From Bacteroidota bacterium (lineage in GTDB: Bacteria; Bacteroidota; Bacteroidia; UKL13-3), in contig CANHGM010000016.1 of assembly GCA_947460345.1 (NCBI GenBank), positions 1 through 64,000 on the forward strand: a stretch of 64,000 bases of DNA. Direction: 5' to 3'. The notes beneath the pieces were generated by a model. That model was given only the letters and a program-made list of their open reading frames with translations. It was not told the origin of the DNA and did not search any database. This document shows, in pieces, positions 1 to 64,000 of this stretch (the stretch's first letter is position 1; each line of letters opens with the position of its first letter). Both the position numbers and the translations under genes were made by a program.

Positions 1-162
1 AAAGGCGAAGGTTTGTTTTGGGTAATGCCTGTTGAAAAAACGGTTAGACAAAATGACAAAGAAATTATTAGCAAAAAAAAGGGTGCTTATGTTACAAAAC
101 GCTGGCGACTAATTGCGACAATATTAAAGCGAATACCGAGACCAATTTATGACAAAATGTAA
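1..162 (+). CDS. SDR-family oxidoreductase, C-terminal fragment
   Basis: This is the 3' end of a gene that begins outside the window; 53 codons are open from the first base to a TAA at 160-162. The tail, with GLFWVMPVEK near the start and RWRLIATILKRIPRPIYDKM at the very end, resembles the C-terminus of short-chain dehydrogenases that end with a membrane-associating basic-hydrophobic segment after the substrate-binding region. The Rossmann and YxxxK parts are not present here, so the family call rests on this tail alone. A strong hairpin follows about 60 bases downstream. Substrate unknown. Confidence 0.5.
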   Translation, partial: KGEGLFWVMPVEKTVRQNDKEIISKKKGAYVTKRWRLIATILKRIPRPIYDKM

Positions 163-222
163 CGACAAAAATGAACAACGAAGGCATAACATTTAGCCGA
201 GTAGACGAAAAGCCCTCGCAAA

Positions 223-256
223 AAAGCCCTTGAGATGCACAAATCTCAAGGGCTTT
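223..256. terminator. 14-bp perfect hairpin, probable bidirectional terminator
   Basis: AAAGCCCTTGAGAT (223-236) pairs perfectly with ATCTCAAGGGCTTT (243-256) around a 6-base loop. The stem ends in A/T on both sides, so it could act on either strand. It lies downstream of the SDR fragment. Confidence 0.65.
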
Positions 257-778
257 GACCATCATGTAATTGTATATTTTGGCATGGTCGATTTCGAATG
301 AATGATAAGATATATATATTTTAGGCTGTCATTCATTCTCAATTATCGTTCTACTCGGTGTTGACTGAAACGCGCTAGTTCTTAGGGAAAAAGTAGCTTT
401 TCCAATTAGCCCTTTTGTATCTATTTCCTAAAAGTTGTATATTGGTTTTATACTTTTTTAAGCGCTGTATATATTTTTTCAAGGTCATTATATATATATT
501 GAGTCTGAGTGAATTTTAATTTTGTATATATTTTTGTTTAGGCATATTCCTTCCCCATGCTGCAATTGTTGTTTTTGCAGTTGTGTATATTTGCGAGGGG
601 GGGGGATGAAGAGGTAGTATCGAGATTTATTATATATTTTCATTCACGTTTGACTATATATTTTTGTTTGTAAGTAATAGATACGAGCTCCAATCGTACT
701 CGCAAAGCGTTAGCAGTTCTATTCGGCTGCGGTTCAGGGCGAGCGATTTTCAAATACCGCCAAATTGCCAAGCCGTGT
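257..778. other. Intergenic region without a recognisable gene
   Basis: About 520 bases hold no convincing coding region. Visible features are several TATATA runs (near 311, 490, 521, 634 and 654) and a run of nine G at 597-605. A 79-codon plus-strand reading frame from 664 mostly lies over the end of the minus-strand FAD oxidoreductase gene or low-complexity DNA and I do not call it. Confidence 0.5.
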
Positions 779-1819
779 TCATTTCCTCAAAAACCTATTC
801 ACATCTATTTCTTTACTTAATGGCATATGGCCTGCAAGCACTTGGGCTAGGTGTTGGGCAAAATAGGGTGCCAACAAAATGCCTTTGGCCCCAAGGCCGT
901 TAAACACCCCTAACTTTGGGTGCTGCGGGTGAAAGCCTATCACGGGTCTTCTGTCGGTGATGGCTGGGCGTATGCCTGCTTTGTGGGCTACCACCTCAAA
1001 AGGTAGGTTTATTACTTTTTGTACTTTCAGCATCAGCTCTTCTTTGCCTTCTGCTGTGGGTTGGTTGTCTATTTGGTCCCAGTTATAGGTTGCTCCAACT
1101 ATATAGGTGTCGTTGCCTTGTGGTAATATATATACCCCACTTTGGATGATATAATCAGCTTTAAAATTTTCTACCTTAATGGTGAGCACCTCTCCCTTGG
1201 CAGGTTTAAAAGGTATATAATCGAACCACGGGTTGTTTTGTGCTTGCACTCCTTCGCAAAAAAACAGGTAATCTGCTGTGATGTTTTGGTAGGTAACGCC
1301 TTGTGGGGTATGCTCTACATGGGCATAGTTAAACAACTCTGGGATATATACTAACTGCGGATGTTGTTGGGTGCGGCATTGGTGTAAAAGTGTGTGGGTA
1401 CGCACATAGCCTGAGCCCGTAAACCACTGCCCGCCATAGGGTTGGATGATATGTGGTGAGGCCGGTGGGCGTTGCTGTATCCAAGGCATATACTTGGCAT
1501 CTGTGGCTTTGGTAGCCCAGTTGTTTTGATGCTCTATGCTGTCAAACAACATATATAAATCTAAAGGATGAATAAGCGGGGTGCGGTATTTGGCTTGAAG
1601 TTGGGTATAGAACTGTTGGCATGCGGGCAGCAGCTGTGCAGCCATCCATGAGGTAGTGATGCGTTTGGCAATGATGGGGTTATATACCCCCGCAGCAACA
1701 AGACTTGAAGAAGTAGTAGGGGCTTGGTCGTATATATATACTTTATACCCTTGCAACAGTAGTGTTTCAGCCAGCACAGTGCCTGCTATACCCTGCCCTA
1801 CTATAATAACCGATTTCAA
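779..1819 (-). CDS. FAD-dependent oxidoreductase (DAO family)
   Basis: The 346-residue protein opens with a dinucleotide-binding fold: GxGxxG at residues 8-13 and an acidic residue at 31 at the end of the second strand. The C-terminal GLGAKGILLAPYFA segment fits the FAD-closing motif of the D-amino-acid oxidase/glycine oxidase/MnmC-C group. The AAGVYNPI stretch near residue 45 is also typical of MnmC-C-like relatives. Such enzymes oxidise amines or amino acids with FAD; the substrate cannot be read here. No signal peptide, so probably cytoplasmic. It starts 5 bases after the transketolase subunit gene, so the two are probably co-transcribed. Confidence 0.8.
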   Translation of the reverse strand: MKSVIIVGQGIAGTVLAETLLLQGYKVYIYDQAPTTSSSLVAAGVYNPIIAKRITTSWMAAQLLPACQQFYTQLQAKYRTPLIHPLDLYMLFDSIEHQNNWATKATDAKYMPWIQQRPPASPHIIQPYGGQWFTGSGYVRTHTLLHQCRTQQHPQLVYIPELFNYAHVEHTPQGVTYQNITADYLFFCEGVQAQNNPWFDYIPFKPAKGEVLTIKVENFKADYIIQSGVYILPQGNDTYIVGATYNWDQIDNQPTAEGKEELMLKVQKVINLPFEVVAHKAGIRPAITDRRPVIGFHPQHPKLGVFNGLGAKGILLAPYFAQHLAQVLAGHMPLSKEIDVNRFLRK

Positions 1820-1824
1820 ATCAA

Positions 1825-2781
1825 CTAGTTTTTTCGGGCTATAGCTTTTAGGGCTGCCTCAACTATGTTTACGGTCTCTAAACCATATTTTACAAGCAGT
1901 TGTTCAGGAGTTCCACTTTCGCCAAAGCTATCGTTCACAGCTACATACTCTATTGGTTTTGGTTTGTTAAGGGCTAGTAATTGAGCAATGCTGTCGCCCA
2001 AACCGCCGTTGCGTTGGTGCTCTTCAGCGGTAACCACACATCCAGTTTTAGCCACCGATTTCAATACCGCTTCGTTGTCGAGTGGTTTGATGGTGTGTAT
2101 ATTGATAATCTCTGCGTTGATGCCTTTTTCAGCGAGTATATGGCCTGCTTCTATGGCTTTCCACACAAGATGGCCTGTAGCAAAAATGCTTACGTCAGTG
2201 CCCTCGTTTAGCATTAACGCTTTTCCTATAATAAATTCTTGGTCAGGAGTAGTGAAATTAGGCACTACGGGTCTGCCAAAACGTAAATATACAGGCCCTT
2301 CGTAGTTGGCTATGGCTAGGGTAGCTGCTTTGGTTTGATTATAGTCGCATGGGTTTATTACGGTCATGCCCGGAAGCATTTTCATGAGCCCAATATCCTC
2401 TAATATTTGGTGGGTGGCTCCATCTTCACCCAAAGTAAGACCGGCATGTGAAGCACATATTTTTACATTCTTACCTGAGTAAGCAACGCTTTGGCGAATT
2501 TGGTCGAACACCCTGCCAGTAGCAAAGTTAGCAAAAGTGCCTGCAAAAGGTATTTTACCCCCTATAGTAAGCCCTGCACTCATCCCTATCATATTGGCTT
2601 CAGATATACCACATTGTATAAACCTGTGAGGAAACTCTTTTTGGAAAGCATCCATTTTTAAAGAACCTGTTAAATCGGCACAAAGGGCTACCACATTGGA
2701 GTTGTTTTTGCCTGCTTCTAAAAGGCCTGCACCAAAACCTGAACGGGTGTCTTTGTTATCGTATATGGTAAAGTTTTTCAT
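1825..2781 (-). CDS. Transketolase, C-terminal subunit
   Basis: At 318 residues this matches the half-size transketolase subunit carrying the pyrimidine-binding and C-terminal domains. Motifs seen are LCADLTGS, GISEANMIGMSAGL (the conserved glutamate that activates thiamine diphosphate) and GLTLGEDGATHQ. With an N-terminal partner carrying the diphosphate-binding domain it would move two-carbon units between sugar phosphates in the pentose phosphate pathway. The partner is usually the adjacent gene in split systems, but here the neighbours are a VWA protein upstream and an FAD oxidoreductase downstream. DXS-like activity is less likely given the length. Confidence 0.88.
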   Translation of the reverse strand: MKNFTIYDNKDTRSGFGAGLLEAGKNNSNVVALCADLTGSLKMDAFQKEFPHRFIQCGISEANMIGMSAGLTIGGKIPFAGTFANFATGRVFDQIRQSVAYSGKNVKICASHAGLTLGEDGATHQILEDIGLMKMLPGMTVINPCDYNQTKAATLAIANYEGPVYLRFGRPVVPNFTTPDQEFIIGKALMLNEGTDVSIFATGHLVWKAIEAGHILAEKGINAEIINIHTIKPLDNEAVLKSVAKTGCVVTAEEHQRNGGLGDSIAQLLALNKPKPIEYVAVNDSFGESGTPEQLLVKYGLETVNIVEAALKAIARKN

Positions 2782-2795
2782 TTATATATATGAAT

Positions 2796-4160
2796 TTATA
2801 ATTTGATTAATGTTGATTGGGCACTGGTAATACTGAAGTCTTTCTCAAACGTAGCCGAAGCCTTGGTTTGATGCTTGTATCTGTATATAATTTTATAAGG
2901 CTTGTCTAAGGTAGGTTGTAAAGAAATAACCTTTTGTCTTAGGTTTACATCAAGGTCGCAAACCCATTCTAGCTTGTTGTTGTTCCACTGATATATAGCC
3001 CCATACAGGTCAATGGTGCTTACTAGGCTTAGTTTGCCTGGCGTTGGTATTTCTATTTTGGTGGTTTTAAGAGGCTCAATTGGAATCTCTTTTAAGTATA
3101 TACGTGGCAGGGTAAGTATTTCTAAATCATAGTTGCCAATGATATACCTCCGGTTGGTGTTAAAGTCTTGCTCGGTAAGGGTGTGGTGCTCTCCTGCTTT
3201 TTTTACTAGGCATTCTACCCGTTCGTTGGGTCCTATTCCGTTTACTATCAGTTGTAGATTGCTTTGAGGCACATCTATAGGGATGGTGTTGTGTTTGCCT
3301 GCTTGTAGTTCTACATTCTCTTTGGTTACAGGCGGCATGGTATGAACCACAATTTTATATTTGATGGTGGGTTCAATGGTGAGGGTATCAGGTAGGTTTC
3401 TGTCGTTAAGGGTATGTATAAAGTTATATTCTAATCCGCCTTTGTCTTGGTTATAAAACGTCATGCCCACATTGCTTTCGGTGGCTGAGCCATAGGCATC
3501 AATTAAGTTTACTTGGCATGTTGTGTTGTTCATGGCTTGTGAGATTACCACATTCATCACTTTTTGGAAACCCTCTTCTGTTTGCACATCGTAATAACGA
3601 CCCACGCATTGGTAAGCTGTTTTAAAATCAACACCGCCATCAAGTCCAATAACAAAAGGTTTGAGTATAACACCTGCTTTCTGAAGGGCTTCGCTCACAG
3701 CACATGGGTCGCCTTGGCATTCTTCTATTCCATCGGTGATGAGTATAAGTATATTGCGGGCACCAGGGTCTTTAGGAAAATCGTTAGCCGCTTGCAACAG
3801 CGAATGAGCTATAAGCGTATATCCTTTTGGGTTTATAGATTTTATTTTTTGAATGATGAGGTCGTTATTGCCTTTGGCAAAGGGTACCTCCAGTTTGGTG
3901 TCTTTACAATCATGGTATGATGTAGGTTGGGTGTGGCCAAAAACCCTCAAGGCAATTTCGAGTTTGTCTACATCTTTTAAGCTATCTACTATGTGGGTGA
4001 GTAGTTTTTTAGCTGCATCTATACGGGTGCCCTTGTTTAACTTGGCATACATAGAGCCAGAGCCGTCAAGCAAAAAAAGAATTCGAGTGGTTTTTTTCTG
4101 GGCAGTAATGTGGTTGGTATAGAACAAGCAACAAACAAAGAAAACTAGTATTTTATGCAT
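2796..4160 (-). CDS. Secreted von Willebrand factor A domain protein
   Basis: Residues 1-21 form a signal peptide ending TAQ. A VWA domain follows, with the metal-binding DGSGS at 32-36, a conserved Thr in GYTLIAHS, and ITDGIEEC later in the fold. The remaining 240 residues are beta-rich with no motif I recognise; repeated short beta stretches suggest carboxypeptidase-regulatory-like or Ig-like modules. VWA proteins bind other proteins through a coordinated divalent metal. It is predicted periplasmic or surface-exposed and lacks a T9SS sorting domain. It is 14 bases upstream of the transketolase subunit and may share its transcript; no functional link is evident. Confidence 0.8.
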   Translation of the reverse strand: MHKILVFFVCCLFYTNHITAQKKTTRILFLLDGSGSMYAKLNKGTRIDAAKKLLTHIVDSLKDVDKLEIALRVFGHTQPTSYHDCKDTKLEVPFAKGNNDLIIQKIKSINPKGYTLIAHSLLQAANDFPKDPGARNILILITDGIEECQGDPCAVSEALQKAGVILKPFVIGLDGGVDFKTAYQCVGRYYDVQTEEGFQKVMNVVISQAMNNTTCQVNLIDAYGSATESNVGMTFYNQDKGGLEYNFIHTLNDRNLPDTLTIEPTIKYKIVVHTMPPVTKENVELQAGKHNTIPIDVPQSNLQLIVNGIGPNERVECLVKKAGEHHTLTEQDFNTNRRYIIGNYDLEILTLPRIYLKEIPIEPLKTTKIEIPTPGKLSLVSTIDLYGAIYQWNNNKLEWVCDLDVNLRQKVISLQPTLDKPYKIIYRYKHQTKASATFEKDFSITSAQSTLIKL

Positions 4161-4165
4161 GGCTT

Positions 4166-4708
4166 TTATTCGTTTAATCTTATTAACGCAAAAAGTGCAT
4201 AATTTATCATATCTCTAAAATTTGCATCTATTCCTTCGCTCATAATGGTTTTGCCGCTGTTGTCTTCTATTTGTCTGATGCGTAATAACCGCATCAATAT
4301 CATATCAGTAAACGTGCTTACTTTCATTTCTCTCCAAGCTTCGCCGTAGTCTGAGTTTTTAGCGGCCATCAAGTCAAATGTAATTTGAGCTTCGCAGTTG
4401 TAAAGGTCTAAAAGGGCAGCTTCGCTTAGGTTTTCTGTACTATCACTTATACCCAAAGAAAGTTGAATAAGCGATATAAAACAATAATTGACAATGCCAA
4501 TATATTCGCTTTCTACACCTTCATCTACCGTATATGAGCCTTTTTCTTCAATAGTTCTGATTCTTTTGGCTTTGATGAAAATTTGATCGGCGATGCTTGA
4601 TAACCTAAGCACCCGCCATGAGGTGCCATAATCTGCATTTTTTTTAACCAACACGTCTCTGCATTTGCTTAGAGCGGCTTGGTATTGGGTGGTGGTATGT
4701 GGATTCAC
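4166..4708 (-). CDS. DUF1599 domain protein with two tandem copies
   Basis: This 180-residue cytoplasmic protein consists of two related halves. KKNADYGTSW (22-31) is echoed by KNSDYGEAW (117-125), and each is followed by a helical segment with RIRTIEE / RIRQIED, a gap, then EGVESEYIGIVNY / EGIDANFRDMINY. DUF1599 is a Bacteroidota-typical family, associated in domain databases with nucleotide modification; its activity is not established to my knowledge. The K-N-x-D-Y-G core is the best candidate functional site. It ends 5 bases before the VWA gene starts on the same strand and has a good promoter match upstream. Confidence 0.8.
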   Translation of the reverse strand: MNPHTTTQYQAALSKCRDVLVKKNADYGTSWRVLRLSSIADQIFIKAKRIRTIEEKGSYTVDEGVESEYIGIVNYCFISLIQLSLGISDSTENLSEAALLDLYNCEAQITFDLMAAKNSDYGEAWREMKVSTFTDMILMRLLRIRQIEDNSGKTIMSEGIDANFRDMINYALFALIRLNE

Positions 4709-4718
4709 TGCTTGGTTG

Positions 4719-4747
4719 CAAAGTTAAAACTAAAACTATAAAAGCAA
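4719..4747 (-). promoter_or_regulatory. Bacteroidota-type promoter for the DUF1599 gene
   Basis: On the minus strand TTG (4745-4747) is followed after 18 bases by TAACTTTG (4719-4726), matching TTG-N17-23-TAnnTTTG. It sits just upstream of the start codon at 4708, implying a very short leader. Confidence 0.5.
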
Positions 4748-4750
4748 TAG

Positions 4751-6589
4751 CTATAATTTTGCTAAATTGGGTAAATGATTTCCTATCTTATCAATTCGGC
4801 TTTTAAGACCACTTGCTTCGTGAATTTCTTTTAATGAAAAATACAGAAAAAAAGAAGCATATGTCCAAAGGGTTGCAGCAATAGAAAAAATAAAAGTAGA
4901 TAAGCCTACATCCATTATCAGGGTGAAATTATTCATTACTTGCTCATCAACCGGAAGATTTGAAAAAATAACCTGTTGCATCAGAAGGGTGAGTGTAGAG
5001 GTAAACAAAAAATATATAAACGCTCCGATTAAATATATAATCAATGTCATACCGATAAACTTAAACGAGTCACTATAAATTAATTTAAAAACGGTAAAAA
5101 AGGAACTAAAAATATTTTTTTCGTACCTAGCCAAACCTATAAATAGCACCATAGAAATAGGAAAGAAAATTAAAACATTAAAAAAACCAACAGCGTATGA
5201 AACTAAAAACGGACTAAACAACAAAAGAGAAACTGCTAAACTGGCTGTCAGTATTCGGCTGTAATAAATATATATATTGGAAGTTGGAGGTTTTAAGTTT
5301 TTATCAAAACTATAAAAAGCAACATAAAAGATAGCAGTAAAAGTAAGAACGATAGGCCAATATATATATTCGTAATTTTCAAAATCTATTAAATTAACAA
5401 AATAATCTACAACTCGATATGTGTTAAGTACCAACAATTTTTCCTTAAATAAAAGCAAGCAAAACAAAGCAAAGACTAAAGATATAACAGCTGAAGATTT
5501 TATTATGTACACAATGTTCTTTCTTATATACCAAAACATCTCTCTAAAAATTTCGTCATTAGAACTGAGCTTAAACACATCAGGAACTTTGTTGTTTTCA
5601 GGTGGAAAAGCAAATTCTTTTTCAGGGGTTGCAAAGTGTCCTTTTTTATTTTTGTATAAAGGTAATATATAAAAATAGCCAACCACAAAAGCCAATGAAA
5701 CTAAGATAAGAGAAAGTTTAATAACAGAGGAAACCTCGTCGTGTCTAGTGATCCATGTTTCTACAATGGCTGCAAAAAAAGTAAAAGGAAGTACAGATAA
5801 AAATATTTTAATGCCTCTGAGTGCCGACAGTTGAAATGCATGAATGCGTTTATAACTGCCCGGGAACAAAAGCCCCCTGCCTAGTGTGATTCCAGCAGCA
5901 GCAACAATTACCATCATGCCTAGTTCTAATGTGCCATGAAGCCAAATAGTTAAAGCCGACGCTATAAGCAACCCTTTGGCATAAAAAAAATATTGAAAAG
6001 TACCAACCATTACCCCGTTATATATAACAAACATAATAGTACCTATAGAAAGCAAGGCCCCCATTACAAACATCAAAAAGTCTATTCGTAAATTATTGGT
6101 GGCTATTCTAAAAAACATATCAAAAGTGTTGTCTTGTTTATATACGCCCATGGGGTTGCCTTTGGCTATATTCTCTTCGGTCATTCTTATATAATCTTCA
6201 CCTAGAAAATAAGAAGCAAAATCTTTGTCGTAGTGAGATGAAACACAACCTATAAAAACAGAAATTAGAAATATAGCAGTTGATATATATAGTTCAATTC
6301 GTGCTTCATATAAGGCTCTTGGCAATTCATTTAGCCAAAAATTAATAATTTTTTTACCAATATGGTGTTTTTTGTTTTTATAAATACTTTGAAAAGCTTT
6401 GCGTGCAATTCCGTTTATATATATTCTTACACTTCTATTGGGATAAAAGGTTCTAGCATAAGATAAATCATCAGTGATTTCAACAAAATATCTGCTAAGC
6501 TCATCTGGATCTTTTTTGGTTTTGTTTGTCAGCTTTTCAAACTCTTTCCACTTATCTTTATTCTGATTTATAAAAGAAGTTTCACGCAT
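4751..6589 (-). CDS. SpoIIM (stage II sporulation protein M)-like membrane protein with a long C-terminal membrane extension
   Basis: The N-terminal half starts with a cytoplasmic helix (MRETSFINQNKDKWKEFEKL) and carries several membrane segments; LWLHGTLELGMM-like and AAAGITLGRGLLFPG regions around 215-245 fit the SpoIIM/DUF95 family. That family usually runs to about 320 residues in non-sporulating bacteria. Here 612 residues are present: after a soluble stretch near 320-350 there are about six further membrane segments. The gene is divergent from an RDD-family gene, a pairing common in Bacteroidota. The role outside sporulation is unknown; the extension is discussed under findings. Confidence 0.75.
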   Translation of the reverse strand: MRETSFINQNKDKWKEFEKLTNKTKKDPDELSRYFVEITDDLSYARTFYPNRSVRIYINGIARKAFQSIYKNKKHHIGKKIINFWLNELPRALYEARIELYISTAIFLISVFIGCVSSHYDKDFASYFLGEDYIRMTEENIAKGNPMGVYKQDNTFDMFFRIATNNLRIDFLMFVMGALLSIGTIMFVIYNGVMVGTFQYFFYAKGLLIASALTIWLHGTLELGMMVIVAAAGITLGRGLLFPGSYKRIHAFQLSALRGIKIFLSVLPFTFFAAIVETWITRHDEVSSVIKLSLILVSLAFVVGYFYILPLYKNKKGHFATPEKEFAFPPENNKVPDVFKLSSNDEIFREMFWYIRKNIVYIIKSSAVISLVFALFCLLLFKEKLLVLNTYRVVDYFVNLIDFENYEYIYWPIVLTFTAIFYVAFYSFDKNLKPPTSNIYIYYSRILTASLAVSLLLFSPFLVSYAVGFFNVLIFFPISMVLFIGLARYEKNIFSSFFTVFKLIYSDSFKFIGMTLIIYLIGAFIYFLFTSTLTLLMQQVIFSNLPVDEQVMNNFTLIMDVGLSTFIFSIAATLWTYASFFLYFSLKEIHEASGLKSRIDKIGNHLPNLAKL

Positions 6590-6615
6590 TCAATATTCAT
6601 ACTTAAATTTCGCAC

Positions 6616-6634
6616 CAAATCTAATGTATTTTTG
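6616..6634. promoter_or_regulatory. Divergent -7 elements between SpoIIM-like and RDD genes
   Basis: TAGATTTG on the minus strand (6616-6623) and TATTTTTG on the plus strand (6627-6634) both match TAnnTTTG and lie back to back in the 60-base gap. I could not find a good TTG -33 element at standard spacing for either. Confidence 0.35.
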
Positions 6635-6649
6635 TTGAATAAGAAATAG

Positions 6650-7390
6650 ATGCAAAGCGTAGAGATTAAAACGACTCAAAATGTAGTCATAGAACATGAG
6701 CTTGCTTCGGTAGGGTCTAGAATTTTGGCATGGGTCATAGATACTGTTTTGTTAGGTTTGTTTATATGGATACATGCTTTAATATATATTTCTACAAATA
6801 AAGGAATGCCTGAAAACAAAGCTGTACTATACACTTTAATAATTTACCTTACCTTAGTTTTTTTGCTCTATAATCCTATTTGCGAAATATATGTTAATGG
6901 ACAAACGCTGGGCAAACGTCTTTTAAATATTAGGGTAATAAAGCTAGATAGAAGCAGAAGCGACTTTCAATCTTTTTTGATTAGAGGCGTGTTTAGAATG
7001 GTTGATATTAACCTATGTGCTGGAACTTTAGCTTTTATCTTTATTTCATCATCGCCCAAAAGACAAAGGCTTGGTGATTTGCTAGCACACACTGCAGTAG
7101 TAAAAACAGAATCAAGAATAAATTTGGCATTAGACGATTTAATGAAAATTGACACTCTTGAAAATTATACGCCTACATACCCTCAAGTAAAACGGTTAAC
7201 TGATGAAGAAATTATTACAATAAGGCAGTTATTAGATAGATACAGAAAATACCCAAACAAGGCTCACCACCAAGCTTTAAGAGAATTAATTTTAAAGCTT
7301 TGCTTGGTTTTAGAAATTGACAAGCCAACCAACAAACCTGAAATTTTCTTAAGAAATATAGTGAAAGACTATATCGTGTTAACTAGATAA
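6650..7390 (+). CDS. RDD family membrane protein
   Basis: The 246-residue protein has the RDD layout: an early VGSRILAWVIDTVLLG segment (about residues 21-37) with the Arg and Asp that name the family, a second membrane helix, NGQTLGKRLLNIRV around 82-95 and a third helix, then a soluble tail of about 100 residues. RDD proteins are poorly characterised; some have been proposed as ion or solute transporters. It is transcribed away from the SpoIIM-like gene, and the downstream M1 peptidase reading frame touches its stop codon. Confidence 0.8.
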   Translation: MQSVEIKTTQNVVIEHELASVGSRILAWVIDTVLLGLFIWIHALIYISTNKGMPENKAVLYTLIIYLTLVFLLYNPICEIYVNGQTLGKRLLNIRVIKLDRSRSDFQSFLIRGVFRMVDINLCAGTLAFIFISSSPKRQRLGDLLAHTAVVKTESRINLALDDLMKIDTLENYTPTYPQVKRLTDEEIITIRQLLDRYRKYPNKAHHQALRELILKLCLVLEIDKPTNKPEIFLRNIVKDYIVLTR

Positions 7391-7437
7391 TGGCACAAAG
7401 TCTACATTTATTTTCATTATACTATATTTGTAAAAAA

Positions 7438-9369
7438 ATGATTAGGTATATATATATTTTTATAGTTCTTTTTTGCTTCAATGTTTCTGGCCAAATAGAT
7501 TCTGGCTGTGTAAACAAAAGTTATTACATGCATGCAAACAAAACTAAAGGTTGGAGAGTTTTGGGTTTGAAATCAGAATACGATGTAAAACAATATATAT
7601 TAAAACTAAACATCAACCCTGATACCTTATATCTCTCAGGTTCAGTAACTATCATTTTTGAAATCACAGGAACAAAACCACTAATAAATTTTGATGCACA
7701 CCTTGCCGACCCTCTAAAGGTTGACTCTGTTATATACCATAACAACAAAATAAGTTCTTTTCATACTGGTGGTTATGTTGTTGCCAATATGCCCCAAGCT
7801 TTGCCAGTAAAAACAATAGATTCGGTTACTATATATTACCAAGGAATACCTGAAGTGGCAGGTGGTTTTAGTAGTTTTGCCAAAGGAAGCCATGGTGCCG
7901 GCAATGCTATATGGACACTCTCACAACCCTATGGTGCCGCTGATTGGTGGCCCTGCAAAAACACCCTAGACGACAAAGCTGACTCGTTAGATATATATAT
8001 AAAAACACCAGTACGTTTTAAAGCTGTAGCCAATGGTCTGTTAAATGATACCTTAGCTGTAGATTCTTTTTGTATATATCATTGGAAGCACCGTTACCCT
8101 ATTGCAACATACTTGGTGGCCGTAGCTGTAAGTAATTATAGCATTTACACCAATTATATACATTTTTCGCCAACAGATAGTTTGGCTATGTTGAACTATG
8201 TATATCCATCATCGCTTACCAATGCTCAACTGCAAACAGCAAAGTTGGTAAAGGCCGTGGAGCTGTTTAGTGATAAGTTTGGGAAATACCCATTTAGCAA
8301 TGAAAAGTACGGGCATGCTCAGTTTGGCTGGGGTGGTGGCATGGAACATCAAACCGTAAGCTTTGTGGGGAATTTTAGTCAAGATTTGCTGGTGCATGAG
8401 CTTGCCCACCAATGGTTTGGCGATGACGTTACTTGTGGCTCGTGGACAGATCTTTGGTTGAACGAGGGGTTTGCAACCTATCTCACAGGTTTAAGCAAAG
8501 AGTTTTTAGACACCAACAAAGAAACATTTATAGATTGGAAAGCCTCTGCCATAGACATGGTGACGAGGCAAGCGGGAGGATATATATATACACTAGACAC
8601 CCTGTCTGTTAACCGCCTTTTTGATGGCAGACTTACTTATACCAAAGCTTCTATGGTTTTACATATGCTTAGAAAAATAGTAGGAGACATTGCTTTTTTT
8701 AAAGCTTGCAACAACTACCTCACCAACCACAGATATAGTTTTGCTTATACTTCTTCTTTGATAAAAGAAATGGAAAAAGAAAGTGGTAAAAACATGCAGT
8801 ACTTTTTTTCGCAATGGTTTTATGGCGAAGGATACCCCGTATATAATATATATTGGCAAAAAAAATCAAACAAGAACATACTTATAGATGTGTATCAAAG
8901 AGCCTCTGTAAATACCATCGATTTTTTTGAGATACCTGTATATATTCGGTTTTATAATGGGCAAACGTATGAAGACATACAGTTAGAAAACAACTTCACT
9001 GGACAGCAGTTTAATGTTCAGCTGCGTATAGATGCAGACAGTGCTGCTTTTAACCCCGAGTATGACATGCTAGCACTAGGCAATATAGAGCAAAAGGGCA
9101 CCATCAAATCAAACAACAACAAACACGTGGTTTTTTATCCTGTAAGTGGTGGTAATGTCTTAAACTTTGAAGTGTTAAATGGACTAACCATAAACAACTT
9201 ATATATATATGATTTAAATGGAAAACATATATATAGCTTGGAAAGCAAACAACCCTTGAACTATGGCACTGTTCAGTTGGCACATGTGGCACCAGGCTTT
9301 TATGTGATCATGTGCCAGCTAAGTGATGGAAGCGTTGAGGGTTTTAAAATTCCGGTGATGGATAATTAG
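7438..9369 (+). CDS. Secreted M1-family metallopeptidase with T9SS type A sorting domain
   Basis: I choose ATG 7438 because it starts a signal peptide (MIRYIYIFIVLFCFNVSGQ); an in-frame start at 7390 would add 16 residues and overlap the RDD stop. The 643-residue product has a gluzincin site HELAH at 320-324 with the third zinc ligand near Glu343, and GGGMEHQT just before it in place of the classical GAMEN motif. The last 80 residues (NLYIYDLNGK, then VAPGFYVI and a hydrophobic-strand ending) are a type A C-terminal sorting domain for type IX secretion. It is therefore probably exported and cell-surface or secreted, trimming N-terminal residues from peptides. Confidence 0.88.
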   Translation: MIRYIYIFIVLFCFNVSGQIDSGCVNKSYYMHANKTKGWRVLGLKSEYDVKQYILKLNINPDTLYLSGSVTIIFEITGTKPLINFDAHLADPLKVDSVIYHNNKISSFHTGGYVVANMPQALPVKTIDSVTIYYQGIPEVAGGFSSFAKGSHGAGNAIWTLSQPYGAADWWPCKNTLDDKADSLDIYIKTPVRFKAVANGLLNDTLAVDSFCIYHWKHRYPIATYLVAVAVSNYSIYTNYIHFSPTDSLAMLNYVYPSSLTNAQLQTAKLVKAVELFSDKFGKYPFSNEKYGHAQFGWGGGMEHQTVSFVGNFSQDLLVHELAHQWFGDDVTCGSWTDLWLNEGFATYLTGLSKEFLDTNKETFIDWKASAIDMVTRQAGGYIYTLDTLSVNRLFDGRLTYTKASMVLHMLRKIVGDIAFFKACNNYLTNHRYSFAYTSSLIKEMEKESGKNMQYFFSQWFYGEGYPVYNIYWQKKSNKNILIDVYQRASVNTIDFFEIPVYIRFYNGQTYEDIQLENNFTGQQFNVQLRIDADSAAFNPEYDMLALGNIEQKGTIKSNNNKHVVFYPVSGGNVLNFEVLNGLTINNLYIYDLNGKHIYSLESKQPLNYGTVQLAHVAPGFYVIMCQLSDGSVEGFKIPVMDN

Positions 9370-9387
9370 GTTTTACTCCTTCACAAA

Positions 9388-10925
9388 CTATGTTGTCAAA
9401 TTTGTTTTTGTTCCTAAAACTCTTATCATATAATTACCCTGTGGAAGATTGTCTAATGCTAAGTTTATATTGTTTTCTTGCGGTTGTAGTTGGTATAAAT
9501 TATTGGCAATTTCAACTCTCTTTCCCTGCATATCATATATATATATTCACTTTCTCTTCTGCATCGGCATGTATATATAATGAGAAATTGCCATTGTTAG
9601 GATTTGGGCTGCAGTGTATATCTTTTTTAGCATCAAGTTCTATCAAAAAGTTTCCTCCGCTTTTATAAAACATCGTATCTAAATTGATGTTCTCATCACC
9701 GTTTTGATAGGCCATATATGAGAAATATACCAACATCATTTCGTCTGTGGTCCCTTCACCCAAAGACACGTCTTTTGGCGGGTTATTTGGGTTTTCAGGG
9801 TTGTTGGTAGTATTATCGTAAAAGGCTTCTGCATATAGTATTGTGCCTTTAGGGAATTTAGTCACTGTTTTAAACGGATAAAAGCCCTGCCAGTGAAAAT
9901 CCCATTCTTTGATATTAATTAGTTTTAACGTGTCTTTGTTTGGAAGAATACCATATACTTTGATGCTTTTTCCGATTAAATGCATATGCGGACCCATATC
10001 TAACACACTTGCATCTACAGGTACCGTATATTTCTCTATAAATGTTTTTGTTTGAATGGCCGGTATAAACAATGGTCCGTTTTGCAATACTGGAGCATTG
10101 TGGTAAAGTTCAGGACTTATAAAAATCTCTCTGTATGCTCCTGTATTCAATTTAAACCTCACTTTGGTTTGGTCAGATTTGCCTTGTTTACCAGCAGGGT
10201 AATGCAAATGTAATACTATGTTTGAATTAGCGGGCATTTTTACACCACAATTGGGCGGGTAAAAAGATGGTTGCATGCCTGGAACCCAAGCACCAATAAG
10301 TTTAGAAGTGCTTGAACCTGTACCTCCAAAACTAACATATCCTGGGTCTGAATCTGCAGCATCTAAGTATAGAGGAGTATTTGAACATCTTGAAACACCA
10401 ACACATGATGAACACTTCTGTGTTTCCGTTAATTACTTATATGCCTTTAATAAATTCATTGGTGGTTATATTCGGTTTTATAGCAAAGCATCTATACAAA
10501 TCTTCATTACTCTTAAGGGTATAGTTAGGTATAGTAAATTTCAAATCAGGATTGGTGATCATTATTCCGCCATTGAGTAAAGGAAGTTGAAGAGCTTTGG
10601 TCAAATCACCTGATATAGCAACTGTGGCTACCCAATCTTTAATGGTTTGAATTTGCGAGGGTGTTAAAGTTCTTTCGTGAGCAAAACTTCCCCATCCTTT
10701 TCAGGAGGCCATGGTGGCATTCTCAATTTATTTGTTGCACACTCAATCCCAGATTTATTGTTAAACGCCTCTTGATAAGTCATCAACGGAAAAGGACCTA
10801 GTCCCCCTGTGTGGTGACAAGAGGTGCAACTTTTATATAATATAGGTGCAATATCAACAGCCCAAGATGGTTTTTGGGTTTAGAAGAAAAAGAAAAAACG
10901 CACTAAATGAAAAGACTTTTTTCAT
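9388..10925 (-). pseudogene. Frameshifted cytochrome c/PHM-like T9SS protein
   Basis: Pieces of one protein are spread over three minus-strand frames. From 10925: a signal peptide-like start (MKKVFSFSAFFLFLL); then, after a frame change, a heme motif CTSCHH and RMPPWPPEKD; another change gives SFAHERTLTPSQIQTIKDWV; a TAA at 10437-10439 and further shifts surround VHHVLVFQDV; then a long intact piece from about 10370 to 9533 with PHMHLIGKSIKVYG; and finally the C-terminal sorting domain DMQGKRVEIANN in a new frame. This architecture matches Bacteroidota cytochrome-like proteins with a copper type II ascorbate-dependent monooxygenase-like (PHM) fold. I count at least five frame changes plus one nonsense codon, so it is non-functional unless the assembly is faulty here. 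Confidence 0.8.
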
Positions 10926-10996
10926 GTTATTTTTAATTAATAAAAGTAAATATATCAATTTACAAGAAATAATGAGAGGAGAAATTTTTCATCCAT

Positions 10997-11004
10997 TATT
11001 TTTG
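10997..11004 (+). promoter_or_regulatory. -7 promoter element upstream of membrane protein gene
   Basis: TATTTTTG matches TAnnTTTG and lies 12 bases before the ATG at 11016. No TTG at standard spacing, so this is a partial match. Confidence 0.3.
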
Positions 11005-11015
11005 CATTTCAAAAA

Positions 11016-12005
11016 ATGAGTTATTTATTCAAGACAAACAATATATATATACTGGCTGTGCTGGTGTTGTTTGCCTATTTTTTGAGAGGTTGGGCCCTTA
11101 TTGGGATACCCACAGAGATGCCTGCTTATACTACTTTGTTAAGCAAAAACCTAGCATTAGCTATATATAAACTTCATCCTTTAGCATCAGGATTTCTTGC
11201 CATAACCTTGCTTTTGCTCCAAGCTATTTGGTTCAATTTTATATTAAAAAAATACGAGATCATATATAAGCATACTTGGCTTCCTGCTTTTTGCTATATC
11301 CTTTGTTGCAGCTTATTGCCTAGTCATTTTTACTTAAGTCTACCTTTAATAGTCAATTTTATTGTGATATGGTTGTTGCAGTTGCTTTTTTCTATATATA
11401 AAACAGACTATTCAACCGTGGAGATATTTAATGCTGCTATCGTGTTAGGTCTGGGGTTTTTATTTCAAGCAGAATTTGTATTGCTGCTCCTTTTGTTTTT
11501 AATAGCTGTATCCATCTTAAAGGTAATTCACTTTACAGACTTTATGGTTTCTCTTATCGGATTTTTAATTCCATTTTATATATACTTTGGGATTTCCTTT
11601 CTATACGACGACCATGTTTCAATATTAAACGAGCTGTTAAAAAACTTTGATAAAAACATGGCTTTTAGTTCCATTTTTAAAAACCCATCTAACTACCTTT
11701 CTTTTGGAGTTGCCTTTTTTATATTCTTGCTAGGGTGTCTTAAACTTAGCAGAAACTATATGAAAAACATGCTTAAAATAAGAAAGTTTCAGGCTCTTAT
11801 AATTATTCTTTTGCCTGTTTCGCTCTTGATGGCATGCCTAGGATATAACTCCTTTGACAATAACTTGTTGTTTTGTGCCTGTCCGCTCACGGTTTTTATT
11901 GCATACTATACCATGGGAAATGAATGGGGCTGGTGGAAAGAACTTCTCTTAGATATTGTAATAGGATTTGTGGTATATAACCAATGGCAAACACATTTGA
12001 ATTAA
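11016..12005 (+). CDS. Polytopic membrane protein, DUF6427-like
   Basis: The 329-residue protein is almost entirely hydrophobic, with about nine to ten predicted membrane helices. It begins MSYLFKTNNIYILAVLVLF and has an early AYTTLLSKNLALAIYKLHPLASG stretch; the general plan and length resemble DUF6427 proteins of Bacteroidota, whose function is unknown. The C-terminus ends with a conserved-looking NEWGWWKELLLDIV. It precedes a TPR protein gene that has its own -7 element 70 bases downstream. No catalytic residues can be assigned. Confidence 0.6.
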   Translation: MSYLFKTNNIYILAVLVLFAYFLRGWALIGIPTEMPAYTTLLSKNLALAIYKLHPLASGFLAITLLLLQAIWFNFILKKYEIIYKHTWLPAFCYILCCSLLPSHFYLSLPLIVNFIVIWLLQLLFSIYKTDYSTVEIFNAAIVLGLGFLFQAEFVLLLLLFLIAVSILKVIHFTDFMVSLIGFLIPFYIYFGISFLYDDHVSILNELLKNFDKNMAFSSIFKNPSNYLSFGVAFFIFLLGCLKLSRNYMKNMLKIRKFQALIIILLPVSLLMACLGYNSFDNNLLFCACPLTVFIAYYTMGNEWGWWKELLLDIVIGFVVYNQWQTHLN

Positions 12006-12036
12006 TAAAATATACGCTTTTACAATAGAATATCGT

Positions 12037-12044
12037 TATATTTG
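12037..12044 (+). promoter_or_regulatory. -7 promoter element for the TPR gene
   Basis: TATATTTG matches TAnnTTTG, 32 bases upstream of the ATG at 12077. The expected -33 TTG is replaced by TTT. Confidence 0.35.
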
Positions 12045-12076
12045 AACTATATAAATTTATACAACCCAAAAGCAGT

Positions 12077-13879
12077 ATGAGGTTTTTAACAGTCTTTTTT
12101 TTCTTCTTAGGCTTTTCGCTTTCGATAAGTGCTCAAAACAACGATGAGCAGTTAGCACAGCAATATTTTAACAATGGAGACTATGATAAAGCACAAATAT
12201 TGTTCGAAAAGCTTTTAGACAAAAACCCTGGTTCCTCTTTTTTTTATGAAAGTTTATTGACCTGTTACAAACAAAAAAACAAAACAGATCTGGCTTTAAA
12301 AATTACCAAAAGACTTGCCAAAAGGTTTGAAGACCTGCCTATATATGCCATAGACCACGCATTGGTTTTAGCAGAACAAGATAAAAACAAAAGCAAAAAA
12401 GAGCTTGATAAGATTATAGAAAAAGTACAACCTATAGAATTATATATAACCAAAACAGCCGATGCATTTATCAAAAGAGGGATGAACAATTTGGCAATAG
12501 AAACTTATATCAAAGGAAGAAACTTGTTAAAAAACGACCACCTGTGGCACGTTGAACTGGGAAAAGTATATGCCCTTTCAGGGATGAACAATGAAATGAT
12601 AGACGAGTTTTTAGAGGCTGTGCAAGTGGATAATAGTTCGCTTGAAGCTGTCGAAAACAACCTACAACTTTCTATGGCCGATAGCACACAATCAGCCAAT
12701 TTAAAACAAGCACTCTATAAAAGACTTCAAAAAAATCCGACTAACGACCCTTTGATTGAAATGTTGGTTTGGTATGAAATACAGCAGCACAACTTTAACG
12801 GAGCCTTTATACAAATTAGGGCATTAGACAAAAGACAGAGGTTAGAAGGTAAAAGAGTATATGAATTAGCTCAAATAGCTCAAAGCAATAATTACTTTAC
12901 TGAAGCCATTAACTTTTGTCAGTATATCATAGACCAAGGTGTAGCTATACGTTATTACAATGAAGCTAAAAACCTACAACTTCAAACCAGAAGATTAAAA
13001 GTGACCAATGGTATATATACACAATCAGACTTACAACTGCTTGAACTTGACTACAAAAACTATTTGAAAGAATATGGCGAAAGTCCTGCTACGGCTGCCC
13101 CTATGAAAGACCTAGCTGAATTATATGCTTACTATTTAGGAATACCAGACACCGCTATTGTTTATTTAAATAAGCTCATAGACATACAAAGAACACCGGC
13201 ACATTTCAAAGCAGAATGCAAATTGATGCTTGGTGATGTATATATATTAACTGGTAATTATTGGGACCCAGTGCTGCTATATGGACAAGTAGATAAAGAC
13301 TTTAAAGAAGATGAACTAGGACAAGAAGCAAAGTATAGAAATGCCAAGCTCAGCTACTACAAAGGCGAGTTTGAATGGTCGCAATCGCAACTTGATATAT
13401 TAAAAAAAGCCACTAGCCAGCTAATCTCTAACAACAGTATTGAACTAGGATTGCTCATACAAGACAACTTAGGGCTTGATAGCAACGAAGAGGCTATGAA
13501 ACTTTTTGCTGATGCAGATTTATATATATATCAAAACAAATTTGCAGAAGCCTTAGCTAATTTAGATACTATATATGCCCGATTCCCAGAACATAGCCTT
13601 GCTGATGATATTGTATATGCCAAAGCTAGAATCTATCGCAAGAAGCAACAGTGGCAAGTGTGTGAAGATTTGTTAGAAAAGGTGTACACTTCTTTTAGCG
13701 GAGATATTTTAGCTGATAACGCTTTGTTTGATGCCGCTGAAATATATGAACTAAACCTAAACAACAAAGCCAAAGCCAAGGAACTATACGAAAAACTCAT
13801 CACTCAGTTTCCTGGAAGCTTGTTTGCCGTAGAAGCTCGTAAAAGGTACAGAATGCTTAGAGGTGATGTGGTGAATTAA
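12077..13879 (+). CDS. Secreted tetratricopeptide repeat protein
   Basis: A signal peptide (MRFLTVFFFFLGFSLSISAQ) is followed by helical repeats. TPR signatures are clear at the N-terminus (AQQYFNNGDYDKAQILFEKLLDKNPGS, about residues 26-53) and the C-terminus (AKARIYRKKQQWQVCEDLLEKV and NKAKAKELYEKLITQFPGS). The 600-residue length and the two repeat blocks with a more divergent centre suggest a periplasmic scaffold rather than an enzyme. Its partner is not evident from neighbours. A strong hairpin follows the stop codon, facing the convergent FkbM gene. Confidence 0.8.
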   Translation: MRFLTVFFFFLGFSLSISAQNNDEQLAQQYFNNGDYDKAQILFEKLLDKNPGSSFFYESLLTCYKQKNKTDLALKITKRLAKRFEDLPIYAIDHALVLAEQDKNKSKKELDKIIEKVQPIELYITKTADAFIKRGMNNLAIETYIKGRNLLKNDHLWHVELGKVYALSGMNNEMIDEFLEAVQVDNSSLEAVENNLQLSMADSTQSANLKQALYKRLQKNPTNDPLIEMLVWYEIQQHNFNGAFIQIRALDKRQRLEGKRVYELAQIAQSNNYFTEAINFCQYIIDQGVAIRYYNEAKNLQLQTRRLKVTNGIYTQSDLQLLELDYKNYLKEYGESPATAAPMKDLAELYAYYLGIPDTAIVYLNKLIDIQRTPAHFKAECKLMLGDVYILTGNYWDPVLLYGQVDKDFKEDELGQEAKYRNAKLSYYKGEFEWSQSQLDILKKATSQLISNNSIELGLLIQDNLGLDSNEEAMKLFADADLYIYQNKFAEALANLDTIYARFPEHSLADDIVYAKARIYRKKQQWQVCEDLLEKVYTSFSGDILADNALFDAAEIYELNLNNKAKAKELYEKLITQFPGSLFAVEARKRYRMLRGDVVN

Positions 13880-13884
13880 AAAAG

Positions 13885-13914
13885 AAACCCCCAATGATCA
13901 TTCATTGAGGGTTT
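13885..13914. terminator. Bidirectional terminator between TPR and FkbM genes
   Basis: AAACCC...CAATGA pairs with TCATTG...GGGTTT across a short loop, with one unpaired base on each side. It lies between two convergent genes and has A/T runs on both flanks. Confidence 0.65.
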
Positions 13915-13936
13915 AAATATTTTAGTTGAAAGTGGA

Positions 13937-14728
13937 TTAATATCCGAAGTATTTATCGCCCACTTTGCTTTTCAATTCATTTTTAAATTTGTCGCTGATG
14001 AATACCAAATTGGTGATAGAAGCTTGATGGTATTTGTTCTCGTTGATACCATATACATTTAAGATATGAAACTTGTTTTGTTGCAAGTAATTGATGATAT
14101 CATTAATCAAAGGCTGACCTTCATAGGTAGGAATTAAATTCACCTCGGTATAGATAATATTCACTCTATCGGCAATATTGTCAATGCCTTTCAACGCTTC
14201 CAATTCAAATCCTTCGATATCTAATTTCAATATATCCAATACTGGAATATTGTTCTCGGTCATATACTCACCTATACCCACTACTTCAACCATTTTCTCT
14301 TCTATGTCTTTGTTGGCGTAGTTCAATTTGTGATAAGAGTTGGCATCTAAAAACGAAGAAGTTCCGCTGTTCTTATTGATATGAAAAGTAAGAGAACCTT
14401 TGGTTTTGCCAATGCCTTTGTTATGGGCTTTTACATTAGGTTTGGCACCATGAGCACCATTAAACTGATTGAACACTGAAGGATTAGGTTCGAATGCGTG
14501 AATCTGAGCTTTAGGGAAGTGCAGTAAAAAAGTGTGCGTCACCAAACCAACATTAGCACCACAATCAAAAATGTGCTGAGGCTCTTTATTTAAAGCTTGA
14601 AATAGATCTTTCATATCTTCTATTTCATCTCTAAACATTTTACGTTTCTCTATGGATAAACGCATTTTTACTCTCTTTAGAAAATTCTTTCTGAGAATAT
14701 ATCTCTTGATAAAACTGTCGTAAAACAT
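13937..14728 (-). CDS. FkbM-family methyltransferase
   Basis: The 263-residue protein contains the class I SAM-binding motif IFDCGANVGLVTHTF (about 53-67) followed by HAFEPNPSVF, and LDILKLDIEGFELEAL near 165, which is the hallmark K-x-D-x-E-G-x-E of FkbM methyltransferases. These methylate hydroxyls of polyketides, sugars or lipids. A basic, hydrophobic N-terminus (KRYILRKNFLKRVKMRLS) precedes the domain. No glycan cluster surrounds it, so the substrate is open. A -7-like element TATATTTG lies on the minus strand at 14752-14759. Confidence 0.82.
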   Translation of the reverse strand: MFYDSFIKRYILRKNFLKRVKMRLSIEKRKMFRDEIEDMKDLFQALNKEPQHIFDCGANVGLVTHTFLLHFPKAQIHAFEPNPSVFNQFNGAHGAKPNVKAHNKGIGKTKGSLTFHINKNSGTSSFLDANSYHKLNYANKDIEEKMVEVVGIGEYMTENNIPVLDILKLDIEGFELEALKGIDNIADRVNIIYTEVNLIPTYEGQPLINDIINYLQQNKFHILNVYGINENKYHQASITNLVFISDKFKNELKSKVGDKYFGY

Positions 14729-14795
14729 TGGTTGTTGTTGTTATTTTGGTGCAAATATAACTTACGGAACTAAATGTTTGGCTTTAAAATACAAA

Positions 14796-14821
14796 ACCCT
14801 TGCCTATTGCTAGACAAGGGT
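14796..14821 (-). terminator. groESL terminator
   Basis: ACCCTTG (14796-14802) pairs with CAAGGGT (14815-14821); on the minus strand the stem is followed by TTTTG and a T-rich tract. It lies about 50 bases past the groEL stop codon. Confidence 0.65.
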
Positions 14822-14871
14822 GTATATATGATGTGTGTGTACCTGTAATTGGGTTATCTGCCCAATCGCAA

Positions 14872-16527
<1,656 letters not shown>

Positions 16528-16562
16528 TTAGGAATTTATTGAAAGAATAGATATAAATAAGT

Positions 16563-16835
16563 TTATACAATTGCGAATATATCGCTCTCACGCATGATTA
16601 AATAATCTTTGCCATCGATAGTAATTTCAGTTCCGGCATATTTACCATACAATACATTGTCTCCTGCTTTTACTGTGGTTGGCTCATCTTTTTTACCCTC
16701 TCCTGCCGCTATCACTATACCACGTTGAGGTTTTTCTTTTGCTGTATCAGGAATAATAATTCCACCTGCTGTTTTTGTCTCTGCTGCAGCTGGTTCTACT
16801 AGAACTCTGTCTGCTAAAGGTTTAAAATTTACCAT
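16563..16835 (-). CDS. groES: Co-chaperonin GroES (10 kDa)
   Basis: The 90-residue protein shows the GroES plan: [35 protein letters not shown] with the mobile loop around residues 17-33, then [14 protein letters not shown] and an [12 protein letters not shown]-terminus. It caps the GroEL ring. It is the first gene of the groESL operon; the upstream region carries inverted repeats but I see no standard CIRCE element. Confidence 0.97.
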
Positions 16836-16930
16836 AATTATATATTTTTATTTGATGATTTTTTTGAGATTTGACAATGGTTTATCACTAACTGTGCCAA
16901 CAGATTTTTGCTGCCAACATTTCAAAAACA

Positions 16931-16947
16931 TGTCAAACCTTTTGACA
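16931..16947. promoter_or_regulatory. Inverted repeat upstream of groESL
   Basis: TGTCAAA (16931-16937), three bases, then TTTGACA (16941-16947): a perfect 7-bp dyad. Nearby are another TTTGACA-like copy at 16869-16875 and, on the minus strand, TTGGCA twice with one copy extended to TTGGCACAG, reminiscent of a -24 element of sigma-54 promoters. It could be an operator or part of the heat-shock promoter; it lies between groES and the lipoprotein gene. Confidence 0.4.
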
Positions 16948-16963
16948 GTTTGTCACCTGTCTT

Positions 16964-17320
16964 TTATAATATATGGTTGACCGTAACCTTTTGGATTGTG
17001 GTATTGCCATCACTATCTTCAGCTTGAATTGTGATGTCTAGCGTGCCTCCTCCCAAATTATACATCGATTCTAATTCGTTAATCTCAAAAACAGAGCCTT
17101 GAGGTGTGAACACTTTTTCTCTTTGATATATTTTGTACACTACTTTTCTAAGTGATTTATCGTCTGAGATTCGGGCTTTAATCTTTATTACCGCTTCTGT
17201 TACAAAACGCTCATTAGCCGCTGGTGTTATAAAAACAACTTGAGGAGGTGTCTTGTGTTTATTGCATGAAAACAAACACATCAATACTATAAAAGAAGGT
17301 AAATAAAGTTTACTTTGCAT
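16964..17320 (-). CDS. Small lipoprotein with Ig-like fold
   Basis: The first 20 residues form a lipoprotein signal (LPSFIVLMCLFSCNKH) with the modified Cys near residue 19. The remaining ~100 residues, rich in alternating hydrophobic residues (VVFITPAANERFVTEAVIKIKARISDD...LRKVVYKIY), look like a single bacterial Ig-like or cadherin-like beta sandwich; LDITIQAEDSDGNTTIQKVTV is characteristic. It is probably anchored to the outer membrane. Function unknown. A TATATTTG -7 element is at 17347-17354 on the minus strand. Confidence 0.65.
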   Translation of the reverse strand: MQSKLYLPSFIVLMCLFSCNKHKTPPQVVFITPAANERFVTEAVIKIKARISDDKSLRKVVYKIYQREKVFTPQGSVFEINELESMYNLGGGTLDITIQAEDSDGNTTIQKVTVNHIL

Positions 17321-17386
17321 GACCCTTATAAATTAAATTATCAGTTCAAATATAGTATGTTTTTGAACTCATTATTTGTTAAATGC

Positions 17387-17914
17387 TCAAAATAAATAAG
17401 AAAGTTGCTTTGTTTCTTGTGTTGTGAGTTTTGCAAATTGCTTCATAAAATTAGCAATAAAGACTACTTGTTGGTGGTCAATTTCGTTACATTTTTTTTG
17501 CGACAGCTGTTCCATTATAACTTTCCTGTCAATCGTTTGATGGTTATATCCAAGTACAGAAGGGATGTTTATTTCTATTGAATATCTAAGCCATCTTTTT
17601 TCAATATTATTTGGGTCTTGTATGATGCATTTGTCTAGCAATGTCATTGCTTTTTTAACTAAGCTTAGTTTTTCATTTGGCCAAAATGCAAATTTAGCTT
17701 TTACTGCAATAATCGCCGCCTTATATGCATTGTGTGAAGACAAATTGTTTTCTTTTTTTTCTAATTCACTATGAAGCCAATTGGTCAATTTTTCGCTATC
17801 TGCCGCCTTTCTATATTGAAATCTTAATATATTTATATCAATTTGAGAATATACATGTGTGGTTTGCATAATGAAAACAAAAACTACACATATATATAAA
17901 AAATTAACTTTCAT
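17387..17914 (-). CDS. Hypothetical secreted protein
   Basis: The protein has a signal peptide (MKVNFLYICVVFVFIMQTTHVYSQ) followed by about 150 mostly helical residues with repeated tetratricopeptide-like spacing (AYKAAIIAVKAKFAFWPNEKLSLVKKAMTLL). I do not recognise the family. Its start codon lies one base past the crtB stop, so it is probably co-transcribed with the ECF sigma factor and crtB and may be linked to carotenoid production or its membrane context. Confidence 0.6.
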   Translation of the reverse strand: MKVNFLYICVVFVFIMQTTHVYSQIDINILRFQYRKAADSEKLTNWLHSELEKKENNLSSHNAYKAAIIAVKAKFAFWPNEKLSLVKKAMTLLDKCIIQDPNNIEKRWLRYSIEINIPSVLGYNHQTIDRKVIMEQLSQKKCNEIDHQQVVFIANFMKQFAKLTTQETKQLSYLF

Positions 17915-17915
17915 A

Positions 17916-18755
17916 TTAAAGTAGATTAAACCTAAACCTCATCCAGCCTTGAACAAATAAAAATACTTTCATAGGGTTGCTAACTCTTATTCTTTTTTCT
18001 AATACACTTTTAGGTTTTAGTTTTTTAATATTTTTTAATAATTGAAAAAAATATATATAAGCTATATATACTCCAAACCTACTAGATATTGGTAGTTGTT
18101 TAATTGCTACCAGTGCTTCTCTAAAATCTGATTCGATATCTTTTTCAATAGAAACTTTTGTTTCATAATCAAAATACATCACATTTTTTAAATTTGGGAA
18201 ATACAATCTTCCTCTTTCGTCAATATCACTTTTTAAATCTCTTAAAAAATTTATTTTTTGAAATGCAGATCCAAGTTTTTTAGCTCCAGATTCTAATTCA
18301 TCATACTTTGATTTTTGTCCATCACAAAATATATATAAACACATTAATCCAACAACCTCTGCCGAACCATAAATATATTTATTATACCTTTCTAACGGGT
18401 GCTCGGTATAGTATAAATCCATCTCCATGCTTTCTAAAAACGCTTCTATTAAGTGTCTTTCAATACCGTATTGATTTACTACTTGCTGAAAAGAGTGTAA
18501 AACAGGATTGGTGCTGATGCCTCTTTCTATTGCTTTAAATGTTTCAGACCTAAACTCTGTTAACAATTCTTGTTTGTTATATTGATGGAACGTGTCAACA
18601 ATTTCATCTGCAACCCTTACAAAACCATAAACTGCTTTAATAGGATTTTGGTGTTTATTTGCTAACGCTCTAATACCTAAGCTAAAAGAAGTAGAATATG
18701 TAGATGTAATATTACTACTTGTGTGAATTGATATTTTGTTATAAAGCTCTATCAT
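17916..18755 (-). CDS. crtB: Phytoene/squalene synthase family protein
   Basis: This 279-residue isoprenoid synthase carries both aspartate-rich motifs: DEIVD at 50-54 and DLKSD at 173-177, followed by IDERGRLYFP. The family condenses two C20 (or C15) prenyl diphosphates head-to-head. RDLKSDIDERGRLYFP and the length favour bacterial phytoene synthase over squalene synthase. It sits 14 bases after an ECF sigma factor gene, an arrangement known for carotenoid clusters in Bacteroidota; phytoene desaturase (crtI), normally adjacent, is not in the window. Confidence 0.85.
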   Translation of the reverse strand: MIELYNKISIHTSSNITSTYSTSFSLGIRALANKHQNPIKAVYGFVRVADEIVDTFHQYNKQELLTEFRSETFKAIERGISTNPVLHSFQQVVNQYGIERHLIEAFLESMEMDLYYTEHPLERYNKYIYGSAEVVGLMCLYIFCDGQKSKYDELESGAKKLGSAFQKINFLRDLKSDIDERGRLYFPNLKNVMYFDYETKVSIEKDIESDFREALVAIKQLPISSRFGVYIAYIYFFQLLKNIKKLKPKSVLEKRIRVSNPMKVFLFVQGWMRFRFNLL

Positions 18756-18769
18756 AATCTGTTTTTAGC

Positions 18770-19300
18770 TTAGTTCTCGTGTTTAATACCATATGCTTCT
18801 CCATATACTTTAAGCTTAGTTCTAAGAATTCTTCTTGCAACAAAAATTCTTGTTTTTACTGTACCTATTGGTATTTGAAACAACTCAGCAATTTCATGAT
18901 ATTTATAACCATTAAAATTCATCATAAATGTTTCTTTTAAATCTTCTGGAAGTTTGTTGATAGCCGTTTCAATGTCTTTCATAATAAACTTAGTTTCGCC
19001 AGCATTAGGTATTGCATGGTTTGCAGAGTCTATAAAATAAGAATTGTCTGTATCATCTATAAAAGTATTACGCTTCATCATTCTTCTATAATTATTGATG
19101 AAACTGTTTTTCATAATGGTATATAGCCATCCTTTTAAATTAGATGCGTCTATAAACTTTTCTCTATATGTAAAGGCTTTTAACATGGTTTCTTGTAACA
19201 AGTCATTTGCATCTTCAATATCTTTTGTTAATTGATAGGCATATTGACGAAGCGGGCTTTTTTCTCTTGTAACCAACGAGTTAAATTCTATTGCTGTCAT
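18770..19300 (-). CDS. ECF-type RNA polymerase sigma factor
   Basis: The 176-residue protein has sigma region 2 (LTKDIEDANDLLQETMLKAF, about 24-43, and LKGWLYTIMKNSFINNYRR) and region 4 (INKLPEDLKETFMMNFNGYKYHEIAELFQIPIGTVKTRIFVARRIL, about 113-158). No anti-sigma gene follows; instead crtB does. By analogy with other Bacteroidota it may control carotenoid genes. A promoter match lies just upstream, and the divergent queD gene shares the 126-base control region. Confidence 0.9.
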   Translation of the reverse strand: MTAIEFNSLVTREKSPLRQYAYQLTKDIEDANDLLQETMLKAFTYREKFIDASNLKGWLYTIMKNSFINNYRRMMKRNTFIDDTDNSYFIDSANHAIPNAGETKFIMKDIETAINKLPEDLKETFMMNFNGYKYHEIAELFQIPIGTVKTRIFVARRILRTKLKVYGEAYGIKHEN

Positions 19301-19330
19301 TTTGTTTAATTTTTTTTAGTTTTTGTTCCA

Positions 19331-19362
19331 CAAAATTAGTGTGTTTTTATTTATTCCACCAA
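19331..19362 (-). promoter_or_regulatory. Promoter of the sigma factor-crtB operon
   Basis: On the minus strand TTG (19360-19362), 21 bases, TAATTTTG (19331-19338) matches the Bacteroidota consensus, 31 bases upstream of the sigma factor start codon. Confidence 0.5.
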
Positions 19363-19366
19363 ACTT

Positions 19367-19421
19367 TTGTTAAACTTTTTTTAAAATAAACTAAACAAAA
19401 TTGTTAAAACGCTTGTTAAAC
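19367..19421. repeat. Three TTGTTAAA repeats in the divergent control region
   Basis: TTGTTAAAC occurs at 19367-19375 and 19413-19421, and TTGTTAAAA at 19401-19409. They lie between the sigma factor promoter and the queD start codon, a plausible place for operators. Confidence 0.45.
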
Positions 19422-19426
19422 TATCT

Positions 19427-19837
19427 ATGAAAGCAACTATTTGTAGAGTTGGATATTTTAATGCTGCACATCGTTTGCATGTAAAAGAATGGTCTGATGA
19501 ACAAAACAAAATCATTTTTGGAAAGTGTAATAACCAAAATTACCATGGACACAATTACCAATTAACAGTAAAAGTATCTGGCGAAATTGATAAGACTACT
19601 GGTTATATCATTGACACTAAACTTTTAAAAGATATCATTAAAACAGAGGTTGAAGATAAATACGACCATAAAAATTTAAACTTAGATGTGTCTGATTTTT
19701 TTTCGTTAAACCCTACTGCTGAAAACATTGCAGTTATTATTTATAACAATATCAAAAAACAATTACCAACAAACCTACAATTAACCATAATTTTGCATGA
19801 AACAGAAAGAAATTTCGTTGAATATAGTGAACAATAA
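19427..19837 (+). CDS. queD: 6-carboxytetrahydropterin synthase / PTPS family
   Basis: The 136-residue protein has the zinc ligands of the family: His15 in FNAAHRLHV and His40, His42 in NYHGHNY, with Cys34 in FGKCNNQ as the catalytic cysteine. QueD turns dihydroneopterin triphosphate into 6-carboxytetrahydropterin on the route to queuosine; the related PTPS makes 6-pyruvoyl tetrahydropterin. GTP cyclohydrolase I, which makes the substrate, is encoded immediately downstream with a 41-base overlap, favouring a role in this pathway. The assignment between QueD and PTPS cannot be settled from motifs alone. Confidence 0.85.
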   Translation: MKATICRVGYFNAAHRLHVKEWSDEQNKIIFGKCNNQNYHGHNYQLTVKVSGEIDKTTGYIIDTKLLKDIIKTEVEDKYDHKNLNLDVSDFFSLNPTAENIAVIIYNNIKKQLPTNLQLTIILHETERNFVEYSEQ

Positions 19838-20486
19838 AGACAATACAGATATCATTGGTGATGACCACCTAAGTTGGTCTCCTGACACCCCTTTAAGAGC
19901 TGATGCTTTTGATATAGACGATGAAACCAAAATATCGCTTATCCAATATCATTTTAAAGAAATTATGCTTGTACTAGGGCTAGATTTAACTGATGATAGC
20001 TTGAAAGGCTCACCAAATAGAGTAGCCAAAATGTATGTTAATGAGATTTTTTCTGGATTAAACCCTAAAAATAAACCAGAAGTTGCTCTCTTTGAAAACA
20101 AATACAAATACAATGAAATGCTGGTTGAAAAAGACATCTTGTTTTATAGCAATTGTGAGCATCACTTTGTACCCATCGTGGGAAAAGCACATGTATCATA
20201 CATATCTAACGGTAATGTTGTTGGTTTATCTAAAATTAACAGAATCGTTAATTACTTTGCTAAAAGGCCACAAGTTCAAGAACGCATGACAGTTCAAATT
20301 GCAAACGAACTTAGAGAAGCACTTCAAACCGATGATGTTGCTGTTGTAATTGAAGCAACTCACTTATGTGTTTCGAGTAGAGGAATAAAAGACGTATCAA
20401 GCAAAACCGTAACTAGCGAGTATTCTGGAAAATTTAAAGAAGTAGAAACAAAAAACGAGTTTTTAAAATACTTAGGTAAATTATAG
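19797..20486 (+). CDS. folE: GTP cyclohydrolase I
   Basis: The 229-residue protein has the zinc site of FolE: Cys120 and His123 in YSNCEHHFVP and Cys191 in HLCVSSRGIKD. It converts GTP to 7,8-dihydroneopterin triphosphate, the first step to folate and queuosine. Length matches the family. The ATG at 19797 lies inside queD; the next clear family residues start near residue 40, so a later GTG (19827) is conceivable. The overlap with queD suggests translational coupling. Confidence 0.95.
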   Translation: MKQKEISLNIVNNKDNTDIIGDDHLSWSPDTPLRADAFDIDDETKISLIQYHFKEIMLVLGLDLTDDSLKGSPNRVAKMYVNEIFSGLNPKNKPEVALFENKYKYNEMLVEKDILFYSNCEHHFVPIVGKAHVSYISNGNVVGLSKINRIVNYFAKRPQVQERMTVQIANELREALQTDDVAVVIEATHLCVSSRGIKDVSSKTVTSEYSGKFKEVETKNEFLKYLGKL

Positions 20487-20490
20487 TTTT

Positions 20491-21816
20491 TTACATCGCT
20501 AAAGCGTTCTCTTCAACATACTTAACTACTCGTTCGTCAACTATTATATCATCGGGTGTAATTGGTTTAACCAAAGTAATGCCTTCTAATGTTCTGCATC
20601 TACTTAGAGCTACATACAATTGACCGTGAGCAAAAGCTCCGTTTCCTAGGTCAATAATGGTTTTATCAAATGTCAAACCTTGGCTTTTATGTATTGTAAT
20701 AGCCCAAGCCAGCTTTAAAGGAAATTGTGTGAATGAGCCTTTGCTTCTGGTTTCAATTTTCTGATCAGACCTATTCCATATATATTCGTTGTTTTCCCAC
20801 TTTTCTCGTCCTACTTCATGTTCGGTTCCGTCTTCTAATATAACAGTGAGAAAGTCGCTATGGCATTCCAATACTTTAGCAATTGTTCCATTCACCCATT
20901 TACCGGCAGTGCTATTTTTTACAAAAACAACTTGTGCCCCTGGTTTTAAAATTAAATTTTCTTCTGTTGGGATGTTTTTAATATTATAGTCGCCTTCTAT
21001 AGTGCATTGATAATTGTGTTCTTCTTTTTCTATTTTAGACAGTTGAATAGCATTGATTTCTTTAGCTGTTTTATTTAAGCTGCACAATGTAATAGAAAAG
21101 TCGACTTCTCTGTGAGAAAAGGAAGGTTCATATCGTGCATTTAATTGTTTGATATCATTGCCATTAGCTCTATTGGTTCTAATTTTATTGAGTAAACCAA
21201 TAAACGTTTCATCTGTTTGTCTATATACTTTTTTAAGTTCTAGAAAATGGATCAGTGCCTCTTTGAACACATGCGAAGAAAAAAAATAGGGTGTCTGATA
21301 AACCTCTCCAAAAATATGTTTTTCAATTTCAGTATTGGTTACAATTGGCTCCAATTGAAATGGGTCGCCAAACATAATGACTTGCTTTCCGCCAAAAGGA
21401 TATTTGTTTCCACAATTTAATTTTAAACTTTGGTCTATTGCATCTAGCAAGTCAGCACGAAGCATTGATATTTCATCAATAATTATTGTATCTACTTTTT
21501 CTAAAATTTTGCCCCTTTTGCTTGTTTTAGGAAATTTTACAATTTCATCATCCCCTTTCACTATGGGCCTAAAAGGCAGAAGAAACATAGAGTGAACCGT
21601 TTGCCCCCCTACATTAATGGCAGCAATACCCGTTGGAGCCAAAACCATAAAGTTTTTTTTGGTGTTTGCACAAAAATGACGCAGCAAAGTAGACTTTCCT
21701 GTACCCGCTTTGCCTGATATTAAAAAACAATCATTGGTGCGTTCAATTGCCTCTACTACCCTAAAAAACTGAGGATTGTTTTGGTCTAAGGCGTTATTTA
21801 TGTTAGGTGTATGCAC
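20491..21816 (-). CDS. Pif1/RecD-like superfamily 1B DNA helicase
   Basis: The 441-residue ATPase contains motif I GKAGTGKST (35-43), motif II DEISMLRADLLDAID, motif III GDPFQLEPI, VYRQTDETFIGLLNKIR and a C-terminal WAITIHKSQGLTFDK with VALSRCR. These are 5'-3' helicase signatures of the Pif1/Dda group. Longer Bacteroidota members carry an extra C-terminal HRDC or HTH domain; this one ends soon after the last motif. It probably acts in replication or repair, for example on structured DNA. Convergent with folE, 4 bases apart. Confidence 0.88.
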   Translation of the reverse strand: MHTPNINNALDQNNPQFFRVVEAIERTNDCFLISGKAGTGKSTLLRHFCANTKKNFMVLAPTGIAAINVGGQTVHSMFLLPFRPIVKGDDEIVKFPKTSKRGKILEKVDTIIIDEISMLRADLLDAIDQSLKLNCGNKYPFGGKQVIMFGDPFQLEPIVTNTEIEKHIFGEVYQTPYFFSSHVFKEALIHFLELKKVYRQTDETFIGLLNKIRTNRANGNDIKQLNARYEPSFSHREVDFSITLCSLNKTAKEINAIQLSKIEKEEHNYQCTIEGDYNIKNIPTEENLILKPGAQVVFVKNSTAGKWVNGTIAKVLECHSDFLTVILEDGTEHEVGREKWENNEYIWNRSDQKIETRSKGSFTQFPLKLAWAITIHKSQGLTFDKTIIDLGNGAFAHGQLYVALSRCRTLEGITLVKPITPDDIIVDERVVKYVEENALAM

Positions 21817-21828
21817 GTAAAAATAAAA

Positions 21829-21855
21829 AAAACCCGAGAGACATTCTCGGGTTTG
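21829..21855 (-). terminator. Terminator of the tRNA-Asn gene
   Basis: AACCCGAGA (21831-21839) pairs with TCTCGGGTT (21845-21853). On the minus strand the stem is followed by a run of T, a classic intrinsic terminator 6 bases past the tRNA. Confidence 0.8.
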
Positions 21856-21860
21856 GGAAG

Positions 21861-21934
21861 CTCCCTGACCTGGGCTCGAACCAGGGACCTAGTGATTAAC
21901 AGTCACTCGCTCTAACCAGCTGAGCTATCAAGGA
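21861..21934 (-). tRNA. tRNA-Asn (anticodon GTT)
   Basis: The 74-base minus-strand sequence folds as a cloverleaf: acceptor TCCTTGA pairs with TCAGGGA, D-arm with AGCTCAGCTGGTTAGAGC, anticodon loop CTGTTAA giving GTT, and the T-arm GGTTCGAGCC. The discriminator base is G. The 3' CCA is not encoded (CTTCC follows), so it must be added after transcription. Confidence 0.95.
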
Positions 21935-22023
21935 GTTTTGTAAAACGGAGTGCAATATTAGGTAATTCCGAAATAATTTCCAATCTTTGCACCCTAAAAA
22001 AATAAAAAAATATTTAAATCATT

Positions 22024-22941
22024 ATGAGTCTATTAGTTGTAGGTAGTGTAGCGTTTGATGCTATTGAAACTCCGTTCGGAAAAACAGATAAAATTGTAGG
22101 TGGTGCAGCCACTTATATCTCTTATTGTTCGTCATATTTTACTAAAAATGTTCAACTTGTTGGTGTTGTTGGAGAAGATTTTCCTACAGAAACTATCGAA
22201 AGCTTCAAATCTCATGGAATTGATGTGGAAGGTTTACAAATCAAAAAAGGCGAAAAAAGCTTTTTTTGGAGTGGAAAATACCACAATGACATGAACAGCC
22301 GCGATACATTAGTAACAGAGTTGAATGTTTTAGCTGACTTTGACCCTATTATCCCTGAAAAGTATAAGAATGCTGATTATGTAATGCTGGGTAATCTAGC
22401 TCCTAAAGTTCAACAAACCGTTTTAGAACGTATGGCTAAAAGACCTAAGCTGGTTGTAATGGACACTATGAACTTTTGGATGGAAATTGCTCTTGATGAC
22501 TTAAAAACCACCTTAAAAATGGTTGATGTGTTGTCTATAAACGATGAAGAGGCTAGACTTTTAAGTGGCGAATATAGCTTGGTAAAAGCAGCAGCCAAAG
22601 TGTTGAGTATGGGACCTAAGTTTTTAATCATTAAAAAAGGAGAACACGGTGCCTTGTTGTTCCATCAAAATGAAGTGTTTTATGCTCCGGCTTTACCTTT
22701 AGAAGAGGTTTTTGACCCTACGGGAGCTGGCGATACATTCGCTGGTGGTTTTATAGGCTATTTAGCCAAAACAGACGATATAAGCTTTGACAATATGAAA
22801 CGTGCCATTATTTATGGCTCTGCAATGGCTTCTTTTTGTGTTGAAAAGTTTGGAACAGAAAGATTGATGGGCCTTACTGAAGCTGAAATCAATGAACGTG
22901 TAAGTCAATTCAAAAAGCTAAGCCACTTTGAAATGATATAA
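22024..22941 (+). CDS. PfkB-family sugar/nucleoside kinase
   Basis: The 305-residue enzyme has the two PfkB signatures: GGAATYISYCSSYF near residue 27 and DPTGAGDTFAGGF near 238, where the Asp acts as catalytic base. It phosphorylates a hydroxyl of a sugar or nucleoside with ATP. MSLLVVGSVAFDAIETPFG at the start is typical of the Bacteroidota ribokinase/adenosine-kinase-like group, but the substrate cannot be told from sequence. It stands alone, facing rluF across a hairpin. Confidence 0.85.
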   Translation: MSLLVVGSVAFDAIETPFGKTDKIVGGAATYISYCSSYFTKNVQLVGVVGEDFPTETIESFKSHGIDVEGLQIKKGEKSFFWSGKYHNDMNSRDTLVTELNVLADFDPIIPEKYKNADYVMLGNLAPKVQQTVLERMAKRPKLVVMDTMNFWMEIALDDLKTTLKMVDVLSINDEEARLLSGEYSLVKAAAKVLSMGPKFLIIKKGEHGALLFHQNEVFYAPALPLEEVFDPTGAGDTFAGGFIGYLAKTDDISFDNMKRAIIYGSAMASFCVEKFGTERLMGLTEAEINERVSQFKKLSHFEMI

Positions 22942-22957
22942 GTTTTAAAAACTATAC

Positions 22958-22990
22958 TAAAAACCGGTTGATTAAATTTAATCGGTTTTT
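22958..22990. terminator. Terminator between pfkB-family gene and rluF
   Basis: GATTAAATTTAATC forms the inner stem and AACC/GGTT the outer stem with a small bulge. T runs follow on the plus strand (22984-22992). The rluF stop codon lies within it. Confidence 0.55.
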
Positions 22991-23733
22991 TTTGTGCCAA
23001 TTGATGCCTCTTCAGTTTTAACTGAATCAGCAACAAGCTGTTGAACTTTTAAAAGCTCTTCATCAGTAAACATTCTCCACTTTCCAGTTTCTATGCCTTC
23101 TAAAGTGATATTCATTATCCTTATTCTTTTTAACCTTACAACATCGTAGCCCAAATATTCACACATTCTTCTAATTTGTCTGTTTAGTCCTTGTGTGAGC
23201 ACAATTTTAAATATAAACAAGCTTTCGCGTTTTACCACACATTTTTTGGTGACAGTATCTAATATGGGAACACCGCTTTCCATAGACTTAATAAACGCCT
23301 CTGTAATTGGTTTATTTACTGTTACTATATATTCTTTTTCGTGGTTATTTCCAGCTCGAAGAATTTTGTTAACTATGTTTCCATCGCTGGTCAAAAAAAT
23401 TAAACCCTCTGAAGCTTTATCTAACCTGCCAATCGGAAATATTCTTTGCGGAAACTTAATAAAATCAATGATGTTGTCTTGTATTTTAAGTTCAGTTGTA
23501 CAAGTTATTCCTCTGGGTTTATTAAAAGCCATGTAAACTGTTGACGTAGGGGTATTTAATGGTTTGCCATCAATCAAAATAATATCAGAAGACGTAACTT
23601 TAAGACCTAGAACACTTGAGTTTCCGTTAACGGTTACTTTTCCTTGTTCAATTAGCTTATCGGCTTCTCTTCTTGAGCAAAAACCAGAGTCACTAATTGC
23701 TTTGTTTAATCTAACAGTCGTTTCTATGCTCAA
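22978..23733 (-). CDS. rluF: 23S rRNA pseudouridine synthase RluF
   Basis: An N-terminal S4 domain (RLNKAISDSGFCSRREADKLIEQGKVTVNG, residues 8-37) is followed by the pseudouridine synthase domain with the catalytic Asp105 in PIGRLDKASEG. The later NHEKEYIVTVNKPIT, LTQGLNRQIRRMCEYLGY and RIMNI segments match RluF closely rather than RsuA or RluB. It converts U2604 of 23S rRNA to pseudouridine. It ends against the shared terminator; the NHL lipoprotein gene lies one base upstream on the same strand. Confidence 0.93.
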   Translation of the reverse strand: MSIETTVRLNKAISDSGFCSRREADKLIEQGKVTVNGNSSVLGLKVTSSDIILIDGKPLNTPTSTVYMAFNKPRGITCTTELKIQDNIIDFIKFPQRIFPIGRLDKASEGLIFLTSDGNIVNKILRAGNNHEKEYIVTVNKPITEAFIKSMESGVPILDTVTKKCVVKRESLFIFKIVLTQGLNRQIRRMCEYLGYDVVRLKRIRIMNITLEGIETGKWRMFTDEELLKVQQLVADSVKTEEASIGTKKTD

Positions 23734-23734
23734 T

Positions 23735-24943
23735 TTATTCTAAATCTGTGCTTAACTTATACCTACAAATTCTATTGTTGTTTTTATCCGCAACATATAC
23801 CACTTTTTTAAAGTAACAAACTCCCGATGGTTGGTTAAACTGTAGGGGACCCTCTCCCAAACTTCCAAATGAAACAATTTGTTGCTTTTTTAATCCTGAT
23901 GTTGCTGATGGGTTTGCCCCTTCATATCCTTTGTTGGTAAATTGATAAAGCTTGTTGTTATCTGCGTCTACTATAAAGATATAATTGGTTTGATCTGGGG
24001 CTATATATATATCTTGAGGATTTGAAAATCTTCTAGGCTTGTATAAAAAATTATCTGCTTTGGATGTATCAAAATTAAACAGAGAACTATTTTCTGTGAA
24101 AATTTCACCAAGATCTATGTCATTAAATTGTTTAACCCAAAGTGCCCTAAACTCTATATCGTTTCTTGGATCAGCCTGTAGCAACATTATATCATTGCTT
24201 GGGTTCATGCCAAAAACCCTTTGGGGGGGAGCAGCAAAAGTGGCAATTGAAGAAATTCCTAACACAGATTTTAAGCTTGGATTTAATGGGTTAAGTCCGT
24301 TTGTGAACCCTGTATATTTTCCTTCAGAATTAAATATCAAAATAATATTATCTGGGTTTGCAATAGGGTCTTTGTTTTCTGAGCCTGTTCTTGAAACATA
24401 AAGTCTGTTGTCGGCTGTGCAAGCCAGCCCAGAAAATCTCACTTTTTCGTCTGTGATTCTAAAACCAGAACCTGTTCTACTTTCATCACAAAATGGGTGT
24501 ATCAGTGTGTCTATTATTTGATATTGACCTATTGCTGTGTTTATAAGATGATATACAGCTGCTACATTTTTTGTGTTTCCGCCTATGGTAATATCTACAG
24601 TTGCTGCAACATATGTATGCAACCTCCTATCTTGTGTAACATCTGATGCATTTTTAAAAGCGATGGTTTGTTGTTTTCTTCCTGCTTGGTCAAGTATATG
24701 CAACCCCATATCATCAACTACATATAACATTTCATCATATCCAACCAACACATCAACAGGGTGAGAAAAACCAACAAAAAAGGGTTGAACAGGAACATAG
24801 CCTATGCCTGTTGGCACTAATTTAGGATCTATTTTGCCTTGTGCAAAGATCTCATCTACGGTCTTGTCTTTTTTTGAACCCATACAAGCTGATAAAAAAA
24901 TAACGAAAAGAATATATATATATTTATAAAAAGTGTTTGTCAT
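23735..24943 (-). CDS. NHL-repeat lipoprotein (beta-propeller)
   Basis: A lipoprotein signal (IYILFVIFLSACMGSK, Cys near residue 20) precedes a long series of beta-propeller blades: HPVDVLVGYDEMLYVVDDMGLHILD, NPQDIYIAPDQTNYIFIVDADNNKLYQF and QPSGVCYFKKVVYVADKNNNRICRY have the (hydrophobic)4-D-xx-N-x-R/L pattern of NHL repeats. Probably an outer-membrane or periplasmic binding or scaffold protein. It lies 4 bases downstream of the PorV/PorQ-like gene on the same strand, so the two are probably made together. Confidence 0.75.
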   Translation of the reverse strand: MTNTFYKYIYILFVIFLSACMGSKKDKTVDEIFAQGKIDPKLVPTGIGYVPVQPFFVGFSHPVDVLVGYDEMLYVVDDMGLHILDQAGRKQQTIAFKNASDVTQDRRLHTYVAATVDITIGGNTKNVAAVYHLINTAIGQYQIIDTLIHPFCDESRTGSGFRITDEKVRFSGLACTADNRLYVSRTGSENKDPIANPDNIILIFNSEGKYTGFTNGLNPLNPSLKSVLGISSIATFAAPPQRVFGMNPSNDIMLLQADPRNDIEFRALWVKQFNDIDLGEIFTENSSLFNFDTSKADNFLYKPRRFSNPQDIYIAPDQTNYIFIVDADNNKLYQFTNKGYEGANPSATSGLKKQQIVSFGSLGEGPLQFNQPSGVCYFKKVVYVADKNNNRICRYKLSTDLE

Positions 24944-24947
24944 TTAT

Positions 24948-25955
24948 CTATGATTGCTTTTTAGATGCCAATGAAATTATCAAACTAATTCTGTGCACAT
25001 TTCCTAGGTTTACTTTATTATTAAAGGCATAATCAAAACCTATATTATTTAACTTCCTTTTCATTCGTAGGCCAATGCCCAAAGCTGGGAAACCTGAAAC
25101 GTCTGCACCAAATTCATAACCTGTTCTAAACAACAATATTTTTCTCCATGCATATTCAAAGCCAACAGATAAAGATTCGTTATTGTCAGTATAATGATTT
25201 AGTTGTGCAGAAGCTGTAAGTCTATTGTTTCCTTTGTTTATTGGATCAAACGCATAGCCAAGTCTAAATATACCTGGTACTGAAACTGCTTGAAAATCAT
25301 CAATCGTTTGGTCTGCGTTAAACTTTAATAGTTGAAAGCTACCAGATGGTTTTACATTCACACCAAAATTGTTGATGGTAACAGCAAATCTCATATTTTT
25401 AATATCTAAATTATACCTCAATCCCAAATCAAACATCACATTATTTATGGCTAAACCAGCAATCCCCTCATGTACCCATTTAGAATTAACTCCAATTGAA
25501 AATTGATCTGTTAATTGTTTTGCATAGCTTAAGCCAACCACTTGGCTTGTCGGAGTATACGATCGGCCAGTTCCTGTTGGTTGAAACTCAGAAGTCTCAA
25601 TCATCTTAGGATAATTTAATGATTGCACCCAAAAACCAATTCTTGTATGGCTTTTGTATTTTGTAAATGCTGAAATAAACTGTGAGCTGCTTCCTGCAAA
25701 CCATGAAGCGTGCCCTATCGAAGATTCTGTTTTATTATCACTTTTAGTCATACCCGCTGGATTCCAAAAAGTAGCAGATGCATCATCGCTTATAGCACAA
25801 TATGCTCCCCCCAGTGCCGCCGACCTTGCATCAAGAGAGATTTTTAAGAATTGCAAGCCCGATGTACCTGTTCTTGTGTTTCCAAATGCTGGTAATACTT
25901 GAGCACTTAAGTTTAGAGAGATTATATATATATATATTAACGTTAATATACGCAT
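24948..25955 (-). CDS. PorV/PorQ-family outer membrane protein
   Basis: The 335-residue protein has a signal peptide (MRILTLIYIYIISLNLSAQ) and the PorV/PorQ start: GTSGLQFLKISLDARSAALGGAYCAISDDASATFWNPAGMT. The rest is alternating beta strands ending with FDYAFNNK and ISLIISL, consistent with a FadL-like barrel. In type IX secretion PorV shuttles cargo and PorQ helps in it; which role this paralogue plays is not determinable here. It is followed by a lipoprotein gene. Confidence 0.82.
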   Translation of the reverse strand: MRILTLIYIYIISLNLSAQVLPAFGNTRTGTSGLQFLKISLDARSAALGGAYCAISDDASATFWNPAGMTKSDNKTESSIGHASWFAGSSSQFISAFTKYKSHTRIGFWVQSLNYPKMIETSEFQPTGTGRSYTPTSQVVGLSYAKQLTDQFSIGVNSKWVHEGIAGLAINNVMFDLGLRYNLDIKNMRFAVTINNFGVNVKPSGSFQLLKFNADQTIDDFQAVSVPGIFRLGYAFDPINKGNNRLTASAQLNHYTDNNESLSVGFEYAWRKILLFRTGYEFGADVSGFPALGIGLRMKRKLNNIGFDYAFNNKVNLGNVHRISLIISLASKKQS

Positions 25956-26083
25956 TCGGGCTGCAAGTTAATGCTTAATTGAAAATATATAATCAAAATT
26001 AAGCATTTTACAATTACTTAACTTCAACAGGTAAAAGTTGCATTAGGTCTAAATAAAGAATAAAATAAGAATTGAATATTAGA

Positions 26084-26091
26084 TACCTTTG
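26084..26091 (+). promoter_or_regulatory. -7 promoter element for dinB
   Basis: TACCTTTG matches TAnnTTTG, 12 bases upstream of ATG 26104. It would give a leader of a few bases only; no good TTG at -33. Confidence 0.35.
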
Positions 26092-26103
26092 TATAAAACA
26101 TAT

Positions 26104-27177
26104 ATGCGTAAAATTATTCATATAGATATGGATGCTTTTTTTGCATCGGTTGAACAGCATGACAACCCTGAACTTAAAGGAAAAGCTGTTGTGGTTGGTG
26201 GGGCAGAAAACAGAGGTGTTGTAGCTGCAGCTAGCTATGAAGCTAGAAAATACGGAATTAAAAGTGCTATGCCTGGTAAAACAGCTTCAAGGCTATGTAA
26301 AGATTTAATTTTTGTGCGACCGAATTTTGAGCGATACAAAGAAGTTTCGAATCAAATCATGGATATTTTTCATGAATATACAGATTTGGTTGAGCCGTTA
26401 AGCTTAGACGAAGCCTATTTAGATGTGTCAGATAGTGAAATGTTTGCAACAAAAATTGCTTCAAATATAAAAAAGAAAATATTGGAGACTACCGGGCTTA
26501 CAGCATCTGCTGGTGTGTCATTTAATAAGTTTTTAGCTAAAATTGCTAGCGATTTACAAAAACCCAATGGTTTAACTGTGCTTACTCCTGAGATTGCTCA
26601 AAACCTAATTTTAAGACTTGACATTTCAAAGTTCTATGGAATAGGTGAAAAAACTGCTGAAAAAATGAGGAATTTAGGTATTAACAAAGGCCAAGATATA
26701 TATGATTTGGAGGAAGATTACCTATATTCAAATTTTGGTAAGGCCGGCGTTTTCTTTTATAAAATGGTTCGTTGTGATGACATTAGAGCTGTCGTTCCTT
26801 TTAGAGAAAGAAAATCTTTAGGTGCTGAAGATACCTTTGATGCTGATATTATAGATTTAGACGATCTAAAATTAAAAATTAAAGAAATTACTCAACGGGT
26901 TGTTTCAAGGCTTGATAAAAAATCTCTCAAAGGCAGAACTATTACTTTAAAAATCAAGTACCACGATTTTACTGTACAAACAAGAAGCAAAACAGTTGAT
27001 TCCAATATTTATTTATTTGATGATATATACACACTTTCAATAGAGCTCTTAAACACACCTGCTGTTCCTCATAAAGCTATTCGACTACTTGGAATTAGCT
27101 TGTCTGGTTTTAATGAAAAAACAATCAAAGACAGGCCAAAACAAATCTATCAACTTGAGTTTGATTTTAGGAAATAA
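26104..27177 (+). CDS. dinB: DNA polymerase IV (Y-family)
   Basis: I use ATG 26104 (MRKIIHIDMDAFFASVEQ); an upstream in-frame TTG at 26089 is unlikely. The 357-residue protein has the catalytic carboxylates Asp8 and Asp102/Glu103 (SLDEAYLDV), the steric-gate region and little-finger domain near the C-terminus. It performs low-fidelity translesion synthesis past damaged bases. The QxxLF-type clamp-binding motif is represented by the C-terminal YQLEFDF. Transcribed alone; a weak hairpin follows. Confidence 0.96.
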   Translation: MRKIIHIDMDAFFASVEQHDNPELKGKAVVVGGAENRGVVAAASYEARKYGIKSAMPGKTASRLCKDLIFVRPNFERYKEVSNQIMDIFHEYTDLVEPLSLDEAYLDVSDSEMFATKIASNIKKKILETTGLTASAGVSFNKFLAKIASDLQKPNGLTVLTPEIAQNLILRLDISKFYGIGEKTAEKMRNLGINKGQDIYDLEEDYLYSNFGKAGVFFYKMVRCDDIRAVVPFRERKSLGAEDTFDADIIDLDDLKLKIKEITQRVVSRLDKKSLKGRTITLKIKYHDFTVQTRSKTVDSNIYLFDDIYTLSIELLNTPAVPHKAIRLLGISLSGFNEKTIKDRPKQIYQLEFDFRK

Positions 27178-27180
27178 ATT

Positions 27181-27210
27181 AAAAAGAGGCTAGATTTTTC
27201 AGTCTTTTTT
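27181..27210 (+). terminator. Likely terminator after dinB
   Basis: AAAAAGAGGCT and AGTCTTTTTT form an imperfect stem around an AT-rich loop, followed by T. Weak because pairing has bulges. Confidence 0.4.
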
Positions 27211-27258
27211 ATTAATTGTTTTATAGCGTATTTTGCAGCCAATAAAAACACATTTTAA

Positions 27259-28311
27259 ATGAAAATATTAGTGACAGGAAGCAGTGGACTTATAGGTTCA
27301 GAAGCTGTTAGATACTTTGGTAATCTAGGACACGAAATAATTGGTATTGATAACAATCTTCGCCAATATTTTTTTGGTGATGGAGGAGACACAACATGGA
27401 ATCTAAGACTACTTCAAAACGAAGGTTATAAATTTACACACTTACAAGTTGATATTAGAGATAGATTAAAGGTGATGGATATATACCGTCAATACAAACC
27501 AGATGCTACCATTCATTGTGCTGCTCAACCAAGTCATGACTTAGCTGCTAAAATGCCATTTGACGATTTTGACACCAATGCAGTTGGTACAATTAATCTT
27601 TTAGAAGCAAGTAGACAAAATACATTTGATTCTCCTTTCATATATATGAGCACAAATAAAGTTTATGGCGATGCTCCAAACGAACTTCCTTTGACAGAGC
27701 TAGAAAAACGTTGGGATTATAGTTTAACCGAGCATTATAATGGAATTAGTGAAGAGTGTAGAATTGATAGAACCAAACACAGTCTATTTGGAGCAAGCAA
27801 AGCTGCTGCAGATATAATTACTCAAGAATATGGTCTATATTTTAATATGCCAACTGCTTGTTTTAGAGGAGGGTGTTTAACAGGTCCAAGCCATAGCGGA
27901 GTTGAGCTTCACGGGTTTTTATCTTACATTGTAAAATGTGCTGTGATAGGAAAACAGTACACCATTTTTGGTTACAAAGGAAAACAGGTTAGAGATCAAA
28001 TTCATAGCGAAGATGTTATAAAAGCTTTTGAAAGCTTTATGAAAAACCCAAAACCAGGTGGCGTTTATAACCTTGGTGGAGGAAGAAATAACAGTGCTTC
28101 TATTTTAGAAACCATTGATATGATTTATGAAATGAGTGGTTATAAACTTAACTATAAATATGATGAAACAAACAGAATTGGTGACCATATTTGTTATATA
28201 AGTGATTTAACAAAAATAAAGACTGATTTCCCAGAGTGGGATATACGTCATTCACTTGAAAGTATAGTAAAATCTATGATAGAAGCAGAGGTTAACAGAA
28301 AAAACAAATAA
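27259..28311 (+). CDS. NAD-dependent epimerase/dehydratase (CDP-paratose 2-epimerase-like)
   Basis: The 350-residue extended SDR enzyme has GxxGxxG (residues 7-13), an IDNNLRQYFFGDGGD loop, STNKVYG and the CFRGGCLTGPSHSGVELHGFLSY stretch seen in CDP-paratose/tyvelose epimerase-like proteins. The usual YxxxK catalytic tyrosine is Phe177 with Lys181 (FGASK); I believe this is shared by the subfamily. It probably modifies a nucleotide sugar for surface polysaccharide. lptC follows 2 bases later, consistent with an envelope role. Confidence 0.75.
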   Translation: MKILVTGSSGLIGSEAVRYFGNLGHEIIGIDNNLRQYFFGDGGDTTWNLRLLQNEGYKFTHLQVDIRDRLKVMDIYRQYKPDATIHCAAQPSHDLAAKMPFDDFDTNAVGTINLLEASRQNTFDSPFIYMSTNKVYGDAPNELPLTELEKRWDYSLTEHYNGISEECRIDRTKHSLFGASKAAADIITQEYGLYFNMPTACFRGGCLTGPSHSGVELHGFLSYIVKCAVIGKQYTIFGYKGKQVRDQIHSEDVIKAFESFMKNPKPGGVYNLGGGRNNSASILETIDMIYEMSGYKLNYKYDETNRIGDHICYISDLTKIKTDFPEWDIRHSLESIVKSMIEAEVNRKNK

Positions 28312-28313
28312 CA

Positions 28314-28877
28314 TTGAATATTGCACACTACCGTTCAATTTTTTTATTTGTATTACTATTTTCAATAATATACGTTTCTTGTGGTGAAAAAAAACACCAT
28401 GCTGCAAGGGTCGTCACAAAATATACCCCAAACGAAAAAGGAGAAGATATTTCAGTAACCTATACCGACTCTGGATATTTAAGAGCAAAATTGTTTTCTC
28501 CCTTGGTTGAGCATTTTAAAAATCAAAAACCATATATGGAAATGAAAAAAGGTATGACTATATATTTTTATAATATTTCTGATGCTATAAAGCCAAGCAG
28601 CATGCTTAAAGCAGATTATGCGATAAAGTATGAAAACGAACAAAAAATTATTGTTAAAAACGATGTTGTTGCTGTGAACTCTAACAACGACACTTTAAAT
28701 ACCGAGCTGTTAATTTGGGATGAATTTAATAAAAAAATATATAGCAATAAAGCAGTAAGAATAAAGAAAAAAGACGAAATACTTTGGGGAAACGGATTTG
28801 AATCAAACGAAGATTTTTCTGAATATAAAATTTTTCATCTAAAAGGTACTTTAAAAAGAAATGTTGAAACTAAGTAA
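28314..28877 (+). CDS. lptC: LPS transport protein LptC
   Basis: The gene starts with TTG (28314); no ATG is available upstream of the signal. A lipoprotein-like signal (IFLFVLLFSIIYVSCGEK) precedes a beta-jellyroll pattern of about 150 residues (ITVNGTL-like stretches: ...YTDSGYLRAKLFSPLVEHF...NDTLNTELLIWDEFNKKIYSNKAVRI...GNGFESNEDFSEYKIFHLKG), as in LptC. It receives LPS from the inner-membrane transporter and passes it to LptA. Its end overlaps the next small gene by 17 bases. Confidence 0.8.
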   Translation: MNIAHYRSIFLFVLLFSIIYVSCGEKKHHAARVVTKYTPNEKGEDISVTYTDSGYLRAKLFSPLVEHFKNQKPYMEMKKGMTIYFYNISDAIKPSSMLKADYAIKYENEQKIIVKNDVVAVNSNNDTLNTELLIWDEFNKKIYSNKAVRIKKKDEILWGNGFESNEDFSEYKIFHLKGTLKRNVETK

Positions 28878-29049
28878 GTCGCTTTGGGCTTTTATAGCAG
28901 TGTTGTCGCTTTTTGTATTTATATATATATGTTTAGACGAAGGGTTTTTAAAGGGTAAAGCATATATGTTTTTGCTGTCAATGATAATAGGAATATGGGG
29001 TTATGGGGTTAAAGATATATATATAAAGTATTTTAATAATAAGAAATGA
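28861..29049 (+). CDS. Small two-helix membrane protein
   Basis: This 62-residue frame has two hydrophobic segments (SLWAFIAVLSLFVFIYICL and AYMFLLSMIIGIWGYGVKDIYI) and a basic tail. It overlaps lptC by 17 bases and its TGA overlaps the hflX ATG (ATGA), the pattern of translationally coupled genes, so I consider it real. No known family; it could help LptC or the membrane-bound HflX. Confidence 0.6.
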   Translation: MLKLSKSLWAFIAVLSLFVFIYICLDEGFLKGKAYMFLLSMIIGIWGYGVKDIYIKYFNNKK

Positions 29050-30182
29050 TACAAAAAACTTTCGATACAAAACCTAAGCAAGAAACAGCCGTTTTGGTTG
29101 CAGTTCAAGAGCAGGGTATTAGAGATGAGGTTTTAAAAGAATATACTGATGAGCTTTCTTTTTTAGCTGAAACGTGTGGAGTAGCTGTAGTAAAAACTTT
29201 TACCCAAAAACTGACCAAAATACACCCGAGAAGCTATGTGGGTGAGGGAAAATTGGAAGAAATAGTAGCTTATGTAAATTCTGAAAACATTGACATCGTT
29301 ATATTTGATGACGAGCTATCTCCTTCTCAAATTAGAAATTTAGAACACGATATAAAGTGTAAAATTTTAGATAGAAGTAATTTAATATTAGACATATTTG
29401 CTAAGCATGCCAAAACAGCTCAAGCTAAAACCCAGGTAGAATTAGCCCAAAACCAATATTTATTGCCAAGATTAACAAGAATGTGGTCACACCTTCAGAA
29501 ACAAAAGGGCGGTGTGGGCATGAGAGGCCCGGGAGAAAGAGAAATTGAAACAGATAGAAGAAATATAAGAAGCAGAATCTCTTTACTAAAAGAAAAATTA
29601 GACAATATTGAAAAAATAGCAGCTAACCAGCGTAAAAACAGGCAAGAAGAAAAAAGAGTTGCTTTGGTTGGGTATACCAATGTTGGAAAATCAACAATCA
29701 TGAATTTAATTTCCAAAAGTGATGTTTTAGCCGAAAACAAATTGTTTGCAACATTAGATTCAACTGTTAGGAAAGTATATTTAGATGGTTTTCAGTTTCT
29801 ATTAAGCGATACTGTTGGTTTTATAAGAAAACTACCACACCAATTAGTAGAGTGCTTTAAATCAACCCTAGATGAAGTTAGAGAAGCCGATATCTTGCTT
29901 CATGTGGTAGATGTTTCGCACCCGAATTTTGAAGAACAAGTAAATGTTGTCGACCAAACACTGGTTGAAATAGGAGCAATAAATAAACCTACTATAATTA
30001 TATTTAATAAGATTGATTTGCTTTTAGAAACAGATGAATTGAGCAAAGAAGAACAATTAAATAATTTAAAAAACACTTGGATGGCCAAAGCACATAGTCC
30101 AATGATATTTATATCTGCTATAGAAAAGGAAAATATAGATAAATTAAAACAGTTCTTAACTCAGCTAATTAAAAAACTATAG
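29046..30182 (+). CDS. hflX: GTPase HflX
   Basis: The 378-residue protein has the HflX domain (SYVGEGKLEEI, HPRS... to KGGVGMRGPGEREIETDRR) then the G domain: G1 GYTNVGKST near 209-217, G3 DTVGFIRKLP, G4 NKID. HflX is a ribosome-associated GTPase that splits stalled or inactive 70S ribosomes, notably under heat stress. It is the last gene of the epimerase-lptC-small protein-hflX run and abuts the convergent MFS gene. Confidence 0.95.
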   Translation: MIQKTFDTKPKQETAVLVAVQEQGIRDEVLKEYTDELSFLAETCGVAVVKTFTQKLTKIHPRSYVGEGKLEEIVAYVNSENIDIVIFDDELSPSQIRNLEHDIKCKILDRSNLILDIFAKHAKTAQAKTQVELAQNQYLLPRLTRMWSHLQKQKGGVGMRGPGEREIETDRRNIRSRISLLKEKLDNIEKIAANQRKNRQEEKRVALVGYTNVGKSTIMNLISKSDVLAENKLFATLDSTVRKVYLDGFQFLLSDTVGFIRKLPHQLVECFKSTLDEVREADILLHVVDVSHPNFEEQVNVVDQTLVEIGAINKPTIIIFNKIDLLLETDELSKEEQLNNLKNTWMAKAHSPMIFISAIEKENIDKLKQFLTQLIKKL

Positions 30183-31523
30183 TTAAATTGGGTGTTGATA
30201 ATATAATCTTTTGTCTTTTAAAGGCCTAAGTAAAACAAATCCTATTATAAAAAATATAGCTAAAGCAATTACCGAATTTTGCATACCCGAAGAGTGCTGT
30301 TCAACAAAAGCAAATATAAATAAACCTATAACCATAGAAAGTTTTTCTGTTATATCATAAAAGCTAAAAAAAGATGCAGTGTCAATTGTATTTTCTGGTA
30401 TAAGTTTACTAAAAGTAGATCTACTTAGGCTTTGAATACCGCCCATAACTGTACCAACCATAAATGCCAATATATAAAAGCCTATTTCGGTTTTTAATTC
30501 TGCTACATAATAGGCTCCTAAACAAATGACTATCCATATAACCAATGCTATAGAAATAGCATTTTTATTTCCAAGTTTTTTAGATATAAAAGAAAACAAG
30601 TAGCTTCCTGCAATGCCTACAAATTGAATAACCAATATAACAGGTATAAGTTTACCAGATGGTAAACCCAAGAGTTTGCTTCCAAAGTATGCCGCTACAA
30701 GCATAATGGTTTGAACGCCCATGCTATAAAAGAAAAAAGAGGTTAAATATATTTTTATGCTTTTATTTTCTATGACTTGTTTAAAAACTTTTCTAAGTTC
30801 ATGAAAACCCGACCAAACAGATTTTTTTACATGAGTCTTTTTTATCTCTGGTACATTTTTAAATAAAATTTGTGCAAAAAAAATCCACCATAACGATACT
30901 AAAACAAAACAGATTCTTGTGGCTAAATCTGGCTTTATTCCCATCTGTTCAGCTAAAAGTTGAATGAATATCAAGCAAATAATTAATAATGTTGAACTAC
31001 CAATATAGCCATATGAAAAGCCTTTAGCACTTACTTTATCCATATTTTCAGAATCTGTAATTTCAGGCAAAAAAGAGTTATAAAAAACTAAGCTACTCCA
31101 AAACCCTAGGCTGGCAAAAAAAATACAAACAATACCAATAATTAAGGATTCTGGGTTGTTTGTAAAAAAAAACAAACCTGCACATGCAGAGGCTCCTAAA
31201 TAGCAAAAAAATTTTAAAAACGCCTTTTTGTTTCCTTTAGTATCTGCTATCCCAGAAAGTATAGGAGATAGAAAACATACTATTAAAAAGGATAAAGACA
31301 ATGTATAATTTGTTAAAACTGTGTTTTTAAACTGTGTTCCAAAAATTGTTACCGTATCAGAAATTACTTTTCCTGTAATATCTTTTTGAGTAGTAACAGC
31401 GGTATAGTATATTGGAAATATTGCAGAAGAAATGACTAAGTTATATACTGAGTTTGCCCAATCATACATACACCACGCTTTTATAGTTTTTGGGTTGTTT
31501 AAGTTATTTGTGTGTTTAATCAT
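30183..31523 (-). CDS. MFS transporter, UMF1 family
   Basis: The 446-residue protein begins KAWCMYDWANSVYNLVISSAIFPIYYT, the conserved start of the UMF1/Atg22 family, and has twelve likely membrane helices. GGIQSLSRSTFSKLIPE near residue 360 is also typical. Members are thought to export amino acids or other solutes (the yeast relative Atg22 releases vacuolar amino acids). Gene is alone on this strand; stop abuts hflX. Confidence 0.85.
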   Translation of the reverse strand: MIKHTNNLNNPKTIKAWCMYDWANSVYNLVISSAIFPIYYTAVTTQKDITGKVISDTVTIFGTQFKNTVLTNYTLSLSFLIVCFLSPILSGIADTKGNKKAFLKFFCYLGASACAGLFFFTNNPESLIIGIVCIFFASLGFWSSLVFYNSFLPEITDSENMDKVSAKGFSYGYIGSSTLLIICLIFIQLLAEQMGIKPDLATRICFVLVSLWWIFFAQILFKNVPEIKKTHVKKSVWSGFHELRKVFKQVIENKSIKIYLTSFFFYSMGVQTIMLVAAYFGSKLLGLPSGKLIPVILVIQFVGIAGSYLFSFISKKLGNKNAISIALVIWIVICLGAYYVAELKTEIGFYILAFMVGTVMGGIQSLSRSTFSKLIPENTIDTASFFSFYDITEKLSMVIGLFIFAFVEQHSSGMQNSVIALAIFFIIGFVLLRPLKDKRLYYQHPI

Positions 31524-31719
31524 ATTTTATATATTTTGAAAAAAAAATTAAAAAAATATATTGAATGTTTTATTATAATCATCATTAAACTAGTCTTTTT
31601 GTTTATTTTGATATTATATGACAAAAGTATTGAAGAAGCAAGAGAGACAAGCAAAAAAAATTTTAAATGCTCTATTTCAATGAGAAAAGATTTTTTTGAT
31701 TTTTTATGTGGAAAACATG

Positions 31720-31749
31720 TTGGTTTGTAAGAAAAGTATAATATGTTTG
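31720..31749 (+). promoter_or_regulatory. Consensus promoter upstream of dnaA
   Basis: TTG (31720-31722), 19 bases, TATGTTTG (31742-31749): a full match to the Bacteroidota consensus. Transcription would begin near 31756, giving dnaA a leader of about 220 bases. Confidence 0.6.
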
Positions 31750-31975
31750 CACTACCAAATAGTTTGATTCAACACCTGATTGAATAAAGACTAAAGGAAA
31801 CAAAATCTCAACAATTTTAGAAAATAATTTTATCCGTTGAAATGCTAATAAAATAACGGATGAAATGTTATTGTCTAAATTCTAAGAATAAAAGTTTCTG
31901 AATGGTATTAAATATTTAACTAACAAAGTAGTATTACTCAAAAATATAACTCATATTGCAACACTATATATTAAG
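31750..31975 (+). other. dnaA leader region with an inverted repeat
   Basis: The 220-base stretch has no open frame. ATCCGTT (31832-31838) and AACGGAT (31855-31861) form a 7-bp dyad. TTATCCGTT at 31830-31838 is a two-mismatch DnaA-box-like sequence. It could carry dnaA autoregulation; see findings. Confidence 0.4.
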
Positions 31976-33424
31976 ATGACCGGAGAAAAAATTATAAAGA
32001 CCTTTGAAGATGTTTGGGGAGATTGTTTAGCTATTATAAAAGACAATATACCTGAACAGAGTTTCAAAACATGGTTTGTTCCTATAAAGCCTATAAAGCT
32101 TGAAGAAAAAGTTCTAACTATTCAGGTTCCGAGTCAATTTTTTTATGAATGGCTTGAGGAGCATTACGTTGATTTGTTAAGAAAAACCTTGAAATCTATT
32201 TTAGGAGCTGGTTCAAGGTTAGAATATAATATCATTGTTGAAAATGGACAAGGTCATTCAAGTCCTTATACTATAAATATGCCCGCTGTTAGTAATGGTA
32301 AAAACGATAATATAGGCGTATCCTTACCAATGAATTTAGGTGGTGCAATTAAAAATCCTTTTATTATTCCAGGTTTAAGAAAAGTAAACATAGACTCTAA
32401 CTTAAACCCAAACTATACTTTTGAAAATTTTATTGAGGGTGATTGTAATAGACTAGCTCGCTCTGCAGGATTTGCAGTAGCTTCTAAACCCGGTGGAACT
32501 GCTTTTAATCCATTGATGATTTTTGGTGGGGTTGGTTTAGGCAAAAGCCATTTAGCTCAAGCAATTGGTAATCAAATTAAAATTAACAACAAACAAAAAG
32601 TTGTTCTGTATGTTACTGCTGAAAAGTTTATGAACCAATTTGTAGATTCAGTAAAAAATACGAATACAAATGATTTTGTAAATTTTTATAATTATGTTGA
32701 TGTGTTGTTGGTTGATGATGTTCAATTCTTTGCAGGTAGAAGCAAAACACAAGAAATTTTCTTTCAAATTTTTAATCAAATTCATCAAGCAGGTAAGCAA
32801 ATTATATTAACATGTGACAGACCTCCAAAAGATCTAAAAGATATGGAGGAACGATTATTAACACGTTTCAAATGGGGTTTACAAGCTGATTTACAAATTC
32901 CGGATTTTGAAACTAGAATTGCAATCTTAGAACAAAAAATGTACAACGATGGTATTACATTACCTCGAGAGGTTGTTGAATATGTTGCTCATAATATAAG
33001 TTCAAATATAAGAGAATTAGAAGGTGCTTTAATATCTTTATTGGCTCAGTCTTCTATGAATAGAAAAGAAATTGATTTAGATCTTGCAAAGCAAATGATG
33101 AAGAATTTTGTCAAAAACTCTACTAGAGAAATATCAATTGACTTTATACAAAAATTAGTGTGTGACTTTTTCTCAATTCCTATTGATTTAGTAAAATCAA
33201 AAACTAGAAAAAGAGAGGTTGTTCAAGCTAGACAAATTTCAATGTATTTTGCAAAAGAAATGACAAAAGCTTCATTAAAAAACATTGGTTCTCACTTTGG
33301 AAATAGAGACCATAGCACAGTTATCCATGCTTGTCAAACTGTTAACGACCTAATGGAAACAGATAAAAGATTTAAAGGAGATGTAGAGGAGCTAACTAAA
33401 CGAATCAAAATAAGTACCTTATAA
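31976..33424 (+). CDS. dnaA: Chromosomal replication initiator DnaA
   Basis: The 482-residue protein has all DnaA domains: an N-terminal oligomerisation domain (FEDVWGDCLAIIKDNIPEQSFKTWF), the AAA+ core with Walker A GGVGLGKSH near 183 and Walker B VLLVDDVQFF, and the domain IV signature NRDHSTVIHACQTV near the C-terminus. It binds TTATCCACA-like boxes at oriC and melts the origin. A full-consensus promoter precedes it and a strong terminator follows. Confidence 0.98.
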   Translation: MTGEKIIKTFEDVWGDCLAIIKDNIPEQSFKTWFVPIKPIKLEEKVLTIQVPSQFFYEWLEEHYVDLLRKTLKSILGAGSRLEYNIIVENGQGHSSPYTINMPAVSNGKNDNIGVSLPMNLGGAIKNPFIIPGLRKVNIDSNLNPNYTFENFIEGDCNRLARSAGFAVASKPGGTAFNPLMIFGGVGLGKSHLAQAIGNQIKINNKQKVVLYVTAEKFMNQFVDSVKNTNTNDFVNFYNYVDVLLVDDVQFFAGRSKTQEIFFQIFNQIHQAGKQIILTCDRPPKDLKDMEERLLTRFKWGLQADLQIPDFETRIAILEQKMYNDGITLPREVVEYVAHNISSNIRELEGALISLLAQSSMNRKEIDLDLAKQMMKNFVKNSTREISIDFIQKLVCDFFSIPIDLVKSKTRKREVVQARQISMYFAKEMTKASLKNIGSHFGNRDHSTVIHACQTVNDLMETDKRFKGDVEELTKRIKISTL

Positions 33425-33441
33425 TCAAAATAAGAATATAT

Positions 33442-33470
33442 AAAACCCATGCATCTATGTGTGGGTTTTT
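33442..33470 (+). terminator. dnaA terminator
   Basis: AAAACCCA (33442-33449) pairs with TGGGTTTT, followed by a run of T; a classic intrinsic terminator 18 bases past the dnaA stop. Confidence 0.75.
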
Positions 33471-33502
33471 TTTATTATGTTTGTTTTTAAATCATCTAAT
33501 CT

Positions 33503-34399
33503 ATGCCTGTTTTTAAAAACATAAAAAGTTTTTTAACCTTTTCTAAGTCTGAAAGGCTGGGTATTGCTTTATTGTTGATTATTATTTCGGTACTCGCTTT
33601 TTGTCCATACTTATATAATTTATATTTTTTAAAAACTAGGCCTGAAATTATTTTAGATAAAAATTTATTATCAGAGATTAGCAAAATTGAATCGCCTGTT
33701 AAAGCTAATCATCACTATGATGAAAAAATTATTAAAGATTCAGTTTATAATTTAAAACCCTTTTTTTTTAATCCTAATAATATATCTGATAATGATTGGT
33801 TAAAATTAGGCTTAAAAGCCTATCAAATAAAAATAATTAAAAACTACACACAAAAGGGTGGAATTTTTAAGACAAAAAAAGATGTATTAAAAATATATTC
33901 TATAAAGTCTGAATGGTTTTCTATGATAAAACCTTTTATACTTTTACCCGATACTATAATAAAAGAGAATCCTATTATAGAAAAAAAGCTTTTTAAGCGC
34001 TTAGAGACAGCTTTAGACATAAATGTTATAGATTCTTCGGTGTTAGAGAAACTACCTGGTATTGGGCCTTATTTAGCAGGAAAAATAATAAAATATAGAA
34101 ATAAATTGGGTGGGTTTTACAATAAAAATCAAATTTTAGAAATTAACGGTATGAGAAATGACTTGTTTGTTAAGTTTGAAAACAAAATTGATGTTTTGTC
34201 ACCTATAAGATATATAAATATAAACTCTTGTAAAGTAGAAGAGCTTGAAAACCATCCTTACTTAAAAAAGAAATTAGGAAATATATTGTTTCAATATATA
34301 AAACAAAGAGGAAAAATTTACAATGCTAATGAGTTAAGTAATATTCCTATAATGAAAGATAGTACACTAATCAAATTAAAACCTTATTTAAGATTTTAA
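33503..34399 (+). CDS. Membrane-anchored ComEA-like helix-hairpin-helix protein
   Basis: The 298-residue protein has one N-terminal membrane helix (ERLGIALLLIIISVLAFCPYLY, about 16-38), then helix-hairpin-helix modules: GGIFKTKKDVLKIYSIKSEWF, the best one LEKLPGIGPYLAGKIIKYRNKLGGFYNKNQILEINGM near 180-216, and a degenerate third. ComEA-like domains bind double-stranded DNA; with the anchor on the outside it could take part in DNA uptake. The gene ends exactly where the convergent citrate synthase gene ends. Confidence 0.8.
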   Translation: MPVFKNIKSFLTFSKSERLGIALLLIIISVLAFCPYLYNLYFLKTRPEIILDKNLLSEISKIESPVKANHHYDEKIIKDSVYNLKPFFFNPNNISDNDWLKLGLKAYQIKIIKNYTQKGGIFKTKKDVLKIYSIKSEWFSMIKPFILLPDTIIKENPIIEKKLFKRLETALDINVIDSSVLEKLPGIGPYLAGKIIKYRNKLGGFYNKNQILEINGMRNDLFVKFENKIDVLSPIRYININSCKVEELENHPYLKKKLGNILFQYIKQRGKIYNANELSNIPIMKDSTLIKLKPYLRF

Positions 34400-35707
34400 T
34401 TAAGCACCAAGCTTTTGTTTAATCCATTCTGTAGTTACTGATTTTGGTCTTTCAATTGGTGAGCCTAAAACTCTATCCCAACACAATGACGCTAAAACAC
34501 CCAAAGCTCTACTTACTCCAAACAAAACAGTATAAAAATCTTCTTCCACCATTCCATAATGTTTTAAAAGCACACCTGAATGTGCGTCAACATTTGGCCA
34601 AGGGTTTTTAACTTTTCCTAGTGATTCCAAAATGGGAGGAACAACTTCATATACATTCCAAACAGTATTTACCATGTCATCATCTGGCATGTGCCTTTTT
34701 GCAAATCCCATTTGAGATGTGAATCTTGGATCTGTTTTTCTAAGTACTGCGTGACCATAACCAGGAACAACTTTACCTTCAGAAAGGGTTTGTTTTACAT
34801 ATGTAGCTATTTGTTCTTTTGTCGGTCTTTTTGTTTGCAAAGACTCACACATCGATTCTAACCATCTTATTACTTCTTGGTTAGCTAATCCATGCAGTGG
34901 GCCTGCTAATCCATTCATTGCGGCTGCAAATGCTAAATATGGGTCGCTAAGTGCTGAACCTACTAAATGGGTTGTATGTGCCGATACATTTCCTCCTTCA
35001 TGGTCGCTATGGATTGTTAAATATAATCTCATAAGTTCTGAAAACTCAAAAGAATCATAACCTAACATATGTGCAAAGTTACCAGCCCAGTCAAGTTTTG
35101 GATTTGGCTCAATGTGTTGGTCGTTTTTATAAATTCTTCTGTATATATAAGCTGCTATTCTTGGTAGTCTAGCAATCAAATTCATAACATCTTCATAGGT
35201 AGGATCCCAATATTCTTTTTTGTTTATTCCACTTCTATATGCAGCAGCAAAAACACTTTCTGTTTGCAAAGCCATAATTGCTGTTGTAAACTGAGTCATT
35301 GGATGAGTAGTTTTTGGAAGTGCATCTAATACTTTAAACACATGGTTCGGAACAATTGACCTACGAGCCCAATTGTTCGTAAGATTTTGAACATCCTCAT
35401 TACTTGGCAATTTACCCATTAACATTAAGTAAAAAATTGCTTCTGGCATTGGCTCATTACCTCCTTCAACAAAATGTTGTAAATTGTCTCTCAATTCAGG
35501 AATTGAATACCCTCTAAATCTTATACCTTCGTTTGAGTCTAACAAAGATGTCTCTGTAATTAAGCCTATCATACCTTTCATACCAGAATATACATCTTCC
35601 ACGGTATATGTACCTAACTGTTCATTTCCTTTTGTTTTTATCAACTCTTTTGTTTCAATTGCTATTGGAGTTGCTGTTTCAATAAACTTATTTTTGAGGG
35701 TGTCCAT
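34400..35707 (-). CDS. gltA: Citrate synthase, eukaryotic/mitochondrial-like type
   Basis: The 435-residue protein contains HSDHEGGNVSAHTTHLVGSALSDPYLAFAAAMNGLAGPLHGLANQEV (positions around 235-285 hold the catalytic His residues) and VPGYGHAVLRKTDPRF. The form with HEGGNVSAHT and GLAGPLHGLANQEVL is closer to mitochondrial-type citrate synthases than to the hexameric bacterial type. It condenses oxaloacetate and acetyl-CoA at the entry of the TCA cycle. Stands alone with a short intergenic region to pheS. Confidence 0.92.
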   Translation of the reverse strand: MDTLKNKFIETATPIAIETKELIKTKGNEQLGTYTVEDVYSGMKGMIGLITETSLLDSNEGIRFRGYSIPELRDNLQHFVEGGNEPMPEAIFYLMLMGKLPSNEDVQNLTNNWARRSIVPNHVFKVLDALPKTTHPMTQFTTAIMALQTESVFAAAYRSGINKKEYWDPTYEDVMNLIARLPRIAAYIYRRIYKNDQHIEPNPKLDWAGNFAHMLGYDSFEFSELMRLYLTIHSDHEGGNVSAHTTHLVGSALSDPYLAFAAAMNGLAGPLHGLANQEVIRWLESMCESLQTKRPTKEQIATYVKQTLSEGKVVPGYGHAVLRKTDPRFTSQMGFAKRHMPDDDMVNTVWNVYEVVPPILESLGKVKNPWPNVDAHSGVLLKHYGMVEEDFYTVLFGVSRALGVLASLCWDRVLGSPIERPKSVTTEWIKQKLGA

Positions 35708-35803
35708 ATAATATTTTCTTTCTTTAATAAAAACGCTGCAATTTACAATTTGTTTTTGCTTTATACAAAATGAAATATATATTTGTAATACACTAGTTTG
35801 TAA

Positions 35804-36808
35804 TTAACTAAATTGTTTTAACATTCTAAGGTCATTATCAAAAAATAATCTTAGGTCGTTTATTTGATATTTTAACATAGCTATTCTTTCTATACCCATA
35901 CCAAAAGCATAACCACTATATTTATTTGAATCTATATTGTTATTTTCTAAAACAGATGGGTCTATCATACCACATCCCATTATTTCAACCCAACCTGAAT
36001 GTTTACATATATTACAACCACTACCCGAACAAATAAAACATGTTATATCCATTTCTGCACTTGGTTCTGTAAATGGAAAATAACTAGGTCTAAACCTCAG
36101 CTTTACATCTTTATTAAACATTTGCTTAGTAAATTCGAACAAAACAAGTTTTAAATCTGCAAATGAAACATTTTTATCAATATATATGCCTTCAACTTGG
36201 TGAAAAAAACAATTAGCTCTAGCTGAAACAGCTTCATTTCTATAAACCCTTCCTGGCATAATATATCTTAATGGTGGTTTTTCACTTTCCATAATTCTAA
36301 CTTGTACAGAGCTAGTGTGAGTTCTAAGTGCATGTTCTTCACTTATAAAAAAAGTATCTTGCATATCTCTTGCAGGATGGTTTTCAGGAAAATTTAAAGC
36401 AGAAAAATTATGCCAATCATCTTCTATTTCAGGTCCATCACTTAAAGAAAAACCTAGTTTTTGAAATATTTCAATAATTTGATTTTGGATAATGGATAAA
36501 GGGTGTTTTGATCCATTATTAAAACCATTTGAAGGGAGTGTTGAATCGTTTAAACTAAATGTTTGATTTACTTCGAATAAAAGTTTGTTTGTTTCAAAAA
36601 TAGATTCAGCAATGTTTTTTAAATTATTAATTTTAAAACCTATTTCTTTTCTTAATTCTGGAGATACTTCTTTTATAAAATTAAATAACAATGATAGCTC
36701 ACTTTTCTTGGTTAAATAGTTTAACTTAAATAATTCTAAATCTTCATAAGTTTTAATATTTATGACGTCTAATTCAGATTTTATTTTATTAATTTTATCT
36801 TCTAACAT
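35804..36808 (-). CDS. pheS: Phenylalanine-tRNA ligase alpha subunit
   Basis: The 334-residue subunit has the N-terminal coiled-coil (LSLLFNFIKEVSPELRKEIGFKINNLK), then class II motifs: motif 2 region PGRVYRNEAVSARANCFFHQVEGIYID and motif 3 GYAFGMGIERIAML. It charges tRNA-Phe together with the beta subunit (pheT), which is not in the window. Upstream lies the very AT-rich gap described separately. Confidence 0.96.
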   Translation of the reverse strand: MLEDKINKIKSELDVINIKTYEDLELFKLNYLTKKSELSLLFNFIKEVSPELRKEIGFKINNLKNIAESIFETNKLLFEVNQTFSLNDSTLPSNGFNNGSKHPLSIIQNQIIEIFQKLGFSLSDGPEIEDDWHNFSALNFPENHPARDMQDTFFISEEHALRTHTSSVQVRIMESEKPPLRYIMPGRVYRNEAVSARANCFFHQVEGIYIDKNVSFADLKLVLFEFTKQMFNKDVKLRFRPSYFPFTEPSAEMDITCFICSGSGCNICKHSGWVEIMGCGMIDPSVLENNNIDSNKYSGYAFGMGIERIAMLKYQINDLRLFFDNDLRMLKQFS

Positions 36809-37215
36809 TATTTCTATTTTTAGTTTGCAAATATTCAGATTTATGAACAGAATTAAATAATATTATTTAATTAATTTATTATTCTTATTAATGTATTAGT
36901 AGTGTTGATATATAGAACAATTTTATTTAATAAATATTGACATTTTATTTATACACCAGTTTTAAGCATCAATTAACATCTATTATATCTTTTATTAATT
37001 TAATTATTAATCTTTTATATTTTTTATTCCACAGTGTTAATTTTATTATATTATTATGTTTGTATGTATCTTAATATTCTAATTATTGTGGATTAACTAT
37101 TTTTGTTAGCTAATAAACTATGTATAATTTTATACTATTTTGTATTTTTTTTTTTATTAACATTTTATTAAAGTTCTACTCCTTTTTTCAATATTTTTTC
37201 AATATTTATTAACAC
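36809..37215. other. Very AT-rich intergenic gap, candidate replication origin
   Basis: About 400 bases without any credible gene; 36841-37200 has 53 G/C of 360 by my hand count (about 15%). TTGTGGATTA (37086-37095) differs from the DnaA-box consensus complement TTGTGGATAA by one base. TATTCCACA (37025-37033) is a two-mismatch candidate. Together with two parS sites 4.4 kb away and nearby dnaA and mnmG, an oriC here is plausible but unproven. Confidence 0.35.
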
Positions 37216-38826
37216 TTAAAAAGGTACTTCATCTATGTTTATTTTAATATTTTCACTATCTATTCCTTCTTTTATTAATATTGAATCTTTATATAAATAA
37301 ACTTTTTCTGGTTCTATTTTATCTTTATAGTATCCCATATCCCATTCATTATTAAAATTAATATCTTCTATTATCTTTATTTTATAACTATCTGGAAGTA
37401 ATTGTTTAAAACTAATCACTCTACTTTCTTTGATTATTTCAGATCTTATTATATTGTTTTTGCTATTAACCAATTGTAATAATTTTCTTGAATTATTATT
37501 ATTTATTATTTCTATTTTTAAATTACTATACTTTTCTTCTATTTCAGTATTAAATTCTATGATATTTGAATCTATTCGTTGGTCATATACATCTATAAAT
37601 GATCCCTTTTTAAATACAAACATATATTTTGAACCAGGTTTCCAATCAAGTTTTATTCTTAATTTTGTCATTTCATTATCAAGGAAATAAAAACCATCAT
37701 CTATTTTTACTTTAATTGAGTCTATATATAAATCAACTAGTTCTTTCTTAAATAGATATATAGGGTTTGAAAGCCTTATTTTTACTGTATCAAATAGATT
37801 AAATTTTTCTGAACTTATATTAGTATTATTAAATTTAATATCTCTTCTAATATATGTATTGTTCATATGAAGAGTTGTAAGGTCCATAAAATATATATCG
37901 TTTAAATATAAATCAAAATGCCCATCTTGCATATTTGCCATGGGTGAAAACCATGTTATCGTGTCTGCACTTTCTCCAGGGAAAATTAAAGTATATGCTT
38001 CCTCAGTAAATAGATTATTATCAATTAGTTTTTTCTTACAATTTTTAGGAGTAACAACAAAATTAAATACACCATACTCATTACAATAAAAAGTATTTAC
38101 TTGTGGTTTTTCTATTGATATATCTCTATATATATATATATCTCCAATTGATGTATTATTTTCAATAATTATATCATTCTTTTTAAATCCCATCTCTTCA
38201 TTTCCATCTAATATATTATTTTTATTTAAGTCTCTAATTATTAATATCTTATAATTATTTTTTTTAATAGATTTAAATCTATACATACCATCATCATTTA
38301 TTTTAGATATATATATTGGTTTTTGTTTCCATATTATACTATCTATTTCATCATCTGTTTTTATATTTTCATATAAATAAGCAAAGCAATTATTATAATT
38401 TGTTTCTAATGTATTAATTATTTTACCTTTTATTTCTATTGTATCAAGATCTTTTCCTGTTGAAAAAATATATGTTTCATCTTTTGAAACGTTGTTTTCA
38501 TTAATATCAACAACACTATTATTTAAATCTATTGAATAAGTTGTATTTTGTAACAATGTATCAAAATCTATTTCTAATTTATTCCTATTTATTTTTATTT
38601 TATACTTTGTTTGATTTGGATTAATTATTACATTTTCTTTATTTTTTAATGTTATATTTTCATTATAGATAAATATTATTTTTTTATCTTGTACTAATGT
38701 ACTGAAATTATTTATAGATGTTTTTTTTAATTTGGGTCCTACTGTGTCTTTTTCTCCTCCATCTGGATTAACAATACTTGCACAAGATGATATTATAATT
38801 ATTAATAATATATTAAATACTTTCAT
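37216..38826 (-). CDS. Ig-like (Big_5) lipoprotein conserved in Bacteroidota
   Basis: The protein starts with a lipoprotein signal (MKVFNILLIIIISSCASIVNPDGG) and matches the general plan CAS-x-x-P-x-GG-x-KD-x2-GPKL of a Bacteroidota family with an N-terminal Big_5-type Ig-like domain. Further beta-rich segments follow; one, NDDGMYRFKSIKKNNYKILIIRDLNKN, has the carboxypeptidase-regulatory-like pattern. Function unknown; probably on the outer membrane. Codon composition is extremely AT-biased (Ile, Asn, Lys, Tyr rich). Overlaps the methyltransferase gene by 14 bases, so co-translated with it. Confidence 0.7.
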   Translation of the reverse strand: MKVFNILLIIIISSCASIVNPDGGEKDTVGPKLKKTSINNFSTLVQDKKIIFIYNENITLKNKENVIINPNQTKYKIKINRNKLEIDFDTLLQNTTYSIDLNNSVVDINENNVSKDETYIFSTGKDLDTIEIKGKIINTLETNYNNCFAYLYENIKTDDEIDSIIWKQKPIYISKINDDGMYRFKSIKKNNYKILIIRDLNKNNILDGNEEMGFKKNDIIIENNTSIGDIYIYRDISIEKPQVNTFYCNEYGVFNFVVTPKNCKKKLIDNNLFTEEAYTLIFPGESADTITWFSPMANMQDGHFDLYLNDIYFMDLTTLHMNNTYIRRDIKFNNTNISSEKFNLFDTVKIRLSNPIYLFKKELVDLYIDSIKVKIDDGFYFLDNEMTKLRIKLDWKPGSKYMFVFKKGSFIDVYDQRIDSNIIEFNTEIEEKYSNLKIEIINNNNSRKLLQLVNSKNNIIRSEIIKESRVISFKQLLPDSYKIKIIEDINFNNEWDMGYYKDKIEPEKVYLYKDSILIKEGIDSENIKINIDEVPF

Positions 38827-39709
38827 TTTTTTTAAATATATATAGCTGACTAGAATATTCTTTTGAATATATTGCTTTTAAATGGGAAATAAATCCCCAA
38901 AACATACCATATATAAAATGAAATTTATTTCCTTTATGCATTTCACTTCTTATACTAACATAATATGAATCAAAAACCATTGGTTTTGTATCTATTAAAA
39001 TTAAACCATGTTTTAAAAATAATTTTTCTACACTTTTTTTATTGAAATGCCATATATGTCTTGGTACATCATATGCATCCCAATTTTCTTTGTATTTTAA
39101 AGCTTCATACGAATTATTATTGGGTAATGCTATTAATATGTATCCTTCTTCTTTTATGCTGTTCTTTAAGCCTTCTATTGTCTCTTCAATATTATACACA
39201 TGCTCTAATACATGCCACAGTGTTATGATATCATATTTATTTTTATTTGTATTGAAGAGCTCTTTATTTTCATAAACATTTATATCATATCTTTTTTTAA
39301 CTTCTCTTCTTGCTTCTTCAGAAATATCCATTCCGTTTGTAAGCCAACCATTTTCTTTACAGTATGATAAAAAATTACCTAAGCCACAACCATAATCTAA
39401 TATATAGCCGTTTTTATTACCATTCAGTTTATTTATTATTTTTAGCTTCCATTTTAAGTTTAAGTTTCTAATAGTTCTATACAAGCTTATTATAAAACTT
39501 TTTTTATTGTCTGTATGTGAGACATATTTATCACTTAAGTAATATTTACCAGCTTCTAATAAAGTAGGTCTGTTTTGAGTATATTGAAAACTGCATTCTT
39601 GACAACATACTATATTAAATTTTTCATTAGATGATACTTTGTCTATGCATTCATAAAGCTTTAAGCTTTTTAAAGATCCACAAACAATGCATGTATTTAT
39701 ATTTTCCAT
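38813..39709 (-). CDS. SAM-dependent methyltransferase with N-terminal zinc finger
   Basis: An N-terminal zinc finger (CIVCG at 8-12, CCQEC at 35-39) is followed by the SAM-binding motif LDYGCGLGNFL near 103-113 and HVLEHVYN near 165. This layout occurs in methyltransferases associated with sugar or lipid modification. The substrate is not predictable. It lies 4 bases after mnmG on the same strand and overlaps the lipoprotein gene by 14 bases. Confidence 0.78.
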   Translation of the reverse strand: MENINTCIVCGSLKSLKLYECIDKVSSNEKFNIVCCQECSFQYTQNRPTLLEAGKYYLSDKYVSHTDNKKSFIISLYRTIRNLNLKWKLKIINKLNGNKNGYILDYGCGLGNFLSYCKENGWLTNGMDISEEARREVKKRYDINVYENKELFNTNKNKYDIITLWHVLEHVYNIEETIEGLKNSIKEEGYILIALPNNNSYEALKYKENWDAYDVPRHIWHFNKKSVEKLFLKHGLILIDTKPMVFDSYYVSIRSEMHKGNKFHFIYGMFWGFISHLKAIYSKEYSSQLYIFKKNESI

Positions 39710-39713
39710 TTTA

Positions 39714-41582
39714 TTATTTTCCTAAGTTTACCATTAAAACCTGAATATCTGATGGACTTATTCCGCTTATTCTTGATGCTTGTCCTAGTGTCAAAGGTTT
39801 TATTTTTTTAAATTTTTCTTTAGCTTCGCTAGACAAGCTTTTAATCTCATCATAATTATAATCTATTTTAATTTTATAATTTTCAAGTTTTTCAATTTTT
39901 TCTACTAGTTCTTTTTCTTTTTTAATATAGCTATCATACTTTAATAGTATTTCAGCTTCATTTATTGAATCTTTTTTATACTTTGTTAATTCTGATTTAA
40001 TGTTGTTATTTATATTTATTAAATTTTGTATATTAATTTGTGGTCTACTTATTAAAGAATTTATTTTTATTTTTTGATTGATAGTTGCAGTACCAATTTC
40101 AGTTAGATATTCATTAATTTCTATTGGATCAACGCTTGTTTTTTCTATCCAATTTTTAATTTCTTCTGCCTCTTTAATTTTTTTATTTACAATTTTTAAT
40201 CTACTATTAGACGCTAAACCTATATTATTTGATAGTTCTGTTAACCTGATGTCTGCGTTATCTTGTCTTAATAATATTCTGTATTCTGCTCTAGATGTAA
40301 ACATTCTATATGGTTCTTCTGTTCCTTTGTTAACTAGGTCATCAATTAATACACCTATATATGCTTCTGATCTTTTTAATATAAATGGCTCTTTGTTATT
40401 TATTTTTAAATGCGAATTAATTCCTGCTAATAAACCTTGACATGCTGCTTCTTCATATCCTGTTGTTCCATTTATTTGACCAGCAAAATACAAAAATTTA
40501 ATTTTTTTTGTTTCTAGTGTCAGATGTAGTTGAGTAGGTTGAAAATAGTCATATTCTATTGCATATCCAGGTCTAAACATTTTCGAGTTTTCAAAACCTG
40601 GTATTTGTTGAATTGCTTTCTTTTGAATCTCATACGGTAAGCTAGTTGAAAAACCATTTACATAAATTTCTACTGTATCCCAACCTTCTGGTTCAACAAA
40701 AATTTGATGTCTGTCTCTTTCAGCAAATCTATTTATTTTATCTTCTATTGATGGACAATATCTTGGACCTAGTCCTTTTATTGTACCTGAATACATGGGA
40801 GATTCATTAAATCCGGTTTTTAAAATTTCGTGAACTTTGTTATTAGTATAAGTTATCCAACAGCATTTTTGATTTTTTATAGGTTTGATTTTTTCTAAAT
40901 ATGAAAATTTTTCAGGTTTTTCATCTCCATTCTGAACCTCCATTTTTTCATAATTTAAACTTCTACCATCAATTCTTGGTGGTGTTCCTGTTTTCATTCT
41001 TCCTGTTTGAAAACCGTTTTTTATTAAGGATTCTGTAATTCCTATTGAAGATTTCTCACCAATCCTACCTCCGCTCATTTGCTGTTTCCCAATATGTATT
41101 TGCCCATTTAAAAAAGTTCCATTTGTTAATATTAAAGATTTACAATAGAACAGTATTCCCATACTTGTTTTAACTCCTTTTACTTCCTCTTTTTCTATTA
41201 TTAAATCAACTACATTGTCTTGCCAAAAACTTATATTGGGAATTGATTCTAAAATTTTTCTCCACTCTAAACTGAATTTAACCCTGTCGTTTTGTGTTCT
41301 AGGACTCCACATCGCTGGCCCCTTAGATTTATTCAACATTCTAAACTGTATGGTTGATGCATCAGAAACAATCCCACTATAACCTCCTAGTGCATCTATT
41401 TCTCTAACTATTTGTCCTTTTGCAACACCTCCCATAGCGGGATTGCAACTCATTTGAGCAATTTTACCCATATCCATTGTTATTAATAAAACTTTGGATC
41501 CAAGGTTAGCAGCAGCAGCAGCAGCTTCACAACCGGCATGCCCAGCACCAACAACTATTATATCAAATTTGTTTTCTTGCAT
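39714..41582 (-). CDS. mnmG: tRNA uridine 5-carboxymethylaminomethyl modification enzyme MnmG
   Basis: The FAD-binding site GAGHAG is at residues 12-17 of the start I choose (MQENKFDIIVVG, 41582). A longer reading frame to 41606 would add MLFHVKHK, which is just the parS sequence translated, so I reject it. Further signatures are MSCNPAMGGVAKGQIVREIDALGG, CPSIEDKI and a C-terminal tRNA-binding region (RISGISPSDIQVL). With MnmE it modifies the wobble uridine of certain tRNAs. Downstream is a methyltransferase gene 4 bases away. Confidence 0.95.
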   Translation of the reverse strand: MQENKFDIIVVGAGHAGCEAAAAAANLGSKVLLITMDMGKIAQMSCNPAMGGVAKGQIVREIDALGGYSGIVSDASTIQFRMLNKSKGPAMWSPRTQNDRVKFSLEWRKILESIPNISFWQDNVVDLIIEKEEVKGVKTSMGILFYCKSLILTNGTFLNGQIHIGKQQMSGGRIGEKSSIGITESLIKNGFQTGRMKTGTPPRIDGRSLNYEKMEVQNGDEKPEKFSYLEKIKPIKNQKCCWITYTNNKVHEILKTGFNESPMYSGTIKGLGPRYCPSIEDKINRFAERDRHQIFVEPEGWDTVEIYVNGFSTSLPYEIQKKAIQQIPGFENSKMFRPGYAIEYDYFQPTQLHLTLETKKIKFLYFAGQINGTTGYEEAACQGLLAGINSHLKINNKEPFILKRSEAYIGVLIDDLVNKGTEEPYRMFTSRAEYRILLRQDNADIRLTELSNNIGLASNSRLKIVNKKIKEAEEIKNWIEKTSVDPIEINEYLTEIGTATINQKIKINSLISRPQINIQNLININNNIKSELTKYKKDSINEAEILLKYDSYIKKEKELVEKIEKLENYKIKIDYNYDEIKSLSSEAKEKFKKIKPLTLGQASRISGISPSDIQVLMVNLGK

Positions 41583-42054
41583 TTTGTGTTTCACGTGAAA
41601 CAACACACGTAAAAAAATCTATATGTTTCACGTGAAACAGATCTTCGAGTTTTTGATTTTCTTCAGCGGTCATTTGTTTTTTTTCTTTAGGTTTTTTGTC
41701 GTTAAATCCAATTAGGTGCAATATGCCATGAATTAACACCCTACACATTTCGTTATTGAAACTAACACTATACTTATTACTATTATACATTACTGTTTCA
41801 TATGAAATAAATATATCGGCATCTAAAACATCAGTCTTTTCAGATAAGTTAAAGGTTAAAATATCTGTATAATAATTATGATTTAAGAAGTCTATATTAA
41901 TTTTTAATATCTCATCATCTGAACAAAAGGCAATATTAACATTAATTTTTTTTGCTGTTTTATATTCAGCCAAAGCTGAAAGTAACCATTTTTTTAGTAC
42001 TAATTTGTTTTTAATTTTAAGATTAGTACTGTTATTATAAAATGTAATACCCAT
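41563..42054 (-). CDS. ybeY: Endoribonuclease YbeY (rRNA maturation factor)
   Basis: The 163-residue protein has the metal-site segment HGILHLIGFNDKKP near residue 117; the third His of the E. coli motif is Asp here, as often in Bacteroidota. YbeY is a metal-dependent endoribonuclease needed for 16S rRNA 3'-end processing and ribosome quality control. Its last 25 residues (LFHVKHIDFFTCVVSRETQNARKQI) are dominated by two translated parS sites and are probably not required for catalysis. It overlaps mnmG by 20 bases. Confidence 0.88.
   Translation of the reverse strand: MGITFYNNSTNLKIKNKLVLKKWLLSALAEYKTAKKINVNIAFCSDDEILKINIDFLNHNYYTDILTFNLSEKTDVLDADIFISYETVMYNSNKYSVSFNNEMCRVLIHGILHLIGFNDKKPKEKKQMTAEENQKLEDLFHVKHIDFFTCVVSRETQNARKQI
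41587..41602. other. parS site (copy 1)
   Basis: TGTTTCACGTGAAACA, a perfect match to the consensus ParB-binding site, inside the 3' end of ybeY and just before the chosen mnmG start. Confidence 0.9.
41624..41639. other. parS site (copy 2)
   Basis: A second perfect TGTTTCACGTGAAACA, 37 bp away from copy 1 centre to centre, also within the ybeY coding sequence. Confidence 0.9.
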
Positions 42055-42063
42055 AAAAAGAAA

Positions 42064-43896
42064 TTACCTTAAATAAACAAAATCTCCTTTTACAGTTTCT
42101 TTTCTCTTATTAACTCCTGTAATCGTTGCATAATATATATATGAACCAGGTTGAAGCCACTCTCCTTTATCGTCTTTTCCGTCCCAACCTTTATGAAGAT
42201 CTGTAATTGTCGTAATATACTGACCCCATTGATTATATATTTTTACTACTGTTTTTTCATAATTAATATATGAGCCTTTTGGAACCCATTTTCTGTTAAT
42301 ACCAAATGGATTAAACGCTGTTGGAAAATATAATGTAAAGTCTTTTAATTCGCAGGTTCTTGATGATACTGATATTTCTTGGTTTGTAGTAAAAATATTA
42401 CCAGGGTTTTCATAGGCATCTACTCTATAACATATTCCTGTATTACCAGCCTCTGACGGCGTGTTTTCATCTACAAAAAACGTATCTGTTGGTTTGGTAG
42501 AACCTATAATTGTCCATTCATAAACACCGTTAAACTCAAGACCTCTATAAACATAGTAATATCCTACGTCTAATAAAAAGTTTCTGTATTTATTCCATAT
42601 AATAGAGTTTTGAGTTGAATCAAAAGGGTTTTGGAAGGTTTTAGAGATAATAGTATTACTAATATTTGATAGACTACCTGTCGGGTTTTTACAATTATCA
42701 AACACTTCAATTTGGTAGTAATATATTATATCTGAAAAAACAGCCTTGGGGTCTTTGTCTTCATATATATATTCAGTTTTATTTTTATCAAAAATTATGT
42801 CAGCTATATAATCAAAATTAGAAGTGTCTTTACCTCTTTTTATTTTAAAAAAACTTATCTCTCCTGCTGTATCAGAAACCCATTTTATTTGAGCATATTT
42901 ATTATCTACGATACTAACTAGACTTAAATAATTAATTTTAGGCAGTTTAACCTTGGCTATGCTATCTTTAAACATATTAGAAGAAGATGAAATATTAATA
43001 TCTAAACTATTATATGCTCTTATATATACATTTATAAAATCTCCAGGAAGGACAGAGGTTAAAGTTGCATTTAATGTGCTACCATCTGTTGATTCTTCAA
43101 CTAAATAACTACCTCCGTTTCTTGAAACAAAAACATCATATTTTTGAATTCCAGCCCACCCTTTGTATGGTGTCCACGTTAAAACTACTTTGCCTAAACA
43201 ATCATCTAATATACCTTTAAGTTGAATAGTTGAGTGGGTGGTAATACTTGGTGAAAGATTAATACAACTATCAAAAGCAGCTATTTTATATGTATATACA
43301 GAATCGTCTATGTTTTTACCTTTGATTATGTATAATGTATCTGTTGTGTTACCAATACTTGCACCTAGTTCATCATAAATTGTATATCCGAACAAATCTG
43401 ATGTTGTATTTTTTTCCCAACCAATAATAATATCACCGGTTAAAGGGTTAATTGAAACAGAGTCTGGATCGGTTGTAGATGGTGCTGTTAAGTCTATAGA
43501 AATTGTGTCACTTGTAGATGTTGGAAATCCGTTACAATCATTTTCACAAACCATATAATACTCCCAACTGTTGCTAGATGGAGGTGTTACAAGATGCGTA
43601 TAAGAATTTTGATTTATATTGTTTATTGAATCTAATAAAACAAAAGGATCTGACGAGGTCTTTCTTGCAAATATTTTATATTGAATAAAACTTGAACACG
43701 TGTCATTGGTTGGTGTCCAATAAAGAACAATATCTTTGTTTGGAGACAAACACGCTTTTCTTAAAACGGGCGGGCTTGAAACTGAATAAGAAGAAACATA
43801 GCTTATACAACAAAGTAAAAGCAAAAAGATGTTTTTACTATAGAATAGCTTTGATAGCTTATTTTGCTTAGCAGACAATAATTTCTGTAATATCAT
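42064..43896 (-). CDS. Fibronectin-like surface protein with T9SS type B sorting domain
   Basis: After a signal sequence near residues 20-37 (YSKNIFLLLLCCISYVSSYSV) come several fibronectin type III-like repeats (VLRKACLSPNKDIVLYWTP..., SINPLTGDIIIGWEKN, CLGKVVLTWTPYKGW). The C-terminus LYFPTAFNPFGINRKWVPKG... IYNQWGQYI... WDGKDDKGEWLQPGSYIYYATI is the type B sorting domain (gliding-motility-associated C-terminal domain). It is thus a type IX-secreted surface protein, perhaps an adhesin. Overlaps the M16 gene by 29 bases; ybeY follows 9 bases later. Confidence 0.87.
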   Translation of the reverse strand: MILQKLLSAKQNKLSKLFYSKNIFLLLLCCISYVSSYSVSSPPVLRKACLSPNKDIVLYWTPTNDTCSSFIQYKIFARKTSSDPFVLLDSINNINQNSYTHLVTPPSSNSWEYYMVCENDCNGFPTSTSDTISIDLTAPSTTDPDSVSINPLTGDIIIGWEKNTTSDLFGYTIYDELGASIGNTTDTLYIIKGKNIDDSVYTYKIAAFDSCINLSPSITTHSTIQLKGILDDCLGKVVLTWTPYKGWAGIQKYDVFVSRNGGSYLVEESTDGSTLNATLTSVLPGDFINVYIRAYNSLDINISSSSNMFKDSIAKVKLPKINYLSLVSIVDNKYAQIKWVSDTAGEISFFKIKRGKDTSNFDYIADIIFDKNKTEYIYEDKDPKAVFSDIIYYYQIEVFDNCKNPTGSLSNISNTIISKTFQNPFDSTQNSIIWNKYRNFLLDVGYYYVYRGLEFNGVYEWTIIGSTKPTDTFFVDENTPSEAGNTGICYRVDAYENPGNIFTTNQEISVSSRTCELKDFTLYFPTAFNPFGINRKWVPKGSYINYEKTVVKIYNQWGQYITTITDLHKGWDGKDDKGEWLQPGSYIYYATITGVNKRKETVKGDFVYLR

Positions 43897-45151
43897 GTTT
43901 GTTTAAATATTTATTAGCTAAGTTTTGAAGTTCAATAGCCGATATATTTTTAATTTTTTCTATATATTTTAAATAATGACTTTCATCAATATCATTGATA
44001 ATTAGCGTATTAAGTCTTTCAGATTTAGAAAAAACACCATCAAACATCCTTAAAAAGGATCCCAACATATAGTTTTTAACTAAATCTAATTCCTCTGTGT
44101 TAACTAATACATTCTGCAAAGTAACGATTTCTTTTTCAATTTCTTGTATTGTTAGTTCTTTTACTTCGTTTTTTACTTCTGTACTTATGACAAAATATCC
44201 TGAATCTTTATTTGAAACTACTGAGCTACCAATGCCATAAGTATAACCTTTTTCTTCTCTTATGTTTTTCATAAGTCTTGAGCCGAAGTACCCGCCTAAA
44301 AGCGTACTTAATACCTGCATTCCAAAAAAGTCAGGATGTGTTCTGTTAAATAGAACTCTACCATACTTAATTGAGGCTTGAGCTTTATTAGAGTTGTCGA
44401 ATTTAAAGCTACCTTTTTCAGAAACAATAGGAATATTTTTAGTAATTGTGTTTTTTATAGGAGAACTATTTTTATTCCAATTTTTTTGACCCAATGATTC
44501 ATTAATAACATTGAGTGTTTGTTCATTTACTTTGCCTGAAACAATTAAATAACAATTTTCTGGATTATAAAAACTGTTATAAAAATCAATTAAATCAGAA
44601 GATGAAAATGAATTTATAGCATCTTCATTTATAGACTTTCCATAAGGGTGGTCGTTTTTATATAGTTTCTTTTTAAATTCTTGATTTGCGATCCAAGCGT
44701 TTTTTTCTTTATTTATTTGAAGTTTTTGAAGTTTTATGTTTTTAAAAATTTCAATTTCATTTTTTGGATAAATAGCTTGGTCTAATATTTCGTTAACAAC
44801 ACTGAGTATCTTTTTCAGGTTTTTTTCTTGAGAGTATATAGTAAGTTTAGCTTGATCAAGAGAACATTCTTTTTCAATAAAAGACCCCAAAAAATCTAAT
44901 TCATTAGAAATTTGTATAGAATTTTTAGTTTTAGTACCTTCTGTTAACAAGCTATTTACAGCAATGGCCAAAATAGGGTTTAAACTAAATTTGCTACCTG
45001 CTTCAAAGCATATTTCTAGCTTCAAAGCTTCGTTATAGTTCCCATTTATAGGGTAAACTTTAATTCCATTAGACAACACAAATATGTTAGGAACACTGAA
45101 GTTAAAATCAGCTATTTCTCCAAATGGTGGTTGTATAATTCTATTAATCAA
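43868..45151 (-). CDS. M16-family peptidase-like protein lacking the catalytic HxxEH
   Basis: The 427-residue protein has the M16 fold with both halves (LEICFEAGSKFSLNPILAIAVNSLLTEGTK... and MRNIREEKGYTYGIGSSV). At the position of the HxxEH zinc motif it has FSLNPILAIAV, so catalysis is not expected. In this family inactive subunits often pair with an active partner. The N-terminal signal is absent or weak, suggesting cytoplasmic location. The active partner is not in the neighbourhood. Confidence 0.82.
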   Translation of the reverse strand: MINRIIQPPFGEIADFNFSVPNIFVLSNGIKVYPINGNYNEALKLEICFEAGSKFSLNPILAIAVNSLLTEGTKTKNSIQISNELDFLGSFIEKECSLDQAKLTIYSQEKNLKKILSVVNEILDQAIYPKNEIEIFKNIKLQKLQINKEKNAWIANQEFKKKLYKNDHPYGKSINEDAINSFSSSDLIDFYNSFYNPENCYLIVSGKVNEQTLNVINESLGQKNWNKNSSPIKNTITKNIPIVSEKGSFKFDNSNKAQASIKYGRVLFNRTHPDFFGMQVLSTLLGGYFGSRLMKNIREEKGYTYGIGSSVVSNKDSGYFVISTEVKNEVKELTIQEIEKEIVTLQNVLVNTEELDLVKNYMLGSFLRMFDGVFSKSERLNTLIINDIDESHYLKYIEKIKNISAIELQNLANKYLNKHDITEIIVC

Positions 45152-45160
45152 AATATGTTT

Positions 45161-46168
45161 TTATTTGATTTTTTTACTAAATATAGAAAAATCAGAGTTG
45201 ACACGTTTAATTGTGTTTTTTAATTTACCAAGACCTTCAATTTCCATTTCAACAATATCTCCTTCTTTTAACCATTGCGTTTTATAATTTGCATTGTTTA
45301 ATAGACCTGTTCCATTAAGCTCTAAGAAACAGCCTGTACCTACAGTACCACTTCCGATAACATCTCCCGGAAGAATGTCAACACCGTATGCACACCTTTC
45401 AATAATTTCGGCAAACGTCCAATCCATTTCATTTACATTCCCTTGGCTAACTAAGATATTATTTACCCAGCATTTCATATATAAATTGTGACTAACACCA
45501 ACATGGTTTTTTTTAGGGTTTACCTTATAAGGTTCGAGTTCGTCAGGTGTAACAAAATAAGGCCCAATAACAGTTGAAAAATCTTTTCCTTTAGCAGGGC
45601 CAAGGTTAAGAAGCATTTCTTCCATCTGAAGCGTCCTAGCACTCATATCGTTCATTATTGTATACCCAGCAATATATTTATCTGCATCTTCAGCAAGAAT
45701 ATTTCTTCCTTTTTTTCCAATAACTATTGCCACTTCTAATTCAAAGTCTAATTTTTCAAAATGGTCTGGCATACAAAAGATATCACCAGGACCTTGAACT
45801 GCATTGTGGTTAGTAAAATAGAAAATAGGATATTGATCAAACTCTGGGATCATTTCTACGCCTCTATTACGACGAGCAGCTTCAACATGTTGTCTAAAAG
45901 CGTATCCATCTCTACAACTTGTGGGTCTAGGAATAGGTGCAATAATATTAATACTTTCTAAAGGGTAACCTTCATATTTATTTATATTATTTTTTATATC
46001 TATACTTGCCTCTTTTAATTTGTTCATAGCTTCATCACCAAGTTTTATTATTTCTAATAAGTCATTTGGGAGAGCGGAGTCGATTTGCTTTACTGGGTAT
46101 AAAAAAGTAGAATTTTGTATAATTCCAACAGTTTCTTCGCCATTAAGAATACAGGTAGCTAATTTCAT
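45161..46168 (-). CDS. Fumarylacetoacetate hydrolase family protein
   Basis: The 335-residue protein has the FAH fold signatures: RDGYAFRQHVEAARRNRG, the metal ligand segment KLDFELEVAIVIGKKGRN, TIMNDMSARTLQMEEM and GDVIGSGTVGTGCFLELNG. The family cleaves C-C bonds of beta-diketones such as fumarylacetoacetate, or hydrates/decarboxylates related acids. Its downstream-of-CoA-transferase position suggests aromatic or branched acid catabolism, but tyrosine-pathway genes are not here. An inter-gene gap of only 2 bases to the CoA-transferase gene supports an operon. Confidence 0.87.
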   Translation of the reverse strand: MKLATCILNGEETVGIIQNSTFLYPVKQIDSALPNDLLEIIKLGDEAMNKLKEASIDIKNNINKYEGYPLESINIIAPIPRPTSCRDGYAFRQHVEAARRNRGVEMIPEFDQYPIFYFTNHNAVQGPGDIFCMPDHFEKLDFELEVAIVIGKKGRNILAEDADKYIAGYTIMNDMSARTLQMEEMLLNLGPAKGKDFSTVIGPYFVTPDELEPYKVNPKKNHVGVSHNLYMKCWVNNILVSQGNVNEMDWTFAEIIERCAYGVDILPGDVIGSGTVGTGCFLELNGTGLLNNANYKTQWLKEGDIVEMEIEGLGKLKNTIKRVNSDFSIFSKKIK

Positions 46169-46170
46169 AT

Positions 46171-46866
46171 TTATCTTTTTTTCGTAGTTCTTTGTTCTAT
46201 TCTTTTCTCATAGTTTGTACCCTGAAAAATTCTATTAACAAATATTCCAGGTGTATGAATGTGGTTGGGGTCTAATTCTCCTGCAGGTAAAAGAATTTCT
46301 ACTTCAACTATAGTTGTTTTTCCGGCCATAGCCATCATAGGATTAAAATTTCTTGCAGTATCTTTAAAAATAAGGTTTCCATGTGTATCACCTTTCCAGG
46401 CTTTTATAATTGAAAAATCAGACTTAAGCCATTCTTCCATTATATATTTTTTATTGTGAAAATCTCTGTGTTCTTTGTTAATAGCTACCTCTGTACCAAC
46501 ACCAGCAGGTGTATAAAAAGCAGGAATTCCTGCTCCTCCCATCCAACATCTAGTTGCAAGAGTACCTTGGGGTATTAACTCAACCTCTAATTCACCAGAA
46601 AGCATTTGTTGTTCAAAAATGCTGTTTTCACCCACATAACTGCTTATCATTTTCTTTACTTGGTTTTTTTGAAGCATCAAACCAATACCAAAATCGTCTA
46701 CACCGGCATTGTTGCTAATGCAGACAAGGTTGTTAATTCCTTTTTTTACAATTGCGTTTATACAGTTTTCTGGTATCCCGCATAAGCCAAATCCACCCAG
46801 CATAAGAACAGAGCCACTTGTAATATCTTGAATTGCTATTTCAGCATTTTCTACAACTTTATTCAT
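46171..46866 (-). CDS. 3-oxoacid CoA-transferase, subunit A
   Basis: The 231-residue protein carries the subunit A signature GGFGLCGIPENCINAI near residue 24-39, then ISNNAGVDDFGIGLML and a GTLATRCWMGGAGIPAFYTPAGVG segment. The A subunit binds CoA together with a B subunit having the catalytic Glu. The B gene, usually immediately downstream, is missing here: the FAH-family gene follows instead. The start codon overlaps the FMN reductase stop by 4 bases. Confidence 0.88.
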   Translation of the reverse strand: MNKVVENAEIAIQDITSGSVLMLGGFGLCGIPENCINAIVKKGINNLVCISNNAGVDDFGIGLMLQKNQVKKMISSYVGENSIFEQQMLSGELEVELIPQGTLATRCWMGGAGIPAFYTPAGVGTEVAINKEHRDFHNKKYIMEEWLKSDFSIIKAWKGDTHGNLIFKDTARNFNPMMAMAGKTTIVEVEILLPAGELDPNHIHTPGIFVNRIFQGTNYEKRIEQRTTKKR

Positions 46867-47444
46867 TTAGTAATATTCATTTTTTTTGCCATTGAAACCG
46901 CGAAGTTAATATAAACTTCTAAACCATTGTCAAATTCTATATTACCCAAAGATTTTCCTTCACCATCTAATACATTTTGTGTAAACTGAGATTCAAAAGT
47001 TCTAGGACAAACAAAGCTTTCAAAACCCATAAAACCACAAATTTTATTTAAGACATAACTTATTTGTATACATGGAAGTTTTCCACCTCTACCGTTAGAA
47101 ACGCCAGCGACAGCAAACGTTTTGTCTTTCCATATTGATGCATAAGGCTTGTCTCCCATTTGATGAAAAAAATTTATTAATTCAGCACTAGGCATCCAAT
47201 TATATTCTGGAGAAAGAACAAAAATTAAGTTTGCATCACTCATGGATGTATATAAGCTATGTTGAAAGGCGGTTAAATTGGCAATATCAACTTTTCCTGA
47301 AACCATTAAAGGAATATCGTATTCAGAAAAATCAATTGTATTCACAGAAAAATTTTTTTGAAGCAAATGGTTTTGTATTGCCAATGCGAGCTTTTTTGTG
47401 TTAGAGTTTTTACGTGGCGATCCCGAAAGTATACAAATTTTCAT
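46863..47444 (-). CDS. NADPH-dependent FMN reductase family protein
   Basis: The 193-residue flavodoxin-like protein shows ILSGSPRKNSNT at the N-terminus, the phosphate-binding loop of FMN reductases, and SPEYNWMPSAELINFFHQMGD at 80-100. It reduces flavin or azo/quinone compounds using NAD(P)H. Overlaps the CoA-transferase gene by 4 bases (ATGA), so co-translated with it. Confidence 0.85.
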   Translation of the reverse strand: MKICILSGSPRKNSNTKKLALAIQNHLLQKNFSVNTIDFSEYDIPLMVSGKVDIANLTAFQHSLYTSMSDANLIFVLSPEYNWMPSAELINFFHQMGDKPYASIWKDKTFAVAGVSNGRGGKLPCIQISYVLNKICGFMGFESFVCPRTFESQFTQNVLDGEGKSLGNIEFDNGLEVYINFAVSMAKKMNITK

Positions 47445-47466
47445 TTTATTTTAACATACAAAAGTA

Positions 47467-48201
47467 TTATAAAACATCTATATTTGATTTTAAAATTTGT
47501 ATCAGATCTTCTGGTGTGTCAATAGCAGGACTTTGGTAATTAGTTTCAACCGCATATATTTTGTAGCCATTTTCTATCCAACGAAGTTGCTCTAGCGATT
47601 CTGCCGTTTCAAGAGAAGAAGAAGGAAGCGAGCAAATATCATCAATAATATTTCCCTTAAAAGCGTAAACACCAATATGTTTATAATATACATATTTATC
47701 AATCCAATTTGATTTTTCTACACCACGTAAATAAGGAATGGGATGTCTTGAAAAATATATAGCAGCATTGTTTTTGTTTTTAATAACTTTTACTACGTTT
47801 GGGTTAAACAAACTAATTTCATCATCAATTTTTTTAATTAATGTTGAAATTTCAACATCTGTGTTTTTAAAAGAATCAACAAGGGATAAAATTTGTTCTG
47901 GTTTTATAAATGGTTCATCGCCTTGAACATTTACAACAATTTCATCAGGAGACCCCAAATACTTATATACTTCAGCACATCTATCTGTTCCGCTTTGATG
48001 GGCTGAATCTGTCATCACCACATCTCCACCAAAAGAAATCACATGTTCTTTGATTCTGAAATCGTCAGTAGCAATATATGTTTTGATACCAGTTTTTAAA
48101 CATTGATTATAAACTCTTTGCAACATACTTTCTCCTTTTATGTTTGCTAATGGTTTCCCAGGAAACCTTGTTGAACCATATCGTGCAGGTATTATAATCA
48201 T
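47467..48201 (-). CDS. kdsB: 3-deoxy-manno-octulosonate cytidylyltransferase
   Basis: The 244-residue enzyme begins MIIIPARYGSTRFPGKPLANI with the nucleotide-binding loop and has VVNVQGDEPFI and HIGVYAFKG. It activates KDO with CTP for lipid A-core synthesis, thus showing that the organism makes KDO-containing LPS. No adjacent LPS gene is on the same strand except by weak spacing to the FMN reductase gene (22 bases). Confidence 0.95.
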   Translation of the reverse strand: MIIIPARYGSTRFPGKPLANIKGESMLQRVYNQCLKTGIKTYIATDDFRIKEHVISFGGDVVMTDSAHQSGTDRCAEVYKYLGSPDEIVVNVQGDEPFIKPEQILSLVDSFKNTDVEISTLIKKIDDEISLFNPNVVKVIKNKNNAAIYFSRHPIPYLRGVEKSNWIDKYVYYKHIGVYAFKGNIIDDICSLPSSSLETAESLEQLRWIENGYKIYAVETNYQSPAIDTPEDLIQILKSNIDVL

Positions 48202-48270
48202 ATTTTTAAGAAGTTATATATCAACAAAAGTAAACACGTTTGCTGATGAAAAAAGCGAATTGATAAAAAT

Positions 48271-49680
48271 CTACAGATTGATTTCAACCCCAATTCCAAT
48301 TCCTTTGTTGCTGAATTTTTGCTTGATGTTGGCAATATCTTTTAAAGAGTTAGATAAAGAATTGTTATAAAAAGGCTCAATAAATATTGAAGTTTTGGGT
48401 GTAATACTATAAGAAATTTCGACCGATGTGCCTATGCTGAAATTGTACCTATTAATTCCAGAATAATTTAAACTATTTAACTCAAGTTTTCCCAGAACAT
48501 TAGACGTTGTTACTGTTGTTCCTGTGGCTTTTAAAAGAATGCCCGTATTGATTGAAATAGATGGTGAAAACGACAGTTTGTTTTTATTAAGTTTATATGA
48601 AGCCTTAATAGGAATTTCTAAATATTCATATATGTTTTCCGAGTTTTTTTGATGATCATACGTAAGCTTATATTTATAAGGCACAGCAAATAAAGAGCTG
48701 GTTGTTTGGTTATAAAAAACCACATTGGTTTGTGTCTCACTGGTTGTTTTAAAGTCATACTTAGCCTTTTCGCCCCTTTGTGTATATTGCAAACCCGTAC
48801 TTAGTTTAATTTTTTTTATATTGTAATTTATGAGGGCAGAAAACGAATAAGTTTTTAAAGAAAACTCGCTGTTGTTTCTAATGTTTAAATATGACTCATT
48901 TTCATTGCCTTTAAGAGATCTATAAGAAATGTTTTTGGATCCAGAAAGCTTTATAGAAAAATGATTTTTTCTTTTCTTTTTTGGTCTGTTGAGTGTTTTA
49001 AATAGCACATTGTTTCTTAAAAACTCAAATGGTTTTAAGTTGAATTGTTTTGGATATATATATATTTTTTCTATTTCATCATTTTTTACATAATTAATGT
49101 ATTTGTCTGTGTTAATAAGCACAGGTGATTGACTTAAATTTACTAATGAAAATAGTGTTTTGCTTTTGTTGGTATTAGGTCCTATTGTTTTTTTTGTATT
49201 ATAAATTGGCTTATCTGTAGGTATATTATTATTAAAATATATATATTTTTTAGAAAGTTCTGGGTTTATGTTTTTTTGTAAATCTAATACAAATAAAATG
49301 ATTGATGGAATTAAAAGAAACAACAAAGTATATATGGCTGATTTCTTATATTTGTTTCTTTTCGAATTAACAAAATTATAATGTTTTAAACTTGTCCAAA
49401 CCCATTCGGGAGGATTAAAACTCTGGTTTGATAATTTTTCAAACCCATATGTTGATTCTTGTTCTAAACCCTTTTTAATATTTTCCCATGTCTGTTTTGG
49501 AGCACTTTCTGAATAGTCGGTAACAGACTCATGAAATTTATCATCTATTTCATGATACCTGCTTTCTACAGATAGGCTTTCTTTAATTCTATCCCAAACG
49601 TAACCACGTGGCAAAGGATTGAAATTATTTAAACCCTCTTTAAAATCACTATCTATTTTGTTGTTCTCGTCCTCAATCAT
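48271..49680 (-). CDS. Putative anti-sigma factor fused to an outer-membrane-type barrel domain
   Basis: I choose the internal ATG (MIEDENNKID, 49680) near the sigma factor stop over the longer frame to 49713. About 100 N-terminal residues hold three repeats of a short pattern with Trp: LPRGYVWDRIKESL, APKQTWENIKKGL and NPPEWVWTSLKHY, then one membrane helix (KSAIYTLLFLLIPSIILFVL, about residues 112-131) and 330 residues of beta-rich sequence ending in alternating strands and SNKGIGIGVEINL like a PF13568-type barrel. Its location after a sigma gene suggests an anti-sigma role. Confidence 0.65.
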   Translation of the reverse strand: MIEDENNKIDSDFKEGLNNFNPLPRGYVWDRIKESLSVESRYHEIDDKFHESVTDYSESAPKQTWENIKKGLEQESTYGFEKLSNQSFNPPEWVWTSLKHYNFVNSKRNKYKKSAIYTLLFLLIPSIILFVLDLQKNINPELSKKYIYFNNNIPTDKPIYNTKKTIGPNTNKSKTLFSLVNLSQSPVLINTDKYINYVKNDEIEKIYIYPKQFNLKPFEFLRNNVLFKTLNRPKKKRKNHFSIKLSGSKNISYRSLKGNENESYLNIRNNSEFSLKTYSFSALINYNIKKIKLSTGLQYTQRGEKAKYDFKTTSETQTNVVFYNQTTSSLFAVPYKYKLTYDHQKNSENIYEYLEIPIKASYKLNKNKLSFSPSISINTGILLKATGTTVTTSNVLGKLELNSLNYSGINRYNFSIGTSVEISYSITPKTSIFIEPFYNNSLSNSLKDIANIKQKFSNKGIGIGVEINL

Positions 49681-50242
49681 TTTTTTTAATAGGAGTGTTG
49701 TTTTTATTAACACCTAACATTTTTTGAAGAATTATTCTTGCTCTAGACAGTTGAGATTTTGAAGTACTTTCAGAAATACCCATCATTTCACCAATTTCTT
49801 TATGGCTATATCCTTCTATTGCATATAAATTAAAAACCATTCTAAAACCAGGGGCAAGTTTTTGAATCATTTTAGTCATATCGCTTGCATTTAACCTATC
49901 AATTCCTGTGGGGATATATTCTTCTTTTAGGTCATATATTTCATTTATATCATCTTGCTTTAAATATAATTTTTTTTCTTTTTGAAATTTTTTAAGTGCA
50001 CAATTTATCATAATTCGTCTAACCCAACCCTCAAAAGAACCCTTATAACTATATTTTTCAATGTTTCTATACACTTTCATAAAACCTTCGTGCAAGGTGT
50101 CTTCAGCTTCCATTCTGTTGCTACTATATCTCAAACAAACCCCAAACATTTTTGAAGAAAAACGCTGATATAGTTGTTCTTGTGCTTGAGCGTTTCCTCT
50201 TGCACAACCTTTAATCATTTCTGCTTCTGAAAGTTCAAGCAT
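49673..50242 (-). CDS. ECF-type RNA polymerase sigma factor
   Basis: The 189-residue protein has region 2 (YQRFSSKMFGVCLRYSSNRMEAEDTLHEGFMKVYRNI, about 22-58) and region 4 (LAPGFRMVFNLYAIEGYSHKEIGEMMGISESTSKSQLSRARIIL, about 130-173). Its 3' end overlaps the putative anti-sigma gene, so the two proteins are probably made in fixed ratio. It would respond to an envelope or extracellular cue transmitted by the partner. Confidence 0.92.
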   Translation of the reverse strand: MLELSEAEMIKGCARGNAQAQEQLYQRFSSKMFGVCLRYSSNRMEAEDTLHEGFMKVYRNIEKYSYKGSFEGWVRRIMINCALKKFQKEKKLYLKQDDINEIYDLKEEYIPTGIDRLNASDMTKMIQKLAPGFRMVFNLYAIEGYSHKEIGEMMGISESTSKSQLSRARIILQKMLGVNKNNTPIKKND

Positions 50243-50363
50243 TGAGTTTTATTGTTTTAAAATAGCAACTATTTTTAAGACAACTAAAGTACTGAAAAAG
50301 TTGCACATAAAGATTTAAAATGTATGATATCATATTTTATTTGTATCGTTGCAGTATACTAGC

Positions 50364-50930
50364 ATGCATGATATAGAACCTTTTTATAATTGGATAAAAC
50401 TTTATTCTTCTCAAAACGATAGTCGTTCGCCTTTTTTTGGAAGAGAGTATAGCGAGTTTGAATTTTCACAAACGATATATAATTACTATATACACCCCCA
50501 GTGGGATTTTTTTGGAAGCAACACTCTTTATATTAAAATAATCTTTATAGACTATGAAACAGGTTATGCAATAATAGAAATGATTGGAGAATGGAACGAT
50601 GCAATAAACAATGACATTATGTGGCTAAAAAGAGAGGTTATAGAAATGCTTGCAGAAGAAGGCATTGATAAATATATATTGATAGGAGAAAACGTGTTAA
50701 ATTTTCACAGTAGCGATGATTGTTATTATGAAGAATGGTTTGAAGAGACCGAAGAGGGATGGATTGCTGCAATTAATTTTAGAGAGCAAGTCCACAGCGA
50801 GTGGAGACAAATTGGTATAGATAATTATTTAGTATATGGGGGAGAGTTAGACGAAATAAGTTGGAGAACAATGAGTCCAAACCAATTGTATACTTTAATC
50901 AATAAAATTATTACTTATAGACTAAACTAA
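50364..50930 (+). CDS. Hypothetical cytoplasmic protein
   Basis: I choose ATG 50364 (MHDIEPFYNWIKLYSS); a TTG start at 50349 adds five residues. The 188-residue product is acidic and aromatic-rich (EEWFEETEEGWIAAINFREQ) with no signal peptide and no motif I recognise. It is 2 bases upstream of the RemB-like barrel gene and probably in one transcript with it, which suggests a role connected with surface export or motility. Sequences with this pattern occur in Bacteroidota as uncharacterised proteins. Confidence 0.65.
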   Translation: MHDIEPFYNWIKLYSSQNDSRSPFFGREYSEFEFSQTIYNYYIHPQWDFFGSNTLYIKIIFIDYETGYAIIEMIGEWNDAINNDIMWLKREVIEMLAEEGIDKYILIGENVLNFHSSDDCYYEEWFEETEEGWIAAINFREQVHSEWRQIGIDNYLVYGGELDEISWRTMSPNQLYTLINKIITYRLN

Positions 50931-50932
50931 AA

Positions 50933-52621
50933 ATGAAAAAAACAATATTACTTACTTTTCTTTTTTTTGTTCAATATTCTATATTTTCTCAATCAACTTA
51001 TGATCCAAGCACACAAAACCAATGGCTAGTTGAAAGATATGAGATTAAAAGCAAATACATTCTAAAATATATACATACCTCACAAAAACAATTTTATAGG
51101 GAATCAATTGCAGAAACAATAGATAGCTTTGATATAGTTGGAGCAAAACTCTCGAAAGTTGACTTTGAAAACTTTAAATATTTTCAATCAGACAATCCAG
51201 ATTTTTCTAAATCATTAAGCGGTAAAAGCAAATTTAACAATCCTGTTTTTTATAAACAAAAAGCATTTTTATATCATATAAACACCCACGATTTTAGTTT
51301 ATATATAAATCCAGTAATTGATTTTAGTTTAGGCAAAGAAAATACTTCTGAAAGTATATATAATAATACAAGAGGTATTGAAGTAAGAGGACAAATAAGT
51401 AAAAAAATTGGCTTTTATTCGCTCATATTAGAAAATCAAAAATGGATGCCAGAATACCTTCAAAATTATATTGGGTCTCATAAAGGAGCAATTCCCGGTG
51501 TAGGCTTTGCAAAAACGTTTAAAACAAATAAGTTTAATAATGCTTATGATTTTTTTAATAGTAGGGCATATATCACATTTTCGCCCACAAAAAATATTGT
51601 CATGCAATTTGGACAGGATAGAAATTTTATTGGAAACGGTTATAGATCTTTTATTTTAAGTGATTTTGCAAATGAGTATCCGTTTCTAAAAATTAGAACG
51701 AAAGTTTGGAGATTTCAATACCAAAATTTATTTGCAAAAATGTCTAATTTTAAAGGCTATACAGTTGGCTTAAAACCAGAAGATAAATATATGGCCTTGC
51801 ACCATATAAGTTATAATGTTTCAAAAAAACTTAATATAGGATTGTTTGAAAGTGTTATATTTGAAAGAAACGATACTGGCCAAACAAAAGGCTTTGATAT
51901 AGCATATTTAAACCCTGTTATTTTTTATAGAAGTGTAGAACACAACAACAACAGCAGCGATAACCAAACTCTTGGTTTAGATTGGAAATGGAATCCTTTT
52001 AGACAACTTTCAATTTATGGTCAGATAGTTTTTGATGAGTTTTTGTTTAAAGACCTTTTAAAGCAAAATGGCAAATGGACAAACAAATATGCTATTCAAA
52101 TAGGTGTAAAATATATAGATATTTTTAATATAAGGAACCTAGATTGGCAAATAGAGGGAAATATAGCTAGACCTTATACATTTACTCACTTTAGACAATC
52201 AACCAACTATGCTCATTATGGTATGTCTTTAGCACATCCTTTGGGAGCCAACTTTAAAGAATTAATTAACATTTTTAGATGGCAACCACATGCTAAAGTT
52301 TTTATAACATTAAAAAACATTTTTGTAATTACTGGCTTAGACACAGGAAATCTTCATTATGGCAGTAATATATTTGCCGATTACCATCAAAGAATTGGTG
52401 CCGGTAACCCAAACCAAGTTCACAACATAGGCCAAGGAATACATACGACAATTAACTTCACGGAGCTATTAATTTCATATATGTTTAAACACAATGTATA
52501 TTTAGATCTAGATTATATATATAGAATTCAAAAATCAGACTTAAAAGACTTTACATACAACAACAAAATGCTAACACTAGGGTTGCGAATGAATATTATC
52601 AAAAGAGACTATAGTTTTTAA
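50933..52621 (+). CDS. Outer-membrane barrel protein, RemB/Wzi-like
   Basis: A signal peptide (MKKTILLTFLFFVQYSIFSQ) precedes 540 residues. AVMQFGQDRNFIGNGYRSFILSDFANEYPFLKIRTKVW near 215-250 and the closing FKHNVYLDLDYIYRIQ... LRMNIIKRDYSF fit the capsule assembly Wzi-like/gliding-motility RemB group. Such proteins sit in the outer membrane; RemB contributes to gliding motility and Wzi binds capsule. Which applies cannot be decided here; T9SS and glycan genes elsewhere in the window fit both. Convergent with the SDR gene. Confidence 0.7.
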   Translation: MKKTILLTFLFFVQYSIFSQSTYDPSTQNQWLVERYEIKSKYILKYIHTSQKQFYRESIAETIDSFDIVGAKLSKVDFENFKYFQSDNPDFSKSLSGKSKFNNPVFYKQKAFLYHINTHDFSLYINPVIDFSLGKENTSESIYNNTRGIEVRGQISKKIGFYSLILENQKWMPEYLQNYIGSHKGAIPGVGFAKTFKTNKFNNAYDFFNSRAYITFSPTKNIVMQFGQDRNFIGNGYRSFILSDFANEYPFLKIRTKVWRFQYQNLFAKMSNFKGYTVGLKPEDKYMALHHISYNVSKKLNIGLFESVIFERNDTGQTKGFDIAYLNPVIFYRSVEHNNNSSDNQTLGLDWKWNPFRQLSIYGQIVFDEFLFKDLLKQNGKWTNKYAIQIGVKYIDIFNIRNLDWQIEGNIARPYTFTHFRQSTNYAHYGMSLAHPLGANFKELINIFRWQPHAKVFITLKNIFVITGLDTGNLHYGSNIFADYHQRIGAGNPNQVHNIGQGIHTTINFTELLISYMFKHNVYLDLDYIYRIQKSDLKDFTYNNKMLTLGLRMNIIKRDYSF

Positions 52622-52623
52622 AT

Positions 52624-53403
52624 CTATGTAGCTTTAATTTTGGATGCAATTTTATAGAAAAGTGGTTTTATATAATTATACATAAACAACAGTATTTTTT
52701 CTTCTTTTGCTATTATAATTTTCTTTTTTCTATTGCCTATAGCTGTTATAATTTTTTGAGCACAAACATTTACATCTATTCCTTTTAGTTGACCTTCATC
52801 CATTTTGCCATGTTTATCACCATTTGCAGAAATGGCAGAAAGAGAGATATCTGTTTTTATTCTTCCAGGGCACACAATTGTAGTTGAAATTTCTTTTTCT
52901 TCCAGTTGAAGTGTTTCAAAAAAACCATGTAATGCATGCTTAGAAGCGGCATAAGCCGAACGAAGGGGGAATCCAAACAATCCAGATAAACTACTGATAA
53001 CTACTATTTGGCCTTTGTATTTTCGAATTTCAGATAACAGCAATTTGGTTAAATATATTTGACTAAAGTAGTTTAGTTCCATTACTTTTCTATCAACTTC
53101 AAATATGGTATCAGCGATGGTACCTCGTTGAGATATTCCAGCATTATTAATCAAAATATCAACTTTGTTAAATGCATTTAAAGCTTCTTGTGCTGTTTTT
53201 TCAACAGCTTTTTCATCTGAGAGGTCTGCAACAATTACTTTAACACTAGAGCCATTTGTCTGGCAATAAGATTTTATTTCATCAAGTTTCTCTTTCCTTC
53301 TTGCTATCAATACAAGGTTTACTTTTTCTTTAGAATAAGCCAAAGCCAAAGCCTTACCAATACCAGAGCTAGCACCAGTAATTACAACAGTTTTATTGTG
53401 CAT
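52624..53403 (-). CDS. SDR family oxidoreductase
   Basis: The 259-residue classical SDR has TGASSGIGKALA near residues 8-19, NNAGIS at 90-95, catalytic Ser in VISSLSG and YAASK near 155-159. C-terminal residues (LFMYNYIKPLFYKIASKIKAT) form a hydrophobic-basic tail like that of membrane-associated SDRs. Substrate unknown. It lies 3 bases after gmhA and at the end of the operon with the M1 peptidase gene. Confidence 0.88.
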   Translation of the reverse strand: MHNKTVVITGASSGIGKALALAYSKEKVNLVLIARRKEKLDEIKSYCQTNGSSVKVIVADLSDEKAVEKTAQEALNAFNKVDILINNAGISQRGTIADTIFEVDRKVMELNYFSQIYLTKLLLSEIRKYKGQIVVISSLSGLFGFPLRSAYAASKHALHGFFETLQLEEKEISTTIVCPGRIKTDISLSAISANGDKHGKMDEGQLKGIDVNVCAQKIITAIGNRKKKIIIAKEEKILLFMYNYIKPLFYKIASKIKAT

Positions 53404-53406
53404 AAT

Positions 53407-53970
53407 TTATATATGTTGTTCAATATAATCAATTAATGCATGAATACATTTAATATGAATTTCTTGAGCCCTATCGGCAAAAGTAGAGAAAGGGGCTCTA
53501 ATTTCAATGTCACATAGTTCGGCCATTTTACCTCCATCTTTGCCCGTTAAACCAATAACAATCATTTTTTTGTTTTTTGCTACAGCAATTGCATTTAAGA
53601 CATTTTTCGAGTTTCCAGATGTACTTATAGCTAATAAAACATCTCCACTATTGCCTATTGCCTCTATATACCTTGAAAAGACGTGATCGTATCCATAATC
53701 GTTGGCTACACAGCTAATATGGCTTGAGTCTGAAATAGAAATTGCAGGAAGTGGTTTTCTATCATTTTTATATCTACCACTTAATTCTTCAGCAAAATGC
53801 ATGGCATCACACATACTTCCGCCATTGCCACAACTCATAATTTTACCACCACTTAAAATTGAAGTCACCATTGCTTTTCCGGCTGTTTCAACAGCTTCTA
53901 TGTTTTTGTTGTCTGCAATAAAAGTGGTTAGAATTTGAAGTGCTTCTTCGAAGTGGTTTTTAGTGTTCAT
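53407..53970 (-). CDS. gmhA: Sedoheptulose-7-phosphate isomerase
   Basis: The 187-residue SIS-domain protein has [24 protein letters not shown], the conserved phosphosugar-binding and zinc-related stretch of GmhA, and [16 protein letters not shown]. It makes D-glycero-D-manno-heptose 7-phosphate, the first step of ADP-/GDP-heptose for LPS core or S-layer glycans. It follows the M1 peptidase gene by 4 bases. Confidence 0.93.
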
Positions 53971-53974
53971 GTTT

Positions 53975-56944
53975 TTACTGACTTATGGTTTTTTCAAGCA
54001 ACGATCTTTTGTTGGAAAAAATATTTAGTTTTGAAATATTTAATTTCCATGAAATTTTTGATAAATACTTTGTGTTTGAATAAAAGTAAGATTCTTGCAT
54101 TTGTTTGCTCATATATATAGGAAAATACACTTCACAAACATCTCTTATCAATATTAGCGAAATACCCGTCGTGTATCTAAAAGTTACTGTTCTAAATATT
54201 TCATTAGCAGAAGGGTCAAAACTTGGTTGGCTGAACAAACACATGTCAGCATATATTTCCAAAGGAATTTTACCAGGAAAAGGGCATCTAATATTGCTTG
54301 CAACCATCCATGTATCGCTTATATATCCAAAACTAAATGGTGTTTTTAAAGCACCGTCTTTTTCAATGATTTGTTTTTGAGAAAACCGGTTAGATTGAAT
54401 AGCCGGATGGATTCTATCAAGCATTAAATTTTCATAAGTATAGTCCCAAAAACCGGTGTTGCCTTCTGGTTTAAATGAATAAATTTGATTTATACCTTTT
54501 GGGTTTTGAAGTTTGTTGTAATACATGTAACCACCAAAAAAACGATAATATATTTTTTTTGTTGGTTTGTTTAAATTCAATCCTCCTTTTATCTCTGTCG
54601 TAAGTTTTTGAAATTGTGTATGGAGTTGAACCAAAGATGATACTTCATATGGGTTTATAGCTCTCTTGTTATCGCTTCTATATGTAATATTAAAGAAGTT
54701 ATCTTTAAAAGCATATTGTTTGTTTGTAAAGTTTTCTATATGTATATATTTAAGATTTATTGAATTGTCTATTGGGCTTCTAGGTGTACTTTTCTTGATA
54801 TATATATAAATTTCAGGAGAAAGTCTTGTATAGTAGTTTTTTTTGTTTTCTATAGATAATGAATCAGGTAGTTGAAATTTTCTAAAATCAATATTTAGTT
54901 CGATACACTTTGTGAGTTCATTTTCAAAGAAAATTTTCTTTGAAAATGAAGCTATACCAGACAATGCTTTGCTTTTAATACCATACATTGGCATAAAGCT
55001 AAATGAATTGTTTTTAGTTAACAAAGATTGATTATATAAAGCAAGACCATACATCCAACCATCGTTATTATTTCTAGCAATTATTGGCAACCAGTTTATT
55101 TGAGTTTTGAAAGGATTGTTTAAAGAGAAACCAAACTTAAGTTTTATAGGTTCGGTTTTTTTTAAAAACCCATGGGTTTTTATAGTATTGTTTTTCCTGT
55201 TTATTTCAACAGTCACGCCCTCAGGGTCTATACTTATAAAGTCATAGCTCGTGTCTATAAAGGCTATTGATTTTTGACCCCAAAAGCCTTCAACTTTTAT
55301 GGTTTTAATGAGCTTTCCCTCTTTAAAACCACCAATAAAAAAGGGAGCATTCACCTCGCCAACATTTTCTATATCAACTACCCAAAAACGAGGTCTGTTT
55401 TTTTCTTTATAACGACCTAAAATTTTATAATCAATTCTTTTATTTGTTTTTATAAGTAAGTCAAAAAACCAAGATAAATTTTTGCCGGTTACACGCTCCA
55501 TTACTACTCTAAAATCTTCAGGTAAAGGATGTTTAAATTTCCACTCTTCATAATATATATGCATTGCAGAGTCAAGTATATTTTTACTTAAATAAGCTTC
55601 TAAATGCTTTAAGCACAAAGCTGTTTTTCCATAAACAATGGCTCCATAGTTTAAAAAAGTAAAATTTTCAGAAGGCTGGTTTATTTCTTGCTCTTCGTGG
55701 TCTGCTGATTGAAAAGCCCATAGCATTCTATGTTGAAACTCTTCATTCGTATAATTATATTCGAAATTTTTTTTAATGAAGTTGTTCTTTTTAAGTACAT
55801 TTTTTTGCTCGGCATATCTTATATCATAGTAGCTATTAAGTCCTTCGTCCATCCAGGCATACGCTCTTTCATAGTTTGCTAAAATTCCATAGAACCAATT
55901 ATGGCCAACCTCGTGCTCTATGGTTCCCTCGTCAGCATTTAATACAACTGTTATACAAGGGTATTCCATTCCTGCACCCGCTTTTATATTGCTAGCAACA
56001 GCGGCTATATGGCTATAAGGATAATCGGCTATAGCATCACTTCTAAAAATAACTGCATCTTTTAAAGCTTTAATTCCGTTGTTTTTTACATCTTTAAAAT
56101 ACATATAACAGGCTACCTTTTTTCCGCTTTTAAGTGTTACTGTTTCAGAATCGACCATGTATTTTTTATCAGCAAACCAAGCAAAATCATGTATATTATT
56201 TTCAGTAAAAGTTACCTCTTTTTTATTTCCAATTTTATGTTCATGTGTTTTAATTCCAGTGGTTGCAACAATATAACTATCAGGAAGCAAAATAGAGACT
56301 TTAAAATCTCCAAATTCACTATAGAATTCGCCTTGGTCTAAATAAGGAATAGAGTTCCAACCATTTACATCATACACAGCCGGTTTGGGAAACCATTGTG
56401 TAATTTGGTATGATTGGTCTACATGACCTAACCTAGAAAATGTATAAGGAATTTTTACTCTAAAAGGTGTTTTAATTATACAATACTCACCTGGTTTTAG
56501 TGGCTTGTTTAACTTTATATATCCTATATCTATACTTGAACCATATTTAAAAACTACGCTTTCACCATCAACTGAAAAATCAAGACTATCAATATATCCT
56601 CGGTTTTGATCTTGGCTATAATAGAACTCGGTTTTATTGTTTTCTAATTGTTGTTTTGCAAAGGGGGTTTCATCGTTTTTATAAGCATTGGGCCAAAGGT
56701 GAAACCAAATCTCGCTTAAATTGTCAGGAGAGTTATTTATATATTCAATTTTTTCGAAACCATTAAGAACATGCAAGCTATCGTTTAACGAAACGTTAAT
56801 TTCAAAATTTACTTTTTGTTGCCAACTTGCTTGCTTTACTTTTCTTAACTCGGCTGGAAAAGTTGAGTCAATTTCTTGGTTGTTTTGAGACCAACAATGA
56901 TTAACCACAAAAAACAAAAGTATATATATAATTACTTTATTCAT
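53975..56944 (-). CDS. Large M1-family metallopeptidase
   Basis: The 989-residue protein has a signal peptide ([20 protein letters not shown]), then the M1 domain with the zinc site HEVGH at 344-348 and the downstream Glu near 366 in [17 protein letters not shown] just before it replaces GAMEN. After residue 590 a long beta-rich C-terminal part ([31 protein letters not shown]...) looks like an outer-membrane beta barrel. No sorting domain. Probably a periplasm/outer-membrane anchored aminopeptidase. First gene of an operon with gmhA and the SDR gene. Confidence 0.87.
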
Positions 56945-56957
56945 TTTTAATAATTGT

Positions 56958-56991
56958 CAAATATAATAATTAAAAATCAAACCATAACCAA
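56958..56991 (-). promoter_or_regulatory. Promoter of the M1-gmhA-SDR operon
   Basis: On the minus strand TTG (56989-56991), 23 bases, TATATTTG (56958-56965); a match at the long end of allowed spacing, 13 bases upstream of the start codon. Confidence 0.4.
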
Positions 56992-57037
56992 ACCATAAAT
57001 AGGCCAATAAAGCTCCAAACAAAATTCTATATAAATT

Positions 57038-58492
57038 TTATTTAATAGAAGAAAGGTTGCTTCCGTTTATTTGCTCTAACAAATGATTAACAGCAGGAGA
57101 AGCAAGATCAAACACAAACTGAGGATAAACACCAATTACTAAAACAGCAACAGCAATAATAGCTAAAATCATAAACTCTCTAGAATTAAGATCTTCAAAG
57201 TTTTGTGTTTTTTCATTTGTTTTTCCAAACATAGAAAACTGATAAATCCTTAGCATATACACAGCACAAAAAATGATTGTTAAGCCAGCGATAGCAGCTG
57301 TAGAAGCACCATAATCAAAAATGGCATTAAGCAATAAAAACTCTCCTACAAACCCATTAGTTAATGGAACAGCAACAGCACCCAACATAATTATCATGAA
57401 TAAGATGGCAAGCTTTGGAGCAGATTTAGCAATACCCCCCAACTCTTTTAATTCTCTTGTTTTCACTCTTTTTTCTATGATATCTACTACAAAAAACAAA
57501 CCCACAACATTAATACCGTGGCTAAGCATTTGAATAATACCACCTTGAAAACCATTCGGAGTTAGTGTTAGTATTCCTGCTGAAATTAATCCAACATGTG
57601 ATATAGATGAGTATGCAATAATCCTTTTCAAATCTGTTTGTTTAATGGCTATAATTGCTGCGTATACTACACCTATAACAGAAAGAGTAATAGCTATGTT
57701 TCTACCATTTATCACTTCTGGAACCATAGGCAACAACCATCTCATGACACCATATATTCCCATCTTAAGCATCACACCACTTAAGAGCATTGTTCCGTTT
57801 GATGGGGCGTTGGTATAAGTATCTGGTTGCCATGTATGAAAAGGGAACACAGGCATTTTTATTGCAAAACCAATAAACATAAACCAAAAAATCCAGTTTG
57901 CTGCATCTTTATTTAGTGTTACATTGTATAAGTCTTGTATAGCAAAACTGTGACTTCCTGGAGTTTGAAGATACATAAAAACTAACGCAACCAACATAAG
58001 CAAGCTACCAGAGAATGTATATATAAAAAACTTTAAAGTAATAGCAATTCTGTTTTCCCCTCCCCATATTGCACATATAAACCAAATCGGAATTAAAGCA
58101 AGCTCCCAAAACATATAAAACAACATACCATCAGATGCTAAAAACACCCCACAAAGAGCCGCTTGCATAGACAAAACCAATCCGTAAAAAAGAGATGGAT
58201 TGTCATAATTATGGTTAAATGAAGTACCTATTATTATTGGAAGTAAAAAATTAGTGAGCAATATCATTAAGAGTGAAAGGCCATCAACAGTTAATGAAAA
58301 ACCAATTCCTAATGAAGGTATCCAGTCAAGGTTTGTATTCCAATTTTCATAGTTGTTTGATAGAATTAGTGCAACGGTTAGAGCGAGGTTAATTGCACTG
58401 CTTCCTATTGCTATAGTTTTGGTTGTATTGCCTTTAATTATCAGCATCAACAGAGCTGATATAAAAGGAATTAATATAAATAATATTGCCAC
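57038..58492 (-). CDS. nuoM: NADH-quinone oxidoreductase subunit M
   Basis: The 484-residue protein has about 14 membrane helices and the antiporter-like segments of NuoM: FYMFWELALIPIWFICAIWGGENR, VFPFHTWQPDTYTNAP, LKMGIYGVMRWLLP and RIIAYSSISHVGLI with conserved Lys/His. It forms one of the proton-pumping channels of complex I. nuoL lies 5 bases upstream. No nuoN follows it. Confidence 0.95.
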   Translation of the reverse strand: MAILFILIPFISALLMLIIKGNTTKTIAIGSSAINLALTVALILSNNYENWNTNLDWIPSLGIGFSLTVDGLSLLMILLTNFLLPIIIGTSFNHNYDNPSLFYGLVLSMQAALCGVFLASDGMLFYMFWELALIPIWFICAIWGGENRIAITLKFFIYTFSGSLLMLVALVFMYLQTPGSHSFAIQDLYNVTLNKDAANWIFWFMFIGFAIKMPVFPFHTWQPDTYTNAPSNGTMLLSGVMLKMGIYGVMRWLLPMVPEVINGRNIAITLSVIGVVYAAIIAIKQTDLKRIIAYSSISHVGLISAGILTLTPNGFQGGIIQMLSHGINVVGLFFVVDIIEKRVKTRELKELGGIAKSAPKLAILFMIIMLGAVAVPLTNGFVGEFLLLNAIFDYGASTAAIAGLTIIFCAVYMLRIYQFSMFGKTNEKTQNFEDLNSREFMILAIIAVAVLVIGVYPQFVFDLASPAVNHLLEQINGSNLSSIK

Positions 58493-58497
58493 TTTTT

Positions 58498-60387
58498 TTA
58501 TTTAATGAAATTAAAAACTAAAATTAAAAGTAATCCAACCACCATACCCATTATATAGTATTCAAGTTTGCCGCTTTGTAACCACCTCAATGTTTTACCA
58601 CCTTCTTTTACACCGCTTCCAAATAGATTTACACCACCATCCACTAACATTTTATCTATAAAGTTATGAGTAAACTCAGAAATAGCCTCAATGGGTTTTA
58701 CAAATAAGGTGTTGTAAATCTCGTCTATATAATATTTTTTAGAAAGCAATTTAGCAAAACCTTTTTCGTCTTCGTCGTTCTCAGGTAATTGTTTTTTGCT
58801 GATATAAAAGGATTTAACAGTAAACCATATAATAGCTACTACAATAATTGAAACGAATAAAACAACATATTCAAATATTTCAGATGGGTGTATAATTCCT
58901 TTGTTGTGAAGTAGAGATAGATATTTATCAAGTATGTGCTCAGTGCCTAATATATGATTCATCCACTCTGGAGTACCCAAAAATCCGCCTATAACACTTA
59001 ATATGGCTAATATTATCAAAGGAATAGTCATGGTTTTAGGACTTTCATGTAAATGATGCTTTTGATCATGTGTTCCCCTAAAGTCACCCAAAAAGGTTAA
59101 GAAATATAATCTAAACATATATGTGGCTGTAAGAACAGCTGTAATACATAATAGAATAAAGGGTAAAGAGCCAGTTCCATAATATACTTTGGCTAAAATT
59201 TCGTCTTTAGAAATAAATCCAGATAAAGGAGGTATTCCTGCAATAGCTAAGGTTCCGATTAGAAAAGTAATATGTGTAATGGGTAAAGACTTTTTTAACC
59301 CCCCCATTTTTCTGATGTCTTGTTCGCCGCCCATTGCATGTATAACACTACCAGAACCTAAGAATAATAAGGCTTTAAAGAAAGCATGTGTAGTGACATG
59401 AAACATGGCGGTACTATAAGCACCAACACCTAAAGACACAAACATAAATCCTAGTTGACTTACAGTACTATATGCAAGCACTTTTTTAATATCATTTTGT
59501 TTTAAACCAATAGTAGCAGCAAACAAAGCCGTGAAAAGGCCTATATACATAATAAATTGACTTGCTTCAGGAGATGCAGCAAATAAGACACTGCTTCTGC
59601 AAACTAAGTAAATACCAGCAGTTACCATGGTAGCAGCATGTATCAAAGCTGAAACAGGAGTAGGGCCAGCCATTGCATCAGGCAGCCAAGTATATAAAGG
59701 TATTTGAGCAGATTTACCCATAGCCCCTATGAAAAGCAACACACAAATTATAGTAATAACAGTTCCGCCTGTTCCAGATGCGGCAGTAAATACTTCGTTG
59801 AAAGATACGCTTCCAAAAGTTTGAAAAATAAAAAATATTCCTAAAAGTAAACCTAAATCACCAATTCTATTCATAATAAATGCTTTTCTAGCAGCTTTGC
59901 CGAATTCAGCATTTTGATACCAAAAACCAATAAGTAAATATGAGCATAGTCCAACTCCTTCCCATCCAAAAAACAACAGAATGTAGTTGTTGCCCATTAC
60001 CAATAGGAGCATAGAGAAAATAAACAAATTAAGGTATGCGAAGAACTTGTAAAATCCAGCATCTTCATGCATATAGCCAATAGAGTATATATGAATCAAA
60101 AACCCAATACCAGTAATAATCATCATCATCATAGCAGAAAGTTGATCTATTTGAAAACCAACGTCTACTTTTAAAGAGCCAATTTCTAACCATTTAAAGG
60201 CAACAGCTTGAAAAGAACCAGCATCAAGGACTTGAAAAAATGCAAAAACAGAGAGTATAAAGGCACCCAAAACACTTCCTGAGCCTATAATACCTACAAT
60301 AGTTTTAGATAGATTTTTACCTAATATCCCGTTTATGGCAAACCCAATCAAGGGCAAAAGGGGAATGAATAATATTAGTGATTCCAT
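58498..60387 (-). CDS. nuoL: NADH-quinone oxidoreductase subunit L
   Basis: The 629-residue protein has the NuoL signatures WEGVGLCSYLLIGFWYQ, KSAQIPLYTWLPDAMAGPTPVSALIHAATMVTAGIYL and KVLAYSTVSQLGFMFV, with a long C-terminal extension containing the lateral helix and a final membrane helix. It forms the distal proton channel of complex I. One base separates it from nuoK. Confidence 0.96.
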   Translation of the reverse strand: MESLILFIPLLPLIGFAINGILGKNLSKTIVGIIGSGSVLGAFILSVFAFFQVLDAGSFQAVAFKWLEIGSLKVDVGFQIDQLSAMMMMIITGIGFLIHIYSIGYMHEDAGFYKFFAYLNLFIFSMLLLVMGNNYILLFFGWEGVGLCSYLLIGFWYQNAEFGKAARKAFIMNRIGDLGLLLGIFFIFQTFGSVSFNEVFTAASGTGGTVITIICVLLFIGAMGKSAQIPLYTWLPDAMAGPTPVSALIHAATMVTAGIYLVCRSSVLFAASPEASQFIMYIGLFTALFAATIGLKQNDIKKVLAYSTVSQLGFMFVSLGVGAYSTAMFHVTTHAFFKALLFLGSGSVIHAMGGEQDIRKMGGLKKSLPITHITFLIGTLAIAGIPPLSGFISKDEILAKVYYGTGSLPFILLCITAVLTATYMFRLYFLTFLGDFRGTHDQKHHLHESPKTMTIPLIILAILSVIGGFLGTPEWMNHILGTEHILDKYLSLLHNKGIIHPSEIFEYVVLFVSIIVVAIIWFTVKSFYISKKQLPENDEDEKGFAKLLSKKYYIDEIYNTLFVKPIEAISEFTHNFIDKMLVDGGVNLFGSGVKEGGKTLRWLQSGKLEYYIMGMVVGLLLILVFNFIK

Positions 60388-60388
60388 G

Positions 60389-60694
60389 TTATCCCTTTAA
60401 GTTTTTTAAGAAGTTAATATCAATACTTTTGGTGTTTCTATATATCATAACTAAAATAGCAAGACCAACGGCTACTTCTGCAGCTGCAACAACCATAATA
60501 AAAAAAACAAATAGCTGACCAGAAGCATCACCATAATAAGTTGAAAAGGCGGTTAATAACAGGTTTACTGAATTTAGCATTAACTCTATGCACATCAGTA
60601 AAATAATGGCGTTTCTTCTTATAAGAACACCTAATACACCAATGCAAAACAAAATGGTGCTTAAAATTATATAATGGTCAATAGCTATTTTCAA
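60389..60694 (-). CDS. nuoK: NADH-quinone oxidoreductase subunit K
   Basis: The 101-residue protein has three membrane helices with the conserved glutamates in LLMCIELMLNSVNLLL and VAAAEVAVGLAILVMIYR, typical of NuoK. It lies 11 bases after nuoJ. Confidence 0.96.
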   Translation of the reverse strand: MKIAIDHYIILSTILFCIGVLGVLIRRNAIILLMCIELMLNSVNLLLTAFSTYYGDASGQLFVFFIMVVAAAEVAVGLAILVMIYRNTKSIDINFLKNLKG

Positions 60695-60705
60695 ATTATT
60701 ATACT

Positions 60706-61212
60706 TTAATTATTAGTAGTTTGTTCTTTTTTTCCAAGCATTACTGCACCAACCATTGAAGAAAGGAATAGTATACTTGAAAGTTCAAAAGGCACAACAT
60801 ATTCTTTAAACAAAACGTTACCTAAGTTTTTTACCAGCCCTAAATTTTCGTTAGTAGCAATTGAAGGTTGCGAAGTTTCTGCATCTTTTAATGCAGCTGT
60901 AAGCGTTAGAAACAAAAGACCAGATGAAATTATACTTACAATTTTTAGAATTAAATCTTTTTTGGGTTCTGCGTTTTCATTTAAATTAAGTAACATAAGA
61001 ACAAATAAAAACAAGACCATAACCGCCCCAGCATATACAATTAAATGAACTATAGCTAAAAACTGAGCATTCATTAAAATGTATTGGCCAGCAATAGTAA
61101 AAAAAGTAACAATTAAATATAAAACACTATGAATTGGGTTTTTTGAAAAAACAACCAAAAGAGCAGTAAGTATAGAAATAAAAGAAAAAATATAAAAAAA
61201 TAATTCGGTCAT
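60706..61212 (-). CDS. nuoJ: NADH-quinone oxidoreductase subunit J
   Basis: The 168-residue protein has five hydrophobic helices including NPIHSVLYLIVTFFTIAGQYILMNAQFLAIVHLIVYAGAVMVLFLFVLML, the NuoJ core with its pi-bulge helix. One base separates it from nuoI. Confidence 0.95.
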   Translation of the reverse strand: MTELFFYIFSFISILTALLVVFSKNPIHSVLYLIVTFFTIAGQYILMNAQFLAIVHLIVYAGAVMVLFLFVLMLLNLNENAEPKKDLILKIVSIISSGLLFLTLTAALKDAETSQPSIATNENLGLVKNLGNVLFKEYVVPFELSSILFLSSMVGAVMLGKKEQTTNN

Positions 61213-61213
61213 G

Positions 61214-61765
61214 TTATTGTTTTTCAGTTAAGTGTTTTTGTCTTTTGGTAACATCAATTCTTTCACTTGATTCTATAGGTTCAACCAATTTATCTTTACC
61301 ATATATAAAGGTTTCTCGTTCATATTCTGTGTGAACAATTCTGTCTGTTAAAAAAATAGCCTCTTTAGGACATGCTTCTTCACACAAGCCACAAAAAATA
61401 CATCTTAGCATATTTATCTCATATACAGCTGCATATTTTTCTTCTTTGTATAAATGTTCCTCTCCCTTTTTTCTTTCTGCAGCAACCATTGTGATAGCTT
61501 CTGCAGGGCAAGCAACAGCACAAAGCCCACAAGCGGTACAATTTTCTCTGCCTTGGTCATCACGTTTAAGCACGTGTTGGCCTCTGTATACAGGAGCAAA
61601 CTCTCTTTCTACTTCTGGATATCGAAGTGTTGCGGGTTTTTTAAACCAGTGTTTTAAAGTAATCCACATACCTCCTAATATGGCAGGTAAATATAGCTTT
61701 TCTTTAATAGTCATTTCTTTATCAGAAACTATTTTAGAACGACTAGTGAGGGGTTGCATACTCAT
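61214..61765 (-). CDS. nuoI: NADH-quinone oxidoreductase subunit I
   Basis: The 183-residue protein has the two ferredoxin-type clusters: Cys76, Cys79, Cys82, Cys86 (CTACGLCAVACP) and Cys122, Cys125, Cys128, Cys132 (CIFCGLCEEACP). It carries electrons toward the quinone. It is first in the operon nuoI-J-K-L-M; nuoA-H are not in the window. Confidence 0.96.
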   Translation of the reverse strand: MSMQPLTSRSKIVSDKEMTIKEKLYLPAILGGMWITLKHWFKKPATLRYPEVEREFAPVYRGQHVLKRDDQGRENCTACGLCAVACPAEAITMVAAERKKGEEHLYKEEKYAAVYEINMLRCIFCGLCEEACPKEAIFLTDRIVHTEYERETFIYGKDKLVEPIESSERIDVTKRQKHLTEKQ

Positions 61766-61941
61766 TTTAATTTGGGTGCGAAATTATTAAACAACTTGAT
61801 ATGTTGTACAACAAAAAAACAATAAAAAGATTCTTTAAAATATCAGAATTATTGAGCTGAAATAAGTTTTGATCCATACTAAACTAGATTAAGGGTTTGT
61901 TTTTTAACAAAAAAATAGAATAGAAGGAAAAAGGCAATTCG

Positions 61942-61949
61942 TATATTTG
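61942..61949 (+). promoter_or_regulatory. -7 promoter element of the RNA candidate
   Basis: TATATTTG matches TAnnTTTG and ends five bases before the G at 61954 that opens the RNA stem. A -33 TTG is not found at standard spacing. Confidence 0.45.
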
Positions 61950-61953
61950 CACC

Positions 61954-62135
61954 GGAGTCGGCTAAAATATATAAAATTTAACAAAAATTAAAATACAGAT
62001 TTACCGATTAATTTAGAGCAGGCTGCAAATATGTTAAACATATCCTATTTTATTAGGCGGCAGAAAGTCGAGATGAACAAGGGAATCAAATCCTGAACTT
62101 AAAGGATTTTTAAAAAACCGACTCCAAATTTTTTT
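61954..62135 (+). ncRNA. Candidate structured RNA or fcl leader
   Basis: GGAGTCGG (61954-61961) pairs with CCGACTCC (62118-62125), closing a domain of about 170 bases. Inside are ATATG/CATAT with loop (62029-62043), GCTGC (62022-62026) pairing GCGGC (62057-62061), and AAATCCT (62088-62094) pairing AGGATTT (62103-62109). A run of seven T follows 3 bases after the closing stem, then the fcl ATG. There is no open frame. I cannot match it to RNase P, tmRNA or SRP RNA. It may be a separate small RNA, possibly 6S-like, or a cis-acting leader. Confidence 0.45.
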
Positions 62136-62139
62136 AAAA

Positions 62140-63063
62140 ATGGAAAAAACCGCAAAAATATATATTGCTGGACACCGAGGCATGGTAGGTTCAGCCGTGT
62201 ATCGAAAATTAAAAAATGAAGGTTATCAAAATCTTATAGTAAGAACTTCATCTGAATTAGATTTAAGAAATCAAGCAGAGGTTATTCGTTTTTTTGAAAC
62301 AGAAAAACCAGAATATGTTTTTTTAGCAGCAGCAAAAGTGGGAGGAATTATTGCAAACAATACTTATAGGGCTGATTTTATCTATGAAAACTTGATGATA
62401 GAGTCAAATATTATTCATCAAAGTTTTACATATAAAGTTAAAAAGCTCATGTTTTTTGGATCAAGTTGTATTTATCCTAAACTAGCCCCACAGCCATTAA
62501 AAGAAGATTCTTTACTTAGTGGTTATTTAGAATACACAAACGAACCCTATGCTATAGCTAAAATTGCCGGAATAAAACTTTGTGAAAACTACAGATTACA
62601 ATATGGTTGTAATTTTATTTCTGTAATGCCTACAAATTTATACGGATATAATGATAACTACCACCCTGAAAATTCTCACGTGCTTCCTGGATTAATTAGA
62701 AGGTTCCATGAAGCAAAAGTTAACAACGCTGATACAGTTACCATTTTGGGAACAGGAGAACCAAAGCGAGAGTTTTTATTTGCTGACGATCTTGCAGATG
62801 CCGCTCATTATTTAATGTTAAATTACAACGACTCTCATTTTGTAAATATAGGATTTGGAGAAGATATTTCTATAATAGAATTAGCTGAAATAATAAAAAA
62901 CATAGTAGGATTTAATGGAAAAATTGACAGAGATTTTTCAAAACCAGACGGCACCCCAAGAAAACTTATGGATGTAAGCAAGCTTTTTTCTACAGGTTGG
63001 AGACCCAAAACCGATTTAGAGAATGGAATTAAGCTAGCCTACCAAGATTTTTTATCTAAATAA
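62140..63063 (+). CDS. fcl: GDP-L-fucose synthase
   Basis: The 307-residue enzyme has the GxxGxxG-like [10 protein letters not shown] at 10-19, Ser108 and the YxxxK pair Tyr137/Lys141 (YAIAK), with [21 protein letters not shown] typical of GDP-fucose synthase. It makes GDP-L-fucose from the 4-keto-6-deoxymannose intermediate for surface glycans. GMD, its partner, is not in the window. The structured RNA ends 5-15 bases before its start. Confidence 0.94.
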
Positions 63064-63074
63064 TTTAAAAAAAC

Positions 63075-63533
63075 ATGATTTTAGTAAGAAAAACAAACGG
63101 AAAACAAGAATTAAAGAAACATTATGAAATTAGAAAAATTGTTTTTCAAGATGAACAGCAAGTCTTAGAAAAAGACGAAATAGACAGCTATGATAAAAAA
63201 AGAGAATGTGAAACCTATTTAGCTTATTATAATGGAACCGCTGTTGGAGCAGCAAGATGGAGAGAAAATAAAACAGGGTATAAACTTGAAAGAATTTGTG
63301 TTCTTAAAGAATATAGAAAGCATGGAATAGGAAAAGCGATTGTAAGAACATTATTAAATGAAATACCAAATAGCATGCCCGCAAATTTAAGTTCTCAAGC
63401 AGAGGTTGTAAAGTTCTACGAAAATTTTGGTTTTAGGGTAAAAGGAGAGTCTTTTTGGGAAGCCAATATTTTACATAAGTATATGAAATATTATACAGAG
63501 TTAGATCCAGAGAGTCCAAAATTCAAAAAATAA
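63075..63533 (+). CDS. GNAT-family N-acetyltransferase
   Basis: The 152-residue protein has the acetyl-CoA site LERICVLKEYRKHGIGKAIVRTLL (about 75-98), with the Q/RxxGxG/A variant KHGIGK. Its N-terminal RKTNGKQELKKHYEIRKIVF fits the E. coli ElaA/YjdJ-like group. Substrate unknown. It follows fcl by 11 bases. Confidence 0.82.
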   Translation: MILVRKTNGKQELKKHYEIRKIVFQDEQQVLEKDEIDSYDKKRECETYLAYYNGTAVGAARWRENKTGYKLERICVLKEYRKHGIGKAIVRTLLNEIPNSMPANLSSQAEVVKFYENFGFRVKGESFWEANILHKYMKYYTELDPESPKFKK

Positions 63534-63549
63534 TAATTAACCCATATAT

Positions 63550-64000
63550 ATGTTATCTGAGGAAAATGTTTTAAAAGCTTTAAGTAACGTCGATGACCCG
63601 GATTTAAAGAAAGATTTGGTTACATTAGGTATGATAAAAAACCTAAAAATAAATGGTAAACAAGTGTTTTTCCAGGTTCAACTAACTACTCCAGCTTGCC
63701 CAATGAAGGATTTTATTAGAAATGCATGTGTTACGGCTATAAAACATTTAGTTGATTCTACAGCCGAAGTAAATATAGAAATGACAGCCGAAGTAACAAA
63801 TGGCAAATCATTGGTAGAAAACAACCACCAAATTAAAAACATGATAGCGGTTGCTTCAGGCAAAGGAGGAGTCGGAAAGTCAACAGTAGCAGCAAATCTT
63901 GCATTATCTTTATCAAAGGCAGGAGCCAAGGTTGGTTTGTTAGATGCAGATATTTATGGTCCGTCAATGCCCACGATGTTTGGGTTAAATGATGAAACCC
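63550..64000 (+). CDS. mrp: Mrp/ApbC iron-sulfur cluster carrier, N-terminal part
   Basis: The gene runs off the end of the window. The first 150 residues have the MIP18/DUF59 domain ([19 protein letters not shown]..., Cys50 in [11 protein letters not shown]) and the P-loop [10 protein letters not shown] (103-112) of the ParA/MinD-like family. It transfers iron-sulfur clusters to apo-proteins using ATP. ATG 63550 is the only start consistent with the DUF59 start. Confidence 0.93.

Follow-up and report, generated by a model that had tools for sequence, protein, structure and literature searches.

A candidate chromosomal replication origin between pheS and a lipoprotein-like gene in an uncultured family of Bacteroidia

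The gap between pheS and the lipoprotein-like gene

The window analysed here, a stretch of 64,000 bp, comprises bases 1–64000 of contig C16 (68,643 bp) from a 3.0-Mb genome in 76 contigs. Between pheS and a lipoprotein-like gene, which are co-directional, it holds a gap of 407 bp (36809–37215) that a preliminary description had put forward as a candidate replication origin. The G+C content of the gap, given there as about 15%, is 15.0% by count: the AT-rich unwinding stretch expected of an oriC is present. On its own this low G+C is less telling, since the genes adjoining the gap at 37–39 kb themselves reach merely 19–21%. The convergence of genes that had been held against an origin does lie at 34.4 kb. 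The genes and sites around the gap are as follows.

31976..33424, plus strand: dnaA (family searches); 3.4 kb from the gap, in the source genome only
35804..36808, minus strand: pheS, left neighbour, kept in the family (NCBIfam or Pfam family searches)
36809..37215, no strand: candidate oriC in the pheS/lipoprotein-gene gap (low G+C, kept gap size, ATYMACA density, and a GC3-skew minimum at the equivalent gap in relatives G040 and G060)
37216..38826, minus strand: lipoprotein-like gene, right neighbour, kept in the family (Big_5 and DUF2141 matches, lipoprotein-like N-terminus)
38813..39709, minus strand: methyltransferase-like gene, kept between the lipoprotein gene and mnmG
39714..41606, minus strand: mnmG (gidA) (sequence and homologues)
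41587..41602, no strand: parS TGTTTCACGTGAAACA, inside the ybeY/mnmG coding overlap
41624..41639, no strand: second parS TGTTTCACGTGAAACA, inside ybeY

The nearest named relatives of mnmG are all Bacteroidota (Chitinophagaceae, Hymenobacter and others), and ybeY was likewise identified from its sequence and homologues. Both exact parS sites (window 41563–41639) fall in coding sequence, at the 3′ part of ybeY and the 5′ end of mnmG, where they read LFHVKH and VVSRET.

The lipoprotein–gap–pheS arrangement is kept in 34 genomes of the family, a number that includes the window's own genome and counts only gaps that could be delimited; a few further loci fall outside it, the contig being truncated or the pheS open frame unrecognised. 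The gaps measure 345–474 bp and have 15–30% G+C. The order mnmG – methyltransferase – lipoprotein – gap – pheS recurs in G040, G060, G017, G009 and G021. PheS identity within the family is 55–66%, and the retention of a gap of ∼400 bp between co-directional genes at such divergence argues that the gap is functional. In the other families of the class that we looked at, pheS has no lipoprotein neighbour. In Hymenobacter fodinae a dense cluster of DnaA boxes lies just beyond mnmG – methyltransferase – lipoprotein, and because this is the same place, the origin site may be older than the family.

The preliminary description gave the distance to dnaA correctly (3.4 kb), but its use of that proximity as an argument for an origin does not hold: in relatives dnaA is found on other contigs or far from the gap, as in G021, and the proximity is therefore peculiar to the source genome. 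A dnaA-adjacent oriC of the Bacillus or Pseudomonas type, the ancestral arrangement, is not what the family displays; the linkage occurs in the source genome only, where a rearrangement probably brought dnaA to within 3.4 kb of oriC. The block of dnaA, a helix-hairpin-helix gene and gltA (31976–35707) that stands next to pheS in the window is absent from that place in the relatives examined.

DnaA-box-like sites and trio-like repeats

Searches for standard DnaA boxes gave little. With up to one mismatch to the strict box TTATCCACA allowed, 16 sites were found in the 64-kb window against 23 expected, and the gap itself is without any strict TTATCCACA box. Whole-genome scans of the source genome for TTATNCACA and for TTWTNCACA pairs returned frequencies at or below those of the reversed control, and no better origin candidate was evident among the matches listed.

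The type of box was therefore not presupposed: orthologous gaps were collected from the family and their words scored against dinucleotide shuffles. The words enriched over the family gaps were ATGTCGCA, ATCCACA, ATTCACA, ATCAACA and ATTAACA. Four of the five are DnaA-box cores of the form AT-Y-M-ACA; ATGTCGCA is an unrelated motif. In a second, unbiased scoring of 7-mers, 11 other genera were represented by the gap of a single genome each and the window's genome was excluded; ATCCACA, ATCAACA, ATTCACA and ATTAACA again came near the top, and ATGTCGCA was recovered here too. The top words learned in this way have six matches in the window gap against 0.63 in shuffles, none of 3000 shuffles reaching six; for ATYMACA the gap holds six sites against a mean of 0.56 in dinucleotide shuffles (0/5000 reach six). 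The comparison with a shuffled background that the preliminary description had proposed comes out in favour of the gap when the box sought is the degenerate type of this family.

Counted per 450 bp, ATYMACA is denser in the gap than anywhere else in the 68.6-kb contig (6; mean 0.41). The equivalent gap likewise ranks first among 450-bp stretches in three relatives, with 8 sites in G021 (441 kb, mean 0.45) and 6 each in G060 (400 kb, mean 0.39) and G017 (200 kb, mean 0.32). It is tied for the top in G040 and below the top in G009, and several relatives' gaps contain just two ATYMACA sites, which is within chance. The box-like sites of the window gap, together with a short repeat run beside the first of them, are these.

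36894..36902, plus strand: minimal DnaA-trio-like run TAT TAG TAG (3′-GAT GAT TAT-5′), abutting the first DnaA-box-like site
36903..36911, minus strand: DnaA-box-like ATATCAACA, two mismatches, aligning with the TGT[GT]NAT column that is conserved among relatives
36970..36978, plus strand: DnaA-box-like CAATTAACA
37025..37033, plus strand: DnaA-box-like TATTCCACA, left arm of an inverted pair
37035..37043, minus strand: DnaA-box-like AAATTAACA, right arm of the inverted pair
37087..37095, minus strand: DnaA box TAATCCACA, one mismatch to TTATCCACA, within TTGTGGATTA at 37086–37095
37154..37162, plus strand: DnaA-box-like TTATTAACA
37206..37214, plus strand: DnaA-box-like TTATTAACA

Two of these sites, the one-mismatch box in TTGTGGATTA and the weaker TATTCCACA, had already been picked out in the preliminary description, and both are where it placed them. 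The inverted pair reads TATTCCACA-G-TGTTAATTT in the window gap; such pairs of box-like sites occur in 15 of the 34 family gaps against 1.0 in shuffles, a count that is optimistic because the pattern was shaped on the alignment.

In several relatives the DNA just upstream of dnaA contains TTATTCACA, TTATTAACA, TTATCAACA or TATTCCACA. DnaA autoregulation sites are usual upstream of dnaA, and the position of these copies suggests DnaA autoregulation; if they are indeed autoregulatory, they lend independent support to the same degenerate box. A further DnaA-box cluster (G021:C1:148938–149512) lies upstream of a gene that, judging by its N-terminal residues, we take to resemble ribonucleotide reductase. 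This cluster was set aside as an origin, being likely a regulatory site.

The basal unwinding system (BUS) of bacterial origins consists of DnaA-boxes and DnaA-trios, the latter with the consensus 3′-GAT-5′ and found beside one or two DnaA boxes (PMC8287927, PMC10721633). A TGT[GT]NAT column is common to the gaps of relatives, in many of them preceded by TAA/TAG repeats, as in TAATAATAATAG-C-TGTGAATT, and a second weak box follows the column, as in TGTGAATATGGTGGAAAA. The longest trio run beside a box averages 3.47 over the gaps against 1.97 in shuffles, the largest of 100 shuffle means being 2.47. In the window TAT TAG TAG abuts TGTTGATAT, while the runs of relatives at the equivalent place are longer (TAATAATAATAG). 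For the BUS program, a DnaA box may have no more than two mismatches and must be accompanied within 16 bp by three or more NAN trios (PMC8287927). The window's ATATCAACA with GAT-GAT-TAT fits this rule minimally, and the pattern is so loose that it is expected by chance in AT-rich DNA. In relatives the order of box, spacer and trios is that of the BUS. The strand and direction of their trio arrangement are also as in Bacillus subtilis. The family thus resembles BUS origins in having an AT-rich intergenic region with several DnaA-box-like sites and, in relatives, boxes that stand beside TAG/TAA trios across a short spacer; it differs in that its boxes are degenerate (TTATYMACA, often ATTAACA) and in that the window gap has no consensus TTATCCACA and a minimal trio run.

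GC skew and parS sites

Raw GC skew is governed by gene direction, and its minimum in the window, at 61.6 kb, was discarded as such. For this reason we used GC3 skew, the difference G minus C at the third position of codons in open reading frames, with all counts made on the plus strand. Over 400 kb of G040 the cumulative GC3 minimum lies at 1119231, next to the last base of the pheS match (1119230); over 400 kb of G060 the minimum, at 416374, is the boundary between the lipoprotein gene and the gap. For G009 the minimum is 182843 when read by position and otherwise follows a gene that ends at 181395, with the gap at 179.4–179.8 kb (1.6–3 kb off). The contrast between genes to the left and to the right was reached in none of 5000 permutations in each of the three genomes. 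GC3 skew was uninformative in G017. In G021, a single contig of 3.24 Mb, the minimum lies at ∼28–38 kb and the gap at 3.0825 Mb, ∼185 kb away. No box cluster was found at the 28–38 kb minimum of G021, and since the gap is the top cluster there, the offset possibly stems from a recent rearrangement. Coincidence with the skew minimum, expected of an oriC and named as a check in the preliminary description, therefore holds at the gap for G040 and G060, to within 1.6–3 kb for G009, and not for G021.

In the source contig the GC3 signal is weak: it has a local minimum at 41.6 kb, at mnmG, and the first 6.6 kb run the opposite way. Part of that stretch (window 1001–4000) has 41–44% G+C against ∼32% around it and a GC3 skew opposite to that of its neighbours; it possibly contains acquired or highly expressed genes.

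The twin parS sites that the preliminary description placed 4.4 kb from the gap are indeed there, at 41587 and 41624; both are exact, and the source genome has no other exact parS. Exact parS occurs in 10 of 40 genomes, the window's own included, and in eight of the nine relatives mnmG lies within the 1.5-kb flanks of the site, the exception being L014 (G030). Sites with one and two mismatches lie near mnmG in G060, G017, G009 and G021. The argument from parS and mnmG thus extends across the family. Clusters of parS, together with GC skew, have been used to place origins in gut bacteria (PMC10197239). The present locus is like those parS-marked origin domains in having a parS pair 4.4 kb from the gap and beside mnmG, and unlike them in having one or two exact parS sites only, embedded in ybeY/mnmG coding sequence (PMC10197239).

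A candidate oriC and its alternatives

Taken from the sequence, the conservation of the gap, its motif enrichment, the skew minimum at the orthologous gap of relatives and the parS linkage lead us to regard 36809–37215 as very probably the chromosomal replication origin (oriC). The comparative data turn a case that the preliminary description had called suggestive into a strong one. What we infer beyond this is DnaA binding, melting and firing. DnaA would bind the approximately seven DnaA-box-like sites of the degenerate type TTATYMACA and load from the box at 36903–36911 onto the adjoining trio-like strand; the flanking AT-rich DNA would then melt and admit the replicative helicase, and the new origins would be segregated by ParB bound to the parS pair 4.4 kb away.

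An oriC of this kind is already known, given reports of Bacteroidetes origins far from dnaA – predicted origins are reported to be commonly so placed (PMC4755523, citing DoriC) – and of parS clusters that mark origins (PMC10197239). The family agrees with the predicted Bacteroidetes origins in that oriC and dnaA are unlinked in relatives such as G021; the window differs in that its dnaA is 3.4 kb away and in the flanks of the gap, pheS and the lipoprotein gene, which run in the same direction (PMC4755523).

It is improbable that the gap is instead a datA- or DARS-like cluster, at which DnaA binding serves regulation or titration, and that the true origin is another site no more than tens of kilobases away, such as one nearer parS. 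Such a cluster would be in keeping with the skew minimum ∼185 kb away in G021 and with the offset in G009, which is towards mnmG. It fits poorly with the exact coincidence of GC3 minimum and gap in G040 and G060, with the AT-richness of the gap and the trio-plus-box elements of relatives, and with the fact that no other 450 bp in the 200–441 kb around the gap (G021, G060, G017) is as rich in boxes.

Still less credible is that the gap is merely a long AT-rich promoter or leader of pheS with no role in replication. Rfam at the gathering threshold matched just one tRNA and nothing in the gap, word enrichment picked out DnaA-box cores together with an unknown motif, and the skew minimum of relatives is at the gap; the promoter reading draws on the position of the gap directly upstream of pheS, which needs expression either from the gap or by read-through from the lipoprotein gene. 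The gap may also serve as the pheS promoter, which is compatible with its being oriC. Chance, that is an AT-rich gap with accidental weak boxes, is barely tenable: strict boxes are not enriched in the window and the neighbouring genes are likewise very AT-rich, but the comparative data already contradict it, with a motif set from other genomes that no shuffle matched (6 against 0.63), a gap that has kept its length and position throughout the family, and the skew coincidence.

If the gap is oriC, the origin is located to within a few hundred bases for a family of uncultured Bacteroidia in which dnaA gives no guide and in which the DnaA boxes are degenerate (TTATYMACA), so that standard box searches miss them. 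Its placement would permit growth-rate estimates from metagenome coverage and a correct chromosome start.

The gaps of genera g2, g3, g6 and g11 and of one g8 genome carry a further motif, AWTGTCGCAHT, usually in two copies (for example G017:C4:227339 and 227369; G060:C11:416507 and 416602; G001:C22:12007 and 12071); the window gap has none. Whole genomes contain about ten copies each, near the control level. In G017 and G060 the genes next to the second AWTGTCGCAHT pairs pointed to no shared function, and a literature search for TGTCGCA at origins yielded nothing relevant among the titles listed; we know of no protein that binds the motif. That the family's origins use, besides DnaA, a second, undescribed origin-binding factor at AWTGTCGCAHT, one that the window's lineage has lost or replaced, strikes us as slightly short of an even call. 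The pair in sister genera offers a concrete lead to an origin regulator, and in G001 one copy of the motif lies ∼145 bp upstream of dnaA.
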